From positions 372,001-436,000 of the forward strand of contig NZ_JQMP01000001.1 in NCBI RefSeq assembly GCF_000744775.1: DNA of 64,000 nucleotides. Reading direction: 5' to 3'. A program made the translations under genes and the position numbers. Of the stretch, positions 1-64,000 are shown in pieces. Under the pieces are notes generated by a model. The model was not told the DNA's origin, made no database searches, and saw nothing but the letters and a program-made list of their open reading frames with translations. How positions within the stretch are numbered: the first letter of the stretch is position 1; each line of letters starts with the position of its first letter. The stretch is from Thermorudis peleae (GTDB taxonomy: Bacteria > Chloroflexota > Chloroflexia > Thermomicrobiales > Thermomicrobiaceae).

Positions 1-741
1 TACATCGACGACACGCTCTATACCGAAGCCGATGTGCAGCGAGCACTCGGCCTGGATTCGATAGCCCGACTCAATGGGGTGCGGCGAGGGAGACGTGAGG
101 AGTACAGGATGGCATCATCAGCGCTTGTCGTTGTCACACAGCCACGTTCGGCTGAGGCAGAGGCCTATCGCGCATTGGCGTTGAGCTTGCGGTTTCGCGG
201 ACGACAGCAGCCAGTGCGGCGACTGCTACTCGTTAGCCCTGGTGACAGCAGTGCAACTGCGGTGGTCGCGGCCAATGTCGGGCTAGCGCGCGCGCTTGCT
301 GGCGAGCGGGTTGTGCTTATCGATACTGACTTACGCGGTGGTCACCTGCATCATCTCTTTGATCTGCCGCCGACCCCTGGTTTGGCTGAGTGGCTCAAGT
401 GCCGTGACCAACGGGAGCCTGCACCACATGCCACTAGCTACGAGCGCCTGGCCGTGCTGCCAGCCGGCCAACTCGGCGAAGGCACGAGCCCAGCTGATCT
501 CCTCGCTGCGGCCCCACTTGACCATCTGATGACGACACTTGAGTCTCAGGCCGACGCACTGATTCTAACAGCGGCGCCACTACCGACATACGGCGACGCA
601 CTGGCGCTCGCATCATTGGTCGATGGAGCCTTGCTCCTCGTCGAAGGGGGACGCACGCGTCGAACCGCCGCACAAGAAGCGAAAGCCGCGCTCGAACGGG
701 CCGGCGCAACCGTACTCGGCGTCGTCTTTACCCGTCGCTAG
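1..741 (+). CDS. Wzz/BY-kinase-like polysaccharide co-polymerase, C-terminal part (5' truncated by window)
   Basis: The frame is open from base 1. The first residues (YIDDTLYTEADVQRALGL) match the membrane-proximal end of a Wzz chain-length domain, and 'SAEAEAYRALALSLR' matches the start of the CpsD/CapB ATPase domain, so the gene begins upstream of the window; an internal ATG at 109 is not needed as a start. Walker A' is present (VVLIDTDLRGGHLHHLF). The P-loop is not: where the family has GEGKST this protein has GDSSAT, so the ATP-binding lysine is missing. There is no C-terminal tyrosine cluster. By family it would control export or chain length of a surface polysaccharide, probably as a non-kinase scaffold. 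It ends convergently with the next gene, overlapping it by 14 bases. Confidence 0.8.
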   Translation, partial: YIDDTLYTEADVQRALGLDSIARLNGVRRGRREEYRMASSALVVVTQPRSAEAEAYRALALSLRFRGRQQPVRRLLLVSPGDSSATAVVAANVGLARALAGERVVLIDTDLRGGHLHHLFDLPPTPGLAEWLKCRDQREPAPHATSYERLAVLPAGQLGEGTSPADLLAAAPLDHLMTTLESQADALILTAAPLPTYGDALALASLVDGALLLVEGGRTRRTAAQEAKAALERAGATVLGVVFTRR

Positions 742-1471
742 CGCGTGGATCCGCTGGCTGGGCTTCGCGTACTTGCACCAGGCCTAATGCAACGAGTTGC
801 GCGATGGTACGGTCAAGCCCGTTGAGCGACTGCCCCGTCTCAGCAAGCAAGTCATGGAGCGTGGTGGCTCCGTTGATCAATGCGAGTAGCACGGTGCGCT
901 CGTTCGGGCGCAGCTGATCGAGCACCGCCGGATCCGGCAAGGTCTCAACCAGTTCGATCAGCTCGGCTCGTCCGCGCGCTGCAAGCCACTCATCAGCCCG
1001 ACGGATTGCGTTAAGGACGAGCGGCTCGAGGGGCGTACCATCGAGCACGGTTTGATCCGGGATAGCCTCGGGGAGCTCCGGAATAAACGCGAACGAGCCA
1101 CCCGGGTGGACGAGAATGCGGAAGAGCGATTCTTCCAGGAGCGCAGCGAGTGCCTCCTTAATCTGTTGTGGAGTTGCGTGCCCAAGGAGGACGAGCAATT
1201 CACCAAGCCGGGCGGGCTCATGGCTCACGCTCTGCAGGGCCAGAGCCTGCTCTAACACTTCTTCTGAGATATAGCCCTTTTCAACGAGCATACGCCCCAG
1301 GCGAAGGCGCCCATCACTCGCCAGGACTGCCGCTACCCGTCCGCGATCGAAGACGAGCGTAATCTCATCGGCTGCAGTGCCAAGCGTCAGGCGGCCTGAC
1401 TTTGCCGTGTGGCTCAGCCCCTGAATAATGAGATGGAGCGGAAAGTCGTCAAGGTCGCCATAGAATGGCAT
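728..1471 (-). CDS. DUF4388 domain protein
   Basis: A 247-residue soluble protein. Residues 1-50 (GDLDDFPLHLIIQGLSHTAKSG) are the typical DUF4388/PATAN opening. Two helical repeats follow, like the N-terminal domain of type II secretion ATPases: 'RLGRMLVEKGYISEEVLEQAL' near 57-77 and 'RLGELLVLLGHATPQQIKEAL' near 87-108. The C-terminal 60 residues look like a winged helix (ERTVLLALINGATTLHDL). Proteins of this kind are found with two-component and gliding or pilus systems and are thought to mediate protein contacts; the precise role is unknown. It is the last gene of a minus-strand run, 12 bases after the preceding stop, with AGGGG before the ATG. Confidence 0.75.
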   Translation of the reverse strand: MPFYGDLDDFPLHLIIQGLSHTAKSGRLTLGTAADEITLVFDRGRVAAVLASDGRLRLGRMLVEKGYISEEVLEQALALQSVSHEPARLGELLVLLGHATPQQIKEALAALLEESLFRILVHPGGSFAFIPELPEAIPDQTVLDGTPLEPLVLNAIRRADEWLAARGRAELIELVETLPDPAVLDQLRPNERTVLLALINGATTLHDLLAETGQSLNGLDRTIAQLVALGLVQVREAQPADPRASDG

Positions 1472-1483
1472 GCCTGCCCCTGT

Positions 1484-1951
1484 CTATGGATCAGCATCAA
1501 GCCGTGGCACGACGGTCACCTGGCCAGGATAGCCAGCCTGCTGTAAGGCCTGCTCAACCCGGGCCTGGACTTCACTCGGTTGCAAATGGACGGTAGTAAC
1601 CCGAAAGGTGATCTCCATGCTGCTCAGCGTGTGTGCATGGGCACTAATACAGAACGGGAGCTGGGCCAAGGCTTCACGGAATGCCGCCGCTTGCCGCAGG
1701 CTCGCCACTGGCCGCAGCGTAACCCACCAGCGCCGTAACCCGCTCAAGTCATTGATCTCGAGCAAGCGCTTTGGCGGCTGCACGCGGTCGAGAGCCGCGA
1801 GAACAGATTGCTCCGCGGCGGCGTGCAGGAACGCTTGAAATTCTACGAACGCGTCTTGCACAGCGCCATGCTCATATGGTTCGAGTTCGCCGCCAGCTGC
1901 TTCTGGCGGCACCCCTGCATCCCCGAATGGCTGGCTCGGTTGCTCGGTCAT
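1484..1951 (-). CDS. Hypothetical protein in DUF4388 operon
   Basis: No family recognised. I start it at MTEQPSQ (ATG at 1951) because GGGAG lies at a good distance upstream; a longer form beginning six codons earlier is possible. The acidic, Pro/Gly-rich first 40 residues look disordered. The last 60 residues (SSMEITFRVTTVHLQPSEVQARVEQALQQAGY...) read as an alternating beta/alpha fold. No signal peptide or membrane segment. It is 12 bases upstream of the DUF4388 gene and surely cotranscribed with it. Confidence 0.6.
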   Translation of the reverse strand: MTEQPSQPFGDAGVPPEAAGGELEPYEHGAVQDAFVEFQAFLHAAAEQSVLAALDRVQPPKRLLEINDLSGLRRWWVTLRPVASLRQAAAFREALAQLPFCISAHAHTLSSMEITFRVTTVHLQPSEVQARVEQALQQAGYPGQVTVVPRLDADP

Positions 1952-2048
1952 ACCCCCGTCTCCCTGCACCGCGCTTGCCCTTTAGTCTAGCAGGCATGCT
2001 CGCTTGTGCTCAGGGGAGATTAGTATCGGTTGGAGCCAGACAGATCGA

Positions 2049-2390
2049 CTAGCACACAAGTGCCGCCGTCGTATCCCCACTAATGCGGCCGGTGCTGATG
2101 AGCCAGCGCACAAACCGCCAGCGTGCTGCCTCCGTTGGCGTCAGCTCGGCAATCTCATCCATCGCTCGAACGGTGACCGGCAAGGAAGGCCAGCCCAGGG
2201 AACGGAGTAGTTCAGTGACGATGCTGCTTGGTGCTGGCGGCTGATCACCCTCCAGCGATGTCGAAAACTCCTGTCCGCCTGCGAGCAGGAGGTGCAACGC
2301 TCCGCCGTCGACATACCAGGCCGTAAGCGGCAACCCGGCCGACCGCACGGCATTGACAATCGTCGTGATGGCCTCGCGCTGCCCAATCAT
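2049..2390 (-). CDS. Hypothetical 113-residue protein
   Basis: Not recognised. Soluble, mixed alpha/beta, with a Trp-rich helical C-terminus (EAARWRFVRWLIST). The ATG is preceded by AAGGAGAAGGGAG, a strong ribosome site, which supports it as a real gene. It lies 18 bases after the small gene 2409-2651 and 97 bases before the next gene in the same direction, so it probably belongs to one transcription unit ending with the DUF4388 gene. Confidence 0.6.
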   Translation of the reverse strand: MIGQREAITTIVNAVRSAGLPLTAWYVDGGALHLLLAGGQEFSTSLEGDQPPAPSSIVTELLRSLGWPSLPVTVRAMDEIAELTPTEAARWRFVRWLISTGRISGDTTAALVC

Positions 2391-2408
2391 GACCGGCTCC
2401 CTTCTCCT

Positions 2409-2651
2409 TCAGCGCGGCTGTCCGCGCATGCTCAACTGCGACAACAGGGCATTGAGCGCCGCATCCGGGGTATCACCTTGCCCAATCGGTGGACACTGTG
2501 GCTGGCGACGCCAGAAGTGCAACACCACACACGAGCGTGTTGCCTCGCCTGGCACCGTATCGGGTTCACACGCTACGGCCAGCCACGCCGCCTCACTGGA
2601 ACATGGATTGGGGAAAATCGTAACAGGAAAGAGCTCAATTTCTTTGTTCAC
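2409..2651 (-). CDS. Small hypothetical protein (80 residues, GTG start)
   Basis: The frame is open from an ATG at 2672, but the only good ribosome site is GAGGAGG seven bases before a GTG at 2651, so the protein likely begins at that GTG, followed by NKEIELFPVTIFPNP. It has two cysteines but no recognisable metal-binding spacing. The end (PPIGQGDTPDAALNALLSQL) is amphipathic. No homologue recognised. First gene of the minus-strand run leading to the DUF4388 gene. Confidence 0.5.
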   Translation of the reverse strand: MNKEIELFPVTIFPNPCSSEAAWLAVACEPDTVPGEATRSCVVLHFWRRQPQCPPIGQGDTPDAALNALLSQLSMRGQPR

Positions 2652-3040
2652 GCGCTTCGCCTCCTCACTCATCTGCCGCTCTCACACGCACGAGTTTCGT
2701 TACTGCGCCGTTTGTTGTGGATATATTGGCAACTGCTCCCTCAATGACGATGGGAAAGATGTCCCGGTTTTGCCGGCTACTCGACTACGCGAAAACCCTG
2801 CATCCCTACGCATGTACGTACACTGGAATGATAGCGACTCGGCCGAGTGCTGTCAAGGGGCGATGATGTGGCCGGATGAAACGAGCTGGCACCATCGCTG
2901 CATTGTCCGCAGTTGCTCATTGATCGAGACGATCATCAGGGATTCGTGACCTGCAAGAGTCGCGGCCTGCTGTTTGTCGATTGGCGCTGAGGCTATCGCG
3001 CACATGCCGAGTGCAGATCACCAGCCTGGGAAGAACCAAT
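2652..3040. other. Intergenic region, no gene seen
   Basis: About 390 bases with no frame that looks like a protein on either strand. It must hold the promoter of the minus-strand run starting at 2651, but no strong -35/-10 pair stands out. A 10-base palindrome, TGTACGTACA, sits at 2813-2822, and the same core recurs at 58953 upstream of the integrase gene. Confidence 0.4.
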
Positions 3041-3078
3041 CGTGCTCCCGGGAGAGGAGCCAGACTCCCGGGAGCACG
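3041..3078 (-). terminator. Terminator hairpin of the hsp20-BON operon
   Basis: A perfect 14-bp stem (CGTGCTCCCGGGAG paired with its complement at 3065-3078) with a 10-base loop, 34 bases past the stop of the BON gene. On the minus strand it is followed by ATTGGTTCTT, a weak T tract. Confidence 0.65.
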
Positions 3079-3111
3079 TTGGCGTGCAGTGGTGTGGACG
3101 CAGAATGAGGA

Positions 3112-3786
3112 TTACGGCACCTGGACGCGAATCAGGTTGGTGACCTTCGTCACACCTGGAGCGCGCCAGGCCGCCTCTTCGGCTTCCTTACGCTCAGCCC
3201 ATGAGCGCACTGTACCGGTCAGCACGACGTGGCCGCCCTCTTCGACCCGCACCTGGATGCTTTTGGCATCCAGCTCAGCATGGCGAACAAAGGCTTGCTC
3301 AATCTGGCGCTTGATCGTGTCTGGAGCGACCGTCGGCTGCTTGACCGTGATCAGGTTGATAACCGACTTGACACCCGACACCCGGCGAGCCGACTCCTCG
3401 GCCTCACGCCGCTGGTAGTGCCAGTCGACTTCGCCTTCCAGTGTCACACGGCCTTCTTCGACGCGAACCTTAATCTTGTCGGCTGGTACCGACGGGTTCT
3501 CCTCCAGCGCCGTCACCACCGCCCGCGCGATATCCTCATCTGTGCGAATACCCAACCCGCGCGGCACGACTTCGATATGGTTGACGACGGCACGGACACC
3601 TTCAACTCGCAGCGCGGCGCGCTCCGCTGCCCACTTCTTGAGGAAGCTGTCAACGGTACCGGTTAATGTCACTACTCCCTGGTCGACGGCGACCCCAACA
3701 TCGGTCACCTCGACCTCTGGATCCCACTCGAGTTCCTCCATGACCGCCTTCTGAATTGCTTCATCGTCAAGTACTCGTGCAGCCAT
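3112..3786 (-). CDS. Triple BON-domain protein
   Basis: 224 residues made of three BON modules (roughly 5-75, 80-147 and 153-224), each with the pattern 'V.V..G.VTLTG.V......AE.AA..V.GV..V.N.I'. BON domains occur in OsmY-type stress proteins and are thought to bind membranes or other hydrophobic surfaces. Unlike OsmY there is no signal peptide, so this copy should stay in the cytoplasm. GGGGAGGTGGG precedes the ATG. It follows the hsp20 gene by 57 bases and shares its promoter and terminator, so a role in heat or envelope stress is likely. Confidence 0.85.
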   Translation of the reverse strand: MAARVLDDEAIQKAVMEELEWDPEVEVTDVGVAVDQGVVTLTGTVDSFLKKWAAERAALRVEGVRAVVNHIEVVPRGLGIRTDEDIARAVVTALEENPSVPADKIKVRVEEGRVTLEGEVDWHYQRREAEESARRVSGVKSVINLITVKQPTVAPDTIKRQIEQAFVRHAELDAKSIQVRVEEGGHVVLTGTVRSWAERKEAEEAAWRAPGVTKVTNLIRVQVP

Positions 3787-3843
3787 GGTGACCCACCTCC
3801 CCTCTGAGATTGCAGGCGATGTCGCTTCGGTGATCGAGCGAGA

Positions 3844-4293
3844 TTAGTTTGCGCGAGACTGGATGGTAATCCGCTTGACACGCGCCGTCTCGGCCTTCGG
3901 GAAGACCAGTGTGACAATCCCATCAGCGACCGTCGCCTCTGCCTTGTCAGCATCGACCGGCCGTGGCAGGGTAATGGTCTCTGCGAACTGGCCCGCGCCG
4001 ATCTCCCGGCGATACCATGTCGCCTTCTTGGCTTCGTCTTCGCTGAGGCTGTACCCAAACCGACCGCGGATGGTCACTGTGCCTTGTTCGATCGTCACCT
4101 CAAGATCTTCTGGCTTAGCGCCGGGCGCTGCCAGCTTGATAACAACAGCGTCCTCGGTCTCGTAGACGTCAGTTGCTGGCCTGGTCGCCAGGCGCACCGC
4201 TGAGCGCGGCCGGGCCGTCAGTGCCTCAGCCAACCGGTTCATCTCGTCAACCATCCGGTCTAGCTCGGCAAGCGGATTCCAACGCTCTAGCAT
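3844..4293 (-). CDS. Hsp20/alpha-crystallin small heat shock protein
   Basis: 149 residues, the usual bacterial length. Residues 40-140 form the alpha-crystallin domain: 'ATDVYETEDAVVIKLAAPGAKPEDLEV' at the start and the closing 'GIVTLVFPKAE' (family A-x-x-x-G-V-L-x-x-x-x-P-K). An ATP-independent holdase that keeps unfolding proteins soluble. The N-terminus 'MLERWNPLAELDRMVDEMNRL' is typical. First gene of a two-gene operon with the BON protein; see the promoter and palindrome upstream for its control. Confidence 0.93.
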   Translation of the reverse strand: MLERWNPLAELDRMVDEMNRLAEALTARPRSAVRLATRPATDVYETEDAVVIKLAAPGAKPEDLEVTIEQGTVTIRGRFGYSLSEDEAKKATWYRREIGAGQFAETITLPRPVDADKAEATVADGIVTLVFPKAETARVKRITIQSRAN

Positions 4294-4349
4294 GATTCGT
4301 CCTCCCTCCTGCCCCGTACCCGGGGCTCCTGATCATGTTTCCAAGGGAA

Positions 4350-4379
4350 AGGATACGGGATTAACACGACTCGTGTCAA
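4350..4379 (-). promoter_or_regulatory. hsp20 promoter with overlapping 19-bp operator
   Basis: On the minus strand TTGACA (4379-4374) is followed after 18 bases by TATCCT (4355-4350), a good housekeeping-type promoter 57 bases before the hsp20 ATG. The -35 box lies inside an inverted repeat at 4361-4379 with arms TTGACACGA and TCGTGTTAA around one central base, with a single mismatch. That is neither CIRCE nor a HAIR box as I know them. A repressor bound there would block the polymerase. Confidence 0.65.
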
Positions 4380-4491
4380 GTAGGTTTTATTAAATCATGT
4401 TGAACTCGTCTTGCCCCACCTGCTCGTGAGGCAATGCCATCTCCCTGCGACGGTCAGCTCACCCACACTGCAGTGTTTCGGCCCAGGGGCA

Positions 4492-5730
4492 TCAATGATG
4501 GGAAGAGCGACTCCCGAGCAGGGAGGCAAGACCCGAAGCAGCCGTGAGCAGGCCAACGACGGCAATCCCCGTCCGCGCCCCGAATGTATCGGCTACGATG
4601 CCCGTCAAGAGCACACCGATCGGGTAGCCAGCGTCCCGCCAGAGCCGGTAGATGCCAACCGCGGAAGCACGCCAGAGCGGGTGGGCGACGTCAGAGACCG
4701 CTGCCAGCAGGGTTGGATAAACCATCGCTGTACCGATGCCAAGCAGGACCATCGCGATGGCCCAACCGGCAACAGTATGGGTGAGCAGGATGAGACCAAT
4801 GCCGAGTGCCTGCACAGCCATCCCTCCGGCAATCAAGCCAACCCGGCCAACGTGGTCGGACAGTGCGCCTGTGAACAGCTGCCCGATGCCCCACACAGCA
4901 GGGTAAAGGGCGGCGAGTCCACCGATCGTCTCCAGCCCAAGTCCGCGGGCTGCGAAGTAGAGTGGCAGTAACCCCCATGCCATGCCGTCATTCAGGTTAT
5001 TCACGAGGCCAGCCTGACAGAAGGCGAAGAACGCTGGTTGCCGTACGCTCATGACCAGGAGCTGCCCAACGCTCGCTACAGCACTATCGGGGTGGGACAG
5101 CGACATGTCGCTTGCCTCGCGCGCTGCGTAGCGCTGCGTCTCGTGCACGAAGCCAACCGAGAGCACCAGCCCTGCAAGGGCACAGCCAAGCGCGAGGGCG
5201 AACGGCCACGGACGGATCGCGGTGGCTGCAGCGATCGCACTGGCACCGAAGGCTGCGAGCGCGACAGCTCCGTAGCCAGCCGCTTCATTGAGTCCCATAG
5301 CCAGCCCACGCCAGCGCGGACCGACAAGGTCGATCTTCATCGTCACCGTCATCGACCATGCGAGCCCCTGGTTGAGTCCGAGTAGCACGTTGGCGGCAAC
5401 GACCCATCCCCACGTCGGCGCGGCGATAATGAGCAGTGGCACCGGCAGTCCGGCAAGCCAACCAGCGACGAGCACCGGCTTGCGCCCGATTCGGTCACTC
5501 AGGCGGCCAGCAAAGAGGTTGGTGAGCGCTTTGACTGCACCAAAACTTGCAATGAAGGATAACGCTGCGGCCCGCGAGGCAATGCCGAAATCGTGCTCAG
5601 CCAGGAGTGGCAGGATAGCGCGCTCGACGCCGACCATGCTGCCGACAAAGGCATTGACCACGACCAGCAAGGTAAACTGAGCCCAATTTGCCCGGAGCCC
5701 GAGGACCACCGTCTCCTTCGTCTGCGCCAT
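4492..5730 (-). CDS. MFS transporter in sulfur-stress module
   Basis: 412 residues with about 12 hydrophobic segments. The MFS signature after helix 2 is clear: 'NLFAGRLSDRIGRKPVL', with its counterpart in the second half, 'QLFTGALSDHVGRVGLI'. Inner-membrane secondary transporter; the substrate cannot be read from sequence. It starts 15 bases after the stop of the rhodanese/MBL gene and belongs to the same operon as the ArsR-rhodanese regulator, which suggests export of a sulfur compound or a toxic anion. That is inference. Confidence 0.85.
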   Translation of the reverse strand: MAQTKETVVLGLRANWAQFTLLVVVNAFVGSMVGVERAILPLLAEHDFGIASRAAALSFIASFGAVKALTNLFAGRLSDRIGRKPVLVAGWLAGLPVPLLIIAAPTWGWVVAANVLLGLNQGLAWSMTVTMKIDLVGPRWRGLAMGLNEAAGYGAVALAAFGASAIAAATAIRPWPFALALGCALAGLVLSVGFVHETQRYAAREASDMSLSHPDSAVASVGQLLVMSVRQPAFFAFCQAGLVNNLNDGMAWGLLPLYFAARGLGLETIGGLAALYPAVWGIGQLFTGALSDHVGRVGLIAGGMAVQALGIGLILLTHTVAGWAIAMVLLGIGTAMVYPTLLAAVSDVAHPLWRASAVGIYRLWRDAGYPIGVLLTGIVADTFGARTGIAVVGLLTAASGLASLLGSRSSHH

Positions 5731-5745
5731 CCTGCGCCTCCTCGC

Positions 5746-6846
5746 CTAGCGCACGGCACAGCGGTTTGCGCCAGCTTCAAGCGTTGCCAGTTGCTCGGGA
5801 TCGTCGATCGCGGCGCCAGCCAAGTTGAGCGCGACGATCTCAGCGAAATGGGCTGGCGGTTCGGGTTGATGAGCAAGCAGGTGGTCAACAAGAGCTGATG
5901 GCTCGACCTGGAGCAGTGGGAGGTGCTCTCGGAGTGTCCCGAGGCTCGCGCAAAGCGGTTGGCCATCAAAGCGAGGTGGCTGCGCTGTATGCCCAGGAAA
6001 GACGAGAGTTTCCGCTGGGAGCGCCTGCAACCGCTGGAGCGAGCGCACCAGCGCCTGTGCACGGTGGAGCGCTTCGTCGCTGTGCGCCTCAAGGTCGACA
6101 CGGCCAATACCTTCAAGAAAGAGCGTATCGCCGGTAAACACAGCGCCAGCCGGATGCCAAAAGGAAATGCTTTCCCAGGTATGCCCTGGGGTAGCAAGGA
6201 CTCTTAGTGTTGTCGGCCCAATGGTTATGGTCGCGCCGTCGTCAAGTGGGATGACAGGGAAGTGTGCCCGCGTTGACACACCGAGGTAGCGGGGAACGCC
6301 AAATCGAGTGACAAGCTGTGGCGCACGCGAGAGGTGATCTGCGTGCAGGTGGGTCTCTGCAACGCCGATGATCTGGGCACCCTCAGCAGCAGCAAGCTGA
6401 GCGAACACCGCGGCATCGATCGCTGGATCGATAATCAAAGCCTTTCCGCCAGCCACAAGGAGGTACGAGAGACATCCCTTGCCAACCCGGCGCACTTGAT
6501 AGAGCACCGTACCGTCGGCAAGCACTGTTCGTGCCACGTTCCAGGCAAAGCTCCACGCTCGCATGCCTCCTTCAAGGGACTCTGCTTGGTAGCCCCGTGC
6601 GCGAAGCAACGCTGCCACGTGTTGGCTCGTCTTGCCAGCACCACAGACGACTACGATCAATTGGTCAGTGGGTAGAGCGACGGCATCAAGTGCCTGCTCA
6701 TTGCCCTGGTTGACTGCTTCGTACAGCCCGGGGAAAAAGAGGCTATTGGGAATTGCCCAGTCCTGTCGCTCCGGTTCCGGGCGGACGTCGAGGATGGTTA
6801 TCGGGTGACCTTGTTCAAGGAGAGACCGCAATGTCTCGACACGCAT
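5746..6846 (-). CDS. Rhodanese-metallo-beta-lactamase fusion (persulfide dioxygenase-like)
   Basis: 366 residues. Residues 1-100 are a rhodanese domain ending in the active loop 'VVVCGAGKTSQHVAALL' with its cysteine near 68. Residues 110-300 are a metallo-beta-lactamase fold with metal ligands in THLHADHLS, TPGHTWES, FTGDTLF and FPGHTA, the set used by ETHE1/persulfide dioxygenases. Expected to oxidise protein- or thiol-bound persulfide to sulfite or transfer its sulfur. In CstB-type fusions the order is the reverse, lactamase first. Lies between the ArsR-rhodanese regulator (67 bases upstream) and the MFS gene. ETHE1-like activity rests on ligands and context only. Confidence 0.85.
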   Translation of the reverse strand: MRVETLRSLLEQGHPITILDVRPEPERQDWAIPNSLFFPGLYEAVNQGNEQALDAVALPTDQLIVVVCGAGKTSQHVAALLRARGYQAESLEGGMRAWSFAWNVARTVLADGTVLYQVRRVGKGCLSYLLVAGGKALIIDPAIDAAVFAQLAAAEGAQIIGVAETHLHADHLSRAPQLVTRFGVPRYLGVSTRAHFPVIPLDDGATITIGPTTLRVLATPGHTWESISFWHPAGAVFTGDTLFLEGIGRVDLEAHSDEALHRAQALVRSLQRLQALPAETLVFPGHTAQPPRFDGQPLCASLGTLREHLPLLQVEPSALVDHLLAHQPEPPAHFAEIVALNLAGAAIDDPEQLATLEAGANRCAVR

Positions 6847-6913
6847 ACGCCTAATCCTTTCGCAACGATCAGCCGGAATCTCGGCTGCTCCTGGAGAAGT
6901 GCGCCCAAGCGGG

Positions 6914-7597
6914 TTACGGCCTCGGTGATTCCATCACCGCGACCTCAACCGGCCAACCACGGGCTCGCCAGTCAGCCGGGCTGTCATCAATACGCCATGC
7001 GGTGAAGCCGTGCTGACGGAGTATTGCGACAGCCTCGTCAGCAAACGTGCAGAATCGTCCGCGGCAATAGACGACGATTGGGCGGTCACGGGGGAGTTCA
7101 GCAAGATGGCTAGCGAGATGCGCAAGCGGCAGGGAGCGTGCGCCCGGCAGGTGTCCCGCAGCAAACTCGTTTGCTGGCCGCACGTCGAGCAGCACGATCT
7201 GGCCAGCACGGACGGCGTCGGAAAGAGTATCGGTGGGAAACGGCGCACGCTCTCGCTGGCCAACATGCTGGGTGAGCACGGCATCGACTTCTGCAAGGTG
7301 GTTTTCACCGACTTCACGCAACGTCAGGAGGAGTCGGGCAATGTCATCGCCAGCGAGTCGATAGAAGACACGGGTACCGGCACGCCGACTGATGACAATC
7401 CTGGCACGCCGCAGGGCTTGCAAGTGCTGGGAAACGTTGGCAACGGGCAGGGCAAGTTCGGCAGCGAGATCCTCGACACTCCGCTCGGCTTGTGCGAGCA
7501 GATCGAGCAGTTCGATCCGGAGCGGGTGGGCGAGTGCCTGGCCGATGCGTGCAAGTTCGCTATAGAGCGCAACCTTGAAAGCACGGTGAGTAACCAC
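6914..7597 (-). CDS. ArsR-family regulator fused to a rhodanese domain
   Basis: 227 residues from a GTG start with AAAGGA upstream. Residues 10-95 are an ArsR winged helix ('ALAHPLRIELLDLL...VEDLAAELALPVANVSQHLQALRRARIV'). The ELCVCDL metal site of ArsR/SmtB is absent: no cysteine occurs in that helix. Residues 125-222 are a rhodanese domain with the loop CRGRFC. The arrangement suggests that the regulator senses reactive sulfur through the rhodanese cysteines rather than a metal. It heads the operon with the rhodanese/lactamase and MFS genes and probably controls it. Confidence 0.88.
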   Translation of the reverse strand: MVTHRAFKVALYSELARIGQALAHPLRIELLDLLAQAERSVEDLAAELALPVANVSQHLQALRRARIVISRRAGTRVFYRLAGDDIARLLLTLREVGENHLAEVDAVLTQHVGQRERAPFPTDTLSDAVRAGQIVLLDVRPANEFAAGHLPGARSLPLAHLASHLAELPRDRPIVVYCRGRFCTFADEAVAILRQHGFTAWRIDDSPADWRARGWPVEVAVMESPRP

Positions 7598-7655
7598 AGG
7601 GACTTATCCTTTCAGCGATAGCGGCCTATCCCGCCAGGCAAGATCTTCAATTGCT

Positions 7656-7670
7656 TTGTTGAACAATATA
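7656..7670 (-). promoter_or_regulatory. Possible promoter/operator of the ArsR-rhodanese operon
   Basis: An 11-base palindrome (TTGTT, one base, AACAA at 7656-7666) directly abuts TATATT (7670-7665 on the minus strand), which could be the -10 box, 70 bases before the GTG start. A -35 match upstream is poor (TTGCTC). The position suits autorepression by the ArsR-type regulator. Confidence 0.35.
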
Positions 7671-7675
7671 GCACG

Positions 7676-7697
7676 AAAAAAGGCGGAGCAAGCGCCC
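7676..7697 (-). terminator. Rho-independent terminator upstream of the ArsR operon
   Basis: On the minus strand GGCG-CTTGCTC-CGCC is followed by six T. The stem is short (4-5 bp) but the T run is clean. It would end transcription coming from the broken response-regulator region before the ArsR promoter. Confidence 0.5.
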
Positions 7698-8263
7698 CGT
7701 TCTCGTGTGAGTCCGGTGGTTCACCGCTGGGTTACTCAGCAAGATAGACCGTTGGAGCAGCGCTCACATCGTCGCCACGTCAAAATACCGTGGCACACCT
7801 GACGCCGGCCGTATTGGATCCAGAGCGGCGTCATGCAGGGATGCGACTGGGGTAGGCCAACCGGCAACCGGGCAGCACCGATCGGCACGCAGTGGCACCG
7901 GATACCGCATAGCCTTGCTTGCGCAAGGACTGCTGTACCATCACCGCAAGTCATGCCTCATCTTCGATAAGCAGAATGCGCATCTGGCGTGTTCCGTGAG
8001 ATCAAACCACACCAGCAGCCAAAAGGTTGAGCGATTCACCAAGAGAGGCAGAGCGAGATTTACCTCTCTTGCTCAGGACGTCCTCGTCTGACTGCGCTGG
8101 TATTGCCCCCTTCTGGTGGCCACCAGCATCCTGTCCCTCAACGCCAAGAACCTTGCCTGAGCCTGTATTGGCCTTCATGGCGTGGCGAGTCCTGAACGCA
8201 TCAGGCGAACTCGTCGCCCTCAGCTGGAGTGCCGCTTGAGAGTCAACGCAGATGGAATCAGGG
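7698..8263. other. Degraded region between ArsR operon and DUF1801 gene
   Basis: About 570 bases without an intact gene. It holds the response-regulator remnant at 7903-7983. Other open frames here (for example 8002-8337 minus, overlapping the DUF1801 gene end) have no recognisable domain or convincing ribosome site. The stretch reads like decayed coding sequence. Confidence 0.45.
7903..7983 (-). pseudogene. Response-regulator receiver remnant
   Basis: On the minus strand from the ATG at 7983 the translation is MRILLIEDEA, then a TGA stop, then LAVMVQQSLRKQGYAV in the same frame. This is the first beta-alpha-beta unit of an OmpR-type receiver domain (acidic pair E8-D9 in the IEDEA motif). 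No phosphate-acceptor segment or DNA-binding domain can be found downstream in any frame, so the gene is both truncated and interrupted. Confidence 0.6.
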
Positions 8264-8764
8264 CTAGCGCGTGACGTTACCGGCCTCTTCGGAGATGGCC
8301 TCTGGTGAGGAGCGCGTGGCCTTGCGCACAAGAGCAACGATCATAGCCTCGACCTCAGGCGTCAAGGCTGTCACAGCGTAGGCCGTGGGCCACATCGTGC
8401 CCTCGTCAAGCGTTGCTGCGTCCGTAAACCCCAGCGTCGCATAGCGTGCATTGAACTTTGAAGCGCCCTGAAAGAAGCAGAGGACTTTCCCATCCTTGGC
8501 GTAGGCGGGCATGCCATACCATAGGCGCGGTGTCAGCTCAGGAGCCGTTGCGGTAACAAGAGCGTGGATCCGCTCGGCGAGCGTACGGTCGGGTTCCGGC
8601 ATCTCGGCGATCTTCGCACGCACGGCTATCTCTCCATCGACCTGAGCATTCCGCCGTTCAGCCCGTAGCTCGCGTGCACGCTCCCGCATCGCGGCACGCT
8701 CTTCAGGGGTAAAGCCTTCGCTGTCAGCCTCAGCCGACCTCGTACGCTTGCGTCGTTCGCTCAT
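8264..8764 (-). CDS. DUF1801/YdhG-like domain protein
   Basis: 166 residues. The N-terminal 60 residues are highly charged and helical ([20 protein letters not shown]). Residues 70-155 match the DUF1801/YdhG fold ('[50 protein letters not shown]' in pieces), a family that includes iron-chaperone-like proteins, though its biochemical role is not settled. Soluble, stand-alone gene with no partner in the same direction. Confidence 0.75.
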
Positions 8765-8961
8765 CGACTCCTGCTCCTCTTCCCGATACTGCCCCGATCA
8801 TGCCGAGGCTCTTGGCTACTTTACACGTCCCCTTGCTTGCCTGCTACTGCTGTACGCACTGGCTCGCATGTTGCTGTTTGCCTCGTGTTCGCAGGATACT
8901 GTGGGCCGTGTGCGCCGCGGCTGGCTCAGCGGCGTTTCGTGTGTTGGGAGGAGAACACCGC

Positions 8962-9012
8962 GTGGCCTTTCTGGCCCTGGCAGTCGCCGATAAGTGGCGT
9001 TTCGTATGTTAG
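8962..9012 (+). CDS. Possible 16-codon leader ORF
   Basis: GTG at 8962 follows GGGAGGAG by eight bases and encodes AFLALAVADKWRFVC after the start. Its TAG stop (9010-9012) overlaps the TAGGAGG ribosome site of the next gene, the usual geometry for translational coupling. Too short to judge by composition. Confidence 0.3.
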   Translation: MAFLALAVADKWRFVC

Positions 9013-9022
9013 GAGGACAACC

Positions 9023-9415
9023 GTGGTAGTCGCATCAGGGCCGATTGACACGGTCTGGGCCGGTGCCGGCTGTGCTTGGCTGTCTGATGCTTTGCTTGCG
9101 CTCTTCGTTGCCGAGCGATGCCGTCCGGGTACGTTGCCTTGCTCGTTAACGTCGGTGATGGGGCTGCAACGCGTCGATTGGATCTTGCTTCTGATAGCCC
9201 TGGCCATCATGCCACTGCTCGTCGCCCGCTCGCAACGGCGAGTGGTTTGGGTTGTTGCCGGACTTGCCTGGGGAGCGTTTGCACTCGCCGGGACAATAAT
9301 TTGGGGACGCACATTTCTCGTATTTGGTCTGCCAGCTGGCCTTTGGCTTTGGGCCGGAATAACGGGCGAGCGCATTGGCCATGCTGGCGGCCGCTCTGGC
9401 TCATCACGCACCTAA
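9023..9415 (+). CDS. Small integral membrane protein
   Basis: 131 residues if begun at the GTG at 9023, which has a perfect AGGAGG six bases upstream; an ATG at 9158 would give only the membrane core but lacks a ribosome site. Three hydrophobic helices: 'WILLLIALAIMPLLVA', 'VVWVVAGLAWGAFALAG' and 'TFLVFGLPAGLWLWAG'. No family recognised. It precedes comM in the same direction with 170 bases between them. The region just upstream contains a duplicated ribosome-site segment. Confidence 0.55.
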   Translation: MVVASGPIDTVWAGAGCAWLSDALLALFVAERCRPGTLPCSLTSVMGLQRVDWILLLIALAIMPLLVARSQRRVVWVVAGLAWGAFALAGTIIWGRTFLVFGLPAGLWLWAGITGERIGHAGGRSGSSRT

Positions 9416-9583
9416 CGCCACCCCCGCTGCCTTGCTCGCTTGCGCCGAGCTACCGCTACTCCTGGCTTTGTACCAGACAAAACCAGCGACGAGTGAGCCT
9501 CCAGCGGTGCTGAGTATGTTTGCCTTGGTCAAGCTTCAGCTAGAATGAAGTAGCGAGTAGCGACGGGCGGGGAAGGGGATGCG

Positions 9584-11101
9584 GTGCTTGCGCGCGTGCT
9601 CAGCTGTGCTGTGGTCGGGCTGGAAGGGGTACTTGTCGAGGTTGAAGTCGACGTTGGCTCGGGGGTTCCTCACCTTGCTGTCGTCGGGTTGCCGGATACC
9701 GCCGTCCAAGAAGCACGCGAACGTGTACGGTCAGCCATTCGCAACTCTGGCGCGAAGTTCCCGCTTGGGCGTGTTACGGTAAACCTTGCGCCAGCTGATA
9801 TTCGGAAAGCCGGCCCGGCCTACGACCTGCCGATTGCGCTTGGGATCTTGCTTGCCTCAGGACAACTCGAGGCTGATCTGAGTCAGACTGTCGTCCTCGG
9901 CGAACTCTCCCTCGACGGTACCGTGCGCCACACGACCGGCATTCTGCCGATGGTTGGTGTTGCCCACGCCCACGGCATTCGGCGAGCGATTGTGCCGGCT
10001 GTCGATGCCGCCGAAGCGGCACTTGTCGACGGTGTCGAGGTGATCCCTGTCAATTCCTTAGCTGAACTCGTGGCCCACCTCACCGGTGAGCAGCCAATCG
10101 CGCCCTTCGCTCCGCCAGCATTGTCGGAAGAGGACACGATCGTTGACCCAGGGATTGATTTTGCTGACATCAAGGGGCAGGAACATGTCAAGCGCGGTCT
10201 CGAGCTCGCCGCAGCTGGAGCGCATAATTTGCTAGCTGTTGGGCCACCTGGTGCTGGCAAGACCCTCCTTGCCCGGGCTCTGCCGACGATTCTACCGCCG
10301 CTCGGACGCGAAGAAGCACTGGAGGTTGCGCGCATCTACTCGGTGGCCGGCTTGCTGCCGCCGGGAAAGCCGCTCGTCCGCAACCGGCCGTTTCGGGCCC
10401 CACATCACACGGTGAGCTACGCTGGCATGATCGGCGGTGGTGCATGGCCGCGTCCTGGCGAAGTCACGCTAGCACACCGTGGCGTGCTTTTCCTCGACGA
10501 GCTGCCCGAATTTAGCGGGCGTGTGCTTGAAGTGTTGCGGCAGCCGCTTGAAGACCGCGTTGTCACAATCTCGCGGGCAAGTGGAGCCTTGACCTTTCCA
10601 GCTAACTTCATATTGGTTGCTGCGATGAATCCCTGTCCGTGCGGCTATGCTGGCGATCCCCATCATCCCTGCACCTGTAGCCCAGCAGAGATCGCGCGCT
10701 ATCAAAAACGCATCTCTGGTCCACTGCTCGACCGTATCGACCTCTTTCTGCACGTGCCCCGGGTTGAGTACGAGAAACTGGCCGACCGGCGACGCGGCGA
10801 ACCGTCGGCTGCGGTGCGTGAGCGTGTCATCGCTGCGCGGCGTCGCCAAGCTCGCCGGTTTGGCGATTCGCGTAAGCTCAACAGCGACATGACGCCGGCG
10901 GAGGTCCAGATCCATTGCCAGCTCGATGACGCGGGGGAACAGTTGCTGCGGACGGCTGTCCGGCAGTTTGGCCTCTCTGCCCGTGCATACCACCGCGTCT
11001 TGAAAGTTGCCCGCACGATTGCCGACCTGGCGGGTAGCGAGCGTATTACGTCTGCGTTCGTTGCCGAGGCATTGCAATACCGGCCGCAAGACATGAGCTA
11101 G
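9584..11101 (+). CDS. comM: YifB/ComM family Mg-chelatase-like AAA+ protein
   Basis: 505 residues from a GTG with GGGAAGGGG upstream. Residues 1-180 are the Lon-S5-like N-terminal domain (VEVDVGSGVPHLAVVGLPDTAVQEA). The AAA+ core carries Walker A 'GPPGAGKT', the family motif 'FRAPHHTVSYAGMIGGG', Walker B 'GVLFLDELPEF', and a zinc-like 'NPCPCGYAGDP...CTC'. The C-terminus 'LSARAYHRVLKVARTIADLAGS' is diagnostic. In competent bacteria ComM is a hexameric helicase that drives branch migration when transformed DNA is integrated; elsewhere its role is inferred. TAGAAT at 9541 may be its -10 box. Confidence 0.93.
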   Translation: MLARVLSCAVVGLEGVLVEVEVDVGSGVPHLAVVGLPDTAVQEARERVRSAIRNSGAKFPLGRVTVNLAPADIRKAGPAYDLPIALGILLASGQLEADLSQTVVLGELSLDGTVRHTTGILPMVGVAHAHGIRRAIVPAVDAAEAALVDGVEVIPVNSLAELVAHLTGEQPIAPFAPPALSEEDTIVDPGIDFADIKGQEHVKRGLELAAAGAHNLLAVGPPGAGKTLLARALPTILPPLGREEALEVARIYSVAGLLPPGKPLVRNRPFRAPHHTVSYAGMIGGGAWPRPGEVTLAHRGVLFLDELPEFSGRVLEVLRQPLEDRVVTISRASGALTFPANFILVAAMNPCPCGYAGDPHHPCTCSPAEIARYQKRISGPLLDRIDLFLHVPRVEYEKLADRRRGEPSAAVRERVIAARRRQARRFGDSRKLNSDMTPAEVQIHCQLDDAGEQLLRTAVRQFGLSARAYHRVLKVARTIADLAGSERITSAFVAEALQYRPQDMS

Positions 11102-11257
11102 GGCGAGTATCAGCATGCCCCACCAGTGTCCCCAGCATCACCGTGTGCACTTGCCTGCTGTCTGCATGATAAGCGTTCTGTCCTGTTCTGGGCATCATCA
11201 CGAAGCGGCACCGTGTCATACACGAGACACAGCATCGGACAGGGAAGGAGGCGAGCA

Positions 11258-12154
11258 ATGAAGGTAGGATTCATCGGTCTTGGCAACATGGGCTTCCCGA
11301 TGGCACGCAACATGCTGCGCGCTGGGCATGAGGTTTGGGTCTGGAACCGCACACCGGAACGAGCTGAGCAGCTCGTTTCCGACGGTGCCCATCTCGCCGC
11401 AACGCCGGCTGAGGCTGCTCGTGTCGGTATCGTGTTCACCATGCTTGCTGACGATGATGCCACGCGTGCGGTCGTCGAAGGCGTCGATGGTATTCTGGCC
11501 GGCTTGCCGGTTGGTGGTGTCCATGTCGCCGCCAGCACGCTGAGCGTTGCCTTCTCAGCTGATCTTGCACGGCTGCACCGCCAGCGTGACCAGCGCTACG
11601 TCGCCGCTCCAGTTTTCGGCCGTCCCAGTGTCGCTGAACAGGGTGGATTGCGTATCGTGGCAGCTGGGCCGCGCGAGACTCTTGACATGCTTCGCCCACT
11701 TTTCCATGCACTTGGGCCTGACCTGTTTGTGGTTGGCGAGGCACCCGAACTCGCACATGCCGTTAAGGTCATTGGCAACTTCCTGTTGACAGCAATGGTT
11801 GAAGCCCTTTGCGAGTCCTTTGTGCTCGCTGGCAAAGCTGGCATCGAGCGTGCTCGCTTCGCTGAGGTCGTCAACGCGGTTTTCCGCTCACCATTGGTTG
11901 AAAGCTATAGCCAGCTCTTGTTAGCTGAGCGCTTCGATCAGCCAGCGTTCCGCCTACGCCTCGGTCTCAAGGACGTGCGGCTTGCGCTGGCGTTGGCTGA
12001 GGCGACTACTACACCGTTACCGCTTGCCGATCTGATTCGGCAGCATGCGATCGAAGGCGTGGCACGAGGGATGAGTGAGCACGACTTTACGGCGTTGCTT
12101 CGTGTTCTCGAGGCACATGCCGGTATCGGCCCAATGGCGAGCAAGTCTGCCTAG
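11258..12154 (+). CDS. 3-hydroxyisobutyrate dehydrogenase-like NAD(P) oxidoreductase
   Basis: 298 residues from the ATG at 11258 (GGAAGGAGG upstream); an in-frame extension to 11126 lacks support. The Rossmann opening 'MKVGFIGLGNMGFPMARNML' and 'VWNRTPERAEQL' suggest NADP preference by the Asn-Arg-Thr after beta 2. The helical C-terminal domain holds 'HAVKVIGNFLLTAMVEALCES', where the family's catalytic lysine sits. Reduces or oxidises a beta-hydroxyacid or semialdehyde; the substrate (tartronate semialdehyde, succinic semialdehyde, hydroxyisobutyrate) cannot be told. Monocistronic by spacing. Confidence 0.88.
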   Translation: MKVGFIGLGNMGFPMARNMLRAGHEVWVWNRTPERAEQLVSDGAHLAATPAEAARVGIVFTMLADDDATRAVVEGVDGILAGLPVGGVHVAASTLSVAFSADLARLHRQRDQRYVAAPVFGRPSVAEQGGLRIVAAGPRETLDMLRPLFHALGPDLFVVGEAPELAHAVKVIGNFLLTAMVEALCESFVLAGKAGIERARFAEVVNAVFRSPLVESYSQLLLAERFDQPAFRLRLGLKDVRLALALAEATTTPLPLADLIRQHAIEGVARGMSEHDFTALLRVLEAHAGIGPMASKSA

Positions 12155-12163
12155 GGCTCAGGT

Positions 12164-12193
12164 TTGACAGCGCAGGCAGGCTCTGGTTAGAAT
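12164..12193 (+). promoter_or_regulatory. Promoter of nitroreductase operon
   Basis: TTGACA (12164-12169), 18 bases, TAGAAT (12188-12193), one of the best promoter matches in the window, 48 bases before the TTG start. The inverted repeat described next begins at the base after the -10 box. Confidence 0.7.
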
Positions 12194-12218
12194 AATCCCG
12201 ACTAAACTAGTCAGGATT
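12194..12218 (+). promoter_or_regulatory. 25-bp inverted repeat, probable operator
   Basis: Arms AATCC-C-GACTA and TAGTC-A-GGATT around AAC: ten of eleven positions pair. It spans the expected transcription start, so a protein bound there would block initiation. The inner GACTA-N3-TAGTC core resembles the spacing used by small winged-helix regulators, but I cannot name the regulator; no regulator gene is adjacent. Confidence 0.6.
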
Positions 12219-12241
12219 CATAGTGGTAGGGGAGGGAGTCA

Positions 12242-12889
12242 TTGGACAAGCCACAGCAAACAGACGGGCAAGCAATTCTGGCCGCGCTGCGTGAGCGCCG
12301 CAGCGTCAAGGCCATGCGGCCCGACCCTATATGCCCAGAGCTGGTGATGCAGGTGATCGAAGCGGCAACGTGGGCGCCGAACCATCACCTAACGCAGCCC
12401 TGGCGCTTTTTTGTCCTCACTGGTGAAGCGCGTGCTGCACTCGGTGAGGTATTAGCACGTGACCCCTCACTTTCTCCGACGAAACGCGAGGCGGTCCGCA
12501 GCAAACCGCTTCGCGCTCCTGTGATCATCGCCGTGGCTGTTGAGCCTGATCCCAAGGCCCAGCTACTTGATGAACTAAGCGCTGGAGCTGCCGCGATCCA
12601 GAACATGTTGCTCGCGGCGCATGCCCTTGGCCTTGGCGCAATCTGGCGAACTGGCCGTGCGATCGAGGATCCAGGGGTGAAGCAATTCCTCGGTCTGCCC
12701 GAGCACGCTGTGCTGCTCGGCTTCATTTACCTCGGCTATCCAGCTGTGGTACCGAATGCCCCAGATCGCCGCCCAGCTGCCGAGGTCACAATGTGGATTG
12801 ATGGACAGCACGCTGCTGATGCGCTCCAGCGTGTCCTGGCCAGCAACGCTATATCGGGTAGTCCAGTAGCATCCGGAGGTGAGGCGTGA
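12242..12889 (+). CDS. Nitroreductase-family flavoprotein
   Basis: 215 residues from a TTG start, with GGGGAGGGAG just upstream. Nitroreductase fold with the FMN-binding opening 'RERRSVKAMRPDPICPELVMQVIEAATWAPNHHLTQPWRFFVL' (in pieces) and the central 'AAAIQNMLLAAHALGLGAIWRTG'. Resembles the YdjA type. Expected to be an FMN homodimer reducing nitro, quinone or similar compounds with NAD(P)H. Cotranscribed with the next gene, whose start overlaps its stop by four bases. Confidence 0.9.
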   Translation: MDKPQQTDGQAILAALRERRSVKAMRPDPICPELVMQVIEAATWAPNHHLTQPWRFFVLTGEARAALGEVLARDPSLSPTKREAVRSKPLRAPVIIAVAVEPDPKAQLLDELSAGAAAIQNMLLAAHALGLGAIWRTGRAIEDPGVKQFLGLPEHAVLLGFIYLGYPAVVPNAPDRRPAAEVTMWIDGQHAADALQRVLASNAISGSPVASGGEA

Positions 12890-13566
12890 GTCTTGAGACG
12901 AGCACGCAGCACGCGCACGCAGTGCTCCGTGCTGCACATGACGCCAGCTATCGCTATCCTACCGATTTCGGCGGCTTCTCGGCCGAAGTCGATCTCACTG
13001 ATGGCCAGCAGCGAGGGCATGGTCGTATTGTGGCTTCTTCACCACGAGCCGTTGAGGTCTGTCTGCCAGGAGTGTCAACCGACCTCGCCGAATGGGTCAA
13101 GCAGACACTCGCATCCGAGCTCATGCACCGCTGGCCACGCCCGTACGAAGCTGGCGATGGACGGTATCAGTTGGTGCTTGAGCAGGCGCCAGAACATCCG
13201 CTCGGCGATTGCATCCGCCTGCTCGATGATCCATTTCATTCGAGCTATCGTGTGCGCGATGGAGTGATCACGCTCGTTGCCCGTGAGATCGGCGACGAAG
13301 CGTTTCACATCATTACTCTCGTGCGAGAGCCTGGTCCTGACGGTCGTTGGCTCCCCACACATTATGTGGTTGTGTTTCACGACCGTGCCACTGGACAGAT
13401 TCGGCGCACGAGCGTCCACGAAGCCCAGTACACCGTGGTAGACGGCGTGGCCTTGCCGGAGCGCATGCGCGAGGTGACAACCAGCCCCACCGGGCTCGTT
13501 GTCCGCGAGATGCGCTTGCACAACCATCAGCGGCTGCCACGATCCCAGGGGGTACCGGCAGCATAA
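12886..13566 (+). CDS. DUF3386-like protein
   Basis: 226 residues from a GTG that overlaps the nitroreductase stop; GGAGGTGAGG precedes it. No signal peptide. Motifs such as 'ASYRYPTDFGGFSAEVDL' near 20-40, 'TLVREPGPDGRWLPTHYVVVFHD' and 'LPERMREVTTSPTGLVVREMRLHNH' recall DUF3386, a family of unknown function known mainly from cyanobacteria and plastids. Probably a beta-rich, lipocalin-like fold. Pairing with a flavin reductase hints at a redox or pigment-related role, which is inference. Confidence 0.55.
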   Translation: MSLETSTQHAHAVLRAAHDASYRYPTDFGGFSAEVDLTDGQQRGHGRIVASSPRAVEVCLPGVSTDLAEWVKQTLASELMHRWPRPYEAGDGRYQLVLEQAPEHPLGDCIRLLDDPFHSSYRVRDGVITLVAREIGDEAFHIITLVREPGPDGRWLPTHYVVVFHDRATGQIRRTSVHEAQYTVVDGVALPERMREVTTSPTGLVVREMRLHNHQRLPRSQGVPAA

Positions 13567-13592
13567 AGCGGGCTAGCCACAGCCAGCCCGCT
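13567..13592 (+). terminator. Hairpin after the DUF3386-like gene
   Basis: AGCGGGCT, ten bases, AGCCCGCT, starting right after the stop codon. It is followed by CTTGG rather than a T run, so termination efficiency is uncertain. Confidence 0.5.
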
Positions 13593-13761
13593 CTTGGCAC
13601 GCATCACGGAATCGCCCGGCGCACGCTCGAGGCCGCGAGCACGCGCCGGCCTTGGGAGCAGAGGCGACCCCGCGCTGCACACACAAGTGTAGCACGGTCT
13701 CGCCTTTCGCTCCGCGCTCACGGGTTTGGGATAAGGGTGAGAAGAAAGGGAGAACGGAGCG

Positions 13762-14907
13762 ATGGTTCGAGGCCTGTATCGCATCCTCATGGTCATGCTC
13801 GTCGTCAGCTTCCTGGCCGCTTGCAGCAATGGCGAACGTTCACAGCCGACTGCAACGACTGCTCCAACAACAACATCAATGGCCGCTTCAACGCCATTCC
13901 CAAGTCCAACGCCAAGCACAGCAAGCACGACAATGCCGCGCCCAACGGCGAACGCAACAGCCGCTGCAAGCCCAACCCGGAACACGACGGCGACAATAGC
14001 CACCACGACCGTAACAACGCCGAGTCCGACGCCTGCGCCAGCAACGCCGACAGCCCTCCCGGTCACGATCACTGATGCGACAGGGAAGCAAGTAACGGTA
14101 CAGGATGTGAGCCGGATCGTCCCAGTCAACGGTGATATTGCTGAGATTGTCTGGAGCCTCGGGCTCGGCGATCGAATCGTCGGCGTCGACACAAGCGCAA
14201 CGTACCCACCTGATCTGCTCAAGAAGCTGCCGCATATCGGGTATCAGCGAGCGTTGAGCGCTGAAGGCATCCTCTCGTTAAAGCCGACTGTTGTCATCGG
14301 CACCCCCCTGGCCGGCCCAGCCCAAGTGCTTGACCAAGTGCGTGCGGCAGGTATTCCCGTTGTGATCGTCGAGAATCCGACTTCGATTGATGCACCAATG
14401 GTTAAGATTCGACAAGTTGCCCGAGCGCTCGGTGTCCCCGACCGTGGCGAGGCGCTGGCACGGCAAGTTGAGCAGGAGATCAAGGACGCACAAGCACTTG
14501 CAGCCCGTGCCACAAGCCATCCGCGTGCAGTCTACCTTCACTCCCCAGGGTCAGCGCATGAACCCCAGGTTGCTGGAACCAACACCGCCGCTCACGTGAT
14601 GATCGAAGCGGCTGGTGCGATCGATGCTGCAGCAGCCGCTGGTATTCAGGGCTACAAGACACTGACCGCTGAAGCGATGACAGCTGCAGCTCCTGACTAC
14701 ATCCTGATCTTCACGACTGATCTCGAAGCCACAGGCGGCATTGATGGCTTACTGCAGTTGCCTGGCATTGCCCAGACACCAGCTGGCCAACACCGTGCTG
14801 TGCTGGCATATGATGGCCAGTTCCTCCTTGGCATGGGGCCGCGCACTGGTCAGGCACTGCGCACATTAGTGCTTGCGTTGCACCCAGAGTTGGGGAAGCA
14901 ATCATGA
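13762..14907 (+). CDS. hmuT: Heme ABC transporter substrate-binding lipoprotein
   Basis: 381 residues. Lipoprotein signal peptide ending at LAAC (Cys21), then a Thr/Pro/Ser/Ala-rich tether to about residue 100, and a two-lobed periplasmic-binding domain. 'VDTSATYPPDLLKKLPHIGYQRALSAEGILSLKPTVVIG' (in pieces) matches the HmuT/heme class, where the tyrosine of GYxRxLSAEG coordinates heme. It would capture heme outside the membrane and pass it to the next two gene products. GGGAGAACGGAG precedes the ATG. I see no Fur box in the 195 bases upstream. Confidence 0.88.
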   Translation: MVRGLYRILMVMLVVSFLAACSNGERSQPTATTAPTTTSMAASTPFPSPTPSTASTTMPRPTANATAAASPTRNTTATIATTTVTTPSPTPAPATPTALPVTITDATGKQVTVQDVSRIVPVNGDIAEIVWSLGLGDRIVGVDTSATYPPDLLKKLPHIGYQRALSAEGILSLKPTVVIGTPLAGPAQVLDQVRAAGIPVVIVENPTSIDAPMVKIRQVARALGVPDRGEALARQVEQEIKDAQALAARATSHPRAVYLHSPGSAHEPQVAGTNTAAHVMIEAAGAIDAAAAAGIQGYKTLTAEAMTAAAPDYILIFTTDLEATGGIDGLLQLPGIAQTPAGQHRAVLAYDGQFLLGMGPRTGQALRTLVLALHPELGKQS

Positions 14908-15992
14908 GTCGTGTACTAACGCAATCGCAGCCAGCGGGAGTGGTTCCGTCTGCCTGGCGCTCTGGTCGAGCCTGGGGAATGGCTACGCTTGCAAGTGGGC
15001 TGCTACTTGGCGCCGTTATTCTCAACGTGATGATCGGCGCGGTTGAGGCAACGCCTCGTCAAGTGCTCGCTGTCTTGCTGCATCATCTCGGCATTGGCGC
15101 GCTCGCAGGTGACGTGCCAGCACAACTCGATGCAGTGATCTGGGTCATCCGCCTCCCACGCGTGTTTCTTGCGATGCTGGTGGGTAGTGCCCTTGCCACA
15201 GCTGGCGCACTACTCCAAGGGCTGTTCCGCAACCCACTCGCTGATCCCCATATCATCGGTGTCTCGGCCGGTGCCTCATTAGCAGCCGTCGCCACGATCG
15301 TCTTCAACCTCGCCTCCTTCAGTCTATGGGTGCTGCCAATCGCAGCCTTCACCGGCGGCCTCTTGGCTACAGCAGTGACCTACCGGCTTGCCCGTGTCGG
15401 TGCGCGGACTGAGGTACTAACCCTCGTGCTTGCCGGCATTGCAATCAACGCTGTAGCGGGTGCTGCGACGAATTTGCTGATCTACTACGCCTCAGATCAG
15501 CAACTCCGCGCTGTCGTATTCTGGTCGATGGGCAGTTTGGGTGGTGGAACATGGCGTGCAGTTGCCAGTGCCCTTCCCTTCATTGTCGCCGGGCTGTTGC
15601 TTGCGCCCCGATGGGGACGTGCGCTTGACCTCCTTGCGCTGGGTGAACGTGAAGCATTTTATCTTGGTGTCCCGATTGAGCGGCTGCGTTGGCAAGTGAT
15701 CTGTGTTGCAGCCATTCTGACTGGCGCCTCCGTCGCTGTTGCTGGGGCAATTAGCTTCGTTGGGCTTGTCGTTCCCCATGTGCTTCGCTTGCTTTGCGGC
15801 CCCTCGCATCGCACCCTGCTGCCACTCAGCGCCATCGGCGGTGCAATCATCGTGCTGCTTGCTGACCTGGTTGCTCGCACTGTAGTTGCCCCGACTGAGT
15901 TACCCCTTGGGGTCATCATGGGATCGATTGGTGGACCATTCTTCCTGTGGCTTGTGCGCCGCACGCGACGCGCACAGGGGGGTTGGGCATGA
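14904..15992 (+). CDS. hmuU: FecCD-type heme ABC transporter permease
   Basis: 362 residues, about ten membrane helices. FecCD hallmarks: 'RLPRVFLAMLVGSALATAGALLQGLFRNPLADPHIIGVSAGAS' (in pieces), 'AREAFYLGVPIERLRW'-like coupling region (GEREAFYLGVP), and 'AGAISFVGLVVPHVLRLL'. Forms the homodimeric channel. Starts in a four-base overlap with hmuT. Confidence 0.92.
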   Translation: MSRVLTQSQPAGVVPSAWRSGRAWGMATLASGLLLGAVILNVMIGAVEATPRQVLAVLLHHLGIGALAGDVPAQLDAVIWVIRLPRVFLAMLVGSALATAGALLQGLFRNPLADPHIIGVSAGASLAAVATIVFNLASFSLWVLPIAAFTGGLLATAVTYRLARVGARTEVLTLVLAGIAINAVAGAATNLLIYYASDQQLRAVVFWSMGSLGGGTWRAVASALPFIVAGLLLAPRWGRALDLLALGEREAFYLGVPIERLRWQVICVAAILTGASVAVAGAISFVGLVVPHVLRLLCGPSHRTLLPLSAIGGAIIVLLADLVARTVVAPTELPLGVIMGSIGGPFFLWLVRRTRRAQGGWA

Positions 15993-16807
15993 GCAACGTA
16001 ACCGTGGTCGAAGCCCACGACCTTTCCTATGCTGTCGGCCAACGGACAGTACTCGAGCACATCACCCTTGAAGTGCAAGCGGGTAAGTTCTATGCACTCG
16101 TTGGCCCCAACGGTGCTGGTAAGACGACGCTGTTACGGCTGCTCGCTGGCGAACTACGGCCTTCGTCGGGAGTTGTTCTGATTCAGGGCCAACCTGTGCA
16201 GGACCTTTCACCTGAGGAGCTTGCACGGCGTCGGGCTGTCCTGTCACAGCAGACAGTCGTGCAGTTTGCGTTCACGGCCTGGCAAGTGGTGGAAATGGGA
16301 CGCGCACCACATTGGCGACGTGTTCCACCCGCCACGGATAACCTGATAATCCGGCAGGCCTTGGAGCGCACCGGTGCACTGGCGCTAGCTGATCGCGTCT
16401 ACCCTACTCTCTCTGGTGGTGAACAAGAGCTCGTCCAACTATCGCGTGTCCTAGCACAAGAAGCACCGCTGATCCTGCTCGATGAGCCAGCTGCCGCGCT
16501 CGATTTGCACCGTCAAGCGTTGCTCATTCACATCATTAAGGAACTGCAAGCTCTCGGCGTCGCTATCATCGCCGTGCTCCATGATTTTGGTCTTGCCAGC
16601 ATCGCGGACGAACTCTGGCTGCTCCACCGCGGTCGGCTTGTTGCGAGTGGGCCGCCTGATGCTGTCTTGATCGCTGACCAACTCGAGTCTGTCTTTGGCT
16701 GCGCCCTTACCGTTGTGCCGGTTCCGCAAGCGCAGCGCATCCTCGTTGTGCCGATGTTCCAGTCACCAACAGCGAAAGGTGAGGGAGAGCAATGGAGCGC
16801 TGGCTAG
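15989..16807 (+). CDS. hmuV: Heme ABC transporter ATP-binding protein
   Basis: 272 residues from the ATG at 15989, which overlaps the permease stop (ATGA). Walker A 'GPNGAGKTT', Q-loop 'VLSQQTVV', signature 'LSGGEQELVQLSRVLA', Walker B 'LILLDEPAAALD', and H-loop 'AVLHDF' are all intact. Energises the HmuU channel. The signature region has LSGGEQEL rather than the usual LSGGEQQR. Confidence 0.92.
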   Translation: MSNVTVVEAHDLSYAVGQRTVLEHITLEVQAGKFYALVGPNGAGKTTLLRLLAGELRPSSGVVLIQGQPVQDLSPEELARRRAVLSQQTVVQFAFTAWQVVEMGRAPHWRRVPPATDNLIIRQALERTGALALADRVYPTLSGGEQELVQLSRVLAQEAPLILLDEPAAALDLHRQALLIHIIKELQALGVAIIAVLHDFGLASIADELWLLHRGRLVASGPPDAVLIADQLESVFGCALTVVPVPQAQRILVVPMFQSPTAKGEGEQWSAG

Positions 16808-17307
16808 TAAGAGTTCACGGCATTGCATGGGCTACAGCGCATGGGCATCCAGTCATTATCGTGCGCGGCGTTGAACATGACTTCTGGTTTGGCATCGCTG
16901 CCTCGCCGAGCGATGCCCAAGCCTTAGCGGACTGTCCATGTGCACTGGGGAGCGGACACGGGCGACTTGTTCGGCTCTTCGCCGCTGTGCTCAATACTGT
17001 TGGCATACAGCTGACAGAGGTGCAATTGGACGTCGATCGAGCAGGATGTCTGGAAGCGCACCTGCTATTCATTGGCCCAACGAGTCAGCATACAGTGCTG
17101 GCTCATGGTCTGGATGGTGTCGTTCTCGCGACTGTGCTTGGTGTCCCAATGACCATGACGCAGCAGAGTGTGCACCTTGCAGCACAACGCACGCGTGGCA
17201 TGCCAAGGGTATCGCCATTCTCGAGTGACCGGCCCACAACGAACGACGGTTTATCACCGGATCTTCAGGCGTTTCTGGCCTCGCTTGACCTTGATCCTCT
17301 TGACTAA
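16792..17307 (+). CDS. Bifunctional nuclease (DUF151) domain protein
   Basis: 171 residues. 'VIIVRGVEHDFWFGIAASPSDAQALAD' and 'LVRLFAAVLNTVGIQLTEVQLD' followed by 'GLDGVVLATVLGVPMTMTQQ' match the BFN/DUF151 pattern (beta strand, F/W-I, S-x-x-A-x-A-L-A, then P-M). DUF151 proteins have reported DNase/RNase activity in plants, and a Thermotoga structure, but no settled bacterial role. The acidic tail (LASLDLDPLD) is extra. It overlaps hmuV by 16 bases, so it is the fourth gene of the heme operon. Confidence 0.7.
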   Translation: MERWLVRVHGIAWATAHGHPVIIVRGVEHDFWFGIAASPSDAQALADCPCALGSGHGRLVRLFAAVLNTVGIQLTEVQLDVDRAGCLEAHLLFIGPTSQHTVLAHGLDGVVLATVLGVPMTMTQQSVHLAAQRTRGMPRVSPFSSDRPTTNDGLSPDLQAFLASLDLDPLD

Positions 17308-18044
17308 CTCCCTGCCGCGCCAAGCTTTCGTCGAAAGGCGGTGAGCCAGTCGTGTAGGCTGCTCACCGCCCTATCCTGTGCCAGCAGCACACCATCTCGC
17401 TCGACAGTAATGGCGAGCGGGCTCGGTGGCCGGTAGACCCACCAGAATTCACGCCGCGCAAGTACTCGCTCAAGCGAAGCTTGCAATGCGGCAGCAGCAC
17501 GCTCGAGCGGCAGTGTCAGTGCGGCATCCCACCCTCGTGCACGTTTCACCGTCACGGTTGTCGTCTGCTCGGTCCAGCGTTCCGCCTCTTGCGAGAGCGC
17601 GCGGTCACCAGCTACCAGGCCGAGTGGGATCCCTTGTTCGCCAAGCCACCATGCCAAAAGCGCAAGTTCTCCAACAGGCTGACCGTTGACGGTTACGGTA
17701 AGGTCTGGGGCGAACGTCTGACTGCAAAACCCTTCGGCGCCCGTCATCGCGTGCAGCCCGTGTGCGATTGCGACATCGACGCGCTGCGATAGTGCGCCGT
17801 CGAGCAACGTGACGTTATCCGGCATCACAGCTGGGGTTAACGGCGTTGCGCCTGGGTGCCACGCATGCCAATCGACCACAGTTATCGCGCTGGCGCCCAG
17901 CGCGCGCAGGTGCGTGATCAGCACGGCTAGCTCGGCCTGACGTGCTGCCAAGCCAGCGGCATAATCGACCGATCCCGGCAAGCATGCCGTCGCTCGATCA
18001 ATACCACTAACGCCTGGCAAATCGCTGATCAGCAACAGGTGCAC
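17304..18044 (-). CDS. M55 family (DppA-like) aminopeptidase, atypical metal site
   Basis: 246 residues from a GTG with AAAGGAG upstream. DppA-like layout: 'LLISDLPGVSGI' at the start, 'VVDWHAWHPG' with His60, 'IAHGLHAMTGAEG' near 93-105, 'VNGQPVGELALLAWWLGEQGIPLGLVAGDRALSQEA' (in pieces), and 'TVTVKRARGWDAALTLP'. In DppA the dinuclear zinc site uses Asp8, Glu10, His60, His104 and Glu133. Here Asp8, His60, a histidine near 98 and Glu126 are present, but position 10 is proline. Members cleave D-amino-acid peptides. It converges on the heme operon with a four-base overlap. Confidence 0.8.
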   Translation of the reverse strand: MHLLLISDLPGVSGIDRATACLPGSVDYAAGLAARQAELAVLITHLRALGASAITVVDWHAWHPGATPLTPAVMPDNVTLLDGALSQRVDVAIAHGLHAMTGAEGFCSQTFAPDLTVTVNGQPVGELALLAWWLGEQGIPLGLVAGDRALSQEAERWTEQTTTVTVKRARGWDAALTLPLERAAAALQASLERVLARREFWWVYRPPSPLAITVERDGVLLAQDRAVSSLHDWLTAFRRKLGAAGS

Positions 18045-18616
18045 GTATATACTCCTTTCGTTGCGATAAGGCTACACGGTGGTCAAAACCATTGGCAGGA
18101 GACTAAGCACGTTGCCGGCGGAGAAGCCGTTGTAGTATGCTCCATAGTACTCTCGTACCGGATCGGGCGCGAAGGCGTCGAAAAACAAAACCACGGAGCT
18201 TCTCTAGCCGTTAAATAGAGTAGAAGCCTCAGCACTTTCCAGCCCAATAGTGAAGCGACTGGCAAAGCCCGCCAAAGCTGCCCGCTCACCTGTGAAGCGG
18301 GCGGTATCCGTTTTCGTTTTGCCACCAACGCAAGCGGGCTGAAGGGGGTGACAGCGGAAGGATTACCGAGCAACGCGTCCAAAAGGTCTACCCCAGCCGG
18401 CGTACACATGCCAACGGGAAGGGGCGCGGCGACTGCGCCGGCGTTGTCGTTGTTCTGTCCGGTGTCATCAGCATCGTCAGTCCAGGGTATGCCAACGCTG
18501 TGCCGCTTTCAGGCGACGCAGCTCGTCTTTGCATACGCACATGCATGGACAGGAGGCGTTTGTGAAGGATGAGCAGAGAGGAACATGCGCGAGAACGCGC
18601 AGGACGTGAGGGAACA
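18045..18616. other. Long intergenic region with hairpins, no gene supported
   Basis: About 570 bases between the divergent M55 and prkA genes. Two imperfect hairpins stand out: 18198-18227 (GCTTCT...AGAAGC with an inner CTA/TAG) and 18280-18302 (GCCCGCT, nine bases, AGCGGGC). Open frames on either strand (18083-18409 minus, 18348-18572 plus) show no family features. The prkA promoter must lie here but no clear -35/-10 pair is visible. Confidence 0.4.
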
Positions 18617-20554
18617 ATGAGCTTAGTTGAACGGTTACAAGAGTACCGGGCTGAAGAAGAGCAGCTGAAGTGGGAAGGGACGTTTGCTGATTACTTCGAG
18701 CTCGTGCTGCACAACCCCCAGATTGCCCAGCTTGCACACGCCCGGATCTACAACATGATCATGGACGCTGGTGTCGAGGAACTCCCGGATGGTCGCGTAC
18801 GCTACAACTTCTTCGCCGACGAGATTTTTGGTCTTGAGAAACCACTTGCCCAGATTGTTGAATATTTCCGCTCTGCAGCCCAGCGCTTAGAAGTCCGCAA
18901 GCGTATTCTCTTGCTCATGGGTCCGGTCGGCGGCGGCAAGTCGACGATAGTTGCCAAGCTCAAGCGCGGGCTGGAGCGCTACACCCGAACCGAACGTGGT
19001 GCAGTTTACGCCATTAAAGGTTGTCCAATGCACGAAGAGCCGCTCCACCTGATCCCCGAAACCTTGCGTGACGAGGTGATGCGCGAGTACGGCATTTATA
19101 TCGAGGGGGAGCTCTGCCCATGGTGCCGCTTCCAGCTGGAGCAGGCCGAGCGCAATGAGCGGCATCCGTGGAGCCGCCCTGGGCAGCCGTTCAGTGGGCG
19201 GCACGAAGATGTGCCAGTTGTGCGCATCGCATTCTCGGAGAAACACCGCATTGGCATCGGCACCTTCACGCCCTCTGATCCAAAGTCGCAGGACATTGCA
19301 GAACTGGTTGGCAGCATCGATCTCTCAACTATCGGCGAGGTCGGTACAGAGTCTGATCCCCGCGCCTATCGCTTCGACGGCGAGCTGAACATCGCTAACC
19401 GCGGGCTCGTCGAGTTCATCGAGATGCTTAAGGTCGACGAACGCTTCCTCTATGTGTTGCTGACACTTTCACAGGAGCAGAATATCAAGACTGGCCGCTT
19501 CCCGATGATCTATGCTGACGAGGTTGTCATCAGCCATACCAACGAGCACGAGTACAACGCATTTGTCGGCAATAAGCGGAGTGAAGCGCTGCAAGACCGG
19601 ATCATTTTGGTCAAAGTCCCCTACAACTTGCGTGTCTCAGATGAGGTTCGCATCTATCAGAAGCTACTACGCCAGAGTGCGATCCGTGACGTCCATATTG
19701 CACCGGGAACCCTCGAAACCGCTGCCACGTTCGCGGTGCTCACTCGGCTGGAGGAGAGTAAGAAAGCCGGGATGACGCTTATGAAGAAGCTCAAGCTCTA
19801 CGACGGCCAAGCTGTCGAGGGCTACACGCCTCAAGATGTCCGTGAGTTACAGGAGGAAGCTGTTCGCGAAGGCATGGACGGGATCTCACCCCGCTACGTC
19901 ATTAACCGCATCTCGGCTGCCATCGTCCGCGACGGCGTGCAGTGCATTAACGCGATCGATGTGTTGCGCAGCCTGCGCGACGGCCTGGAGCAACATACGA
20001 GCATTACTCGGCAGGAACGCGAGCGCCTCCTCAACCTCATCGCTGAAGCGCGACGCGAATATGATGAGTGGGCCAAGCGGGAAGTGCAACGTGCTTTCGT
20101 CTACTCGTTCGAGGAATCGGCCCGGACGCTGCTCAATAACTACCTCGATAACGTCGAGGCCTACTGCAACCGCACCAAGGTCATTGATCCGATTACCGAA
20201 GAGGAGATGGAGCCAGACGAACGACTGATGCGCTCGATCGAAGAACAAATCGGTATCACCGAGAACCAGAAACGGCAGTTCCGTGAAGAGATCCTGATCA
20301 AGATCTCCTCACTCGCCCGGCGCGGGCAGAAGTTCGATTACACCTCACATGAGCGGCTACGCGAGGCAATCGAGAAGAAGCTCTTTGCCGACTTGCGTGA
20401 TGTCGTCAAGATTACGACGTCGACGAAGACGCCAGACCCCGATCAGCTTCGCCGAATCAACGAAGTGGTTGACCGGCTTGTGCAGCAGCAGGGTTACTGC
20501 CCGGTCTGCGCTAACGAGTTGCTCAAGTACGTTGGGGCGTTGCTGAACCGTTAG
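18617..20554 (+). CDS. prkA: PrkA serine protein kinase
   Basis: 645 residues from the ATG at 18617 (MSLVERLQEYRAEEE), chosen because PrkA/YeaG proteins begin this way and GAGGGA lies upstream; the frame extends 16 codons further. AAA-like N-terminal domain with P-loop 'GPVGGGKST' (102-110) and the cysteine-rich 'KGCPMHEEPLHLIP...CPWC'. 'NRGLVEFIEMLK' and 'VISHTNEHEYNAF' are family signatures. The C-terminal half is the PrkA kinase-like region. First gene of the conserved prkA-yhbH-spoVR set, known from E. coli yeaG-yeaH-ycgB as stationary-phase and nutrient-stress genes. Confidence 0.95.
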   Translation: MSLVERLQEYRAEEEQLKWEGTFADYFELVLHNPQIAQLAHARIYNMIMDAGVEELPDGRVRYNFFADEIFGLEKPLAQIVEYFRSAAQRLEVRKRILLLMGPVGGGKSTIVAKLKRGLERYTRTERGAVYAIKGCPMHEEPLHLIPETLRDEVMREYGIYIEGELCPWCRFQLEQAERNERHPWSRPGQPFSGRHEDVPVVRIAFSEKHRIGIGTFTPSDPKSQDIAELVGSIDLSTIGEVGTESDPRAYRFDGELNIANRGLVEFIEMLKVDERFLYVLLTLSQEQNIKTGRFPMIYADEVVISHTNEHEYNAFVGNKRSEALQDRIILVKVPYNLRVSDEVRIYQKLLRQSAIRDVHIAPGTLETAATFAVLTRLEESKKAGMTLMKKLKLYDGQAVEGYTPQDVRELQEEAVREGMDGISPRYVINRISAAIVRDGVQCINAIDVLRSLRDGLEQHTSITRQERERLLNLIAEARREYDEWAKREVQRAFVYSFEESARTLLNNYLDNVEAYCNRTKVIDPITEEEMEPDERLMRSIEEQIGITENQKRQFREEILIKISSLARRGQKFDYTSHERLREAIEKKLFADLRDVVKITTSTKTPDPDQLRRINEVVDRLVQQQGYCPVCANELLKYVGALLNR

Positions 20555-20587
20555 ACGTAAGCAGCCGGCGCATAGGGGGCGAAGACG

Positions 20588-21748
20588 ATGACAAGCGTTT
20601 TCCTCACGCGTGAAGACTGGTCACTCCACCGTAAGGGGGCAATTGACCAGGCTCGCCATATGCAGAAGGTTAAGGAGGCAATCAAGCAGAACTTGGCTGA
20701 CATCGTCAGCGAGCAGTCAATTATCACGAGCGACGGGAAGAAAGTCCTGCGTGTCCCAATTCGCACGCTCGAAGAATATCGCTTTCGCTTCGACCCCGAC
20801 GCTGGGAAGCAGGTTGGCCAAGGCCAGGGTGGCACGCAGGTTGGCGATGTCGTTGGCCGGGTCGGCCAAGGGCAAGGGCCAGGACAAGGCTCGCGGGCTG
20901 GTGATCAACCCGGCATCGACTACTACGAAGCTGAGGTGACTGTCGACGAGCTGGCTGAGTTGATCTTTGAAGATCTCGAGTTGCCAAACTTGGAAGAAAA
21001 GCGCCTGCGTGAACTTGAATCAGAGACCGTGCGCTTCACTGACATCCGCAAGCATGGCCCCTTCGCCAATCTCGACAAGAAGCGCACTATTCGTCAAAAC
21101 ATCGTCCGCAACGCCAAGCTCGGCAACCCGCGCTTCGGAGGGCTGAAAAACGACGACCTGCGGTTCAAGACCTGGGAACGTGACATCAAACGCGAATCGA
21201 ACGCAGTCGTCATCGCCATGATGGATGTTTCCGGATCGATGGGGCCGTTCGAGAAGTATGTTAGCCGGGCTTTTTATTACTGGATGGTTCGCTTCTTACG
21301 GACTCGCTATGATCATGTCGAAATCCGCTTCATTGCCCATCATACTGAGGCCAAGGAAGTGACGGAGGAGGAATTCTTTACCCGAGGGGAGAGCGGCGGC
21401 ACACGCGCCAGCTCTGCCTATGAGCTGGCGTTAGCGCTCATCGAGCAACAGTTTCCGCCGGACTCATGGAACATTTACCCGTTCCACTTCTCAGACGGCG
21501 ATAACTGGCCATCGGACAACGACCTCTGCCGCAAGCTTGCCGAAGAGCTTCTCGCCCGTTGCAACCTCTTCGGCTACGGAGAAATCCGGCAGGGGCGCTA
21601 TGCCTACCAGAGCACGTTGATGCACACCCTGGAGCGGATCAACAATCCGAAGCTCGTTACCGTCATCATTACTGAGAAGACCGATGTCTACCCCGCCCTC
21701 CGCAAGTTCTTTGGCCCTGAGGCCCGACGGGAGGCAAGCCATGCCTGA
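20588..21748 (+). CDS. yhbH: YhbH/YeaH DUF444 protein
   Basis: 386 residues. N-terminal 'DWSLHRKGAIDQARHMQKVKEAI', then a Gly/Gln-rich flexible stretch at 78-105, then a von Willebrand A-like domain with the metal-site motif 'MMDVSGSMGPFEKYVSR' and 'FSDGDNWPSDN'. Partner of PrkA and SpoVR; probably a substrate or scaffold of the kinase. 33 bases after prkA. Confidence 0.94.
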   Translation: MTSVFLTREDWSLHRKGAIDQARHMQKVKEAIKQNLADIVSEQSIITSDGKKVLRVPIRTLEEYRFRFDPDAGKQVGQGQGGTQVGDVVGRVGQGQGPGQGSRAGDQPGIDYYEAEVTVDELAELIFEDLELPNLEEKRLRELESETVRFTDIRKHGPFANLDKKRTIRQNIVRNAKLGNPRFGGLKNDDLRFKTWERDIKRESNAVVIAMMDVSGSMGPFEKYVSRAFYYWMVRFLRTRYDHVEIRFIAHHTEAKEVTEEEFFTRGESGGTRASSAYELALALIEQQFPPDSWNIYPFHFSDGDNWPSDNDLCRKLAEELLARCNLFGYGEIRQGRYAYQSTLMHTLERINNPKLVTVIITEKTDVYPALRKFFGPEARREASHA

Positions 21749-23108
21749 GCAGAGCGAGCATGCGCTAGTCGAGCTCGAGCGACGGATTGCTCAAGTGTGG
21801 GAGATCGGCGAACGGCTCGGCCTGCGTCCCTTCCCGACTCACTTCGAACTCGTCCCGGCAACAGTCATGTACGAAATTGGTGCCTATGGCATGCCTGGTC
21901 GCTTCTCCCACTGGACACACGGCAAGGCATACCAGGTACAGAAGACACTCTATGACTATGGTCTAAGTAAAATCTACGAGCTGGTTATCAATACGAACCC
22001 CTGCCACGCCTTTCTGCTTGAGACCAACACGGTGCTTCAAAACACGCTGGTGGCTGCACATGTGCTGGCGCACAGCGACTTCTTCGCCAATAACGCGTAC
22101 TTTGCCCGCACGTCCCGCCGCATGCTTGACACTGTTGCCCTGAATGCCGAGCGGATCGAGCGCTACGAGTTTGAACATGGGCGAGAGGAAGTGGAAAAGC
22201 TTCTGGATGCTGCCTTAGCTATTCAAGAGCACGTCGACCCAAGCCTTGATGCAATTCGTGAGGCTGCCGCTGAACCGACTAGCCCGCCACTGACGCCCTA
22301 TGACGACCTTTGGCGCTATGATGCGCCTTCATCCTCTGCACCCACCCACGCTACCCCCGAGCAGCGGCGCAAGCGCATTCCGAGTGAGCCCGTCCGCGAC
22401 TTACTCAAGTTCATCCACGATTACTCCCCCACCCTTGAGGACTGGGAACGCGACGTTGTTGCGATTGTGCGGGCGGAGATGTGCTACTTCTACCCGCAGA
22501 TCCAGACAAAGGTGATCAACGAAGGCTGGGCATCCTACTGGCATGCTCGCATCATGCGTGAGCTTGACCTCACGCCCGAGGAGCACGTCGAATTTGCCCG
22601 TCTTCACGCTGCCGTGCTTCAGCCTTCGCCACGCCGGCTCAACCCGTATCACCTTGGCTACACCATCCTTTGCGATATTGCTCGGCGCTACGGCGAAGAC
22701 ACACTCTTCCTCGTCCGGGAAACTGAAAACGACGTTTCTTTCATTCGAAATTACTTAACCAAAGAACTCGTCGACGAACTTGACCTCTACCTCTATGAGC
22801 GGCAGGGAGATGACCTGGTCGTGGTTGACAAAGATTGGCAGGCTGTCCGCGATCGGTTGATTGCCGAACTTGGCGGCAATCATATCCCGGTGATCCTCGT
22901 CGAGGATGGCGACTATCACGGCAACCTCGAGCTCTATCTCCGACACGCCTGGGATGGACGCCCACTCGATTTGCCCTGGGCCGCCAAGACCTTAGAACAC
23001 ATCTACAGGCTTTGGGGCCGGAAGGTCTGGCTCGAGACCCGCATTGACGATACTCGGCTGATTCTGAGCTATCATCCCCGCGAGGGGCATAAGCAGATGC
23101 GGGAATGA
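21741..23108 (+). CDS. spoVR: SpoVR family protein
   Basis: 455 residues from the ATG at 21741, which has GGGAGG upstream and overlaps the yhbH stop by eight bases. Typical motifs: 'PTHFELVPATVMYEIGAYGMPGRFSHWTHGK' (in pieces), 'NPCHAFLLETNTVLQNTLVAAHVLAHSDFF' and 'NEGWASYWHARIM'. Named for a B. subtilis spore-cortex gene but widespread in non-sporulating bacteria as the third member of this operon. Molecular activity unknown. No sporulation gene is visible in the window. Confidence 0.95.
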   Translation: MPEQSEHALVELERRIAQVWEIGERLGLRPFPTHFELVPATVMYEIGAYGMPGRFSHWTHGKAYQVQKTLYDYGLSKIYELVINTNPCHAFLLETNTVLQNTLVAAHVLAHSDFFANNAYFARTSRRMLDTVALNAERIERYEFEHGREEVEKLLDAALAIQEHVDPSLDAIREAAAEPTSPPLTPYDDLWRYDAPSSSAPTHATPEQRRKRIPSEPVRDLLKFIHDYSPTLEDWERDVVAIVRAEMCYFYPQIQTKVINEGWASYWHARIMRELDLTPEEHVEFARLHAAVLQPSPRRLNPYHLGYTILCDIARRYGEDTLFLVRETENDVSFIRNYLTKELVDELDLYLYERQGDDLVVVDKDWQAVRDRLIAELGGNHIPVILVEDGDYHGNLELYLRHAWDGRPLDLPWAAKTLEHIYRLWGRKVWLETRIDDTRLILSYHPREGHKQMRE

Positions 23109-23125
23109 GCAGCATTAGCCTTCGG

Positions 23126-23869
23126 TCAGATCGCTGGCCCCCAGAGGAAAAGTGCGATCATCGCCCCGACGCAGAGGTAGGAGCCGTAGGGTAAGAAGTC
23201 GTGGCGCGAGCGCAAGCGCAAGGCAAGCTGACCCAGTCCACTGATGGCGGCCAGTGCCATGCCCAGAATCAGCGTCGGCATAACCCAGTGAACGCCAACG
23301 AACAGCCCAATAAGCCCAGCGAGGAAAATATCGCCCGCGCCGAGTGCAGCACGTCGATACAGCAGAAGCCCAATGACGAAGAACAGGCCGAATAACGCTG
23401 TTGCGAGTATCCCTCCCGCCAGCGCACGCAAGACAGCGCCAAGCGAGTCAAACGCTGCCAACAGCAAGGCGAGCGCACCAGCAGGTACGAGCGTGACCGG
23501 ATAAATCTCGTGTCGCCGCCAGTCCATCCAGAGGATTGGCAAAAGCCACAGCGAGAACAGCGTAACCGCCAGCGCCTGTACGCTTATGCCATAGCGGAGG
23601 AACGCTCCAGCGGCGAGCGCAGCCCCAAGCCAGCGCACTGTGTGGAAGCTCCATGGTAACGGGGTACCACACGTGCGGCAGCGGCTTGCCCAGATAAGCC
23701 ATTGTGCAGTGGAGGTAACCGGTTGACCACAGCGGGCACAGAGGGGCGCACCGAACATCGGCGCATCAGCTGGAAGCCGGGTGACAATACCCGCAGCGAG
23801 TCCTCCAGCCGCATAGCCAACTAGAAAAGCGAGCGCAGCAACAAACCCCAACGTGACGCTTGGCCCCAT
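23126..23869 (-). CDS. pilD: Prepilin peptidase (A24 family)
   Basis: 247 residues, about eight membrane helices. The two catalytic aspartates are Asp116 (in MDWRRHEIYP) and Asp180 (in GAGDIFLAGLIG). The N-terminal cytoplasmic loop has two CxxC pairs (Cys44/47 and 64/67), the zinc site of methylating PilD enzymes. It would cleave, and probably N-methylate, type IV prepilins or archaellin-like pilins; no pilin gene is nearby. Third gene of mltG-aroE-pilD, 66 bases after aroE. Confidence 0.9.
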   Translation of the reverse strand: MGPSVTLGFVAALAFLVGYAAGGLAAGIVTRLPADAPMFGAPLCARCGQPVTSTAQWLIWASRCRTCGTPLPWSFHTVRWLGAALAAGAFLRYGISVQALAVTLFSLWLLPILWMDWRRHEIYPVTLVPAGALALLLAAFDSLGAVLRALAGGILATALFGLFFVIGLLLYRRAALGAGDIFLAGLIGLFVGVHWVMPTLILGMALAAISGLGQLALRLRSRHDFLPYGSYLCVGAMIALFLWGPAI

Positions 23870-23935
23870 GACTACTCCTCACACTACCAAGCCAAGCATG
23901 AGATGGTTTGGTGAGCAATGGGACAAACGTCACTG

Positions 23936-24763
23936 CTAGCCGCGGGCATCACGGGCGGCTTTAGCCGCGGCCCACATGACAGCGAGTGGCGGTTCCTGAC
24001 CAGTCCACAAGCGGAACGACGCGGCTCCCTGGTGCACAAGCATCCCAAGGCCATCGATCGCGCGCAGGCCACGCGAGCGGGCAGCCTGCAGCAGCAGTGT
24101 GTCACGATAGGTCAAGTCATAAACGGTGGCATGCGTGGGCAAGGCAGCAAGCAGCGTAAGGTCGAGCGGCGCGCTGGCACCATCCCAGCCGACGCTCGTC
24201 GCGTTGACGAGCAGATCGGTCGACATTAGGACATCGGCAAGCCGCTCGTCAAGCGGTACAGCCTGACCGCCAAGCTCACTTGTTAGTGCCTGTGCTCGGG
24301 CAAGCGTGCGGTTTGCAACGACAACTGAGCGGCAACCGGCCTCAGCGAGTGCGACGAGCACGCCGCGCGCAGCTCCACCAGCGCCAAGTACAGCGACACG
24401 CACATCGGCTGGCTCGATTCCTACTTCATACAGCGACGCGAGAAACCCCGGCACGTCCGTGTTTTCTCCGAACAGTCGGCCGTCTTCCTGCCGGACAATC
24501 GTGTTCACTGCGCCTGCGCGTTGGGCACGCGCACTCGCGACATCGACATACGAGAGTGCGGCTACTTTATGCGGCACGGTGACGTTCGCACCGAGGAATG
24601 TCGGGTGGCGCAGAGCGGCAATGCGCGCAGCCAACGCCTCTGGCGGCGTCGGCCATAGCTCATAGCGAACCGGCAGGCGAAGCGCGTCGAATGCCGCTTG
24701 CTGGAACGCTGGCGAGAGGCTATGCGCAACTGGATAGCCGATCAACCCGACACGCTGCATCAC
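23936..24763 (-). CDS. aroE: Shikimate dehydrogenase
   Basis: 275 residues. Substrate-site motifs 'GYPVAHSLSPAFQQAAFD' and 'ANVTVPHKVAALSYVD' with the catalytic lysine, Rossmann 'GAGGAARGVLVALAEAG', and 'NATSVGWDG'. The NADP-type 'NRTLARAQAL' follows beta 2. Reduces 3-dehydroshikimate in aromatic amino acid synthesis. The start overlaps the mltG stop; GTG at 24763 or ATG at 24760 could begin it. Confidence 0.95.
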   Translation of the reverse strand: MMQRVGLIGYPVAHSLSPAFQQAAFDALRLPVRYELWPTPPEALAARIAALRHPTFLGANVTVPHKVAALSYVDVASARAQRAGAVNTIVRQEDGRLFGENTDVPGFLASLYEVGIEPADVRVAVLGAGGAARGVLVALAEAGCRSVVVANRTLARAQALTSELGGQAVPLDERLADVLMSTDLLVNATSVGWDGASAPLDLTLLAALPTHATVYDLTYRDTLLLQAARSRGLRAIDGLGMLVHQGAASFRLWTGQEPPLAVMWAAAKAARDARG

Positions 24764-25812
24764 CGCCCCTGCACTTTATTAATGTTCTTGACATGCTCAT
24801 CGTACGTTGCGGCAAAGAGGTGCTCACCCGATCCATCACCCTTGGCCACAAAGTAGAGATAGTTGGTCTGCGCTGGGTTCAACGCAGCCTCGATGGATGC
24901 CAAGCTAGGGTTGCAGATCGGTGTTGGTGGCAACCCAGTTGTCTTATACGTGTTGTAGGAGCTGTTCACTTTGTCAATGAGCTGCGGCGTTACCGTTGGC
25001 CACCAGTTACCTGCGCTGCCAGCCGCATACTGTACCGTCGGATCCGACTGCAGCGGCATCCCCTCCTTGAGTCGGTTGTAAAACACGGAGGCGATAATCG
25101 GGCGTTCTTGGTCAACCGCTGCTTCCCGCTCGACAAGTGATGCGACCTTCAACACGTCATAAAAGCTGCGGTTCAGCGCCTTGGCCTTGCTGCGCTCCGC
25201 AGCCGGCACACGCTGACCGAAGTTCTGCAGCATCGTCGTAATAATGTCATCGACGCTGGCATCAGCGCGGAACTCGTAGGTGTCGGGGAAGAGGTATCCT
25301 TCAAGACTGGCGCCGTCCGGAAGGTCGGACAGGAAGTCGAACTGCGCCTTCCATTTGTTTGTGTTCTTGATTGCGCTGAGAAATTCATCCGGCGAGGCAA
25401 TGAGCCCGACTTCAACAAGCTTCTCCGCATACTCTTCGGCTCGCCAACCTTCCTGGAATCGCACGCGCACTACTTGCACTTGCTCGGGAGTTGTAAGCGC
25501 ATGAATGATCTGACTGACCGACATGCCCTGATAGAGCACATAGCGACCAGCTCGGATCTTAGTGTCTGCGTTGGCCAGACGGATACGGAACTTGAAATAG
25601 GTGGTCGAGCGAATCAGCCCGGCGTCGTGCAGACGGTTCGCGATGCTATCGACCGTCTCATCCGGCTGAATCGTGAACACAACCGGCTGCCCGACAGTGG
25701 CGTTGTTCTGTTCCAGATATCCAGCCAGGGTGCGTTGTGTTGTCACGACCACCGCGACAGCCAGGACGAGCACGGCGGCGAGTTTGAGGGCTTGTACCAT
25801 GATCCTGAGCAA
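24760..25812 (-). CDS. mltG: Endolytic murein transglycosylase MltG
   Basis: 350 residues from a TTG start with AGGGAGG eight bases upstream. One N-terminal membrane anchor (8-24), a LysM-like segment ('FTIQPDETVDSIANRLHDAGLI'), then the YceG fold. 'ASLVEREAAV' carries the catalytic glutamate (Glu228), and 'ASVFYNRLKEGMPLQSDPTVQYA' and 'GLPPTPICNPSLASIEAALNP' are family hallmarks. Cleaves nascent glycan strands and sets their length, which implies the organism makes peptidoglycan. Confidence 0.95.
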   Translation of the reverse strand: MLRIMVQALKLAAVLVLAVAVVVTTQRTLAGYLEQNNATVGQPVVFTIQPDETVDSIANRLHDAGLIRSTTYFKFRIRLANADTKIRAGRYVLYQGMSVSQIIHALTTPEQVQVVRVRFQEGWRAEEYAEKLVEVGLIASPDEFLSAIKNTNKWKAQFDFLSDLPDGASLEGYLFPDTYEFRADASVDDIITTMLQNFGQRVPAAERSKAKALNRSFYDVLKVASLVEREAAVDQERPIIASVFYNRLKEGMPLQSDPTVQYAAGSAGNWWPTVTPQLIDKVNSSYNTYKTTGLPPTPICNPSLASIEAALNPAQTNYLYFVAKGDGSGEHLFAATYDEHVKNINKVQGR

Positions 25813-25869
25813 CGAGATCGCCTCCCTGCTTGCAATCCGGCTTTCGGACCGGCCGCCGAGAGTCTACCA

Positions 25870-26880
25870 GTGACACTGCAACCCGGCAAGCCGCTCCTGG
25901 CCCTCGTTGGGCCAACAACAGTCGGCAAGACGGCTACTGCCATCTGGCTCGCTCAGGAGTTCAATGGCGAGGTTGTCTCAGCCGACTCCCGCTACCTCTA
26001 CCGCGGAATGGACATTGGGACAGATAAGCCTTCGCCGGCTCAGCGTCAAGCCGTTCCACATCACTTGATCGATATCCTCGACCCACGCGATGAGTACTCG
26101 CTCGCACTCTACCAGCGTGATGCCTATCGAGCAATCACTGATATCCAAGCGCGCGGGAAGCTGCCAATCCTTGCCGGAGGCACCCCCCTCTACATTCGAG
26201 CGGTGCTTGAGGGATGGCGTATCCCACCAGCGCCGCCCAACCCTGCGTTACGGGCAGCACTCGAGGAGCGGGCACGCCGTGAGGGTCCCGAAGCGTTGCA
26301 CCGAGAGCTGGCACGTGTTGACCCAATCGCAGCAGCTCGAATCCCGCCGAGTAACGTCCGCCGTGTTATTCGCGCGCTCGAGATCTTCACGCAGACTGGC
26401 CAACCAATGACGGCACTTGAGGGGCGACAGCCACCCCCCTGGCGCATACTGATCATCGGGCTTACGCTGCCTCGCGATGAACTGTATCGTCGCATTGACG
26501 AGCGCGTCGATCGGCAGATTGCCCAGGGGTTGGTCGACGAAGTCCGGGCGCTGCTGGAACAGAACGTTCCCCCGACTGCTCCAGCACTGTCTGCGCTTGG
26601 CTATCAACAGATCGTTGCTTACCTCCAGGGGCACTTCACACTTGAAGAAGCGATTGCACGCATCAAATTTGATACGCATCGCTATGCTCGCCACCAGCTT
26701 ACCTGGCTGCGCCGCCTCCCGCATGTGCAATGGGTTCGGGTTGACCAGCCAGGCTGGGAAGCGCAGGTCCGCGCGCTCGTTGCCACATTCCTCGCTGGAC
26801 TGCCAACAGAGCAGAAAACCGCTCCCATCGGCCCCGACGTAGATCGAAGCGGAGATCACCGCAGGGGCGTGGTGCAGTAA
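25870..26880 (+). CDS. miaA: tRNA dimethylallyltransferase
   Basis: 336 residues from the GTG at 25870; the frame continues upstream, opposite mltG, without homology. P-loop 'GPTTVGKT', 'SADSRYLYRGMDIGTDKPS', 'PHHLIDILDPRDEYSLALYQRDA' (in pieces), 'GGTPLYIRAVLEGW' and 'RYARHQLTWLRR' are all MiaA motifs. Adds dimethylallyl to A37 of tRNAs reading UNN codons. Divergent from mltG, with 57 bases between the starts. Confidence 0.94.
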   Translation: MTLQPGKPLLALVGPTTVGKTATAIWLAQEFNGEVVSADSRYLYRGMDIGTDKPSPAQRQAVPHHLIDILDPRDEYSLALYQRDAYRAITDIQARGKLPILAGGTPLYIRAVLEGWRIPPAPPNPALRAALEERARREGPEALHRELARVDPIAAARIPPSNVRRVIRALEIFTQTGQPMTALEGRQPPPWRILIIGLTLPRDELYRRIDERVDRQIAQGLVDEVRALLEQNVPPTAPALSALGYQQIVAYLQGHFTLEEAIARIKFDTHRYARHQLTWLRRLPHVQWVRVDQPGWEAQVRALVATFLAGLPTEQKTAPIGPDVDRSGDHRRGVVQ

Positions 26881-26973
26881 CCGGCAACCCGCTCGACGCA
26901 GGCCTCGCGCGTGGGGAGGAGGGCGCGAAACTCGGCGGTGGCGAGCCATTTGCCGGCTAGGCACGTGAGGAGG

Positions 26974-27012
26974 CACGAGAGGACGGCCAAAGGTGGCCGT
27001 CCTCTCGTGTTT
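26974..27012 (+). terminator. Terminator after miaA
   Basis: A 15-bp perfect stem (CACGAGAGGACGGCC and its complement, 26974-26988 and 26995-27009) with a six-base loop, followed by TTT. About 95 bases past the miaA stop. Confidence 0.75.
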
Positions 27013-27110
27013 GCTGATCGTCGATCCCTCGTGGGTGTAGCGAGGGCGTGTTTGGCATCCTTTCACATGGCGGGGTGTAACGACTTCCCCGCTCAGAAGA
27101 GGCATTGTCA

Positions 27111-28103
27111 ATGGCGACTCGAGACCATCAGCTGCCCGTCGTGCTCGATCCTGACCATGTAGCTCGTGTACAGCAAGCGCTGCTTGCTTGGTACGCTGCT
27201 GGGCACCGTGACTTGCCTTGGCGGCAAACGCGCGACCCGTATCGCATTCTTGTCTCCGAGATCATGCTCCAGCAGACGCAGGTCGAGCGCGTTATCCCCA
27301 AATACCATGCCTTCCTCGCACAGTTTCCGACGGTCGAAGCCTTAGCACGAGCTCCACTCGCCGATGTTATCCGCGCATGGGCTGGGTTGGGATATAACCG
27401 TCGCGCGCGCTACGTGCACCAGGCTGCACAGGCCGTCTGTGAGCAGTACGGTGGCGAATTCCCACATGACCGGGCCGAACTTGAACGCTTGCCAGGTGTT
27501 GGGCGTTACACCGCTGGCGCAATTGCATGCTTTGCCTTTGAACAGGACGTCGGCTTTTGGGACACGAATATCGCGCGGGTGCTGCACCGAGTCTTCGTCG
27601 GGCCCGAGATACCTCGTCGCCAGCTGACAGCACGCCAGCTTGATATGCTTGCGGATGCACTCGTGCCGCCTGGCCGCGGTTATGACTGGAACCAGGCGCT
27701 GATTGAACTTGGCGCTGTCCAGTGCACAGCGCGGCGCCCAGCCTGCTTGACGTGCCCCCTACTGGCCATGTGCCGTGCGGCACCATCAATGCAAACCGCA
27801 CTCGCACAATCGCAGCAGCGCCGAGAATCTGTTCCCTTTACCGAGACCACTCGCTACTTTCGCGGCCGTATCATCGCTGCATTACGAGCGCTGCCACCTG
27901 GCGCAGCGCTTGACCTGAACCAGCTTGGCCCACGTGTCCATCCGGCGTTCACGCCAGAGCGACTCCCTTGGCTGCGACAGCTCGTCGATGGGCTGGCTCG
28001 GGATGGACTTGTCGAAGTCGCTGAACCGGCAGCCATGTATGATGCTGGTACCGACGACGGCATAGCGGATGACGCGGTGCGTGTCCGTCTTCCAGGCACA
28101 TGA
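27111..28103 (+). CDS. mutY: A/G-specific adenine DNA glycosylase
   Basis: 330 residues from the ATG at 27111 (GAGG eight bases upstream; a TTG two codons earlier is also possible). Helix-hairpin-helix glycosylase with Glu50 in 'SEIMLQQTQV', 'LPGVGRYTAGAI', Asp151 in 'FWDTNIARVL', and the iron-sulfur cysteines 205, 212, 215 and 221 (C-x6-C-x2-C-x5-C). Removes adenine opposite 8-oxoguanine. Instead of the NUDIX-like domain of E. coli MutY, the C-terminal 85 residues look like a short winged helix ('YFRGRIIAALRALPPG...LVDGLARDGLVEVAE'), as in actinobacterial MutY. Confidence 0.93.
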   Translation: MATRDHQLPVVLDPDHVARVQQALLAWYAAGHRDLPWRQTRDPYRILVSEIMLQQTQVERVIPKYHAFLAQFPTVEALARAPLADVIRAWAGLGYNRRARYVHQAAQAVCEQYGGEFPHDRAELERLPGVGRYTAGAIACFAFEQDVGFWDTNIARVLHRVFVGPEIPRRQLTARQLDMLADALVPPGRGYDWNQALIELGAVQCTARRPACLTCPLLAMCRAAPSMQTALAQSQQRRESVPFTETTRYFRGRIIAALRALPPGAALDLNQLGPRVHPAFTPERLPWLRQLVDGLARDGLVEVAEPAAMYDAGTDDGIADDAVRVRLPGT

Positions 28104-28192
28104 TCGAAGCGAGTTTGTGAAACCCCTCGCAATCTTTCGCGACATCTGGTAGGCTTAGGGGTGGCAACATACTATGCGTCGGAGGAAGGAGC

Positions 28193-28411
28193 GTGAACTC
28201 CGTGGCACGGAAGCAGCAACCAACCGCAGTTGCGACGACGATTGAGCGCGCGCCGCAGGTCTCCTATGAGGTCGGTGATTATCGTTACGGTGCAGGGTTT
28301 CTCGTCTTTGTGACAGTTGTAGCAATCCTCTTCCTGATCCTCTTTGCAACAGTGCTAACTGGGCTGTTGACCCACACGTCAATCTACAAGGTCTTCGGCG
28401 TTACGCTCTAA
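28193..28411 (+). CDS. Small single-pass membrane protein
   Basis: 72 residues from a GTG with GGAGGAAGGAG upstream. One long hydrophobic helix (GAGFLVFVTVVAILFLILFATVLTGLL) with a soluble N-terminus of about 30 residues. No family recognised. Own transcription unit with a terminator 35 bases downstream. Confidence 0.6.
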   Translation: MNSVARKQQPTAVATTIERAPQVSYEVGDYRYGAGFLVFVTVVAILFLILFATVLTGLLTHTSIYKVFGVTL

Positions 28412-28445
28412 CGCCTCTTCCGTCAACACAACGAGACAAGTACAC

Positions 28446-28469
28446 GGCCGGACAATCTATCCGGCCGTT
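28446..28469 (+). terminator. Terminator after small membrane protein
   Basis: GGCCGGA, seven bases, TCCGGCC, then GTTTGTGTT. A 7-bp GC-rich stem with a mixed T tract. Confidence 0.65.
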
Positions 28470-28494
28470 TGTGTTGCTGACGAGGCAAGCGCGG

Positions 28495-29820
28495 TCAGGC
28501 GACGCGCTGGGCAACGCGACCAGAGAGGCGCACCCAGGCCGGCGGTGTTTGCTCGGCGTCGAACTCGATACGCAGTCCACGCGCGTAGCTGTTCATGATG
28601 AGGAAGGTGTGTGGGCCGATCGGCACAGCGTGGAACGGTGGCTGCGGCCGCTCTTCGTGGCTCAGCCAGTCGATCGCTGTCACGTTGAGACGAAGAGAGC
28701 CCGCGGTAGGAGTGACCGTCACCCGGGCAAGCGGATAGTGATAGGTTCCAGCAAAACGCGCCAGTTCGGCTTCAGACATCGTGATAAGCGCTGGAGCACA
28801 GTCCTGCAGGCCGAGCCATTCGGCTAACAGCCAGCGCTCAAACTCGCGGTACATTGTGCTGCCGAGTACGTGATTGGTGAGGATCGCCCAAGCACATCGC
28901 CGTGCCGGCACCAGCACAAGATGTGCCTCAAAGCCGCTTGTCGAGCCACCATGGCCGACGAGTCGCTCGCCATCAACAGTCCAAAGCGCCCAGCCAAGCC
29001 CATAGTGCTCCGCCCATCCGCCCGCTACCGTCTGCTGCTCCTGCATGTGTTGGACCATCGTGCTAGAGAGGACGTCATCGTTCGGCGTAAGTCCAAGATG
29101 GAATGCAGCAAACCGGAGCAAATCGCGCACTGTGCCGATGATGCCACCAGCCGGGTTGACGCTGCGCGGCAAGGCGTAGCGCCGCACGACGTTACCTTCG
29201 AGACTGTGGCCGACGGCAACCGGATAGGCGATCGCCTCATGGGCAAAGAACGTGCTCTCTGTGAGATGCAGCGGCTCAAAAATGCGCTCACGCATCACCG
29301 ACTCAAATGGCTGGCCGGTCACCACCTCGATGAGGCGTCCGGCGAGCGAAAAGCCGCTATTGCAATAACTCCACGTCGTACCGGGAGGATAGAGCTGAGG
29401 CAGGGTGTGCAGGCTGTCAACGTAGCGTGCTAAGGCATCGTCGCCAATACCGAAATCAGCGAAATAGTCGCCAAGGATGCCACTCGTGTGCGTCAGCAGG
29501 TGACGCAGCGTCAGCACCTGTTGTGCATCCGCATCGCTCAGCCGCAGCTCAGGCATGTAGGTTGTAATGGGTTCGTCGAGCGCGAGCTGGCCACGCTCAA
29601 CGAGCTGAAGGGCAAGCGTTGTGGTGAAGATCTTGCTAATCGAGCCGATCTGAAAGCGCGTGTCCGAGCGAGTTACGCAGCCAGTTTCGCGACTCGCCAC
29701 TCCATAGGACACAAGAAGGGGCTCCTTGCCAGCGTCAAGTAGCCCGACAACGGCGCCAGGTACCCCGTAGCGTGTACACGCAGCTGCAAGAGCGTGTTCG
29801 AGTCGTGCCTGGTCGATCAC
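28495..29820 (-). CDS. Serine beta-lactamase-like hydrolase
   Basis: 441 residues from the GTG at 29820, chosen for GAGAGGAG just upstream; the frame extends 14 codons more. Class C/penicillin-binding fold: 'FQIGSISKIFTTTLAL' holds the S-x-x-K pair, 'WSYCNSGFSL' the Y-x-N, and 'LVGHGGSTSGF' the third motif (HGG). The last 110 residues are a beta-barrel-like domain common in esterase and D-aminopeptidase members ('LARFAGTYHYPLARVTVTP'). No signal peptide, so a cytoplasmic esterase or peptidase is likelier than a true beta-lactamase. Confidence 0.88.
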   Translation of the reverse strand: MIDQARLEHALAAACTRYGVPGAVVGLLDAGKEPLLVSYGVASRETGCVTRSDTRFQIGSISKIFTTTLALQLVERGQLALDEPITTYMPELRLSDADAQQVLTLRHLLTHTSGILGDYFADFGIGDDALARYVDSLHTLPQLYPPGTTWSYCNSGFSLAGRLIEVVTGQPFESVMRERIFEPLHLTESTFFAHEAIAYPVAVGHSLEGNVVRRYALPRSVNPAGGIIGTVRDLLRFAAFHLGLTPNDDVLSSTMVQHMQEQQTVAGGWAEHYGLGWALWTVDGERLVGHGGSTSGFEAHLVLVPARRCAWAILTNHVLGSTMYREFERWLLAEWLGLQDCAPALITMSEAELARFAGTYHYPLARVTVTPTAGSLRLNVTAIDWLSHEERPQPPFHAVPIGPHTFLIMNSYARGLRIEFDAEQTPPAWVRLSGRVAQRVA

Positions 29821-29917
29821 GTTTGCTCCTCTCCCACTGGTTCTGTGCTCTCTTGATTTCACCGAGCAGCTGGCGGCAGCGCAAGGGTTTTTGGCAAGCG
29901 TTAGCTACCATCCTCGC

Positions 29918-30691
29918 CTACCAGGCCGACCAGCCACCATCCACTGGAAGCGTTACTCCGGTAATCAAACTAGCGGCATCAGAAGCCAGGAAGACGACCG
30001 CGGCTGCCACTTCGTCTGGCGTACCCAGCCGCCCGAGTGGAATTCGTCGGAGCACCTCTTCACGAAAGCCGGGGATGCGCTCAAACATCGGCCGGGTCAG
30101 CGGGGTCTCAACGAAGGTTGGCGCAACACAATTGACCGTAATGCCGTGTGGCGCCCATTCGATGGCCAACGCCTTCGTCATCAGCGCGACCGCGGCCTTG
30201 CTGGCACAGTAGGCCGTGCGTTGAATCCAGCCGACGATGCTCATGTCCGATCCAATGTTCACAATCCGGCCGTACTGTTGGGCAAGCATATACCGTCCGA
30301 CGGCTTGACAGGCAAAGAACGTGCCTTTGGCGTTCGTGTCCATGATCGTGTCCCAGGCTTCTTCGGTCACATCCGTTGCCCATTGTGGGATGTTTAAGCC
30401 TGCGTTGTTGACGAGAATGTCGATCCGGCCAAAGGCTCCAGCGACAGCATCAGCCATGTACTGAACAGCTTGGACGTCGCGCACGTCGACTGCCAGCGGC
30501 ATCGCCTGCCGACCACGTGCAGCAATCTCGGCACAGACCTGCTCAAGTCGGTCCAGTGAGCGGCTGGTTACCGCTACATCGGCGCCGGCTTCCGCAAGGG
30601 CAAGCGCGATGGTGTAGCCAAGTCCGGAGCTTGCACCCGTCACAATTGCTTTCTTGCCGTCAACGCGCATATCACGTAGTGCACGTTCCAT
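29918..30691 (-). CDS. Short-chain dehydrogenase/reductase
   Basis: 257 residues, classical SDR. Cofactor motif 'VTGASSGLGYTIALAL', 'NNAGLNIPQ', catalytic serine in 'NIGSDMS', 'YCASKAAVALMTKALAIEW' with Tyr and Lys, and the C-terminal 'ASLITGVTLPVDGGWSAW'. The arginine in 'TSRSLDRLEQ' suggests NADP(H). Overall closest to gluconate 5-dehydrogenase-like or 3-oxoacyl-ACP reductase-like members; substrate unknown. GGGAAGGGGG precedes the ATG. Confidence 0.9.
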   Translation of the reverse strand: MERALRDMRVDGKKAIVTGASSGLGYTIALALAEAGADVAVTSRSLDRLEQVCAEIAARGRQAMPLAVDVRDVQAVQYMADAVAGAFGRIDILVNNAGLNIPQWATDVTEEAWDTIMDTNAKGTFFACQAVGRYMLAQQYGRIVNIGSDMSIVGWIQRTAYCASKAAVALMTKALAIEWAPHGITVNCVAPTFVETPLTRPMFERIPGFREEVLRRIPLGRLGTPDEVAAAVVFLASDAASLITGVTLPVDGGWSAW

Positions 30692-30741
30692 CGAGCCCCC
30701 TTCCCTAACCGAATACCCAGACGCGTGAATAGAGAATTATG

Positions 30742-32130
30742 TCAAGTTTTGCATTGATCCTTGAGAACTTCCCAGCGCTGTGCCAGCTGAGCAACTGGGC
30801 ACTCGAAGCAGCGAAGCTGGCGGCAGCCAGTTGTTGCGAGATGGAGCAGCCCTTGCTCAGCCCGGGCTGAGCGGATTGGCACATGCGCCGTGCCGCAGAT
30901 TTGCTCCCGTACTTGCTGGATGCGCCGATTGCCTGCGCCAGCTGGTAGCTGCAGCCAGAGTTGACTTGCTGCCTCTCGAAGCTGGTCGTTGTCCGTCTGG
31001 TCGGCATAGGCAAGCGCGAACGGCACCACAGCATTCACGATTAGCTCATGTGCCCGGTCAGCCCCGAGATATGGACGAGCGGTAGCCAGCCAACGCCGCA
31101 GCGCGGCATGGGCATAGTCTGCTTGGACCGCATAGATGCATTCGTTGAGCAGCCCATGTTCACTGTGAGCAATCAACGAGGCCATGGCAAGCAACCGGCG
31201 TATAGGGTGATTGGTCGGCCGTTGGCGGTGGAGGCGCCATGCTGTTGGCGACAGCACGTGATAGCGGAGGTCTGCTGCTTCAGTCTCCCAGATATGTTCC
31301 ACAGCCTGGAGTGTTGCCGGGGCAAGTTTGGCAAGCGCAGCATCGCGTGGGGCAAGCGGCAAAAAGCCGCCGACACCGAGCAGGTACGCGGCTGCCGCTG
31401 CCCAACGCTCTGTGTGAGGGTGGCGAGCTATGGCTCCTTCAATCCACGCCAACGGCAGTCGCTCGGCCAGAGCCTGCATTGGTGTTCGGTTGGCACTGTA
31501 GCCGAGGCCATCGAGCAACAGCGCGTAGAGCGTTTGTCCTGGGGAGTCAACAGTGAGCTGGCCGCTCACACGCGCGACTTTGCCTGCAAGACGTTCGTCA
31601 CCAGCGGCTTCCCACACAGCAACCAGTGCCTCTGGAGCGTGCGCGGCAACAACCGGCGCACAATGGGTGAAGCCGAGGGCATCGAGCCGCGGCCACTCAG
31701 GGGAGACAAACGTGTCAAGCGGCCCAGCTAACTGGTGGGCCAGCGCTATGGTTGGCACAGACCGGCCAGCGCAGTCTCGCACTGGTGTGCCCAGGTCATC
31801 CCAGTAGATGACGTGCAACGCGACTCCACAGTAGTTTGGATCCCGGTCATGTCCGTGGGCGTACCACGCCGAAGCACGCACGTGCACTTCAACCGCGCCG
31901 CGTACCAGCTGACCGCCAATATCGAGCAAAGCATCGGCGAAGTCTGGGCCAGCTGCCCGTGTCCAGACACCTCGGTAGATAACACGCAACGGACGACCGT
32001 CGGTCAAATGTAGCGCCGGTGCAAGCCACTGTGCTTGCCATACTTCAACGACGCGCCGCTCATCGATCAGGAGCTGCGGTGCCTCATCAGCGAGCGCGGC
32101 CGGGTTGTGGATCTCCGGACAGTCGCTCAT
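30742..32130 (-). CDS. DUF2851 family protein
   Basis: 462 residues, soluble. The DUF2851 pattern is clear: 'VVEVWQAQWLAPALHLTDGRPLRVIYRGVWTRAAGPDFADALLDIGG' (in pieces), 'GAVEVHVRASAWYAHGHDRDPNY', 'VALHVIYWDD', and the cysteine-containing C-terminus 'GCRQLRCFECPVAQL'. The N-terminal half has a nuclease-like look (GPDFADA, GAVEVHVRASAW), a suggestion only. It begins in a four-base overlap with the stop of the deacetylase gene, so the two are cotranscribed. Confidence 0.8.
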   Translation of the reverse strand: MSDCPEIHNPAALADEAPQLLIDERRVVEVWQAQWLAPALHLTDGRPLRVIYRGVWTRAAGPDFADALLDIGGQLVRGAVEVHVRASAWYAHGHDRDPNYCGVALHVIYWDDLGTPVRDCAGRSVPTIALAHQLAGPLDTFVSPEWPRLDALGFTHCAPVVAAHAPEALVAVWEAAGDERLAGKVARVSGQLTVDSPGQTLYALLLDGLGYSANRTPMQALAERLPLAWIEGAIARHPHTERWAAAAAYLLGVGGFLPLAPRDAALAKLAPATLQAVEHIWETEAADLRYHVLSPTAWRLHRQRPTNHPIRRLLAMASLIAHSEHGLLNECIYAVQADYAHAALRRWLATARPYLGADRAHELIVNAVVPFALAYADQTDNDQLREAASQLWLQLPAGAGNRRIQQVREQICGTAHVPIRSARAEQGLLHLATTGCRQLRCFECPVAQLAQRWEVLKDQCKT

Positions 32131-32993
32131 GGATGGGTAACCCGATAGGCTGGATCGTACTGTTCACCCTGCCGTGCCTCGTCAGGATGAGCCCGAACGT
32201 GCTCAGCCCAGTAAGCCGCGACTTCGCTGCCGGTTGCAAACCAGACATGTGGGAAGGTACGGATGAAATCGATCAGTTGTTGCAGCATCAGCACGCGTCC
32301 AGGTCGACCAGACAGCTGCGGGTGCATCGTCAAGTTGAACAGCCCGCCGTAGTGGTAGATGCCACGAAACTCTTCTTGCCAGGCTTGCAGGGCTGCTGCG
32401 GCTGGTTGGATCGGGCGGCTTGTGCGACCAGGCCCAAACAGGAAGAATGGGGCATCATCGAGCAGCCATTGGACAGGTAACTCGATCACCTCTGTGCCAG
32501 GATGCTTCCAGGGCAGGAAGTGACTCATCAAGTTTGATGAGTAGCGAAAGCCAGCGGCCGCGAGCAACTCCAGCGTGTGCGCCGAAAACCCCCACGCTGG
32601 TGAACGGTAGCCTTGAGGCGCTTCGCCCGTGATCGCGCGCAGGGCCTCAATGCCTTTCTGCAAGACCTCAGCCTCTTGTTCACGAGAGAGTTCCGTTGGT
32701 CGTTCGTGGAGATAACCATGGTGACCAATCTCGTGTCCCTGCTCGTGGATCGTTTCTACAATATCGGGGTGGTGCTCAGCTACCCAACCGGGGATGAAGA
32801 AGGTGGCACGAAGATTATTGCGGCGGAGCAGTTCGAGCAACAGCGGCGTGCCGACTCGGGCGCCATACGTGCCTTGGGAGAGCATGCCAGGCTTATCACG
32901 GTGCTCGAGCGATCCGGCCAACCAGAGGGTTTCAGCGTCGAGATCGAATGTTAGCATCACTGCGCACTGTGCGCCGTCGTACCAGCGGCCCAT
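32127..32993 (-). CDS. Polysaccharide deacetylase family protein
   Basis: 288 residues from the ATG at 32993 (GGGAGGAAGG upstream); the frame runs 31 codons further without homology. NodB-type fold: 'MLTFDLDAETLW' (catalytic Asp pair), 'ATFFIPGWVAEHHPDIV', 'HEIGHHGYLHE' (metal His pair), 'GYRSPAWGFS' and 'NLTMHPQLSG'. No signal peptide, and the D-A-E variant plus 'GYRSPAWG' fits the cytoplasmic allantoinase-like/PuuE branch acting on small amides rather than chitin or peptidoglycan. Confidence 0.88.
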   Translation of the reverse strand: MGRWYDGAQCAVMLTFDLDAETLWLAGSLEHRDKPGMLSQGTYGARVGTPLLLELLRRNNLRATFFIPGWVAEHHPDIVETIHEQGHEIGHHGYLHERPTELSREQEAEVLQKGIEALRAITGEAPQGYRSPAWGFSAHTLELLAAAGFRYSSNLMSHFLPWKHPGTEVIELPVQWLLDDAPFFLFGPGRTSRPIQPAAAALQAWQEEFRGIYHYGGLFNLTMHPQLSGRPGRVLMLQQLIDFIRTFPHVWFATGSEVAAYWAEHVRAHPDEARQGEQYDPAYRVTHP

Positions 32994-33122
32994 CGCCTTC
33001 CTCCCTTCGGCATGATTGGCCGATGAACCTAGCGGTATCGTAACAGCCAACAGCGAAAGACGCGAGCCTTGCAGTCTGAACCGCACTCTGCTAGGGTGAG
33101 CGCCGATGTGATTGGGAGGGGT

Positions 33123-34379
33123 ATGCGACGCGTCCCAGCTTCAGCTGAACACGCTGCCAACACAACGAAACGTGGGGCCGGCCTATTACGCATGCTCCGG
33201 CTCTCCCAGGCATACCGGGCCCTCTGGCTGAGCACCGTCTTCACTCAGATTGCGCAATGGATGCTTCAAGTCTCGCTCGGCTGGCTTATGCTGAACTTAA
33301 CAGATTCAGCGTTCTGGATCGGCCTCAATGGCTTAGCAAGTGGCGTACCGTTTTTGCTTGTTGCCTTGCCAGTCAGCCCGTTGCTGGATCGGGTAGACCG
33401 GCGGGCATTACTTATCGCTTGTCAAGCCAGCGCGCTGATAATCAGCCTCGGACTCGCCGTCGTGACCCAATTTGGTGCTATGCGCCCGTGGATCATCTTA
33501 CTCGGTGCGTTTCTGAACGGCCTGGTGCTCGCAGTCAACAACACGGCCCGGCAGATTGTCGTGCCAGCACTCGTTCCGCGCTCAGGACTGCAGAACGCTA
33601 TTGGCCTGCTCTCAGCCGGTCAGAACGCAACACGCATCGTTGGGCCGTCGCTTGCCGGGCCGTTGATCGCCGTGCTTGGCTCAGCTGGTGCACTCTTTGT
33701 CCAGGCTGGCTGCCTTACCGTCGCACTTGTGAACACCATGCAGTTGCCCCCGCTGCGCCCCGACGCAGCCGCCCGCAGTGCACTCCTTGACGACCTCGTT
33801 GAAGGCGTGCGCTATGTGCTGCGCCACGATAGCATCATTGGCTTGCTCGTGCTGGCAGCAGTGCCAACTGTTTTCGTCTTCCCCTATCTCCAGTTCTTGC
33901 CAATTTATGCCCGCGATCTCTTGCATCTTGGTGCTCGCGGGCTCGGCTGGCTCTACGCAGCCGGTGGCGTCGGTGCCCTGGCTGGCTCGTTGTTTGTGGC
34001 TGGAGCCGAGAGAGTTGAACGCAAAGGATGGTTTATCCTCGTCACAACAGTTGTCTATGGCGGTGTCATCATCCTCTTCGCGTACTCACATTGGACACTT
34101 TTGTCGCTCTGCTGCCTGTTCTGGGGAGGGTTTCTTGGCTCAGCCTATATGGCACTGAACAATACACTGCTTCACCTCAATGTAACCGATGCCATTCGTG
34201 GTCGGGTGATGAGTCTTTACATGATGACTTGGGGACTCTCCCCACTCGGGGCACTACCCATGGGCTACCTTGGCGCCCATCTCGGGGTGCCACATGCCAT
34301 TGCCCTCGGTGCACTGCTCTCGTCGACCGTCACGGTCTTGGTTGCCGTTGCGATCCCGTCGCTGCGTACATTGCGCTAA
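33123..34379 (+). CDS. MFS transporter (EntS-like)
   Basis: 418 residues from the ATG at 33123 with GGGAGGGG upstream. Twelve likely helices. 'YRALWLSTVFTQIAQWMLQVSLGWLMLNLT', 'NNTARQIVVPALVPRSGLQNAIGLLSAGQNATRIVGPSLAG' (both in pieces) and 'RGRVMSLYMMTWGLSPLGALPMG' place it in the MFS_3 group that includes the enterobactin exporter EntS. Substrate unknown. Divergent from the deacetylase operon. Confidence 0.87.
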   Translation: MRRVPASAEHAANTTKRGAGLLRMLRLSQAYRALWLSTVFTQIAQWMLQVSLGWLMLNLTDSAFWIGLNGLASGVPFLLVALPVSPLLDRVDRRALLIACQASALIISLGLAVVTQFGAMRPWIILLGAFLNGLVLAVNNTARQIVVPALVPRSGLQNAIGLLSAGQNATRIVGPSLAGPLIAVLGSAGALFVQAGCLTVALVNTMQLPPLRPDAAARSALLDDLVEGVRYVLRHDSIIGLLVLAAVPTVFVFPYLQFLPIYARDLLHLGARGLGWLYAAGGVGALAGSLFVAGAERVERKGWFILVTTVVYGGVIILFAYSHWTLLSLCCLFWGGFLGSAYMALNNTLLHLNVTDAIRGRVMSLYMMTWGLSPLGALPMGYLGAHLGVPHAIALGALLSSTVTVLVAVAIPSLRTLR

Positions 34380-34383
34380 TGCG

Positions 34384-35232
34384 TTAGGACGTCTTATCCG
34401 TGTCGGCTGCCGGTGCTGGTGTGCCAAGCTTCAGCACATCACGAAGGTAGTCGCGGAGTGCGCTTGGATCATCCAGTGGCAGTTCGCCGACGGTGCGCCA
34501 GGTGCCTGGCTCGGTCTCGTAGGTGATCAAGGAGCCGTCTGTCCGCAAGAAGGCGATCTGTTCACCCGCCACAAGCTGGAAATAGTCGTACGTCCAGCCT
34601 TTGAGCAGGGCACCGGTCGCGAGGTACAGTGGGTGATATGCACCGTCGATCTGCTCTTCATCGACAAAGATCTCACGCGCGGCGACGAGCTGTGGGTAGT
34701 CGGCGATTAACCCGGCGACGACCCGATAAATCATCGGATACGCTGTTGCACGGCTATGGACACACGTCTCGTGGCTGCCTCGCTTCAGCGGCGGGGCTGG
34801 GACGACATAGAGCAGGCGTCGGATTGCCTCGGCCGGATCATTTGCGCAGAGCGTGCCAAGCGGCAGGCGCAGCGCGTTGCCGAGTGTATAGACTGGCGCG
34901 TCCTCTTGGCCAAGCCAGAGTACCCCACGGCTATCAGCTGGCTCGGTCGCATCGAGTCGACAGCTCACCCGACGGGTAAAGAGGAAGCGGTCCCAACCGG
35001 TCTCAGGATGATAGACTGGCAGCACATCGAGCCCAAGTGTCGGGAAACGGTGCTGCACAACAATGCTGGCGAGTGCCCAGCCAAGAGCATAGGCGAGCCG
35101 GTTTGGCGTAGCGAGTTCTGGCCGTTCAGGGTCATCGACAGCGATCTTCTGGGGCTGGAGCTCGGCATAGTGCTGATAGGCTCGGGTAATCAGATCAATC
35201 TCTGCGGCATCAATAGCGATCAGCTCAGGCAT
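34384..35232 (-). CDS. Hypothetical protein (282 residues)
   Basis: Begins at the ATG at 35232, which has GAGGAGG upstream. Soluble, no recognised domain. Noted segments: 'RRLLYVVPAPPLKRGSHETCVHSRATAYPMIYRVVAGLIADYPQL' (in pieces) and the C-terminal 'LRTDGSLITYETEPGTWRTVGELPLDDPSALRDYLRDVL'. The second half suggests a mixed alpha/beta fold. It ends four bases from the MFS stop on the other strand. Confidence 0.65.
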   Translation of the reverse strand: MPELIAIDAAEIDLITRAYQHYAELQPQKIAVDDPERPELATPNRLAYALGWALASIVVQHRFPTLGLDVLPVYHPETGWDRFLFTRRVSCRLDATEPADSRGVLWLGQEDAPVYTLGNALRLPLGTLCANDPAEAIRRLLYVVPAPPLKRGSHETCVHSRATAYPMIYRVVAGLIADYPQLVAAREIFVDEEQIDGAYHPLYLATGALLKGWTYDYFQLVAGEQIAFLRTDGSLITYETEPGTWRTVGELPLDDPSALRDYLRDVLKLGTPAPAADTDKTS

Positions 35233-35382
35233 GACATCCTCCTCATCGCTCACTCCTGCAAGAGTCTACCAGGACCATGGCGTCTCGTGGCCGAGCGAAG
35301 AATGCGGTGCTCGGTTATACTGAGCCAAGGCATGGACGACGGGCGCCGTCTGCCCGTACGACGGAGAGTGGAGGTTAGGCCA

Positions 35383-36600
35383 ATGGATGAGCGCTGGGCG
35401 GAGCGCTGGTCGCGACGTGGGAGGCTAGCAGCGGCAGCTGAGCGACCATCTCGTACGCCCCCGCCCGATATGATTTCGTTCGTCTATGGGGATCCAGATT
35501 GGGACAGCCTGCCGCTCGAAGATATGGCCGAGGCGGCGGAATACCTCGCCGAGCACCAGCGGCGTGATGCCCTCGGGTACCAGAACCCCATTCGACCTGA
35601 TGAACTGAATGAATCACTGGCACAGAAGCTCGCGCGTGACCAGAAGATGCAGGTCTCGCCGGAGCAGATTCTGGTAACCACTGGGTCGAGCAGTGGGCTC
35701 GCGATGCTCTGCGATGCACTGATTGACCCGGGCGACGTGATCTTGCTTGATGCGCCGGCCTGGATGGGCGCTACTACGCTCTTCCGTCTCGCTGGTGCTG
35801 AGACGATCGGCATTCCGGTTGATGAGCACGGTGTCGACCCAGATCGTGTCGCTGCCGCGCTTGACCGCCTCGAGCGTGAGGGGCGTAAGCCGAAGTTTAT
35901 GTACACCTTGCCGACGTTCCAAAACCCATCTGGTGTCGAGCTCAGCGTCGAGCGGCGACGTGCGCTGGCACAGCTTGCGGACGAGCGTGGGCTGCTCATC
36001 GTTGAGGACGACGCGTACTACGAGCTGCGCTTCCGCGGGGAGTATCCGCCGACACTCTTCAGCCTTGCTCAGCCCGGTTCCGTGCTGTATTGCGGTACGC
36101 TCTCGAAGACGATTGCCGCTGGGCTCCGGCTTGGCTACGTTGTTGGCCCAGCCTCAATCGTCGCCGCAATAGCCCGTGTCCGGCTCGACAACCTGCGCAA
36201 CAGCTATGTTGCGGCACTAGCCGACTGGTATATCCGCACCGGTCGGTATCACCAGCATCTCGAGCGGTTGCGCGCGATCTACCAGGCCAAGTGCGAACGG
36301 ATGCAGCAGGCACTCGCCCGCTCGATGCCGGCTGGGACGCGCTGGACACAGCCAAACGGCGGCTTCTTTATCTGGGTCACGCTCCCAGAGGGCGTAACGG
36401 CTGAAGGCATTTTGCCAGCCTGTCGTGAAGCTGGCGTTGACTTTATTCCCGGCCCAGCCTTCTATACCGACGGCAGCGGTGCTGCACACCTGCGCCTCTC
36501 GTATAGTGCTGTGACGCTCGAGCAGATTGACGAGGGGATCGCTCGGCTTGGCCGCGTCGTTGAGCAAGCGCTCGCTCACCCCAGTCCGGTCGCTGAATAG
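35383..36600 (+). CDS. PLP-dependent aminotransferase (class I/II, LysN/MocR-like)
   Basis: 405 residues from the ATG at 35383 (GTGGAGG upstream). The open frame reaches back to 34756, but that part is antisense to the previous gene and carries no homology. Fold type I motifs: 'VTTGSSSGLAMLCDALIDPGD', 'TLPTFQNPSGVELS', 'IVEDDAYYELRF', 'GTLSKTIAAGLRLGYVVGP' with the PLP lysine, and 'PGPAFYTDGSGAAHLRLSYS'. Resembles 2-aminoadipate/aromatic transaminases; exact substrate unclear. Confidence 0.9.
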   Translation: MDERWAERWSRRGRLAAAAERPSRTPPPDMISFVYGDPDWDSLPLEDMAEAAEYLAEHQRRDALGYQNPIRPDELNESLAQKLARDQKMQVSPEQILVTTGSSSGLAMLCDALIDPGDVILLDAPAWMGATTLFRLAGAETIGIPVDEHGVDPDRVAAALDRLEREGRKPKFMYTLPTFQNPSGVELSVERRRALAQLADERGLLIVEDDAYYELRFRGEYPPTLFSLAQPGSVLYCGTLSKTIAAGLRLGYVVGPASIVAAIARVRLDNLRNSYVAALADWYIRTGRYHQHLERLRAIYQAKCERMQQALARSMPAGTRWTQPNGGFFIWVTLPEGVTAEGILPACREAGVDFIPGPAFYTDGSGAAHLRLSYSAVTLEQIDEGIARLGRVVEQALAHPSPVAE

Positions 36601-36624
36601 CGCTAGCAGAACCTGGTGAAGACA

Positions 36625-36653
36625 GGCGGAGGGGCTATATCCCTCCGCCTTTA
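36625..36653 (+). terminator. Terminator after the aminotransferase (possibly bidirectional)
   Basis: GGCGGAGGG and CCCTCCGCC arms (36625-36633, 36641-36649) followed by TTTATTGTTT. It also lies just past the stop of the minus-strand gene ending at 36658. Confidence 0.75.
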
Positions 36654-36657
36654 TTGT

Positions 36658-37263
36658 TTAGCGACGTCCCGTGCGTGTCCGACTCGTGCTTGGACGAGCA
36701 GGGGTCCGCCGGGCTGGCCGCCGCGTCTGAGAACGACGCAGGGCCGCGTGAATTGCCTGTGGCAAAACTCGCTCGAGTTGCTCGCTGTCGAGCTCCGCAC
36801 TGCCGTAGTGCTCAAGCAGCCAGCGTACGACGTGGGCGACGAGGTGAGCTTCGAGCCGATGGCCAGCAGCAGCGACGTGTACAGCCACAGTCAGCAACAC
36901 ACTGTCTGGCAAGTCAGCGGCAACCAGTCGCTTGATTCGCCCGAGCAGCGCGCGTTGTGCTTCGGGATGCGCTGGTTGCCCTTGGAGAGCAAGGTGAGCC
37001 CCAAGCATTTGCCAGAGGTCTGTGTTGCGTCGTTGCCGATGACTTCGTTCACCGCGCAGCGCATTCACCAGTTCAGCAACCCGCTCAACAGTGATCGGCT
37101 TGCCAGCCTGGTGCAACGCGACGATCACTGGATCGACATGACGCGGCGAGACACGCCAGCCAGCTGCTTTGCGTACGGCACGGAGAAACTCAGGTGACCC
37201 TGGGATCAAAGCCTCGTCCGGAGCAGGCTGTTGCGGTTGCATGTTGAATGATAAGTTGTCCAT
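36658..37263 (-). CDS. Hypothetical protein with basic C-terminal tail
   Basis: 201 residues starting at MDNLSFN (ATG 37263, GGGAG upstream). The frame continues to 38043, but that section is antisense to the FAD oxidoreductase and should be ignored. No family recognised. The middle is helical; the last 25 residues are rich in Arg, Thr, Ser and Pro (RRSQTRRPARRTPARP...), a tail of the kind that often binds nucleic acid. Divergent from the oxidoreductase, with a shared control region. Confidence 0.6.
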   Translation of the reverse strand: MDNLSFNMQPQQPAPDEALIPGSPEFLRAVRKAAGWRVSPRHVDPVIVALHQAGKPITVERVAELVNALRGERSHRQRRNTDLWQMLGAHLALQGQPAHPEAQRALLGRIKRLVAADLPDSVLLTVAVHVAAAGHRLEAHLVAHVVRWLLEHYGSAELDSEQLERVLPQAIHAALRRSQTRRPARRTPARPSTSRTRTGRR

Positions 37264-37285
37264 CGTTGACAATACTCCCGTATAC

Positions 37286-37304
37286 TGCCGCCAATACAGC
37301 GGCA
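37286..37304. promoter_or_regulatory. Inverted repeat in divergent promoter region
   Basis: TGCCGC, seven bases, GCGGCA, perfectly paired, flanked on both sides by GTATAC (37280-37285 and 37310-37315). It sits between the divergent genes at 37263 and 37375 and could let one regulator control both. Confidence 0.45.
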
Positions 37305-37374
37305 CACTGGTATACCCGCTGATTGTACCGCTGCCCATGGTGCGAGCGAGGAAGACAGTAAGGAGACGAGACGC

Positions 37375-38763
37375 GTGAAAGCCTACGCTTCGTACAGTTA
37401 TTGGCTTGAGTCGTGTGGCGATGACCTGACGCCGCGCCCACGTCTCGATGGCTCGGTCGATGTTGATATTGCAATCCTGGGCGCAGGGTTTACAGGCTTG
37501 TGGACGGCTTACTATCTGTTGGAGCGCGACCCGTCGCTGAAGATTGCCGTGCTCGAACGGGACATCGCTGGCTTTGGCGCTTCTGGTCGCAACGGTGGCT
37601 GGGTCACGCCTGGCTTTCCGGTTTCGCTCGACGTACTCGCCCATCGCTACGGGCCTGAGACAGCACGCGCAATTGCCTGGGCAATGGTCGATGCTGTCCA
37701 TGAGATTGGCCGTGTTGTCGAACGTGAAGGTATCGACGCCCACTACCATAAAGGCGGTGCACTGCGCATCGCACGAGGCTATCAGCAGTTGCCGAGCCTT
37801 GATGCTGCCTGGCGCACCTACGAGCAACTCGGACTGACCGATCTCTATGAACGCCTCGATGCACAAGCACTGCGCGAACGGATCCGTGTCACCCAAGCTG
37901 AAGGGGCTATTCTTGTTAAAGAATGCGCGGTCGTCCATCCAGGTCGTCTCGTACGCGGGCTGGCGCGCGTCATCGAGCGACGGGGAGCGGTCATCTACGA
38001 GCAGACACCAGTGCTCGATTATGTCACTGGTAGTGCACCACACTTCCGGACGCCATACGGTGACGTGCGCGCACGTGTGCTCGTCCTTGCTGGTGAAGCC
38101 TACCTTAGCCAGTTGCCGAAGCTCCGACGGACACTGATTCCGATTTACTCCTTAATTGTCCTTACTGAGCCATTACCACCGGATATCTGGGACGAGATCG
38201 GTTGGACGCAGCGTGAGTGCGTCGCCTCGCAGCGCTACACTGTCGACTACCTCTCCAAGACCCAGGATGGACGCATTCTTTTTGGTGGCCGCGGAGCCCC
38301 CTATCGTTTCGGCTCGCGTATTGCCGACGCCTATGATCGGCACGGGCCAACGCATGAGATGCTTCGGCAAATGTGCTACGCCTGGTTTCCGATCTTGCGC
38401 CTCAAGGGTATCCGCTTTACTCATGCCTGGGGCGGACCACTCGGTGTGCCGCGCGACTGGATGCCGACGATGCGTTATGACCCAGGCCAAGGGCTCGCGA
38501 TCGCATGCGGTTATACTGGCCAAGGTGTCGCGACAGCAAACCTCTCTGGGCGGGTGCTAGCTGATTTGATCACTGGCCATGCGAGCGGTTTGACTCAATT
38601 GCCGATGACGAGTCATACCTTCCGTCTCTGGGAACCTGAGCCATTGCGTTGGCTGGGCGTCCGATTCGTTCAATGGGGCTATGAGCGGATTGACCGAACA
38701 GCCGAGCGCACTGGCAAGCCCCCGTCGGGACGCAGCCTGGCCGAACGCATCGCCGCGCACTAG
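37375..38763 (+). CDS. FAD-dependent amine/amino acid oxidoreductase (DAO family)
   Basis: 462 residues from a GTG with AAGGAGACG upstream. N-terminal FAD site 'VDIAILGAGFTGLWTAYYLLERDP' (in pieces) and 'GFGASGRNGGWVTPGF', the latter typical of the PuuB/OrdL/YurR-type oxidases. C-terminal 'FTHAWGGPLGVPRDWMP' and 'LAIACGYTGQGVATANLSGRVLADLITG' close the FAD-binding fold. Probably oxidises gamma-glutamylated amines or another secondary amine. Converges on the GT9 gene with a four-base overlap. Confidence 0.88.
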   Translation: MKAYASYSYWLESCGDDLTPRPRLDGSVDVDIAILGAGFTGLWTAYYLLERDPSLKIAVLERDIAGFGASGRNGGWVTPGFPVSLDVLAHRYGPETARAIAWAMVDAVHEIGRVVEREGIDAHYHKGGALRIARGYQQLPSLDAAWRTYEQLGLTDLYERLDAQALRERIRVTQAEGAILVKECAVVHPGRLVRGLARVIERRGAVIYEQTPVLDYVTGSAPHFRTPYGDVRARVLVLAGEAYLSQLPKLRRTLIPIYSLIVLTEPLPPDIWDEIGWTQRECVASQRYTVDYLSKTQDGRILFGGRGAPYRFGSRIADAYDRHGPTHEMLRQMCYAWFPILRLKGIRFTHAWGGPLGVPRDWMPTMRYDPGQGLAIACGYTGQGVATANLSGRVLADLITGHASGLTQLPMTSHTFRLWEPEPLRWLGVRFVQWGYERIDRTAERTGKPPSGRSLAERIAAH

Positions 38764-39848
38764 TATCCCTGTTGCGCTAGGAGATCAAGGGCGGCTTCAA
38801 GTACAGCCTCAACTGGGACATCGGCCACGAAAGATTGGCCGCATGAGCACCCTCCGATACTGTGGTCAACGCCACAGGCTGGGCACTGAGTGCGCCATGC
38901 AATCACAGGCCGGTGTCGCAGACGGCTTGGCTGCCCCGCGGTGACCATGTTGAGGCACCAGTAGATGCCGACCGATGCAGCACCAACAGCAGCACCGAGA
39001 TGCAATGGACCAGAATCATTCGAAACGAGGAGTGCACACCGACTCAGCAGGCCAACGAGGCCACCAAGTGAGAGGGCATCGCACAGGTTGCATGCTGGGG
39101 CGCGCATGGTTGTGCAAACCGTTTCGACAATCCCGCGTTCCGGCTTCGTCCCAATCACGGCGATTGCGAAGCCACGTTGAGCAAGCGCATCACCGATTGC
39201 CGCAAAACGCTCAGGTGGCCAACGGCGGTCAGGCGCGCCGGCACCTGGGTGGAGGACCACGAACGGAGAGCCAAGCCGGTCGATCACGGGCTGTGCCTCG
39301 GCAAGATCCGCAGCAGTGACGGCGAGCGATGGTGTAAGCGTCACTGGCTGGATGCCAAGTAGGCTGACTACATCAAGATAGCGGTGAATTTCATTTTGAA
39401 AATAAACATATGGAGCCCATCGATCAAGTGGCGGGGCATCGGCTGCTCGGAGGCCGATCGTGTAGCGTGCGCCGAGGCGCTGCACGAACGGGTTTGAATA
39501 CCGTCCTCCCCCATGAAGTTGCAGTGCGAGATCAAAGTGCTCAGCACGCATAGCAGCAAAAAATTTGGCAAGTTCAGCAGCGTCTTCCTCAGCATCCGGC
39601 GCAACGGTAACACCACGAAATGGTGGAACCACAACGACACGATCGACTGGACTAGGACGATTCGTCAACAAGCTCGCATGCCAGGCTTTGCCAAGCAATA
39701 CGATCTCCGCTTGGGGACAGGCTGCCCGCAAAGCGGCCAAGGCCGGCAACGCAAAACAGAAATCCCCAATACCATTAGCCCGTAAGACCGCGATCTTCTG
39801 AATGTCCTGCAGTGCAATCGGGAGAGGAGGGGTGTGCCTCTGCCCCAT
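38760..39848 (-). CDS. GT9 (heptosyltransferase-like) glycosyltransferase, minus-strand copy
   Basis: 362 residues. Begins 'KIAVLRANGIGDFCFALPALAALRAACPQAEIVLL' (in pieces) after a short leader; 'VVLHPGAGAPDRRWPPERFA' and 'LLVSNDSGPLHLGAAVGAASVGIYW' form the nucleotide-sugar site of GT9. The C-terminus has a cysteine cluster (CPACGVDHSIGGCSC). Member of the subgroup containing 46297-47370: both have 'QLHGGGRYSNP'/'QLHGNGQASNP'. Expected to transfer heptose or a similar sugar to a surface glycan. Starts with AAGGAG; GTG three bases earlier also possible. Confidence 0.87.
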   Translation of the reverse strand: MGQRHTPPLPIALQDIQKIAVLRANGIGDFCFALPALAALRAACPQAEIVLLGKAWHASLLTNRPSPVDRVVVVPPFRGVTVAPDAEEDAAELAKFFAAMRAEHFDLALQLHGGGRYSNPFVQRLGARYTIGLRAADAPPLDRWAPYVYFQNEIHRYLDVVSLLGIQPVTLTPSLAVTAADLAEAQPVIDRLGSPFVVLHPGAGAPDRRWPPERFAAIGDALAQRGFAIAVIGTKPERGIVETVCTTMRAPACNLCDALSLGGLVGLLSRCALLVSNDSGPLHLGAAVGAASVGIYWCLNMVTAGQPSRLRHRPVIAWRTQCPACGVDHSIGGCSCGQSFVADVPVEAVLEAALDLLAQQGY

Positions 39849-39994
39849 CACTGTTCTCCTTTCCGAGAGTTTGTGCTATCCCACGTACACTCCGCACTGG
39901 CGTCACATTGTTGGCTGTCGTGCTGTTTTCGGGCTGATCAGGTACAATCCGTTTGGATACAACATATACGCCATGGAACGATGCAAGGGGAGCC

Positions 39995-41173
39995 ATGGGG
40001 ATAGGGAACGGGCGTTTTCAACGTCTTGGGGAAAAACTTGTCGGGTTACTCGCACAGCGACTTGGCGCCCGCGTTGCACTGATGAACGAACGTGGCGAAC
40101 TGATAGCCCAGGCCATAGCGGCTGAAGCAGTTGGGCTGCCGGGCGAGCAATCCGCAGAGTCGATAGCTGTGCCCATCGCCTTTGAGGGATGGTGTGGGCA
40201 ATTGCTCGTCGAGCCGTGGGCTGGCGTCATGACAACACCTGGGCTATTGCTTCACCTCATTGTAGAGTTCGCGCTGAATTACTTGAGTTTAGTTGAGGAT
40301 GTTGGGGGACAACGCGAGCTGCGCCATAAGTTCATTCACGATCTTGTGCACGGCACCCTCGCCGACGAGCAGGAAGCTTTGCGTCTTGGGCAGATGTTAG
40401 GTATTGATTTTAGTCCTCCACGCGCTGTCATGCTCATTGATGCGTCAGCCTGGCTCTTTGCCTCACATGAACGACCAGGTGAAATTGACGAAACCCAACT
40501 CCGCCGTCGAGTTCAGAGGGTGATTAGTGAAATTGTTGCCTTCTTCCACCTGCCGACAGACGCCATTTGTGGCTATGTCGGAGACGGAGAAATTGTGATT
40601 CTCAAGGCGAGTGCCTCACGTGACCTGCGGCCCTGGGTGGACCAAGGAGGGCCACACATGCTCAGTGACAGCTGGGCGAATGTCCGCGCTCTCAAGCGAG
40701 CTGCGTGGGAGCTGCTCCATAAGCTGCACGGTGAGAGTGGGTTGCCAATCAGCATTGGGGTCGGCCGATATTATCCTGGCATCCAAGGACTTTCGCACTC
40801 ATATCACGATGCACGAGCCGCATTACGACTCGGCCTGCGGTTACATGGGCCAAATCGCGTCTACGCTCTTGATGACCTCGGGATGGCAGCATTCGTCGGC
40901 TCGGTCGATGAACATACGAAAATTGACCTTGCCCTTCATCTGCTCTCACCACTTGATCATGACCCAACCCTCATCGACACACTCAGAACGTTCTTTGCCG
41001 AGGACGGGCATATCTCACGCGTTGCCGAGCGGCTCCAAATTCATCGCAATACCTTGCGCTACCGGCTTGATCGCGTTACGGCACTGACCGGTCTTGATCC
41101 TCGCCGCTTCGATCAAGCCGTCCAACTGCGTCTGGCGCTCCTCATTCGCCAGCTTCACAGCACCGGGGCGTAG
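39995..41173 (+). CDS. PucR/CdaR-family transcriptional regulator
   Basis: 392 residues from the ATG at 39995 (AAGGGGAG upstream). C-terminal helix-turn-helix typical of the family, 'DGHISRVAERLQIHRNTLRYRLDRVTALTGLD' (in pieces). The middle (about 150-290) is the CdaR GGDEF-like domain. The N-terminal 100 residues look like a small ligand-binding domain. Divergent from the minus-strand GT9 gene and upstream of gmhA, so it may control the glycan cluster; that is inference from position. Confidence 0.85.
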   Translation: MGIGNGRFQRLGEKLVGLLAQRLGARVALMNERGELIAQAIAAEAVGLPGEQSAESIAVPIAFEGWCGQLLVEPWAGVMTTPGLLLHLIVEFALNYLSLVEDVGGQRELRHKFIHDLVHGTLADEQEALRLGQMLGIDFSPPRAVMLIDASAWLFASHERPGEIDETQLRRRVQRVISEIVAFFHLPTDAICGYVGDGEIVILKASASRDLRPWVDQGGPHMLSDSWANVRALKRAAWELLHKLHGESGLPISIGVGRYYPGIQGLSHSYHDARAALRLGLRLHGPNRVYALDDLGMAAFVGSVDEHTKIDLALHLLSPLDHDPTLIDTLRTFFAEDGHISRVAERLQIHRNTLRYRLDRVTALTGLDPRRFDQAVQLRLALLIRQLHSTGA

Positions 41174-41316
41174 GCTGTGCATTTGCCCTCTTTTTCATGT
41201 TGGATGCCGAAATAAATTGAGCAAATGCCTGAAGCGCCACCACTCACATTTCGCTATTACATGAATGTCATGATCGCGCGAACGATCAACAAGCGCGAGG
41301 AAAGCTTGGGGGCACA

Positions 41317-41952
41317 ATGGGCAGCCAGCCGGAGCAGGTACCACAATCGTCGCATTCCACTGACTACCAGCAGTGGCTAGCTCATGCGCTTGCCGCTCGC
41401 CGTCATGCAATCAGCCAAGCGCTTCAGATACTTGAGACACAAAGCGACCACTTGGCCATCGTGGTTGCCTGGCTTGTGCAGAGCCTACAACGAGGCAACA
41501 AAGTTCTCGTTGCAGGCAATGGTGGCAGTGCTGCAGCCGCCCAACATCTTGCGGCTGAACTCGTTGGCCGGTTCCGTTGCGACCGTTCACCCCTCCCTGC
41601 CCTCGCGTTGACCGCTGACACCGCCCTCATGACCGCACTTGCAAACGACTTTGGCTATCATCAGGTCTTCATGCGGCAGATCCAAGCCCTAGCGCATGAA
41701 GGCGATGTGCTGGTTCTCTTCAGCACCAGCGGTCGTTCGGAGAGCGTGCTCGAGGCCGCCCGGGCAGCGCGGTCTCGAGGTGTCATCGTTATTGCCTTTG
41801 TTGGTGGACACCCCTCGCCGCTCCATCACATTGCCCACATAACACTCTCGATGCCATCAAACGATACACCGGTAGTGCAAGAACTCCATACTGTGGTGAC
41901 ACATCTCGTGTGTGAGCTTGTCGAACGCGAACTCTCGGAGCGGGCACAATGA
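41317..41952 (+). CDS. gmhA: Sedoheptulose-7-phosphate isomerase
   Basis: 211 residues, SIS domain. 'VLVAGNGGSAAAAQHLAAELVGRF' and 'FSTSGRSESVLEAARAARSRGVIVIAFVG' (in pieces) are GmhA motifs; 'QELHTVVTHLVCELVERE' closes the fold with the usual histidine. Converts sedoheptulose 7-phosphate to D-glycero-D-manno-heptose 7-phosphate, the first step of nucleotide-heptose synthesis. First gene of a tight plus-strand run to 51265. GGGGG precedes the ATG. Confidence 0.9.
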   Translation: MGSQPEQVPQSSHSTDYQQWLAHALAARRHAISQALQILETQSDHLAIVVAWLVQSLQRGNKVLVAGNGGSAAAAQHLAAELVGRFRCDRSPLPALALTADTALMTALANDFGYHQVFMRQIQALAHEGDVLVLFSTSGRSESVLEAARAARSRGVIVIAFVGGHPSPLHHIAHITLSMPSNDTPVVQELHTVVTHLVCELVERELSERAQ

Positions 41953-42599
41953 TGCGACGGGCAATTTTCCTCGACCGTGATGGCACGCTCGTCGAACGAC
42001 GACATTATCCCCGTCGTCCAGAGGAACTGTGCCTCTACCCAGGGATCGGCCCACTCTTACGCACAGCACAACAAGCAGGGTTTGCTCTTGTCGTCGTAAC
42101 GAACCAGTCGGGCATTGCGCACGGCTACTTCACAATGGCTGATTTAGCCGCGATGCATGCTGGTCTTGCCCACGCGCTTGCAGCGTGGGATGTTCGACTC
42201 GATGGCATCTATGTCTGTCCACACCACCCCGATGGCATCATTGCACCATTTGCCATTTCCTGCACCTGCCGCAAGCCAGCCCCTGGCCTCTTGCTTCAAG
42301 CAGCTGAAGACCTCAACCTCACTCTCAACCATTCGTGGATGATCGGCGACATCCTAGCTGATATTGAAGCCGGCAAGCGTGTTGGATGTCGAACGATCCT
42401 TGTTGATCTCGACACCGAACCACTGCCTATTTCCTGGATACAGTCTCCTGATTACGTTGCGCGCAGTACGGTTCATGCACTGCAGGTGGTCTTGGCTGTT
42501 GAAGGGCTGGGGCCATGCGTCGAGCTCGACTACTGGCCTGTTCGCTGGACACGTACTCCGTCTGCGAACAGTGAACGCCCAATGGACGACGGGATGTGA
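41949..42599 (+). CDS. gmhB: D,D-heptose 1,7-bisphosphate phosphatase-like HAD protein
   Basis: 216 residues. HAD motif I 'IFLDRDGTLV', motif II 'VVTNQSGIAHG', the GmhB zinc loop 'CPHHPDG...CTCRKPAPG', and motif IV 'MIGDILADIEAGKRVG'. Removes the C7 phosphate of heptose bisphosphate. Compared with E. coli GmhB it has about 30 extra C-terminal residues of no clear function. Overlaps gmhA by four bases. Confidence 0.9.
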   Translation: MMRRAIFLDRDGTLVERRHYPRRPEELCLYPGIGPLLRTAQQAGFALVVVTNQSGIAHGYFTMADLAAMHAGLAHALAAWDVRLDGIYVCPHHPDGIIAPFAISCTCRKPAPGLLLQAAEDLNLTLNHSWMIGDILADIEAGKRVGCRTILVDLDTEPLPISWIQSPDYVARSTVHALQVVLAVEGLGPCVELDYWPVRWTRTPSANSERPMDDGM

Positions 42600-42608
42600 G
42601 GATGCAAG

Positions 42609-44081
42609 ATGGAGGCTGATCTCGAAGTTATTTGGCACTTTACCCAGCAACGGGTCCTCGTGATCGGCGACGTTATGCTCGATAGCTATCTTGATGGAAC
42701 AGCCGAACGCCTCTGTCGTGAAGCCCCCGTGCCAGTCGTACGCACCCAAACAGTGCGGCATCTTCCAGGCGGGGCAGCTAACGCCGCGGTCAACGCACGC
42801 GCTCTTGGAGCACGCGTTATGCTTGTCGGACTCGTTGGCTCCGATGCGGCTAGTCTTCACCTCCGCGCTGCTCTCCGTGAGCGTGGCATCGATGACGGCT
42901 GGCTTGTCGAACATCGCGCATTGAGCACATTGCAAAAACTACGGGTACGCGCTGCTGGTCAGTTACTCGTTCGCATCGATGACGGGTGTACTGAACCGGA
43001 TCCAGAAAGCCAGCAGCAATTGATTGACCAGATCCTGAATGGGCTCACGAACTGTGACGCGGTTATTCTCTCGGACTATGGCTACGGCGTGCTAAGCGAT
43101 CCGGTACTGCAGCGCATCAGTGAAGTGCTGCGTTTCCGTCCATGCCCCATTGTGATTGATACGAAGCTGCCGCACCGCTTCGCCCATGTTCCGGCAACCG
43201 TGGTTACGCCAAGCCACCTCGACCTGCAACGTACGGCATCCGATGATCTCGGGCATGATCTAACAGCGATTGAGCAGCGCGGCCGATTGTTGCTCAAGCA
43301 ACTTCGCGCATCCTACCTAGCCATTACTCTTGCCCACAACGGGGTTTTGCTTCTGAATCAGGACGGCCAGGCCCAACACTACCGCGCTCGTGCAGTAACG
43401 GCGACGAGCAGCATTGGCGCTGGTGATGTCTTTACGGCAACGCTCGCACTGGGGCTGGCCGCTGGCGCTTCATGCGAACAAGCGGTGCGGCTCGGCATGC
43501 TCGCTGCCGAGTTGGCCATCCGTCGTGCTGATACCGTGACAATCGACCGTCCAACATTGCTTCGGGCCTTTTGCCAACCCGAACATCGCCCGCAACTGCC
43601 TGGCCCACTGTCAGTGCGGGCTGCTCAAGCGTGGGTTGAAACCGCGCGGGAGTCGGGACGTCGTATTACGCTCCTCGCTGGAAGTTTTGCGCAGATCGGC
43701 TGGGACGACGTCCGTGCTTTACGGCAATACGTAGAGCCAGACAGTGCACTGCTTGCTGCTGTATGGAGTGACGAGGCGCTTGCTCAGCGTACTGGCACGC
43801 CAGTATCTCATGCCTCCGAACTCGATCGAGCGACGCTTGCTGCAGCGCTGCTACCTGTAGACACCGTCGTGGTTTGTCCCGAGCCCTCAGCTGCTACTTT
43901 GCTTCGCACGCTCCGCCCCCACCGCTTCATCGTGCCAGCATCATGGCCGAGTTCACTGCACGACTGGGATGAACAACGAGTTGTTAATGAACTTGGCATT
44001 CTGGTTGTGCGATTACCACAACCCCGCGTACCTCAGCACGCTCCCAAATCTTCGACGATCGTTGAAGGCAACGGCGTATGA
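42609..44081 (+). CDS. HldE-like heptose kinase with degenerate adenylyltransferase domain
   Basis: 490 residues. Residues 1-325 are a PfkB-type heptokinase: 'GDVMLDSYLDGTAERLCREAPVPVV' (in pieces), 'PGGAANAAVNARALGARVMLVGLVGSD' and the catalytic 'SSIGAGDVFTATLALGLAAG'. Residues 335-490 align in order with the HldE nucleotidyltransferase domain ('LSVRAAQAWVETARESGRRITLLAGSF', '...VWSDEALAQ', 'DRATLAAALLPVDTVVV', 'LLRTLRPHRFIV', 'SSTIVE'), but where active enzymes have GxFDxxHxGH this one reads GSFAQIGWDD (359-367), so both histidines are gone. Kinase likely active; adenylyl transfer very unlikely. Confidence 0.85.
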   Translation: MEADLEVIWHFTQQRVLVIGDVMLDSYLDGTAERLCREAPVPVVRTQTVRHLPGGAANAAVNARALGARVMLVGLVGSDAASLHLRAALRERGIDDGWLVEHRALSTLQKLRVRAAGQLLVRIDDGCTEPDPESQQQLIDQILNGLTNCDAVILSDYGYGVLSDPVLQRISEVLRFRPCPIVIDTKLPHRFAHVPATVVTPSHLDLQRTASDDLGHDLTAIEQRGRLLLKQLRASYLAITLAHNGVLLLNQDGQAQHYRARAVTATSSIGAGDVFTATLALGLAAGASCEQAVRLGMLAAELAIRRADTVTIDRPTLLRAFCQPEHRPQLPGPLSVRAAQAWVETARESGRRITLLAGSFAQIGWDDVRALRQYVEPDSALLAAVWSDEALAQRTGTPVSHASELDRATLAAALLPVDTVVVCPEPSAATLLRTLRPHRFIVPASWPSSLHDWDEQRVVNELGILVVRLPQPRVPQHAPKSSTIVEGNGV

Positions 44082-45187
44082 CGTGGCATACGACATGGAC
44101 ATCAGTTAAGCGGCTGTTATTTGTTCGGCTCGACAATCTTGGTGACGTCTTGCTGATGACTCCGGCCTTTCGTGCTGTTCGTCGGGCACTGCCCGACGCC
44201 TATCTTGCCCTGTTGGCAAGTCCGGTTGGAGCACAGGTCGGACGACTTAACCCTGATCTCGACGAAGTGATTGTCTATCAGGCCCCCTGGGTAGATCCAT
44301 GGCAACAACTCCCACACGATCCCGAGCGGGAACGCGCGATGATCGAGGAACTGCGAACGCGCCGGTTTGACGCCGCAATAATTTTTACCTCTGAGCGACA
44401 GAGTCCGTTGCCAGCAGCGTATCTCTGCTATCTGGCTGGCATACCACTACGTCTCGGTGCGACGAGTGACGGTGCTGGTTCCCTGCTTACGACACGTCAC
44501 CGTCCACCAACGCAGCGCATCCATGAAGTCGAACGCGCGCTCGATCTTGTTGGCAGTGTCGGCTTCGCGACAGCTGAGCGTTCGCTAGTTCTGCAGGTCC
44601 CGCCTGCAGCTCATCGGACTGTTGCTGCGCGCTTGGCGCAGGTTGGCGCAGCATCGTCTCCTCTCGTGATCGTCCATCCTGGCTGCAGCATGCCTGCACG
44701 TACGTATCCAGCGTCGCATTACGTTGATGTTATCGAATTGCTCCTGCAGCGTTATCCTGGGTGGATCGTGATTACCGGATCTGATGCTGAACAATCGCTG
44801 GTTGAGAGCGTCTACGCCCAGCTCTCGCCGGGCTCGAAGGCACGGGCCTTGCCCTGGGCGGGGCTACTCACCTTCCCAGAATTGTGTGCATTGATCGCTC
44901 GCGCGCAGCTTGTAATCACAAACAACACCGGCCCAGCGCACATTGCTGCTGCGGTTGGCACGCCGGTCATTGTGATCTTTGCCCTAACGAATCCGCCAGA
45001 ACAGTGGCATCCCTGGGGTATCCCGTATCAATTGCTCTTTCAGGATGTGCCATGTCGCCTCTGCTATGCCCGTATCTGTCCTGTTGATCATGCTTGTATC
45101 CGTCGTGTTACGCCAGAGCAAGTGGTTGAATCAGCACTCCACATGCTTGCTATGAGCAGAGTGGAAGGCACAGGAAATGGGGCATAG
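44078..45187 (+). CDS. GT9 glycosyltransferase, tandem copy 1
   Basis: 369 residues. 'KRLLFVRLDNLGDVLLMTPAFRAVRRALPDA' (in pieces) opens the GT9/GT-B fold; 'VIVHPGCSMPARTYPASHYVDVIELLL' and 'LVITNNTGPAHIAAAVGTPVIVIF' form the donor site. C-terminal cysteines C-x2-C-x4-C-x5-C (CRLCYARICPVDHAC). Closely related in layout to the next gene, including the shared 'DAAIIFTS' and 'YLAGIPLR' segments, so the pair arose by duplication. Overlaps the hldE-like stop by four bases. Confidence 0.88.
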   Translation: MTWHTTWTSVKRLLFVRLDNLGDVLLMTPAFRAVRRALPDAYLALLASPVGAQVGRLNPDLDEVIVYQAPWVDPWQQLPHDPERERAMIEELRTRRFDAAIIFTSERQSPLPAAYLCYLAGIPLRLGATSDGAGSLLTTRHRPPTQRIHEVERALDLVGSVGFATAERSLVLQVPPAAHRTVAARLAQVGAASSPLVIVHPGCSMPARTYPASHYVDVIELLLQRYPGWIVITGSDAEQSLVESVYAQLSPGSKARALPWAGLLTFPELCALIARAQLVITNNTGPAHIAAAVGTPVIVIFALTNPPEQWHPWGIPYQLLFQDVPCRLCYARICPVDHACIRRVTPEQVVESALHMLAMSRVEGTGNGA

Positions 45188-46316
45188 TAGGCCATCGTCG
45201 CCATGGCAGACCATTTCCAGGCTGCTTGTTGTCCGGCTCGATAACATGGGTGATGTCGTGCTACTGTCGCCGGCGCTGCGGGCGCTGAAAGCCGCTCTGC
45301 CCCACGTGTCGATTACGCTCCTTGCTAGTCCAGCAGGACAACACGCAGCGGCGCTTCTGCCATGGATTAATGATGTGATCGTTTGGCGTGCTGTGTGGCA
45401 GGATGTTGGCGGCTCTCTCCCATTTGATCCTTGGCGCGAACGTGTACTCATCGCCAATCTCGCCCAGCAACAGTTTGACGCTGCAATCATCTTCACATCC
45501 TTTAGCCAAACAGCGCATGTGCCCGGGTATGTTTGCTATCTCGCGGGCATTCCCTTGCGCGCTGGTATGGTCAAGGAATTTGGCGGAAGCGTACTCACGA
45601 CGGAGATCCGGCACGAGCCAGATTGTCAGCATCAAGCGGAACGCAACATCCGTCTGGTTGAACATCTCGGGTTTCCAGTGGTTGATCGACGCCTGGAGGT
45701 ACGCATTACCCCCACAGGCATGACTGAGGCTCACAACCTCCTTGCACATTTCGGCCTCACCCGTAGGACGCCATACGTCTTGATACACCCTGGAGCGAGT
45801 TGCCAAGCGCGGCGCTATCCTCCCCATCGCTTTGCCATTGTGATCGAGGAACTGATTCGCCTTGGTCTACCAGTTGTAATCACTGGAACTGAGCGTGAGC
45901 GCAGTTTTATTGAGCCACTGCTCGCAAACCAGCGCAGCGGCGTCTACCCGATCATTGGGCAGACCAGCTTACCAGCCTTTGCAGCATTGATCGACTCAGC
46001 TGCCGTCGTTGTTTGCGGTAATACATTGCCGCTGCACTTGGCTGATGCGCTCGGCACACCCGTTGTTGCCCTCTACTCCGGCACCGATCTCGAGGTGCAA
46101 TGGGCTCCTCGGTTTACGCCACATCGCATCTTACGCCGGCCGACCCCCTGCACCCCGTGTTACCGCTTCACGTGTGCCTTTGGTGACGAGCAACCCTGTC
46201 TCGACATCGACCCAGCAACAGTCGTTGAAGCAATCTCTTCGTTGCTTGATATGCCGCCAACAACGGCTGAGCCATGGTCGCCCGAGAGGGGGGATCATGC
46301 ACGCGCTTCTCAATAA
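45177..46316 (+). CDS. GT9 glycosyltransferase, tandem copy 2
   Basis: 379 residues. 'SRLLVVRLDNMGDVVLLSPALRALKAALPH' (in pieces), 'VLIHPGASCQARRYPPHRFAIVIEELI' and 'AVVVCGNTLPLHLADALGTPVVALYSGTD'. In this copy the donor-site motif usually read as N-x-T-G-P-x-H is GNTLPLHL, a change at the Gly-Pro pair. C-terminal cysteines are CTPCYRFTCAFGDEQPC. Overlaps copy 1 by 11 bases. Confidence 0.87.
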   Translation: MGHSRPSSPWQTISRLLVVRLDNMGDVVLLSPALRALKAALPHVSITLLASPAGQHAAALLPWINDVIVWRAVWQDVGGSLPFDPWRERVLIANLAQQQFDAAIIFTSFSQTAHVPGYVCYLAGIPLRAGMVKEFGGSVLTTEIRHEPDCQHQAERNIRLVEHLGFPVVDRRLEVRITPTGMTEAHNLLAHFGLTRRTPYVLIHPGASCQARRYPPHRFAIVIEELIRLGLPVVITGTERERSFIEPLLANQRSGVYPIIGQTSLPAFAALIDSAAVVVCGNTLPLHLADALGTPVVALYSGTDLEVQWAPRFTPHRILRRPTPCTPCYRFTCAFGDEQPCLDIDPATVVEAISSLLDMPPTTAEPWSPERGDHARASQ

Positions 46317-47370
46317 TCGGTCGACGGTTCGGCGCATTGCGGTTCTCCGTGCATTGCACCTCGGCGATCTTTTGCTGGCAGTACCAGCCTTTCGCTCCTT
46401 GCGGGCCGGTTTTCCGCAGGCTGAGATTACATTGATCAGCTTGCCCTGGGCCGAAAGCTTTGTACGGCGTTTCCATCGCTATCTCGACCGCTTCGTCTGC
46501 TTCGAAGGATTCCCAGGAATTAGCGAAGTTGCAGTAGTTCCAGAGCGGGTTGCCGCATTCCTCGCCGCACAGCAAGGATATGGCTACGACCTCGTGATCC
46601 AGCTGCACGGCAACGGGCAGGCAAGTAATCCCTGTGCGCTTGCGCTTGGCGGGACAATCACCGCTGGCTATTTTGTTGGCGAACCGCCCCAGGGCTTGAC
46701 GATTGCCTTACCCTATCCTGCTTATCTTCATGAAATCCATCGCAATCTTGGCCTTATGCGTGCGCTTGGTTGCCCCGACTGCGGCGACAACCTGGAGTTC
46801 CCACTCAGTGACGAAGACAGGGCTGAAGCTCAAGCATTGCTTGCGCCACTTGCCAGCCGGCCACGCCCGTGGATTGGTCTCCACCCAGGCGCACGGCCAC
46901 CGGCACGCCGTTGGCCTATTGAGCGCTTCGCTACGGTTGCCAATGGCTTACGAGAGCGGTTTCAAGCACAGCTCGTTATTACTGGCTCATTGGATGAGAT
47001 GGCGTTGGCACAAGAACTCGCTAGCCAGATCAGGGGAGAGCCACTCGTCCTGGCTGGGCAAACCAGCCTTGGCGGGCTGGCAGCGGTGCTCGCCAGTCTT
47101 GACCTCTTCATCAGCAACGATACTGGCCCCGCTCATATCGCTGTTGCTGTGAAGACCCCAAGCATAACGCTCTTTGGTCCAGCCGATGTTCGACGCTGGG
47201 CACCGCTCGATCGTCAGCGGCATCCGATCCTGCATCATCCTTTACCGTGCAGCCCATGTGCGTACTGGGAATGTCCAATCGACCATCGATGCCTGCGTGC
47301 GATTTCCGCTGAGGCCGTGCTTGCCAAGGCTGAGCAGCTGTTGACAGGAGTGCAGTCATGCGCCAGTTAA
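46297..47370 (+). CDS. GT9 glycosyltransferase, third in tandem
   Basis: 357 residues from the ATG at 46297 (GAGGGGGGATC upstream); the frame extends back to 46009 inside the previous gene without homology. 'RRIAVLRALHLGDLLLAVPAFRSLRAGFPQAEITLI' (in pieces), 'IGLHPGARPPARRWPIERFATVANGL' and 'LFISNDTGPAHIAVAVKTPSITLFGP'. C-terminal cysteines CSPCAYWECPIDHRC. Its best match within the window is the minus-strand GT9 at 38760, not its tandem neighbours. Confidence 0.88.
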   Translation: MHALLNNRSTVRRIAVLRALHLGDLLLAVPAFRSLRAGFPQAEITLISLPWAESFVRRFHRYLDRFVCFEGFPGISEVAVVPERVAAFLAAQQGYGYDLVIQLHGNGQASNPCALALGGTITAGYFVGEPPQGLTIALPYPAYLHEIHRNLGLMRALGCPDCGDNLEFPLSDEDRAEAQALLAPLASRPRPWIGLHPGARPPARRWPIERFATVANGLRERFQAQLVITGSLDEMALAQELASQIRGEPLVLAGQTSLGGLAAVLASLDLFISNDTGPAHIAVAVKTPSITLFGPADVRRWAPLDRQRHPILHHPLPCSPCAYWECPIDHRCLRAISAEAVLAKAEQLLTGVQSCAS

Positions 47371-48302
47371 ATGTGTTAACATGGCACGTCCACGGCAGCT
47401 ATCTCAACGCCCTCGTCCGAGTACCACACCAGTGGTATTTGCCAGTCAAACCGGGCCGGCCTGAGGGCTATGGCGGGCGTGGCCATACATTCGACCTTCC
47501 AGACAATGTCACCGAGATACCGGCGGAAGCGGTACCAACGCTGAACCTCGATGTCATCATCTTCCAGTCAGAGAAGAATTATCGCTATGACCAGTATGAG
47601 GTGCTGAGTCCAGCTCAGCAGCGATTGCCACGGATTTATCTCGAGCACAATGTGCCACGCCCTGATGCAGTGCATACACGTCACCCGGTCGACGATCCGA
47701 ATGTGTTGCTCGTACACGTTACGCATTACAACCAGCTCATGTGGGACAACGGGCGGACGCCCACGATGGTCATTGAACACGCGGTTGCCATCGACCCGAC
47801 AGTGCGCTACATTGGCGATCTCGACCGCGGCGTGACTGTTGCCAACAACATGCAGCGACGCCCACGTATTGCCGGGTTCGATATCTTCCTGGCGGCACGC
47901 GAGCAGGTTCCGCTCGATGCTGTGGGAATGGGCACTGAAGAATTTGGCGGGCTCGGCGATATCCCCTATCGCGAACTCCATCACTGGCTCTCGCACTATC
48001 GCTTCTTATTCAGCCCTATGCGTTATACCAGCTTACCGCTTGCAGTCGTCGAGGCGATGACCATTGGCATGCCAGTCGTGGCACTAGCGACGACGGCACT
48101 CCCTTCAGTCATTGAAGACGGCTGTAATGGATTCATTTCGTGCGATGTTCCCGCTTTGCTCGATCGCATGCGTTTTCTGCTCGATCACCCTGGCGAAGCC
48201 CGACGACTTGGCGAGAGCGCCCGCGCAACAGCACAAGAGCGCTTTAGCCTCGAGCGGTTTGTGCAGGATTGGCAGCGAGCCCTTGCACTGGTGACACAGT
48301 AA
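47358..48302 (+). CDS. Glycosyltransferase, GT4-like (short)
   Basis: 314 residues, shorter than usual GT4 enzymes. Opens 'RQLNVLTWHVHGSYLNALVRVPHQWYLPVK' (in pieces), unlike the standard G-G-x-x-x-x motif, with the donor-site part intact: 'RFLFSPMRYTSLPLAVVEAMTIGMPVVALATTALPSVIEDGCNGF' (in pieces). The glutamate of VVEAMTIGMPV takes the place of the E-x7-E motif. Overlaps the previous gene by 13 bases. Probably adds a sugar to the same glycan. Confidence 0.78.
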   Translation: MRQLNVLTWHVHGSYLNALVRVPHQWYLPVKPGRPEGYGGRGHTFDLPDNVTEIPAEAVPTLNLDVIIFQSEKNYRYDQYEVLSPAQQRLPRIYLEHNVPRPDAVHTRHPVDDPNVLLVHVTHYNQLMWDNGRTPTMVIEHAVAIDPTVRYIGDLDRGVTVANNMQRRPRIAGFDIFLAAREQVPLDAVGMGTEEFGGLGDIPYRELHHWLSHYRFLFSPMRYTSLPLAVVEAMTIGMPVVALATTALPSVIEDGCNGFISCDVPALLDRMRFLLDHPGEARRLGESARATAQERFSLERFVQDWQRALALVTQ

Positions 48303-48321
48303 GTTAGGAGGGGCATGAACG

Positions 48322-49605
48322 ATGGGGCAATCACCACGCCGACGCATCGCCTTCATTAGTGAGCACGCAAGCCCCGTTGCCGCACTTGGTGGTGAGGATG
48401 CTGGTGGACAGAACGTCTACGTGGGCGAATTAAGCCGCCGACTCGCCCAGCTGGGGTATGCGGTCGACATCTTTACACGCCGTAGTCATGTCGCGCTGCC
48501 GACAGTGCTTGACTGGATGCCTGGCGTACGTGTGATTCACCTCCCGGCTGGCCCAATGACACCGATGCCGAAGGATATGTTATGGCCCTATATGCCGGAC
48601 TTCTTTCGGAGCTTGCGCACATGGTTTGCCAATCCAGCGCTGCACTACGATCTTGTCCACGGCCATTTCTGGATGTCTGGCTGGGTCGCAGCCGCCTGTA
48701 AACAGACATTTGGTCTTCCAGTTGTGCAGACGTTTCATGCACTCGGCGTAACCAAACGGCGCTTCCTTGGCGATGCGGACCCAAGCCCTCCTGATCGAAT
48801 CGCTGTTGAGCGGGCAATCATTACCCAAGTAGATTATGTCGTCGCCCAATGTCCGAGCGAGCGCGACGAGCTCATCACCGATTACAATGCTGATCCTCAG
48901 CGCATTGCACTGGTACCTGGTGGGGTCGATATCACCCGCTTTACCCCCCATGATCAGCGGGCTGCTCGCCAGCGCCTCGGCCTTGATCCCGACCGACCAG
49001 TCGTGATCTATGTCGGGCGCATGCTGCCTCGTAAGGACGTGCGTAATGTGGTGTATGCGCTGGCACGGCTGCGCGAATACGGCGTGTGGCCAGTAACGCT
49101 CATGCTTGTTGGTGGCGAGACGCCCGAACCAGACCCTGTCAGAACACCGGAAATCGGAGTGTTGCAGCAACTGGTAGCCGACCTCGGGCTTACTGATGCG
49201 GTTCTGTTCACCGGTCATCGGCAACCAGATGAATTGCCCTGGTACTACAGTGCCGGGGACGTTGCCGTAACCACGCCTTGGTATGAGCCGTTTGGCCTGA
49301 CACCGCTTGAAGCAATGGCTTGTGGTCGCCCCGTCGTCGGATCGGATGTCGGCGGTATTCGCTTTACCATCGAAGATGGGGTAACGGGGTTTCTTGTCCC
49401 ACCGCGTGATCCAGAGCGCTTGGCAGGGTGCCTCGCATTCTTGCTCACGCACCCCGATAGAGCTCGCACAATGGGGCACGCCGCTCGTGCCCGAGTTGAG
49501 CAGCATTTTTCGTGGGAACTCACCGCTGCCCGGACTGCCGAGTTGTATGAGCGAACGATTGCCGAACGACGGGCCACGCTTGTCGCGCAGCTACGCAGCG
49601 GCTAA
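48322..49605 (+). CDS. Glycosyltransferase family 4 (sucrose-phosphate synthase/MshA-like)
   Basis: 427 residues. 'ALGGEDAGGQNVYVGELSRRLAQLGYAVDIFTRR' (in pieces) contains GGQNVYV, seen in sucrose synthase-type and MshA-type retaining enzymes. Donor-site 'YVGRMLPRKDVRNVVYAL' and 'PWYEPFGLTPLEAMACGRPVVGSDVGGI' carry the E-x7-E motif. AGGAGGGG lies upstream of the ATG. Membership of the glycan run makes a polysaccharide role likelier than sucrose or mycothiol synthesis. Confidence 0.88.
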   Translation: MGQSPRRRIAFISEHASPVAALGGEDAGGQNVYVGELSRRLAQLGYAVDIFTRRSHVALPTVLDWMPGVRVIHLPAGPMTPMPKDMLWPYMPDFFRSLRTWFANPALHYDLVHGHFWMSGWVAAACKQTFGLPVVQTFHALGVTKRRFLGDADPSPPDRIAVERAIITQVDYVVAQCPSERDELITDYNADPQRIALVPGGVDITRFTPHDQRAARQRLGLDPDRPVVIYVGRMLPRKDVRNVVYALARLREYGVWPVTLMLVGGETPEPDPVRTPEIGVLQQLVADLGLTDAVLFTGHRQPDELPWYYSAGDVAVTTPWYEPFGLTPLEAMACGRPVVGSDVGGIRFTIEDGVTGFLVPPRDPERLAGCLAFLLTHPDRARTMGHAARARVEQHFSWELTAARTAELYERTIAERRATLVAQLRSG

Positions 49606-49655
49606 ACATCAACGCTCTTACTGACTTCAACGGAAGGGGAGAAGCAGGATCACAC

Positions 49656-50510
49656 ATGGCACTTGTCGATGTCCTGATTCCAACTTACCGACGGAAGACC
49701 GGTTTAGCACTTGTTCTCGCAAGTCTGGTGAACCAGACGTTTCAGGACTTTACTGTCACAGTTTCGAGCCAGACTGAGGCTGAGGATGACTATCTTGAGA
49801 GCCCAGAAATCCGTACCCTCGTTCAACTCTTGCGCTTACGCGGCCACACAGTCCGATTGTTACGCCACTGGCCGCGACACGGCATGGCTGAGCATCGGCA
49901 GTTTCTGCTCGAACAGAGCCAGGCACCATACGTGCATTTTCTTGATGATGACGTGGTACTTGAGCCAGAAGTTATGGAGCGAATGCTCCAGGTCATTCAG
50001 CGTGAAGAGTGTGGATTTGTCGGCTGTGCAGCAATTGGGTTGGAATTTATCAATGATGTTCGGCCACACGAACTTGCATGGTTTGAGCCGTGGGATGGAC
50101 CGGTTCAACCAGAGCGCTGGACGCCCGAGACCATTCCATGGGAACGGCATAAAGTCAACAATGCTGCCAATGCTTTGCATCTTGCCCAACGATATTGTCG
50201 CGATGGCCAAGTAATCCGCTATAAAGTCGCATGGGTTGGTGGGGCAAACGTTCTCTATGATCGGGCGAAGTTGCTTGAAGTCGGAGGGTTTTCTTGGTGG
50301 CCGCTCTTGCCAGTTGAGCATGCTGGCGAAGAAGTATTGGCGCAGTTTTTGCTCATTCAGCGGTACGGTGGATGCGGCATCCTGCCGAGTGGAACATACC
50401 ATCTGGGCATGCCAACAACGATTCTGAACCGAGAACATAACGCTACCGACCTCTTTGCCCAGCTTATAACCCAGCTTGATCACACTGCGGACAACGAACA
50501 GAAAGGATGA
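49656..50510 (+). CDS. Glycosyltransferase family 2
   Basis: 284 residues. 'VDVLIPTYRRKTGLALVLASLVNQTFQDF' (in pieces) and the metal-binding 'YVHFLDDDVVLEPEVMERML' are GT2 (GT-A) motifs; 'VGGANVLYDRAKLLEVGGF' is the acceptor-side loop. No membrane helices, so it acts at the cytoplasmic face on a lipid-linked or nucleotide-linked acceptor. Confidence 0.87.
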   Translation: MALVDVLIPTYRRKTGLALVLASLVNQTFQDFTVTVSSQTEAEDDYLESPEIRTLVQLLRLRGHTVRLLRHWPRHGMAEHRQFLLEQSQAPYVHFLDDDVVLEPEVMERMLQVIQREECGFVGCAAIGLEFINDVRPHELAWFEPWDGPVQPERWTPETIPWERHKVNNAANALHLAQRYCRDGQVIRYKVAWVGGANVLYDRAKLLEVGGFSWWPLLPVEHAGEEVLAQFLLIQRYGGCGILPSGTYHLGMPTTILNREHNATDLFAQLITQLDHTADNEQKG

Positions 50511-50512
50511 GC

Positions 50513-51265
50513 ATGATCATGATGGAAGGTACCGGAGCAACTGAACCTGTTCTCCTGGTGACTGGGGCAGCCAGTGGACTAGGAAAGGCGATCATGGAGC
50601 TTTTTGCTGATGATGGCTATGCTGTTGTCGGCCTCGACCGGCAGGTCACAACGCTACAGACTGTTGTTGACTCATTACGCAATCGGGGCGCAATAGCAAT
50701 CGCCCTCCCGGCCGACGTTAGCCGGGAACAGGATGTCTTTGCGAGTGTACAACAAGTCCAACAACGCTTTGGGCGTCTCGATGTGGTCGTGAATAGCGCT
50801 GGCATCGACGTCACGGCGCCCATAGAGGATCTCGCAGTAGCTGACTGGGACCGCGTGATTGCCGTCAATCTCCGCGGTCCCTTTCTCCTTGCCAAGGCCG
50901 TCTTCTCAATCATGCGTGAACAAGGCGGCGGCCATATCGTCAATATCGCCTCAACGGCAGCATTGCGAGCTTGGGCTCATGCCACAGCCTACCATGCATC
51001 GAAGTGGGGACTACTTGGCTTTAGCCGCGGGCTAGGCGTTGAGGGACGTCCTTACGGTATCCGCGTCACTACAGTCATCCCTGGTGGTATGCGCACAGCA
51101 TTCTTCGACCGCTTCCTAGAACAAGGTATTCCCCTTCCTGATCCACGAACATTGCAGGAACCTGAAGCTGTGGCCCGCGTGGTGCTCTGGGCCGTTAAGC
51201 AGCCTTCTGGTTCCGTTGTCCAGGAGGTGCTTGTCACTCCGCTTCACGAAACGAGCTGGCCGTAA
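50513..51265 (+). CDS. Short-chain dehydrogenase at the end of the glycan cluster
   Basis: About 250 residues; I use the ATG at 50513, six bases after AAAGG, though an ATG at 50507 overlaps the previous stop. Classical SDR: 'LLVTGAASGLGKAIMELFADDGY', Asp in 'VVGLDRQVT' indicating NAD(H), 'NSAGIDVTA', 'NIASTAALR', and 'AYHASKWGLLGFSRGLG' with Tyr and Lys. May modify a sugar, or may be unrelated to the cluster. Confidence 0.87.
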   Translation: MIMMEGTGATEPVLLVTGAASGLGKAIMELFADDGYAVVGLDRQVTTLQTVVDSLRNRGAIAIALPADVSREQDVFASVQQVQQRFGRLDVVVNSAGIDVTAPIEDLAVADWDRVIAVNLRGPFLLAKAVFSIMREQGGGHIVNIASTAALRAWAHATAYHASKWGLLGFSRGLGVEGRPYGIRVTTVIPGGMRTAFFDRFLEQGIPLPDPRTLQEPEAVARVVLWAVKQPSGSVVQEVLVTPLHETSWP

Positions 51266-51287
51266 GGCTTAGTACTCAGTCCACCTG

Positions 51288-52496
51288 CTAGACCACGCCA
51301 TCCGCTCGCAAGCGGGCAATGGCATCCTCGCTCAGCCCAAGAAGCTCACGGAGCACTTCGTCCGTATGCTCGCCGAGCAAGGGTGGTGCACGGCGTATCT
51401 GTGCTGGTGTGCCAGAGAGCAAGAACGGCGGCCCGATCACTTGAATCGTTCCAGCAGTTGGATGCGGCACCGTCACAATCTGGCCCCGATAGCGGATTTG
51501 CGGATGGGCAACGACGTCAGCAACCGTGTTGATCGGACCAGCCGGGATACCGGCCTCATAAAGAGCCATAAGCCATTCGGCCGCGTCACGCTGGAGGAAG
51601 CGCTCCTGTAAAAGTGGGATCAGTGTCTCACGGTGCTGCACTCGCTGTGGATTCGTGGCGAAACGCGGGTCGTCAGCAAGCTGCGGCTCTCCAAGGATCT
51701 GACACAGCTGACGAAACTGGCGATCATTGCCAACAGCAACCGTAATCCAGCCATCGCGTGTGCGAAACGTCTGGTACGGCACAATATTGGGATGGGCATT
51801 CCCGTAGCGCTTTGGCAACTCGCCTGAGACAAGGTAATTGCTGCCGACATTGGCAAGCATCGCCACGCCTGCCGAGAGGAGCGGAACATCGATACGCTGA
51901 CCGCGGCCTGTCTGCACCCTGGCGTGCAGCGCTGCCAAAATGGCACTAGTGGCGAAGAGTCCGGCAAAGAGGTCAACCACCGCCACGCCAACCTTCATTG
52001 GCTCGCCATCCGGTTCGCCGGTAATGCTCATGAGGCCGCATTCCCCTTGCGCCACAAAGTCGTAACCGGCGCGATCGGCGTATGGGCCCTCAAGGCCGTA
52101 GCCAGTGATGGTGCACCAGATAAGTTGGGGATAACGCTCTGCAAGGGTGTCATAGCCTAACCCTAGCCGCTCGAGGGTGCCAGGCCGGAAATTTTCGACG
52201 ACCACGTCAGATTGGCTAATCAGCTGGTGGAGGATTGCCTGCCCTTCGGGGTGCTTGAAGTTGAGGGTGATGCTGCGCTTATTGCGATTCGCGCATAAGT
52301 AATACGCACTTTCTCCGCCGGCCCACGGTGGGCCCCACTGCCGTGTATCGTCGCCACGCCCTGGCTGCTCAACCTTGATCACGTCTGCCCCAAGATCGCC
52401 GAGCAGCATTGTGCAGAATGGACCAGCGAGCACGCGCGAGAGATCGAGAACGCGCACATTGTGGAGCGGACCAGGTGCGCGCTGCTCTTCTCCCAT
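51288..52496 (-). CDS. CaiB/BaiF family CoA transferase
   Basis: 402 residues from the ATG at 52496 (GAGAGGAG upstream); 36 extra in-frame codons upstream are not supported. Class III CoA-transferase signatures: 'VRVLDLSRVLAGPFCTMLLGDLGADVIKVEQPGRGDDTR' (in pieces), 'NFRPGTLERLGLGYDTLAERYPQLIWCTITGYG', and 'GYDFVAQGECGLMSITGEPDG' with the catalytic aspartate. Moves CoA between carboxylic acids; substrate unknown. Converges on the SDR gene. Confidence 0.92.
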   Translation of the reverse strand: MGEEQRAPGPLHNVRVLDLSRVLAGPFCTMLLGDLGADVIKVEQPGRGDDTRQWGPPWAGGESAYYLCANRNKRSITLNFKHPEGQAILHQLISQSDVVVENFRPGTLERLGLGYDTLAERYPQLIWCTITGYGLEGPYADRAGYDFVAQGECGLMSITGEPDGEPMKVGVAVVDLFAGLFATSAILAALHARVQTGRGQRIDVPLLSAGVAMLANVGSNYLVSGELPKRYGNAHPNIVPYQTFRTRDGWITVAVGNDRQFRQLCQILGEPQLADDPRFATNPQRVQHRETLIPLLQERFLQRDAAEWLMALYEAGIPAGPINTVADVVAHPQIRYRGQIVTVPHPTAGTIQVIGPPFLLSGTPAQIRRAPPLLGEHTDEVLRELLGLSEDAIARLRADGVV

Positions 52497-52695
52497 GCCA
52501 CACTCCTCTCTTTTACTGCTCTTCAGCCTAGCACCGATTGGCATGCTCGAGAAGTGGCAGATCACGCAATGCCCATGGCAACGTCGGTGCGATAGCAGCG
52601 GCACGATACTGGCCGTGGTTCATCGTATGATGGCACTTCTCCAATGAGAGCACGCCCCTTCGTCTTCTTTATGTAAAATCAGCCCACAGGAAAGA

Positions 52696-52709
52696 TCCAC
52701 CCGGGTGGA
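52696..52709. promoter_or_regulatory. 14-bp palindrome upstream of the FtsH-like operon
   Basis: TCCACCCGGGTGGA, a perfect palindrome in the divergent region between the CoA transferase and the membrane protein gene. TACAAT at 52751-52756 is a good -10 box for the plus strand but its -35 position is poor, which fits a promoter needing an activator. A one-base variant lies at 57039, and the following ACACGAGG is shared too. Confidence 0.45.
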
Positions 52710-52818
52710 CGACACGAGGCGACACTTCGGCTGCATGCTACCTCGCGTGCTACAATCCCTCATAAGCGCATTGCAGTGGCGTGGTTTTCGTCTAGAGTGA
52801 GCCGAAGGGCTACGTGCT

Positions 52819-53442
52819 ATGGGCCTCCCAGAAGTTGCCCCGTCACAAGCAGAAGTCGACTACCTCCCTACTCGCCGCCGGCGTAATCCTGTGCTCGGAC
52901 TCGCCGCCGGGCTGCGTTGGATCGTGCGCAATGTCCTCTGGGTGATCATTGCTACTATTCGCCTGCTCTGGCGACACTTTACCCTGATTTTGCTGTTCGC
53001 CATTGCAGCCTATTTGATCTTCCACAATATCATTGCGCCGCGCCTTGCTAGCCCAACGCAGCCGTCTCAGCCGACGGTCGCGATGGCGCCCGCTATTCAG
53101 CCAACTGAAGCTGTGCTTCGCTATCTTGAAGGCCAGCGGACGTTCAACGCACAAGAAATGTGGGATGCGATGAGTGACACAACAAAGGCCCGCAGCCTGG
53201 CTGCTGGCGGAAGTCTTTCGACCTTCGCCAGCGCGATCGAAGAGGCACGGCAGAGCGGCATCGCTTACGGTGACAGCATCTATATCGGTGGATATCAGTT
53301 AAATAACGGTGTGCGCTACTACTTCTACGTGACCGAAGTGCATAACGATGCTGGACGCAGTGTCTACGTTTATCAGGTGTTCGTCGTTGACCCAGCGGGC
53401 AAGATCCTCAACGTCGACACACCGCAACTCCAGCAGTCGTAA
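52819..53442 (+). CDS. Membrane-anchored protein upstream of FtsH-like protease
   Basis: 207 residues. Basic N-terminus (PTRRRRNP), then one long hydrophobic stretch or hairpin (about 38-75), then a Pro/Gln-rich linker and a soluble domain of about 110 residues ('EAVLRYLEGQRTFNAQEMWDAMSDTTKARSLA...'), which resembles the small alpha/beta ligand-binding folds found in lumazine-binding/NTF2-like proteins. No named family. It ends 18 bases before the protease gene, so it may be a regulator, adaptor or substrate of it. Confidence 0.65.
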   Translation: MGLPEVAPSQAEVDYLPTRRRRNPVLGLAAGLRWIVRNVLWVIIATIRLLWRHFTLILLFAIAAYLIFHNIIAPRLASPTQPSQPTVAMAPAIQPTEAVLRYLEGQRTFNAQEMWDAMSDTTKARSLAAGGSLSTFASAIEEARQSGIAYGDSIYIGGYQLNNGVRYYFYVTEVHNDAGRSVYVYQVFVVDPAGKILNVDTPQLQQS

Positions 53443-53460
53443 CCGACCGAGGGGGCGAAG

Positions 53461-55353
53461 ATGGCTGGACGGATAGACCCTGCACCGACCACACTCAGCG
53501 GTGAGCCGCGGCCACGGTACCGTGACGATCTCGAAGCGCAGATCGACGAATTCTTGCAAGGTCTCGTCGATCTTGTACGGTTTCACGCGCGCGAATTGCT
53601 CCTGATCGCATTGCTAGGCCTGGCCTTCTATCTCTGGGCCTGGCCGTCGCGTGAAGTATGGGGGCCAATTGTCCTCACGATTCTCTTTGCATTGTTGCAA
53701 ATTGCCTTCGCCATCGTGTTCGTCATTGTCCAGTTTGGCGCAATCTTCTGGTTCCTTGGCCGCGGCCGTACCTACTGGGTTAAGCCGGGTGAGACAGGTG
53801 TGTCATTCGCCGACTACAAGGGCAACCCCGAAGTGCTCGAGTCAGCTCGGCGGATCGTCACGTTGCTGCGTGGTGTTAAGGAATTTAAGGAAATGGGTGG
53901 CGAAGTCATCCGCGGCCTGCTCCTGGTCGGCCCACCAGGCACTGGGAAGTCGTACCTTGCCCAAGTGATTAGTACGGAAGCCGGTGTGCCTTTCGGTTAT
54001 GCGAGCGCGCCGTCATTCCAGAATATGTTCTTCGGTGTAAGCAACTTGCGCATCATGATGCTCTACCGGAAGGCGCGCTCGTTGGCCCGCAAGTATGGTG
54101 CGTGCATCCTCTTCATCGACGAGATCGATGCCATTGGTGCTTCACGCGGTGGTCGGTACGGAAGCGGCCCCGGCTTTCTTGGTCCGCTCTTTGGCTGGGG
54201 AGGGAATGGCATGCTGAATGAGTTGCTCCTGCAGCTTGATCCTCCCCCACAGGAGTTGACCTGGTTCGGCAAGCTCTTGCGTGCCCTCGGCCTGCGCCGT
54301 CGACCAGCCGAGTTGCCGCCTGTGCTGACAATTGCTGCCACGAACTTGCCTGAGGCACTCGACCCGGCCTTGCTCCGTCCAGGCCGCTTCGACCGCAAGA
54401 TTGTTGTTGATGCACCGAGTGCTGAGGGGCGACGTGAGATCATCGAGTACTATTTGCGAAAGGTCAAGTATGATCCCAATATCCCCATCGACTACATGGT
54501 CTACGACACTATCGGCTATACACCCGCAGCAATCCGTTATGTTATCAATGAGGCAGTGGTTCATGCTCATTTCGCTGGCCGCAACTACATTACCTACGAA
54601 GACTTCACCGCTGCGCGTGAGATGCACGAACTCGGTTTGCGCCAGCCGATCCGCTCGATGACGGAGGAAGAGCGGCGCCGTATCGCCTATCACGAAGCTG
54701 GCCATGCATTAGCCCAGTTTCTGCTTCAGCCGCGCAATCGCGTGGTCAAAGTTTCCATTATTCGGCATGGTGAGGCCCTTGGCTTCTCAGCCACGAAGCC
54801 AACCGAGGAGCGCTTTACTCGCACGCGCGATGAGATTATGGCTGAGATTCAAGTCGCGCTCGCTTCACGCGCAGCGGAAGAGCTATTCCTTGGCATCCAA
54901 ATGTCCGGCGTGACCAACGACCTTGCGCAAGCGACGCATTTGGCCAACCTTGCCGTTTCGATCTGGGGGATGGATGGTAGCCTCTATTCTGTCTTGCCGT
55001 ACAACCAGATGGTGCCCGACCTCTTCCGTAAGCAACGCATCGAGCGGATCTTGCAGCACCAGTTTGAGAACGTCAAACGGCTGCTTGAGGCGAATCGTGA
55101 GGCGGTTATCGCAATCGCCGAGGAGTTGCTCAAGCGCGATGAACTGAATGAGCAACAACTCCGCGAGATTCTTGGGCAGTTCACGCTCGTTGTCCCACCA
55201 CCGTTGCCCGAACCAACTGAAACGCTTGATGCCCGCCAGGCTGCTGAGCGAGCAACGGCGCAGCTCACGCCAACAGCCCACGAGAACGGCACCGTCAGCG
55301 GAGATGGATTAGCTGAGCCGGAAGAAGAGCCTGTCCCTGAACCCGGCAGCTAG
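53461..55353 (+). CDS. FtsH-like membrane AAA+ metalloprotease (divergent)
   Basis: 630 residues. Two N-terminal hydrophobic segments (45-62 and 66-99), no periplasmic FtsH-ext domain between them. AAA+ domain: Walker A 'GPPGTGKS' (157-164), Walker B 'ILFIDEID' (216-223), 'ATNLPEALDPALLRPGRFDR' with arginine finger. Peptidase: HEAGH (411-415) and Asp487 in 'SGVTNDLAQAT', so the zinc site is complete. Odd: a Gly-rich insertion at 230-250 and a 25-residue insertion near 262-287 before the sensor strand; the pore loop reads MFFGV. GAGGGGGCG precedes the ATG. Likely degrades membrane proteins, in parallel with a standard FtsH elsewhere. Confidence 0.88.
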   Translation: MAGRIDPAPTTLSGEPRPRYRDDLEAQIDEFLQGLVDLVRFHARELLLIALLGLAFYLWAWPSREVWGPIVLTILFALLQIAFAIVFVIVQFGAIFWFLGRGRTYWVKPGETGVSFADYKGNPEVLESARRIVTLLRGVKEFKEMGGEVIRGLLLVGPPGTGKSYLAQVISTEAGVPFGYASAPSFQNMFFGVSNLRIMMLYRKARSLARKYGACILFIDEIDAIGASRGGRYGSGPGFLGPLFGWGGNGMLNELLLQLDPPPQELTWFGKLLRALGLRRRPAELPPVLTIAATNLPEALDPALLRPGRFDRKIVVDAPSAEGRREIIEYYLRKVKYDPNIPIDYMVYDTIGYTPAAIRYVINEAVVHAHFAGRNYITYEDFTAAREMHELGLRQPIRSMTEEERRRIAYHEAGHALAQFLLQPRNRVVKVSIIRHGEALGFSATKPTEERFTRTRDEIMAEIQVALASRAAEELFLGIQMSGVTNDLAQATHLANLAVSIWGMDGSLYSVLPYNQMVPDLFRKQRIERILQHQFENVKRLLEANREAVIAIAEELLKRDELNEQQLREILGQFTLVVPPPLPEPTETLDARQAAERATAQLTPTAHENGTVSGDGLAEPEEEPVPEPGS

Positions 55354-55393
55354 TTAAGCTGCAACCCTCTCATGAACAAGCGATGCCCCGTGT

Positions 55394-55425
55394 GCCGGTG
55401 CAAGCAGTTTGCTTGCACCGGCTTT
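55394..55425 (+). terminator. Terminator after the FtsH-like gene
   Basis: GCCGGTGCAAGC, five bases, GCTTGCACCGGC, a perfect 12-bp stem, then TTTG. 40 bases past the stop codon. Confidence 0.78.
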
Positions 55426-55812
55426 GTCGCTTGCACTGAAGCGAAAAGGAAATGAGGCCGGGGGATATCGCAGCCAGCTTGGTCCAGCGCATGGAGGAAC
55501 TGATAACCACCGCCGACAGCCGCACGATAACGGATTGCAAGGAACACGCGGAAGCAACCAGTCCTGCGCTGCACCGCGATCAACGTCACGGCTCGCACTC
55601 GTGCTGTCAAGCGGCAGGGGATGACAATAATGACAATAATTGAGTTGCTGCAACAAGATACCCCATGTCCAGACTGGACAGAAGGCGAACATAAAGGGGC
55701 AATCGCGGTTCGTTCTGAAATTGACATAATAGATAACTACCGACGGATCATCCCACTTTGCACACGCAGGGATGAGGGGGCAGTGCGCCAATGTCGGCTG
55801 GTGCGCTGGCTG
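55426..55812. other. Intergenic region, no gene supported
   Basis: About 390 bases between two convergent genes. A 63-codon frame (55452-55643, plus) has no family features. The 9-base unit ATGACAATA is repeated in tandem at about 55621-55638. Nothing else recognised. Confidence 0.4.
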
Positions 55813-56964
55813 TTACAAATGCAACGCGAAGCGATCAGCCAGCCATTCAGCAGCGACAGTTGTCCACTGCTCAAGATGGGTAAAGGCAACGTGATTGGCT
55901 CGCTCAAGATAGAGGAGGCGTTTGGGCCCACCAGCTGCCCGGTAGAGTCGAACGGCCTCCGCTGGCGGAACAACAAGGTCATTGCCGGCGCCGACAACAA
56001 AGAGAGGCTGGCGCAGGCGCGGAGCAATATCGCTGAGAGCGAGACGATCAACCAGTTGCTCGAGCATGGTCGGCGGAATACCAAGCGAGAACGCGACATC
56101 GTGGCGCACAAGTGGGTGCAGGAGCTTGAGGTATGGGCGTGGCAGAAATGGTGGGGTAACGGCCAGCACGGCTGCAAGCGCAGGCTGATGTACGCCAAGT
56201 TGGACAGCGTACGCGCCGCGCAAACTCAGGCCCAGCACCGCGACGCGATCAGCCGAGAGAGCGGGGTGTCCTTCAGCAAAGCACAGGAGGGCATCAGCCA
56301 GGTCCTCTTGTCCTGGGGCAGCTGGGAGCTGATCCCATGCTTCGCCACTACCTGGTGTATCAAGAGCCAGAACAGCAATACCGCGCGCCAGAAACGGCTG
56401 CGCCCAGTGAACGGTTTCTTCCTTGGCGGTACTTGAGCCGTTGAGGAAGACGACCAGCGGAAACGGCTGATAGCGCGGCGACGGCTGCTGCGGAAGGCGA
56501 AGGTATCCCGGAAGATCAAACCCGCGCCAGGGCACGGCGATCGGCTCGGCAGGGGGTGTCAGCAGCGGGGCGACAGCACGAAAAAGCCGAGCGGCCTCGC
56601 GATAAAGTGCGCGCCGGCGCAAGACGTCGTCGAGAACGAACAGTTGAGCAAAATGATAGCAGAGTGCCGCTGCACGCTGACAGGAAATAGCTTCGCGCCA
56701 CGCGCCATGCCGATGGTGCTCGGCTGCTGCACTGAGATAATGGTGGGCAGTCCGAACCCAAGCACTTGGCCATGCATGCAGCCCACGAATGTGACGGAGC
56801 GTCATTGCCAGTTGGCGTGCGCCAATGCCCGCGAAGAGAAATCGATAGCGGCCAGTGCGGGAGAGAATTGCAGCGCTTGCGATACGGAACGCAAGGTCGA
56901 TAGCAAATGGCGGCACACGGTTAGCAAAAATGAAACGCGGCGTGAGCCAGGTCATCGACGACAT
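55813..56964 (-). CDS. Alpha/beta hydrolase (FrsA-like)
   Basis: 383 residues from the ATG at 56964; a GTG at 56982 has the better ribosome site (AGGGAG seven bases upstream) and would add six residues. N-terminal helical cap region to about 150, then 'PFPLVVFLNGSSTAKEET' (oxyanion strand), the nucleophile elbow 'VAVLGLSLRGAYAV' (serine, with Arg where the second Gly usually is), acid residue near 'GAGNDLVVPPAEA', and the histidine in 'ERANHVAF'. Similar in layout to FrsA-type esterases. Divergent from the CopZ-like gene. Confidence 0.8.
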   Translation of the reverse strand: MSSMTWLTPRFIFANRVPPFAIDLAFRIASAAILSRTGRYRFLFAGIGARQLAMTLRHIRGLHAWPSAWVRTAHHYLSAAAEHHRHGAWREAISCQRAAALCYHFAQLFVLDDVLRRRALYREAARLFRAVAPLLTPPAEPIAVPWRGFDLPGYLRLPQQPSPRYQPFPLVVFLNGSSTAKEETVHWAQPFLARGIAVLALDTPGSGEAWDQLPAAPGQEDLADALLCFAEGHPALSADRVAVLGLSLRGAYAVQLGVHQPALAAVLAVTPPFLPRPYLKLLHPLVRHDVAFSLGIPPTMLEQLVDRLALSDIAPRLRQPLFVVGAGNDLVVPPAEAVRLYRAAGGPKRLLYLERANHVAFTHLEQWTTVAAEWLADRFALHL

Positions 56965-57038
56965 TGGTCGCTCAATCACCACTCCCTCACTCCCTGAGTA
57001 CGAGCATATCATGTCGGCTACGGCCGGTGCGGTCAGAC

Positions 57039-57052
57039 TCCACCGGGGTGGA
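57039..57052. promoter_or_regulatory. 14-bp palindrome between hydrolase and CopZ-like genes
   Basis: TCCACCGGGGTGGA: arms TCCACC/GGTGGA. It differs by one base from the palindrome at 52696 and, like it, is followed closely by ACACGAGG. Both lie in divergent intergenic regions about 60-110 bases upstream of the plus-strand start. Confidence 0.45.
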
Positions 57053-57110
57053 CACGAGGTGGCAGCCGCGATATCCTTGAAGGGGTACGGGGTATAGGTA
57101 TTGGAGGTGG

Positions 57111-57320
57111 ATGATGATCACGCGTGTCTACCAGGTGCCCGATGTAAGCTGCGAGCATTGTGTCCGTGCAATTACCACGGCGCTGCAGCGACTGGACGGC
57201 GTCCGCCACGTACAGGTCGATCTGGTAACCAAGCAGGTCACTGTTGAGGCAGATGACCGGGTCAGCGATGAGCAGATTCGTGCTGGCATTGAAGACGCTG
57301 GCTACACTGTCGCGGCCTAG
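57111..57320 (+). CDS. Heavy-metal-associated (CopZ-like) domain protein
   Basis: 69 residues, a single HMA domain: 'YQVPDVSCEHCVRAITTALQRLDGVRHVQVDL' (in pieces) with the metal pair Cys14/Cys17 (CEHC) and the 'AGIEDAGYTV' end. Binds Cu(I) or a similar soft metal and passes it to a P-type ATPase or sensor; neither is present in the window. GGAGGTGG precedes the start; GGGGTAT-like sequence upstream recalls a copper-repressor half-site but no full site is visible. Confidence 0.88.
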   Translation: MMITRVYQVPDVSCEHCVRAITTALQRLDGVRHVQVDLVTKQVTVEADDRVSDEQIRAGIEDAGYTVAA

Positions 57321-57380
57321 CGTTGCACGAGACAGGCCATTTGTGCCGTGTGCGCTGTCCAAATTGGGACATTGTGCGTA

Positions 57381-57396
57381 TAGTCCTTATGGACTA
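57381..57396 (+). promoter_or_regulatory. Inverted repeat upstream of receiver-like gene
   Basis: TAGTCC-TTAT-GGACTA. A second, weaker repeat (GTCC, six bases, GGAC) lies at 57357-57370. Together they form two sites 24 bases apart, about two helical turns, in the leader region of the gene at 57530. Confidence 0.4.
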
Positions 57397-57529
57397 GGGT
57401 AATCGGCTTGGCACGATCAGCCCAAGAGTTTCTCGAAACTGAAGACGCAATTCCCTCGTCTCACTACCCATATGCTGCCGATACCCAGTCATAGTGAGAA
57501 GGGCTGCACTGTTGTGTGACGAGGGAGTT

Positions 57530-58003
57530 ATGAAGAAGTCACCCCAAATTCTGCTCGTTGACGGTGATACGCGCTTCCGCCACGTGCTCGAAATCGCGCT
57601 CGACGGCTCCTCCGGCATCTGGCAGACCGGGTACTGGAGCGAGGCACGGCAGATACTGGCAGTGTGCCGACCTCAGGTCGTCTTTTTGACCCCGGTACTG
57701 CCGGATGCTGATCCATTTGTCGCGCTTGAAGAAATCCACCGAGTCACACCACGAGCCTGGGTCTTTTTTCTATTTGGCAGCGAACGGCAATTTCGACATG
57801 TTCCCGCCTGCCATGCATGGCCCGTTGGCGTCTGCTCGCGGGATGCATCACCATGCGAAGTACGTCGGTATCTTGTTCAGACCGGCGCGTTTGATATGCA
57901 GCTACACCCAACGCACGCAGTGGCAGCAGATCGCTCAACGGTTAGCGACGCCGCCGCACAATTGTTGCTGAGTCAGCGCGGACAGGTGCTGTCCGCTGAG
58001 TAA
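57530..58003 (+). CDS. Receiver-like protein lacking the phospho-acceptor aspartate
   Basis: 157 residues from the ATG at 57530 with GAGGGAG upstream. Residues 6-120 follow the response-regulator receiver fold: 'QILLVDGDTRFRHVLEIAL' gives the acidic site (Asp11, Asp13), but the strand that should end in the phosphorylated aspartate reads 'VVFLTPVLPDADPFVALEE', with Thr54 at that position, and the conserved lysine is not evident. No output domain. Probably a phosphorylation-independent or ligand-binding pseudo-receiver. Its 3' end overlaps the PAP2 gene on the other strand by 62 bases. Confidence 0.65.
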   Translation: MKKSPQILLVDGDTRFRHVLEIALDGSSGIWQTGYWSEARQILAVCRPQVVFLTPVLPDADPFVALEEIHRVTPRAWVFFLFGSERQFRHVPACHAWPVGVCSRDASPCEVRRYLVQTGAFDMQLHPTHAVAADRSTVSDAAAQLLLSQRGQVLSAE

Positions 58004-58778
58004 ACGGTGCCAGGAAGAGCTCCCAGGGGAAATCTGGCAGTTCACCCGGCGGAACAAAGTGCGGCACAACTGCCCAGGCGACACTCGCCAAGGTGAATCC
58101 AGCTAAGACATCAAAGACGTAATGATTGCCAGTACCGATGACAGCTAATGCCATCAGGAGAGGAAAGCCAAGTCCGAAAATCCATCGCACCCAGTGCCGA
58201 GCAATCCGAATGATGCCAAGGCCACAGAAGAGGGCAAAGGCCGCATGAAGGCTCGGCATGGCTGCGAAGGGGTTGTAAAAGACTTCAACGTGCTGGTTGT
58301 CATAATTAATTCCCTGATACAAGGCGAGCGTATCGACAAAGCCGCGCCAGCTGAAGAAGCGAGGCGGGGCCATCGGGATAAGAATGTAACAGAGCAAGCC
58401 GCTGAAAAGGACCGTGAGGAACACAGCACGCACTGTGCGGTAATACCGCGAACGATACCAGTACACCCAGAGGCCAAAGAGGATGACGGCTGTGAGATGG
58501 GTATAGGCATAGATAAAATTCAGGAAGCGCACCAGCGGCGCTATTGTCAGGACCCAGCTTTGGATACCGCGCTCGTAGAAAATGCCCAACCGCTGTTCTA
58601 GCTGCATCAGTTCCATCGCGTGAGTAAAAGCCTCATAGGCTCGGCCAGCGGCCAAGCCACGGGTCGCATAGTACAAGCCGAAAAGGCTGGCCATGAATGT
58701 AAACTCGGCGGCCGCCGCCGTCAGGCGGTGGGACGAGCCTTCCAGTGGGCTCGGTCGTTGGACCGACGTATCCTCCAT
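57942..58778 (-). CDS. PAP2-family phosphatase / inositolphosphotransferase-like membrane protein
   Basis: 278 residues, about six membrane helices. 'MPSLHAAFAL' and 'IGTGNHYVFDVLAGF' are the C2 and C3 motifs of the PAP2 superfamily with both catalytic histidines. The long N-terminal part ('MELMQLEQRLGIFYERGIQSWVL') resembles the Aur1/Ipt1-type subgroup (PAP2_3). Predicted to act on phospholipid or isoprenoid phosphates at the outer face of the membrane. Long convergent overlap with the receiver-like gene. Confidence 0.87.
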   Translation of the reverse strand: MEDTSVQRPSPLEGSSHRLTAAAAEFTFMASLFGLYYATRGLAAGRAYEAFTHAMELMQLEQRLGIFYERGIQSWVLTIAPLVRFLNFIYAYTHLTAVILFGLWVYWYRSRYYRTVRAVFLTVLFSGLLCYILIPMAPPRFFSWRGFVDTLALYQGINYDNQHVEVFYNPFAAMPSLHAAFALFCGLGIIRIARHWVRWIFGLGFPLLMALAVIGTGNHYVFDVLAGFTLASVAWAVVPHFVPPGELPDFPWELFLAPFTQRTAPVRADSATIVRRRR

Positions 58779-58995
58779 TGCCTACTCCTCAAGAGCCTTC
58801 CACTCAGCGGTTGGCTCAGCTGCCAGCAACGATTAGTCGGTTGAGAGGCGAGCTGTTCTTTCGCTCAGCCCTCCTACCACTCAACCCGGGATAGTCTTAC
58901 TCCTTTTCCAGCCTGCTGTCTACCGCACGATTCCTTGCCATCCTCATCATTGTGTACGTACACTATCCGCAAAAGGCTGGCGAAAGGGGCAAGCG

Positions 58996-59982
58996 ATGCT
59001 AACGATTCACGAAGCTGTTGAGCGCTTTTTCGCTGAGCTGCGACTCTCCCCACGGAGTAAGAAGACTTATCGCCTAGGGTTACAGAAGTTTTTGTTTGAT
59101 CTCAATGAACAGCAGGGCCTCGATCCTGCGACAACTCCCGTGACAGCATTGACCGAAGACCACGTCGTTGCGTTCATTACTCGCGTGATGCCAGATGACG
59201 TCCGGACGCCCGAAGAAGTCTCGCAGATGCGCACAGCGCAGACGACATTGGCGGCAGTGCGCAAGTTCTATCGCTACTTGATTGCCTACGATCTACACCC
59301 AGCAATCTCAACGGAGAAACTTCGCGAACGCCTTGCGACCATCATGCCACGGTTTACTCCACCACCACCTGACGTGAAGCAAGGCGACCTTGAGCGGATT
59401 GTCGCTTATGTACGGCAATTGCCCCCCAGCCCGCAGCCAGCCCAGGAACTGCGTCAGCGGAAGTTGCGCGCTATCGTCCTTTTCCTTTATCGTACTGGTG
59501 TGCGAGTCTCAGAGCTGTGTGCACTGCGACGACGCGATATTGACTTGGAGTCGGGGACAGCGCACATTTACCGCGCGAAGGGAGGCAAGAGCCGCACAGT
59601 GCACTTTGACGCGGAGACGGCGGAGGCTCTCGTTGCTTACTGGCATGCGCGCGGTGATCACGGCCCGGGTGCTGGTTCGCTGCCAGCGTTCAGTGGACGG
59701 GACCGACCAGGGCGCCCTGGTCGGGCAATTAGCCCGCGGACAGTTGAACATCTTATCCATCAACTGGCCGAAGCCGTGGGTGTCGAGCGCGCTGTCACCC
59801 CGCATTCGTTCCGCCATGGACTTGCAACGGAGCTGGTCCGCCGCCGTGTACGAGAATCAACGGTGCAGGCTATCTTAGGGCATGCTTCACCCGTAACGAC
59901 ACGGATCTATGTCCACAAGACGGCCGTTGAGATTGCGCAGGAGTATTACGAGGCGTTTGGCCCCTACCACCGACCGGAATGA
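58996..59982 (+). CDS. Tyrosine recombinase, XerC/D-like
   Basis: 328 residues. N-terminal SAM-like core-binding domain (1-110) and catalytic domain with the full set Arg170 (GVRVSELCAL), Lys198 (GGKSRTV), His270/Arg273 (HSFRHGLA), His296 (LGHAS) and Tyr305. A Pro-rich linker (TPPPPD) joins the domains. It could be a chromosome-dimer or small-element integrase. No integrated element, tRNA or direct-repeat junction is visible around it. AAAGGGG precedes the ATG; a 12-bp palindrome (GTGTACGTACAC) lies 33 bases upstream. Confidence 0.9.
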   Translation: MLTIHEAVERFFAELRLSPRSKKTYRLGLQKFLFDLNEQQGLDPATTPVTALTEDHVVAFITRVMPDDVRTPEEVSQMRTAQTTLAAVRKFYRYLIAYDLHPAISTEKLRERLATIMPRFTPPPPDVKQGDLERIVAYVRQLPPSPQPAQELRQRKLRAIVLFLYRTGVRVSELCALRRRDIDLESGTAHIYRAKGGKSRTVHFDAETAEALVAYWHARGDHGPGAGSLPAFSGRDRPGRPGRAISPRTVEHLIHQLAEAVGVERAVTPHSFRHGLATELVRRRVRESTVQAILGHASPVTTRIYVHKTAVEIAQEYYEAFGPYHRPE

Positions 59983-59991
59983 GGCCCGTGC

Positions 59992-61212
59992 GTGACGCAT
60001 CGATTTCACCCGAAAGCATGGCTGCGAGCAGGGGTTATCCTGCTCCTTACCATTCTTACCGTTTCCTGTAGCGATAGTGCCCGTGTACCCGGCCCAATAC
60101 CGTCGCAGACAGCACCGTTACCGCTGTCACAAGGGCAGGGCAGCGCGGATGGGACACCAACGCCTGATCCAGGGCCGCGGATCGGCAGGCTTGTCCTGAC
60201 AACAGCAATTGCAGCAGATACCGAGGCACCCAAGAGTGAGCTGACAACAATCCCGGCGAATGCCGCGGTGATCTATCTCGTCGTCGAAGTCTCAGCGCTG
60301 CCTGGTAAGAGTACGCTTTCAGCAGTCTGGGATTTCGGTGACACAGAAGTTAGCCGGACTACTCGTACAATCCCCCAGCCAGTGACAAGCACACGCTGGA
60401 TCGCCTTAACCTGGCAACCGCAACAGCCGCTGAAGGTAGGTGACTATACTGTTCACCTGCTTGTCGACGATCGGGAAATTGACTCGATCGTGTTTACCGT
60501 CACTGGGCGGATGGCCCAGGAAGCAACCGCCGTTCCGGAACGCCAGTTGCTCTTCGCGACCAATATTGCACCGGATATCCAGCGGATTCAGCCAGCTACG
60601 CTCTTCCCCGCTGGTGTTACGACGATCGTTGCTTTTGTACCGAATGCGGGCACGCTCATCGGTGCAGACGTGCGCACACGCTGGTATCGCAACGACCAGC
60701 TAGTCGCTGAGTTAGGGCCTGACCCCGTCAATATACCAAATCTTCTCACGTTCACGCTCACGTCGCAGCAGCCGCTGCTCGCTGGCTCCTACCGTGTTGA
60801 GCTGCTTCTCGATGGCACGCTTGCTTTGAGTGGCCAGTTTCAAATCTTGGGCCCGACGCCAACTGCCAGCAAAGCAGCGGTCGAACAGGTCTTGATCGTC
60901 ACGACGATTGACCCGACGACACATGCGCCATCGTCGACAACATCCGTACCGACCATACAAGCCCCGGCCTCGGTTTACGTTGCCGTGCTCGTGCGTGATC
61001 TCACACCAAGCGATCTGCTCGAAGTAGTCTGGTACCGTAATGACGTCGAGATCCTGCGCGTACCAATCTCTGGCTTGCAGGTCAGCCACCAGTGGATTAA
61101 TGTGCCGTATCAAATTCCGGCCCAGTCACCAGGTACAACGGCACAGTACCGCGTCGTTGTACGTTTGAACAGCCAACCAGCAGGCCAGCAGATCGTTCAG
61201 GTACGCAGCTAG
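59992..61212 (+). CDS. Lipoprotein with three Ig-like repeats
   Basis: 406 residues from a GTG. Signal peptide with lipobox ending at Cys26 (LTVSC), a Pro/Thr/Gly-rich linker to about 60, then three tandem modules of roughly 110 residues. Each has a 'VYLVVEVS'/'TTIVAFVP'/'VYVAVLVR' strand, a Trp-containing core ('SAVWDFGD', 'TRWYRNDQ', 'EVVWYRND') and a 'GDYTVHLLVDD'/'GSYRVELLLDG'/'AQYRVVVRLNS' closing strand. Function unknown; probably an extracellular surface protein. Starts ten bases after the recombinase gene. Confidence 0.7.
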   Translation: MTHRFHPKAWLRAGVILLLTILTVSCSDSARVPGPIPSQTAPLPLSQGQGSADGTPTPDPGPRIGRLVLTTAIAADTEAPKSELTTIPANAAVIYLVVEVSALPGKSTLSAVWDFGDTEVSRTTRTIPQPVTSTRWIALTWQPQQPLKVGDYTVHLLVDDREIDSIVFTVTGRMAQEATAVPERQLLFATNIAPDIQRIQPATLFPAGVTTIVAFVPNAGTLIGADVRTRWYRNDQLVAELGPDPVNIPNLLTFTLTSQQPLLAGSYRVELLLDGTLALSGQFQILGPTPTASKAAVEQVLIVTTIDPTTHAPSSTTSVPTIQAPASVYVAVLVRDLTPSDLLEVVWYRNDVEILRVPISGLQVSHQWINVPYQIPAQSPGTTAQYRVVVRLNSQPAGQQIVQVRS

Positions 61213-62192
61213 GCCGACGGTACCGACGTCAGCGTTTCGGCTATCCGACGCGCGCTGTAAAGCCATCGCTCATCGGTGTCATCGGGCACCGAGCAGCCAT
61301 TGGCTAAGATCCAGCCGCGTCCGCCGGTTTGGCGGAAGGCGTCTTCTGCCTCTGCCCGAATCGCATCTTCAGGCCCGTTGCTCAACGGCCCAAACTCGTG
61401 CCAGCCGCCCATCAACGTCTTGGGCGTCTTTTGCCGCATCTCGGCTAGCGACGGTCCAGCGAGTCGGTCACTCCAGCTCAGTACCTGCACCGGATAGTCC
61501 AGCACATCGTCGATGAAGAGGTCGCGTTCGCCATGGATATGCAGGACGTTGAGCCAACCATCACGGGCCCCTTGCAACGCGAAAAGATCGTACGGACGGG
61601 CGAGCGCTCGATAATGCTCCCGTGACATGACACTGCTGGTGCAGCCCTGCAAGGCGAAGAAGACGCCATCGGCACCAGCGTCGATGATGTCCTGGAGGTG
61701 GAGGCGGAGGTTTTCGGCCACAGTTGCCAACGCTTCATGCAGCAAGGTAGGAAACCGCTCAGCGTGCTCGAGCGCTTGTTGGGGGCTCGTTGCAAAGTGG
61801 AGGATTTCAGTCCATGGACTAAAGACAGTGACGATGATCGGCGTGTCGTTGCCGACGCGCTTGCGTAGTTCACGCACAGTGACAACTCGCTCGCGGAAGA
61901 AGCGCGAGCGCGCAGGATTGAGTGGCTCAAGGAGCAACCATTCTTCAGGTTGCCGAATCGATCGTCTGGGGAATGGATAGGGGATATCGGGCATCACTTT
62001 AATAATGTCGAGATCGAACTTCTCAACGAAGAATGAGTAGGTTTCCTCGGCTTGTCGCAGCCCTGAGCCGGCAGGACGGAAGTGATGCCAGAAGCAAATC
62101 GGAGGGCGGTCAACTGGTTCACCACGAAGTGCTGCCCGCACGCGCTCGGTTTTGGTCATCCCTAGTCCAGTGGCTTGTCCTGTGTGCTGCAT
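61209..62192 (-). CDS. Uroporphyrinogen decarboxylase-family protein
   Basis: 327 residues from the ATG at 62192 (GAGGACGG upstream); MTKTERV eleven codons later is the alternative. UroD/MtaA barrel: 'TERVRAALRGEPVDRPPICFWHHF' (in pieces), 'GADGVFFALQG', 'HIHGERDLFIDDVLDYPVQVLSW' and 'GGWHEFGPLSNGP'. Lacks the arginine-rich N-terminus of true HemE and the Cys-rich zinc end of MtaA, so it is likely one of the many uncharacterised methyltransferase-like members. Converges with the lipoprotein gene, four-base overlap. Confidence 0.85.
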   Translation of the reverse strand: MQHTGQATGLGMTKTERVRAALRGEPVDRPPICFWHHFRPAGSGLRQAEETYSFFVEKFDLDIIKVMPDIPYPFPRRSIRQPEEWLLLEPLNPARSRFFRERVVTVRELRKRVGNDTPIIVTVFSPWTEILHFATSPQQALEHAERFPTLLHEALATVAENLRLHLQDIIDAGADGVFFALQGCTSSVMSREHYRALARPYDLFALQGARDGWLNVLHIHGERDLFIDDVLDYPVQVLSWSDRLAGPSLAEMRQKTPKTLMGGWHEFGPLSNGPEDAIRAEAEDAFRQTGGRGWILANGCSVPDDTDERWLYSARRIAETLTSVPSA

Positions 62193-62288
62193 TGTCCGTC
62201 CTCTCGGTCTGAACAACGTTCTCGTCCTTTTAGCGGCATGATACGCAGGAGACAGGGCATGATGCCAGCCGGGGGTTCTCCGCGAGAC

Positions 62289-64000
62289 TTAAGAGGCAGC
62301 GATGCCAGCGACGTGACCCGGCAACTGCAGGATGACATGTGGTGTGCCGTGCGTGGGGTCAAGCAATGCAAGCCGATCAGTTTCGTCCCCGGGGATAATA
62401 GCAACTGGCGTGCCGTTGTGGGCAACCGCCACGCCGGTAATGCGGTAGCCAGGCAGCCAGTGGTCAACTACCTCGAATGTCCGTCCATTCAAGACCCAGA
62501 TTCCATCACCAACGCGGTCATTCTGGATCACCGGCACAACCGTATAGAGCCACTGGCCTTGCGGGTCGACCCCAGCCCAAAGCGACGGCAACGATTGGGC
62601 CGCTACTGACTGATCAAGCCAGTCAAGGAGCCAGCGGGCAAGCCGTGTCAGCAACGATCGTGGCTCATCGTTCTCAGTCGCTGATGGGTAGATCACAGCT
62701 CCTGTTCCAAGGTCGGCACTGGCCAGTACAGCTGGACGATGCTGATTGAGAATCAGCACACGATGCTGGGCTTGGTCGAGCGTGAAGGTACTATCAGCAG
62801 CGGCAACAAGTGTGCGTGTGAACACGAGCGCAGCCGTCTCAGGGTTCCACAGCGCGAGCGCAAACTGGTTGCCGGTCAAGGGACACAGGCTATACCATCG
62901 CGCCGGTACCCCATGAGTCAGCCCATTGATGCCGAGTGTCGAGAAGAGGCACGTTGTTGCCGTACCATCATCGCGAAACGTGTTCGTTACCTGCATTGTC
63001 AGGGTACGTGAATCAAAACGACTCAATCGGTTGATATCTGCCGTGCCAAGCGCGACGGTATGCTCGACGACAATCAACTCGTTGCCGTCGTCACTGGTGC
63101 CCATCTGAACAAAGAGATATGACCCAGTGAGGGCTCCGCCGACCGCCGTTGTGAATCCCAGCGTCGCCTGTCCCAGATCGATGCTGCCGATCCGTGCCCA
63201 CCATTGGTGATCGGCAGTCCATGCCCAGTAGACATAAAGCAAAGTTTGTTGGGGGTTACCAGCAACGGCAAAGGCAAGAGGAGGAGTGTCAGTGGCAGTA
63301 CTCTGCGAGCTCGCTGGAAGCGTGTCGAGAACGATGGGCGAGAGGATCTTGCCACTTTCAAGGTCAGTGATGAGGATAGTGAGCCGCCAGCTTTGGACGC
63401 CTGGTGGGGCATCAGGCTGGGCAACCGGCGTGACAATTCGCTGGACAGCCCACCAATGACCAGCAGCACGCACGATCGTATCAGCGGCAAAGGTAGCAAC
63501 AGTACCCTGAACGGGATCGACGCGGTAGTAGGTCTGCCGCTGACTACTTTGGAGAAAGAGCAATGTGTTGCTTGTTGCAGGCACCAATCCGAACTGCGGC
63601 GTAACGGTGAGGAAATAGCTAAATTGGCCAAATTGTCCAGCCGGTCCGAGGCAAGTCACATCCAGCCACCAGCGGCCGGGGAAATTCGTTGGAAAGGCAA
63701 GGCGATAGTGCCCTGGATCCTGATCAGGCATCCCCCATGCAACGACAACGGGGGGCGGACTCGGTGCACCGTACGCTGTCACAGGCGCACGCAACTCAGC
63801 ACGAATTGTCGCACCACGAACCGGTGTGTCCTGGCTGTCGACGAGTTGAAATGTCAGGATTGCTTCTGCACCCATGATTGGCTGGGCGGGGGACAGCGTC
63901 AGCCCCACAGCCCGCAGCGTCGACGGCGTTTCAACTTGGGCAGCTACCGGCGTAAGCCAGCAGAGTGTGATCAGCTCAATCGCCAACCAGCCCCAGAGTA
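62289..64000 (-). CDS. Secreted protein with Ig-like N-terminus and beta-propeller (5' end outside window)
   Basis: The frame is open to base 64000; LWGWLAIELITLCWLTPVAAQ reads as the hydrophobic core and cleavage site of a signal peptide whose start is beyond the window. The next 110 residues ('VGLTLSPAQPIMGAEAILTFQLVDSQDTPVRGATIRAEL...GHYRLAFPTNFPGRWWLDVTC', in pieces) resemble YtkA/FixH-like Ig domains. From about 140 on, repeated four-strand segments such as 'GIWVLNGRTFEVVDHWLPGYRITGVAV' and 'RLALLDPTHGTPHVI' look like propeller blades. Function unknown. Confidence 0.65.
   Translation of the reverse strand, partial: LWGWLAIELITLCWLTPVAAQVETPSTLRAVGLTLSPAQPIMGAEAILTFQLVDSQDTPVRGATIRAELRAPVTAYGAPSPPPVVVAWGMPDQDPGHYRLAFPTNFPGRWWLDVTCLGPAGQFGQFSYFLTVTPQFGLVPATSNTLLFLQSSQRQTYYRVDPVQGTVATFAADTIVRAAGHWWAVQRIVTPVAQPDAPPGVQSWRLTILITDLESGKILSPIVLDTLPASSQSTATDTPPLAFAVAGNPQQTLLYVYWAWTADHQWWARIGSIDLGQATLGFTTAVGGALTGSYLFVQMGTSDDGNELIVVEHTVALGTADINRLSRFDSRTLTMQVTNTFRDDGTATTCLFSTLGINGLTHGVPARWYSLCPLTGNQFALALWNPETAALVFTRTLVAAADSTFTLDQAQHRVLILNQHRPAVLASADLGTGAVIYPSATENDEPRSLLTRLARWLLDWLDQSVAAQSLPSLWAGVDPQGQWLYTVVPVIQNDRVGDGIWVLNGRTFEVVDHWLPGYRITGVAVAHNGTPVAIIPGDETDRLALLDPTHGTPHVILQLPGHVAGIAAS

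Follow-up and report, generated by a model that had tools for sequence, protein, structure and literature searches.

What does a transcriptional regulator sense when its ArsR DNA-binding domain is fused to a rhodanese domain, and what do the genes that follow it do? This question is raised by a locus of Thermorudis peleae, a Thermomicrobiaceae bacterium, within the window analysed here (the whole stretch of 64,000 nucleotides). Three genes, in the order regulator, enzyme and MFS transporter, all lie on the minus strand, with 67 nt between regulator and enzyme and 15 nt between enzyme and transporter. Re-translation showed that the coordinates and reading frames given for an operon at 4492-7597 in a preliminary description were correct; the genes are real and form a single unit (Table 1). 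The parts of this module are of known kinds, and the regulator comes from a large, little-studied group.

Table 1. Positions of the genes, sites and candidate operator in the window
Feature	Position	Strand	Basis
MFS transporter, 412 aa	4492..5730	-	Pfam MFS_1; family alignment
Rhodanese-first metallo-beta-lactamase (MBL) enzyme, 366 aa, persulfide-dioxygenase-like	5746..6846	-	Pfam, model, structure match
C-terminal N361-R-C363 tail of enzyme	5758..5766	-	N and C in 40/40 rows
HxHxDH metal motif of enzyme, residues 166-171	6334..6351	-	Conserved rows
Codon of catalytic Cys68 in enzyme rhodanese	6643..6645	-	Cys in 40/41 rows
ArsR-rhodanese regulator, 227 aa, GTG start	6914..7597	-	Pfam, NF033788 HTH_metalloreg, AlphaFold model
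Regulator rhodanese active-site loop codons, C178-R-G-R-F-C183	7049..7066	-	Translation, cysteine positions, family alignment
Likely operator dyad TTCAA-N8-TTGAA	7646..7663	.	Family-shared dyad; sole such genome site outside long ORFs

The regulator is a single chain in which an ArsR winged helix (Pfam HTH_5, E 5.6e-12) is followed by one rhodanese domain (1.5e-14), as in the Mb0332-type family of about 220 aa, and its AlphaFold model as a monomer showed a pLDDT of 91.9. Its only cysteines are C178 and C183, which both lie within CRGRFC. The cysteine positions thus confirmed an ArsR domain devoid of metal-site cysteines (CxC in helix 3 or similar; Cys ligands were tested) joined to a rhodanese with this loop, and the pair of ArsR-fold sensor cysteines typical of BigR and SqrR was likewise absent, no cysteine preceding residue 178. 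Since the ArsR part has no cysteine, only the rhodanese loop could serve for sensing through thiols, which supports the earlier idea that such sensing would fall to the fused domain. Both loop cysteines were kept in all 11 aligned family regulators, and a YCRGxxC loop (YCRGRFC in the window) was found at 30 of 30 Chloroflexota loci examined. The CX4C loop was also invariant in a set of 69 relatives, a set itself retrieved with a pattern including the loop, so that its conservation there is inflated. CX4C was found neither in the rhodanese loop of the enzyme (41 rows) nor, within the eight rhodanese loci of this genome that were read, in the five other domains with a catalytic Cys. Two or more cysteines occurred in the ArsR part of 16 of the 69 relatives, so that some members may work by a second mode.

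The N-terminal domain shares 45% identity with 2kko/3gw2, fragment 1-100 of Mb0332 from Mycobacterium bovis; full-length Mb0332 presumably carries a C-terminal rhodanese and is taken here to be equivalent to the Rv0324 type. The part of the literature available on this group gives no sulfur ligand for Mb0332, and work on its likely orthologue Rv0324 concerned hypoxia modules (PMC4916473). BigR, SqrR and YgaV share the ArsR fold, sulfur-gene targets and the half-sites ATTC and GAAT (PMC9774250, accessible sections), but they sense by cysteines of the ArsR fold, whereas the window regulator has none there and carries a fused rhodanese. As the cysteines used by known ArsR persulfide sensors are missing, a signal would need an inter-domain path. 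According to the sections available, a sequence network of the ArsR superfamily excluded proteins of more than 150 residues (PMC10509353), so ArsR-rhodanese fusions do not appear in its map of sensor types. In the sampled part of the open-access literature, no ArsR-rhodanese sulfur sensor, ATTC-N12-GAAT operator or related MFS family was found.

In the enzyme, Pfam placed Rhodanese (4.2e-12, residues 4-99) before Lactamase_B (1.6e-21, MBL at residues 124-286). The order is indeed the reverse of that of CstB, in which the MBL domain comes first and the rhodanese last, but the use of this contrast as a diagnostic feature had to be corrected. Full-length rhodanese-first relatives occur in many Chloroflexota and on haloarchaeal and Bacteroidota plasmids, and because the order is so widespread it is not special. 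The AlphaFold model of the enzyme showed a pLDDT of 88.9, and its MBL domain matched CstB (3r2u) with Z 30.2, ETHE1 with 28.7 and BpPRF with 28.6. Over the persulfide-dioxygenase class Z was 25.7-30.2, above the values for glyoxalase II (at most 21.4), and profile matches likewise put CstB, ETHE1 and BpPRF far ahead of glyoxalase II. Both support the persulfide-dioxygenase type proposed earlier for the MBL domain. The predicted iron ligands (His, His, Asp) and the R-x-D motif of persulfide dioxygenases are present; besides HxHxDH, the likely site residues are H222, D240, R249-x-D251 and H286. H166, H222, D240, R249, D251 and H286 were found in all 40 full-length enzyme rows. By motif order, not superposition, R249-x-D251 and H286 resemble R139, D141 and H171 of an Acidithiobacillus PDO, described as essential in the accessible part of PMC6060420. 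The enzyme shares the MBL persulfide-dioxygenase fold and a rhodanese with CstB of Staphylococcus aureus and with BpPRF, but its rhodanese is at the other end and it has an extra C-terminal N-x-C tail, which was invariant in the full-length rhodanese-first rows from bacteria and one archaeon (40/40). In Blh, the BigR-controlled sulfur transferase/dioxygenase, a sulfurtransferase-type domain precedes the dioxygenase, as in the window enzyme. The Blh model NF040641 matched the MBL part with 52.1 bits, however, far under its cut-off of 625.

The transporter matched Pfam MFS_1 (E 2.1e-37) and showed no match to the TauE model PF01925; a PDB sequence search also gave no match. Among 37 members of its family, 53 positions were invariant. 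Its place beside a persulfide dioxygenase resembles that of the TauE/SafE exporters of sulfide operons (PMC7315123, in the part available), which belong to another family.

Full-length regulators were found in 11 of the 61 genomes searched, and all 14 close MFS orthologues in these genomes adjoined the regulator, the enzyme or both, which is more than chance. The enzyme was missing in three of the 11 regulator-bearing genomes (G003, G006 and G015) and replaced in G010. This corrects the earlier picture of the unit: regulator and transporter form its constant core, and the enzyme is the part that varies. The regulator family is large and crosses phyla: in a pattern search, at least 583 of at least 590 matches encode relatives of the query, full length having been checked for part of them. 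Its neighbour classes are DsrE, SQR-like proteins, MBL dioxygenase and cysteine desulfurase, with no arsenic genes among the families listed. Sulfur neighbours occurred in 49 of 80 named loci, in support of the sulfur role suggested in the preliminary description, and none of the five sulfur classes tested occurred at the other 31. An MBL gene without an MFS gene was observed in only one of 26 cases, at a locus that ends 288 nt downstream. A second cluster in the Thermorudis peleae genome has matching roles filled by other parts, namely an SQR-like gene, ArsR, MBL-rhodanese, rhodanese and TauE.

Upstream of the regulators, a motif ATTC-N12-GAAT was exact in 44 of 86 regions, while dinucleotide shuffles led to an expectation of 0.53 and natural control regions contained none (0/75). 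The published SqrR site, ATTC-N8-GAAT, has a spacing of 8 rather than 12, and exact copies of this SqrR-type operator were found in 0 of the 86 regions. The window copy is weaker, with two mismatches of 12, and the close relatives L061 and L062 have a weak motif or none. The dyad at 7646-7663 lies 49-66 nt upstream of the regulator GTG and falls inside the fragment 7600-7700 named earlier. Five TTCAA-N8-TTGAA sites occur in the genome; as the other four lie within long ORFs and the reversed pattern also has two sites, no further regulon members are claimed. A scan for the sigma-70 consensus revealed no promoter at the regulator, its single match preceding an HSP20 gene. A TATATT hexamer directly before the dyad was noticed by eye. 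Folding of the upstream DNA showed nothing unusual (z -0.59), and Rfam gave only sub-threshold matches on three relative loci.

The observed gene order, domain make-up, conserved residues, conserved operator, sulfur neighbourhood and dioxygenase-type fold form the basis of the explanation that we favour. On balance, though only by a little, the locus is probably an autoregulated reactive-sulfur defence operon, whose repressor detects sulfane sulfur via its CX4C loop and governs both the oxidation of persulfide and the export of anions. An ArsR-rhodanese dimer would occupy the dyad and block transcription of all three genes. When persulfide or polysulfide rises, C178 would accept sulfane sulfur and form a disulfide or polysulfide bridge with C183; known ArsR persulfide sensors also bridge two cysteines (PMC10509353 and PMC12423496, each in the part available). 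The bridged loop might then alter the link to the DNA-binding part, so that the regulator leaves the DNA. The enzyme would oxidise low-molecular-weight persulfide to sulfite at its iron site and use its rhodanese domain to supply or remove sulfane sulfur, and we infer that the MFS protein carries the sulfur anion product (sulfite or thiosulfate) out of the cell.

The same loop might instead respond to general thiol oxidation (peroxide, disulfide stress), and the operon might answer oxidative damage. Two active-site-loop cysteines five apart suit a disulfide, and a comparable loop of low-molecular-weight tyrosine phosphatase contains a C-x4-C disulfide. Peroxide sensing is also known among ArsR proteins, in RexT (PMC10509353). 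We consider this reading rather unlikely, as the neighbour classes named above are sulfane-sulfur genes and the domain fused to the regulator has a sulfurtransferase fold. A metal or arsenic regulator with an ancillary rhodanese domain would fit the score of NF033788, which is above cut-off on the HTH part, and the naming of relatives as metalloregulators in databases. This role was rejected as highly improbable, owing to the cysteine-free ArsR part and to the neighbours: no arsenic family was present among the first 25 of 47 Pfam and first 25 of 76 NCBIfam families of 83 neighbour proteins, and the families listed held only a single chromate transporter and a single match to MerA.

The remaining alternatives concern the two other proteins. 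The direction of an MFS protein is not readable from sequence, and cysteine desulfurase or sulfate transporter genes adjoin some relatives, so that the transporter might import a sulfur compound (thiosulfate, sulfite or sulfonate) used by the enzyme in a nutritional operon. Pairing of the transporter with a dioxygenase fits clearance, however, as does TauE in the parallel cluster, and in sulfide operons from the literature a putative sulfite exporter accompanies the dioxygenase (PMC7315123); import is unlikely. A glyoxalase-II-like thioester hydrolase is suggested by the best NCBIfam line of the enzyme, GloB, at 94.7 bits, well below the cut-off of 200.8. Fold and profile matches led to rejection of this identity, and the invariant R-x-D motif also speaks against it, making a hydrolase in place of a dioxygenase very unlikely.

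Beyond the defence operon itself, a wider proposal is put forward tentatively, as possible but doubtful. ArsR-rhodanese proteins may form a large class of their own among sulfane-sulfur sensors: a rhodanese loop like that of an enzyme (CRGPYC), instead of the ArsR fold, would catch the sulfur and lock as a Cys-Sn-Cys bridge, and ATTC-N12-GAAT would be a class-specific operator. The core target would be an unrecognised MFS family exporting sulfite or thiosulfate, and the N-x-C tail of the paired dioxygenase would shuttle persulfide between rhodanese and iron site. With a regulator that has just two cysteines, a single likely operator and two target genes, the window is a compact setting for a clean test of whether a rhodanese loop can sense directly for transcription. 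If the proposal is true, the operator motif and the MFS family would be markers of reactive-sulfur control in hundreds of genomes.

The genome that contains the window comprises 2.93 Mb in 4 contigs, and the three genes of the unit lie close together in it, with 67 nt between regulator and enzyme and 15 nt between enzyme and MFS transporter. A full-length regulator was present in 11 of the 61 genomes searched, the window's own included, and its downstream side was readable in 10 of these, the contig of G014 ending too early. An MFS orthologue lay close downstream in all 10; the rhodanese-first enzyme stood between the two genes in six (the window's genome, G002, G005, G009, G011 and G017), a different metallo-beta-lactamase (MBL) protein in one (G010) and no gene in three (G003, G006 and G015). 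All 14 close MFS orthologues in the 61 genomes (E <=1.5e-34) adjoined the regulator, the enzyme or both. The core is the pair of regulator and transporter. Enzyme and MFS were also paired with no ArsR-rhodanese gene in view in G037, G039, G044 and G048, all of another family, the upstream view being limited in G039 and G044 by contigs that start or stop at the enzyme. A LysR-type gene was found upstream of this pair in G048 (locus L064, 720-1649), divergent and adjoining the enzyme, and in G037 (locus L065, 5502-6395), about 3 kb off. Haliscomenobacter and an archaeon, Haladaptatus, showed the same pairing of enzyme and MFS, their MFS proteins being 50% and 37% identical, respectively, to that of the window. 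In locus L062 of G009 a break midway through the MBL domain leaves the enzyme in two overlapping frames, with regulator and MFS intact; this is a frameshift or an assembly error. Beyond the MFS gene of the window, HSP20 and triple-BON-domain genes (3844-4293 and 3112-3786; Pfam) were observed on the same strand, with a promoter-like TTGACA-N18-TATCCT at 4379-4350 ahead of the HSP20 gene.

Features of the regulator-enzyme-transporter unit (positions in the window)
Feature	Position	Strand	Remarks
ArsR-rhodanese regulator, 227 aa	6914-7597	minus	Pfam domains above cut-off
Rhodanese + metallo-beta-lactamase enzyme, 366 aa	5746-6846	minus	Pfam domains above cut-off
MFS transporter, 412 aa	4492-5730	minus	Pfam domain above cut-off
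Candidate operator TTCAACAAAGCAATTGAA	7663-7646	minus	2/12 mismatches to full motif

The regulator contains only two cysteines, C178 and C183, both in the CRGRFC of the rhodanese active-site loop. Both residues are retained by all 11 aligned members of the family, by three plasmid members found by tblastn (YCRGPYC, YCRGAYC and YCRGEYC) and by all 30 Chloroflexota loci examined out of 69 matches, which a profile search had yielded in 62 of 400 Chloroflexota genomes. They were also kept in 69/69 aligned named members, a biased count since the fetch pattern includes the loop. The second cysteine was not found in the loop of the enzyme's own rhodanese domain (41 rows), nor in five other catalytic-cysteine rhodanese domains among eight loci read in the window's genome, indicating that it goes with the regulator. 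In the 69 named members, the ArsR part carried two or more extra cysteines in 16, with a cysteine at regulator position 35 in 18 and at position 87 in 15, so that part of the family may hold a second thiol site there.

Upstream regions were scanned from 200 nt ahead of the regulator start to 30 nt past it, and a dyad, TATTCAA-N8-TTGAATA, was common to them. TTCAA-N8-TTGAA occurred in 29 of 88 regions; in 20 mononucleotide shuffles the most frequent dyad, whatever its kind, reached 3. After two near-duplicates had been dropped (n=86), ATTC-N12-GAAT was found exactly in 44 regions and with at most one mismatch in 69; dinucleotide shuffles predicted 0.53 and about 9, and a natural control (700-930 nt upstream, 75 loci) gave 0 and 1. 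The SqrR site described in PMC9774250, ATTC-N8-GAAT, had no exact match in the 86 regions. Most dyads lay about 20-45 nt ahead of the regulator start, as expected of a repressor site. Chance alone would give about one site in 64 kb that departs from TTCAA-N8-TTGAA at no more than one position, so the weight of the window's dyad comes from its place and family conservation, not from its sequence alone. Five exact TTCAA-N8-TTGAA sites exist in the genome, and all but that of the window fall within long ORFs.

The predicted enzyme model (pLDDT 88.9) matched CstB (3r2u, Z 30.2), 3tp9 (30.0), human ETHE1 (28.7) and BpPRF (28.6), and the best glyoxalase II match reached Z 21.4. Residues H166, H168, H222, D240, R249, D251, H286, N361 and C363 were invariant in 40/40 full-length rows, in which some genomes are counted twice (e.g. 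loci L151/L071 and L152/L061) and from which three partial rows were left out. D170 was replaced by Cys in the G005 rows, and the rhodanese Cys68 was kept in 40 of 41. The C-terminal N-x-C tail was invariant down to 30% identity, one archaeal row included. In Type I dioxygenases a cysteine near the C-terminus is described as essential (C224 of AcPDO, C247 of hETHE1; PMC6060420), and the tail may or may not be its counterpart. The G002 enzyme (loci L054, L151 and L071) showed an in-frame TGA where 30 of 40 rows carry Cys125 and where the sister genome G011 has a Cys codon. SelB scored above cut-off in G002, and possible readings of the TGA are selenocysteine, a mutation or a sequencing error.

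In the MFS family alignment (37 members), 53 positions were invariant, including K67, R83, K132, R141, R173, R354, R362 and R365, which would suit an anion as substrate; no relative of solved structure was found by sequence at E 0.001.

A pattern search over 84,980 species, one genome each, gave at least 590 matches, at least 583 of them confirmed as regulator relatives. Among the best 80 of these, within 3.5 kb upstream and 4.5 kb downstream of the regulator, an MFS of the window's family was found in 32, DsrE in 29, an MBL type in 26 (seven rhodanese-first), a fatty-acid-hydroxylase-like gene in 19 (mostly divergent, e.g. L086 5005-5874), and an SQR/flavocytochrome-like gene and a cysteine desulfurase in 12 each; 49 loci had at least one of five sulfur classes and seven had no tested class. 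These counts are lower bounds, as contig ends cut many loci, and their reference proteins, the window's own excepted, were drawn from these loci themselves. Scans of 83 neighbour proteins against Pfam and NCBIfam agreed with this picture (eight SQR type III, and two each of cysteine desulfurase, methanethiol methyltransferase and SelD), with no arsenic family among the first 25 families listed for each.

A second sulfur set lies in the same genome on a single strand at C1:207-212 kb: an SQR-like gene, an ArsR gene lacking a rhodanese domain, an MBL gene followed by two rhodanese stretches, a rhodanese gene and TauE. Its roles recur in the window operon, built from other parts, which supports clearance of reactive sulfur rather than nutritional import and suggests that the two sets differ in signal or product. 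One TGA breaks the frame of the SQR-like gene (L222, C1:210949-212073, outside the window) at HTT-stop-LVTYGAG. The gene matched the NCBI selenoprotein-type SQR model at E 4.4e-74, below the model cut-off, SelB scored above cut-off in this genome, and the product is possibly a selenoprotein.

Taken as a whole, an autoregulated persulfide-responsive defence operon, in which the regulator would repress at the dyad and sense persulfide through its loop while the enzyme would oxidise persulfide and the transporter export the product, is slightly favoured in our judgement. Such an operon would work like those described for BigR or CstR. The regulator itself is not a BigR-type sensor, as it lacks the cysteines with which sensors of that type respond. 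Every part of the unit is of a known kind; new here are the family-wide candidate operator, the constant MFS partner and the N-x-C tail of the enzyme, together with the restriction of any thiol sensing by the window regulator to its CX4C loop.

Follow-up and report, generated by a model that had tools for sequence, protein, structure and literature searches.

A fused HldE-type protein of Thermorudis peleae with a conserved kinase half and a degenerate, very probably inactive adenylyltransferase half

The window analysed, a stretch of 64,000 nucleotides from the genome of Thermorudis peleae (G000, 97% complete), carries a heptose cluster in the order PucR-gmhA-gmhB-HldE-GT9-GT9-GT9-GT4-GT4-GT2. 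The gmhA (41317..41952; TIGR00441, 168 bits) and gmhB (41949..42599; TIGR00213, 138 bits) genes, each the sole copy found in the genome, lie directly upstream of the HldE gene as a preliminary description of this DNA had stated, with three GT9 (heptosyltransferase-family, PF01075) genes at 44078-45187, 45177-46316 and 46288-47370. All are on the plus strand, as are the HldE gene itself and every feature within it described below. The HldE gene (42609..44081) encodes a fused protein of 490 amino acids (P0001) made up of an HldA-type kinase half and a degenerate HldC-type half, for which AlphaFold returned a pLDDT of 89.7. The order PucR-gmhA-gmhB-HldE-GT9-GT9-GT9 recurs in three relatives (G001, G007 and G014), with the order of the cluster as a whole matched in G007 and G014 and closely approached in G001, indicating that P0001 is the positional orthologue of the fused HldEs of these three genomes, in which HxGH is intact. 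The putative PucR-like regulator gene (39953-41173) adjoins the heptose cluster in the window and likewise in G001, G007, G014, G111 and G112, and this shared adjacency suggests that it controls the cluster. In G001, a second gmhA-like SIS gene is found just 3′ of the cluster (L171 16694-17326).

The kinase half of P0001 (42609..43565) matches TIGR02198 over residues 10-319 with 238 bits, its relatives also falling under the cut-off of 345. Of 56 conserved positions 53 are retained, among them GAGD at residues 270-273 (IGAGD, 269-273), and the top PDB match of this half by both sequence and fold is HldA 4e84, with a TM score of 0.89 by target length. The three positions lost (N202S, E205D and A206L), which 96-98% of 47 fused relatives share, comprise the NxxE motif and its neighbour, such that the motif reads SxxD (TPSHLD in place of TPNxxE; residues 200-205, 43206..43223). 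The NxxE motif has a part in Mg2+ binding (PMC5931981) and an E-to-K change within it abolishes the activity of adenosine kinase (PMC3118340). N-to-S together with E-to-D would be milder than E-to-K, with the kinase activity of P0001 not assured. As such, the earlier statement that the kinase half is intact was too strong; this half is well conserved apart from a change in its Mg2+/phosphate motif.

The second half of P0001 (residues 336-490; 43614..44078) still aligns in order with the HldE nucleotidyltransferase domain, as had been proposed, with TIGR02199 in register over residues 343-466 (32.5 bits). Scanned alone it scores 34.9 bits (E 1.2e-8) against a cut-off of 181.5, while three related fused HldEs score 137-186 bits in the same scan, and no match to Pfam CTP_transf_like is left in P0001. 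Forty transferase positions are at least 90% conserved in the 47 aligned fused relatives; P0001 keeps 17 of these, having lost among others N357, D361, H367, N386, P428, K442 and G443, with each of the relatives keeping at least 35. The open reading frame, its position and the sequence GSFAQIGWDD at the former GxFDxxHxGH motif are as first reported, the motif spanning residues 358-367 and bases 43680..43709 rather than 359-367 and 43680-43715. Five substrate motifs (TNG, NSD, KG, ExTP and KGG) have been proposed for HldC of Burkholderia pseudomallei (PMC7993394), and these read LAG, WSD (residues 386-388, 43764..43772), TG, EPSA and VPA in P0001, the former KGGDY reading VPASW (residues 442-446, 43932..43946). 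The STT motif and C-terminal helix are absent from this half, the corresponding segment (residues 471-490, 44019..44078) being a low-confidence tail that contains the only lysine, K480, and the nearest histidine past the former HxGH is residue 401. In the related enzyme PfCCT, the changes K663A, T761A or T762A each lower kcat around 1000-fold or more (PMC6060094). Given the fall in activity of the PfCCT mutants and the loss from P0001 of HxGH, both lysine motifs (KG and KGGDY), the other substrate motifs and STT, with no lysine before K480, catalysis would be very improbable and the transferase half is very probably dead, bearing out the loss of the adenylyltransferase active site originally claimed. 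A frameshift or assembly artefact was rejected as the reading frame is intact and the other frames of the region contain neither HxGH/TxGH nor a domain-model match.

With an alignment of relatives, AlphaFold predicts that the fold of the transferase half is kept, residues 332-490 alone giving a pLDDT of 87.7 and HldC 5xf2 being among the nearest solved structures (TM 0.71), in a model that leans to the intact fold since the alignment rows are mostly intact relatives. Most of the last 20 residues were modelled at low confidence, with the rest of the half mostly above a pLDDT of 80. The resemblance of the predicted fold to HldC and to the Fom1 cytidylyltransferase would fit a half that retains adenylyltransferase activity through a rearranged active site, a reading that is extremely improbable with all of the motif residues gone, no histidine after the motif nearer than 401 and no lysine before K480.

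The lineage-specific rates of change were compared by counting changes unique to G000 or to G007 with G001 as the outgroup and eight cluster genes as the reference. The G000:G007 counts were 54:9 for the transferase half, a ratio of 6:1, and 63:25 (2.5) for the kinase half, with 369:198 for the eight cluster genes summed (1.9:1 overall, single genes ranging from 0.8 to 2.6). Comparison of the transferase half with the cluster gave p=0.0006, and with the kinase half a marginal p=0.049, while kinase half and cluster were not different (p=0.28); the relaxation is therefore specific to the transferase half of P0001. P0001 and its nearest relatives share about 49% identity over the kinase half and about 31% over the transferase half, whereas for most of the intact pairs compared conservation is either similar in both halves or higher in the transferase half. 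The normal rate of the kinase half, together with its 53 of 56 conserved positions, points to a probable heptose 7-phosphate kinase activity.

It had been suggested that the dead domain might have become an allosteric or scaffolding unit, and a domain kept under selection for dimerisation, scaffolding or allosteric control of the kinase would be in keeping with a frame that is open to its end and with the modelled HldC fold. The substitutions in P0001 however look neutral, with a mean BLOSUM62 score at changed sites of -0.6 to -0.9 compared to -0.7 to -0.9 in a neutral simulation, and the fold is predicted from an alignment dominated by intact relatives. In simulation, the chance of the frame staying open under neutrality was 0.04-0.32; neutrality is not rejected at these values and frame persistence was discarded as proof of selection on this half. 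Even with the evidence from other fused HldEs (see below), such a retained role is unlikely.

The cluster had been described as lacking an enzyme to activate heptose 1-phosphate, which need not be the endpoint of the pathway as an intact stand-alone HldC is encoded on another contig of the same genome (G000:C3:436896-437339, 167 bits), adjacent to a putative MurJ gene. This protein carries GHFDLLHPGH, YVKGGDY and WSTT, and its discovery by genome search corresponds to one of the three outcomes foreseen, namely another HldC elsewhere. The remaining cytidylyltransferase-like proteins encoded in the genome appear to be CoaD, NadD and RibF, leaving HldC as the only candidate of the superfamily for this activation. 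A second HldA-like kinase, with NxxE kept, is encoded on the same contig (G000:C3:802625-803515, 275 bits). Both proteins score under the NCBI equivalog cut-offs (167 vs 181.5 for HldC and 275 vs 345 for HldA), as do many members from Chloroflexota.

The presence of both stand-alone enzymes raises the question of whether they have taken over both steps, such that the whole P0001 gene is redundant and decaying. The intact NxxE of the second kinase and the departures of P0001 at N202, E205 and A206 would be consistent with this, as would its long terminal branch in the kinase tree (1.35 vs a median of 0.56). In the same tree P0001 groups with L010/L012 (98% SH-aLRT), both of which keep HAGH, in support of its orthology to intact fused HldEs. 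Decay of the whole gene is nonetheless distinctly unlikely, since the kinase half has a lineage ratio like that of the neighbouring genes and so few lost positions, and the stand-alone HldA, at 32% identity, is no close copy.

No HldD-grade epimerase was found in the genome (best match 104 bits against a cut-off of 274.6), and no match to gmhB was detected in nine near-complete same-family genomes that carry a stand-alone HldC. Both observations would fit a cluster that no longer makes ADP-heptose, with the glycosyltransferases using another donor, but ADP-D-glycero-heptose needs no HldD, gmhA, gmhB and the GT9 trio persist in a conserved order, and the cluster of the relatives has an intact HldE, making the use of another donor very unlikely. 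The absence of gmhB matches from the nine genomes does indicate that HldC may serve another substrate or pair with another phosphatase. Of the nine (G002, G003, G005, G008, G009, G011, G013, G016 and G018), most also have a separate HldA-like kinase, which together with HldC may have a different sugar phosphate as its substrate or depend on a different phosphatase.

The favoured interpretation, considered probable, is that P0001 works as a kinase of the HldA type whose transferase domain is vestigial, the pathway being completed in trans by HldC. P0001 would descend from a bifunctional HldE, with GmhB, encoded beside it, removing the 7-phosphate, the stand-alone HldC performing adenylyl transfer in trans and the neighbouring GT9 enzymes using the ADP-heptose made. 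In this scheme the domain would have lost its catalytic residues because HldC makes it redundant, with the kinase half remaining under normal constraint. Within it the kinase activity of P0001, the action of HldC on this heptose and the donor of the glycosyltransferases are inferred. Against redundancy as the sole cause, a fused HldE that is intact coexists with a stand-alone HldC in many genomes, and redundancy alone thus does not force the loss. The notion that the presence of HldC strictly predicts loss was likewise rejected, as most genomes with both keep HxGH and one fused HldE with an altered motif (L018, reading QAGH) comes from a 72% complete genome in which no stand-alone HldC was found.

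The recurrence of motif loss was surveyed in 54 fused HldEs, obtained mostly from searches of Chloroflexota. Three of these (P0001, L075 and L077) lack the second His of HxGH, and a further four (L072, L073, L074 and L018) differ at the first His only. Changes to the first His alone (NSGH, SSSH and QAGH) were not scored as proof of death, as CoaD reads TNGH. Five of the altered proteins come from one family of bacteria, f8 (L072-L075 and L077, from genomes G111-G114 and G116), which reads SSSH, NSGH, TSGN or SSAQ at HxGH and has lost STT while keeping KGGDY, and all five genomes carry an intact HldA-HldC tandem. In the kinase tree f8 lies far from P0001, with parsimony requiring three changes whether only the second His or any alteration of the motif is counted. 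Partial erosion is seen in the nearest relatives of P0001 (G007 and G014), in which KGGDY has become KGAEH or KGADH and STT is lost. HxGH was retained in all of the roughly 50 stand-alone HldCs and in all 69 fused HldEs from a scan of GTDB alignments, the latter being a sample that is mostly distant and is biased as one scan pattern favours HxGH. The open-access literature, to which the search was confined, yielded no account of an HldE with kinase function only and a dead transferase half, and the preliminary description knew of none either. The loss is not unique to this genome, as f8, from the same class, shows similar loss.

The f8 transferase domains have retained 37-40 of some 40 conserved positions and give dN/dS values of around 0.1-0.25 in most pairs and 0.42 in one, obtained with dS saturated in most pairs, and this suggests that these domains are under constraint. 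A retained role for the dead domain is accordingly more plausible in f8 than in P0001, and f8 proteins are better candidates for a conserved pseudo-transferase domain. A broader proposal, that the fused HldE of Chloroflexota has turned more than once into a kinase with a regulatory or assembly pseudo-adenylyltransferase, catalysis being handed to a separate HldC, is advanced tentatively and is unlikely. P0001 is a genuine yet fairly ordinary example of an enzyme half that erodes when it is redundant.

When set against known systems, P0001 shares with HldE (TIGR02198 and TIGR02199) its domain order, full-length homology, the gmhA-gmhB-GT9 setting and the kinase GAGD, differing in a second half without HxGH, KG, KGGDY and STT and in a kinase NxxE that is SxxD. 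With HldA of Burkholderia cenocepacia (4e84) it has in common the kinase fold, most conserved residues and a predicted single activity, although P0001 carries a degenerate transferase domain and an altered NxxE. The likeness to HldC of B. pseudomallei (5xf2) is confined to the predicted fold of the second half, all of the proposed substrate and catalytic motifs having been lost. The f8 proteins resemble P0001 in their fused kinase and transferase, altered HxGH and an intact HldA-HldC pair in the genome, but keep KGGDY and almost all conserved positions, with the second His lost in two of the five.

Automatic annotation would likely name P0001 a bifunctional HldE and so assign to it a reaction that is very probably beyond it. 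The recurrent loss suggests a route by which a fused pathway enzyme can fall back to one activity when a separate enzyme is available, and the f8 proteins, in which the domain is conserved after the His changes, make a second role of the HldE transferase domain directly testable. The fused HldE L018 (G056), from a genome that is 72% complete, reads GVIDILQAGH and keeps its other motifs. Weak TIGR02199 matches at G022:C12:677187-677483 (82 bits) and G151:C191:7360-7731 (69 bits) may represent diverged HldC-type domains.
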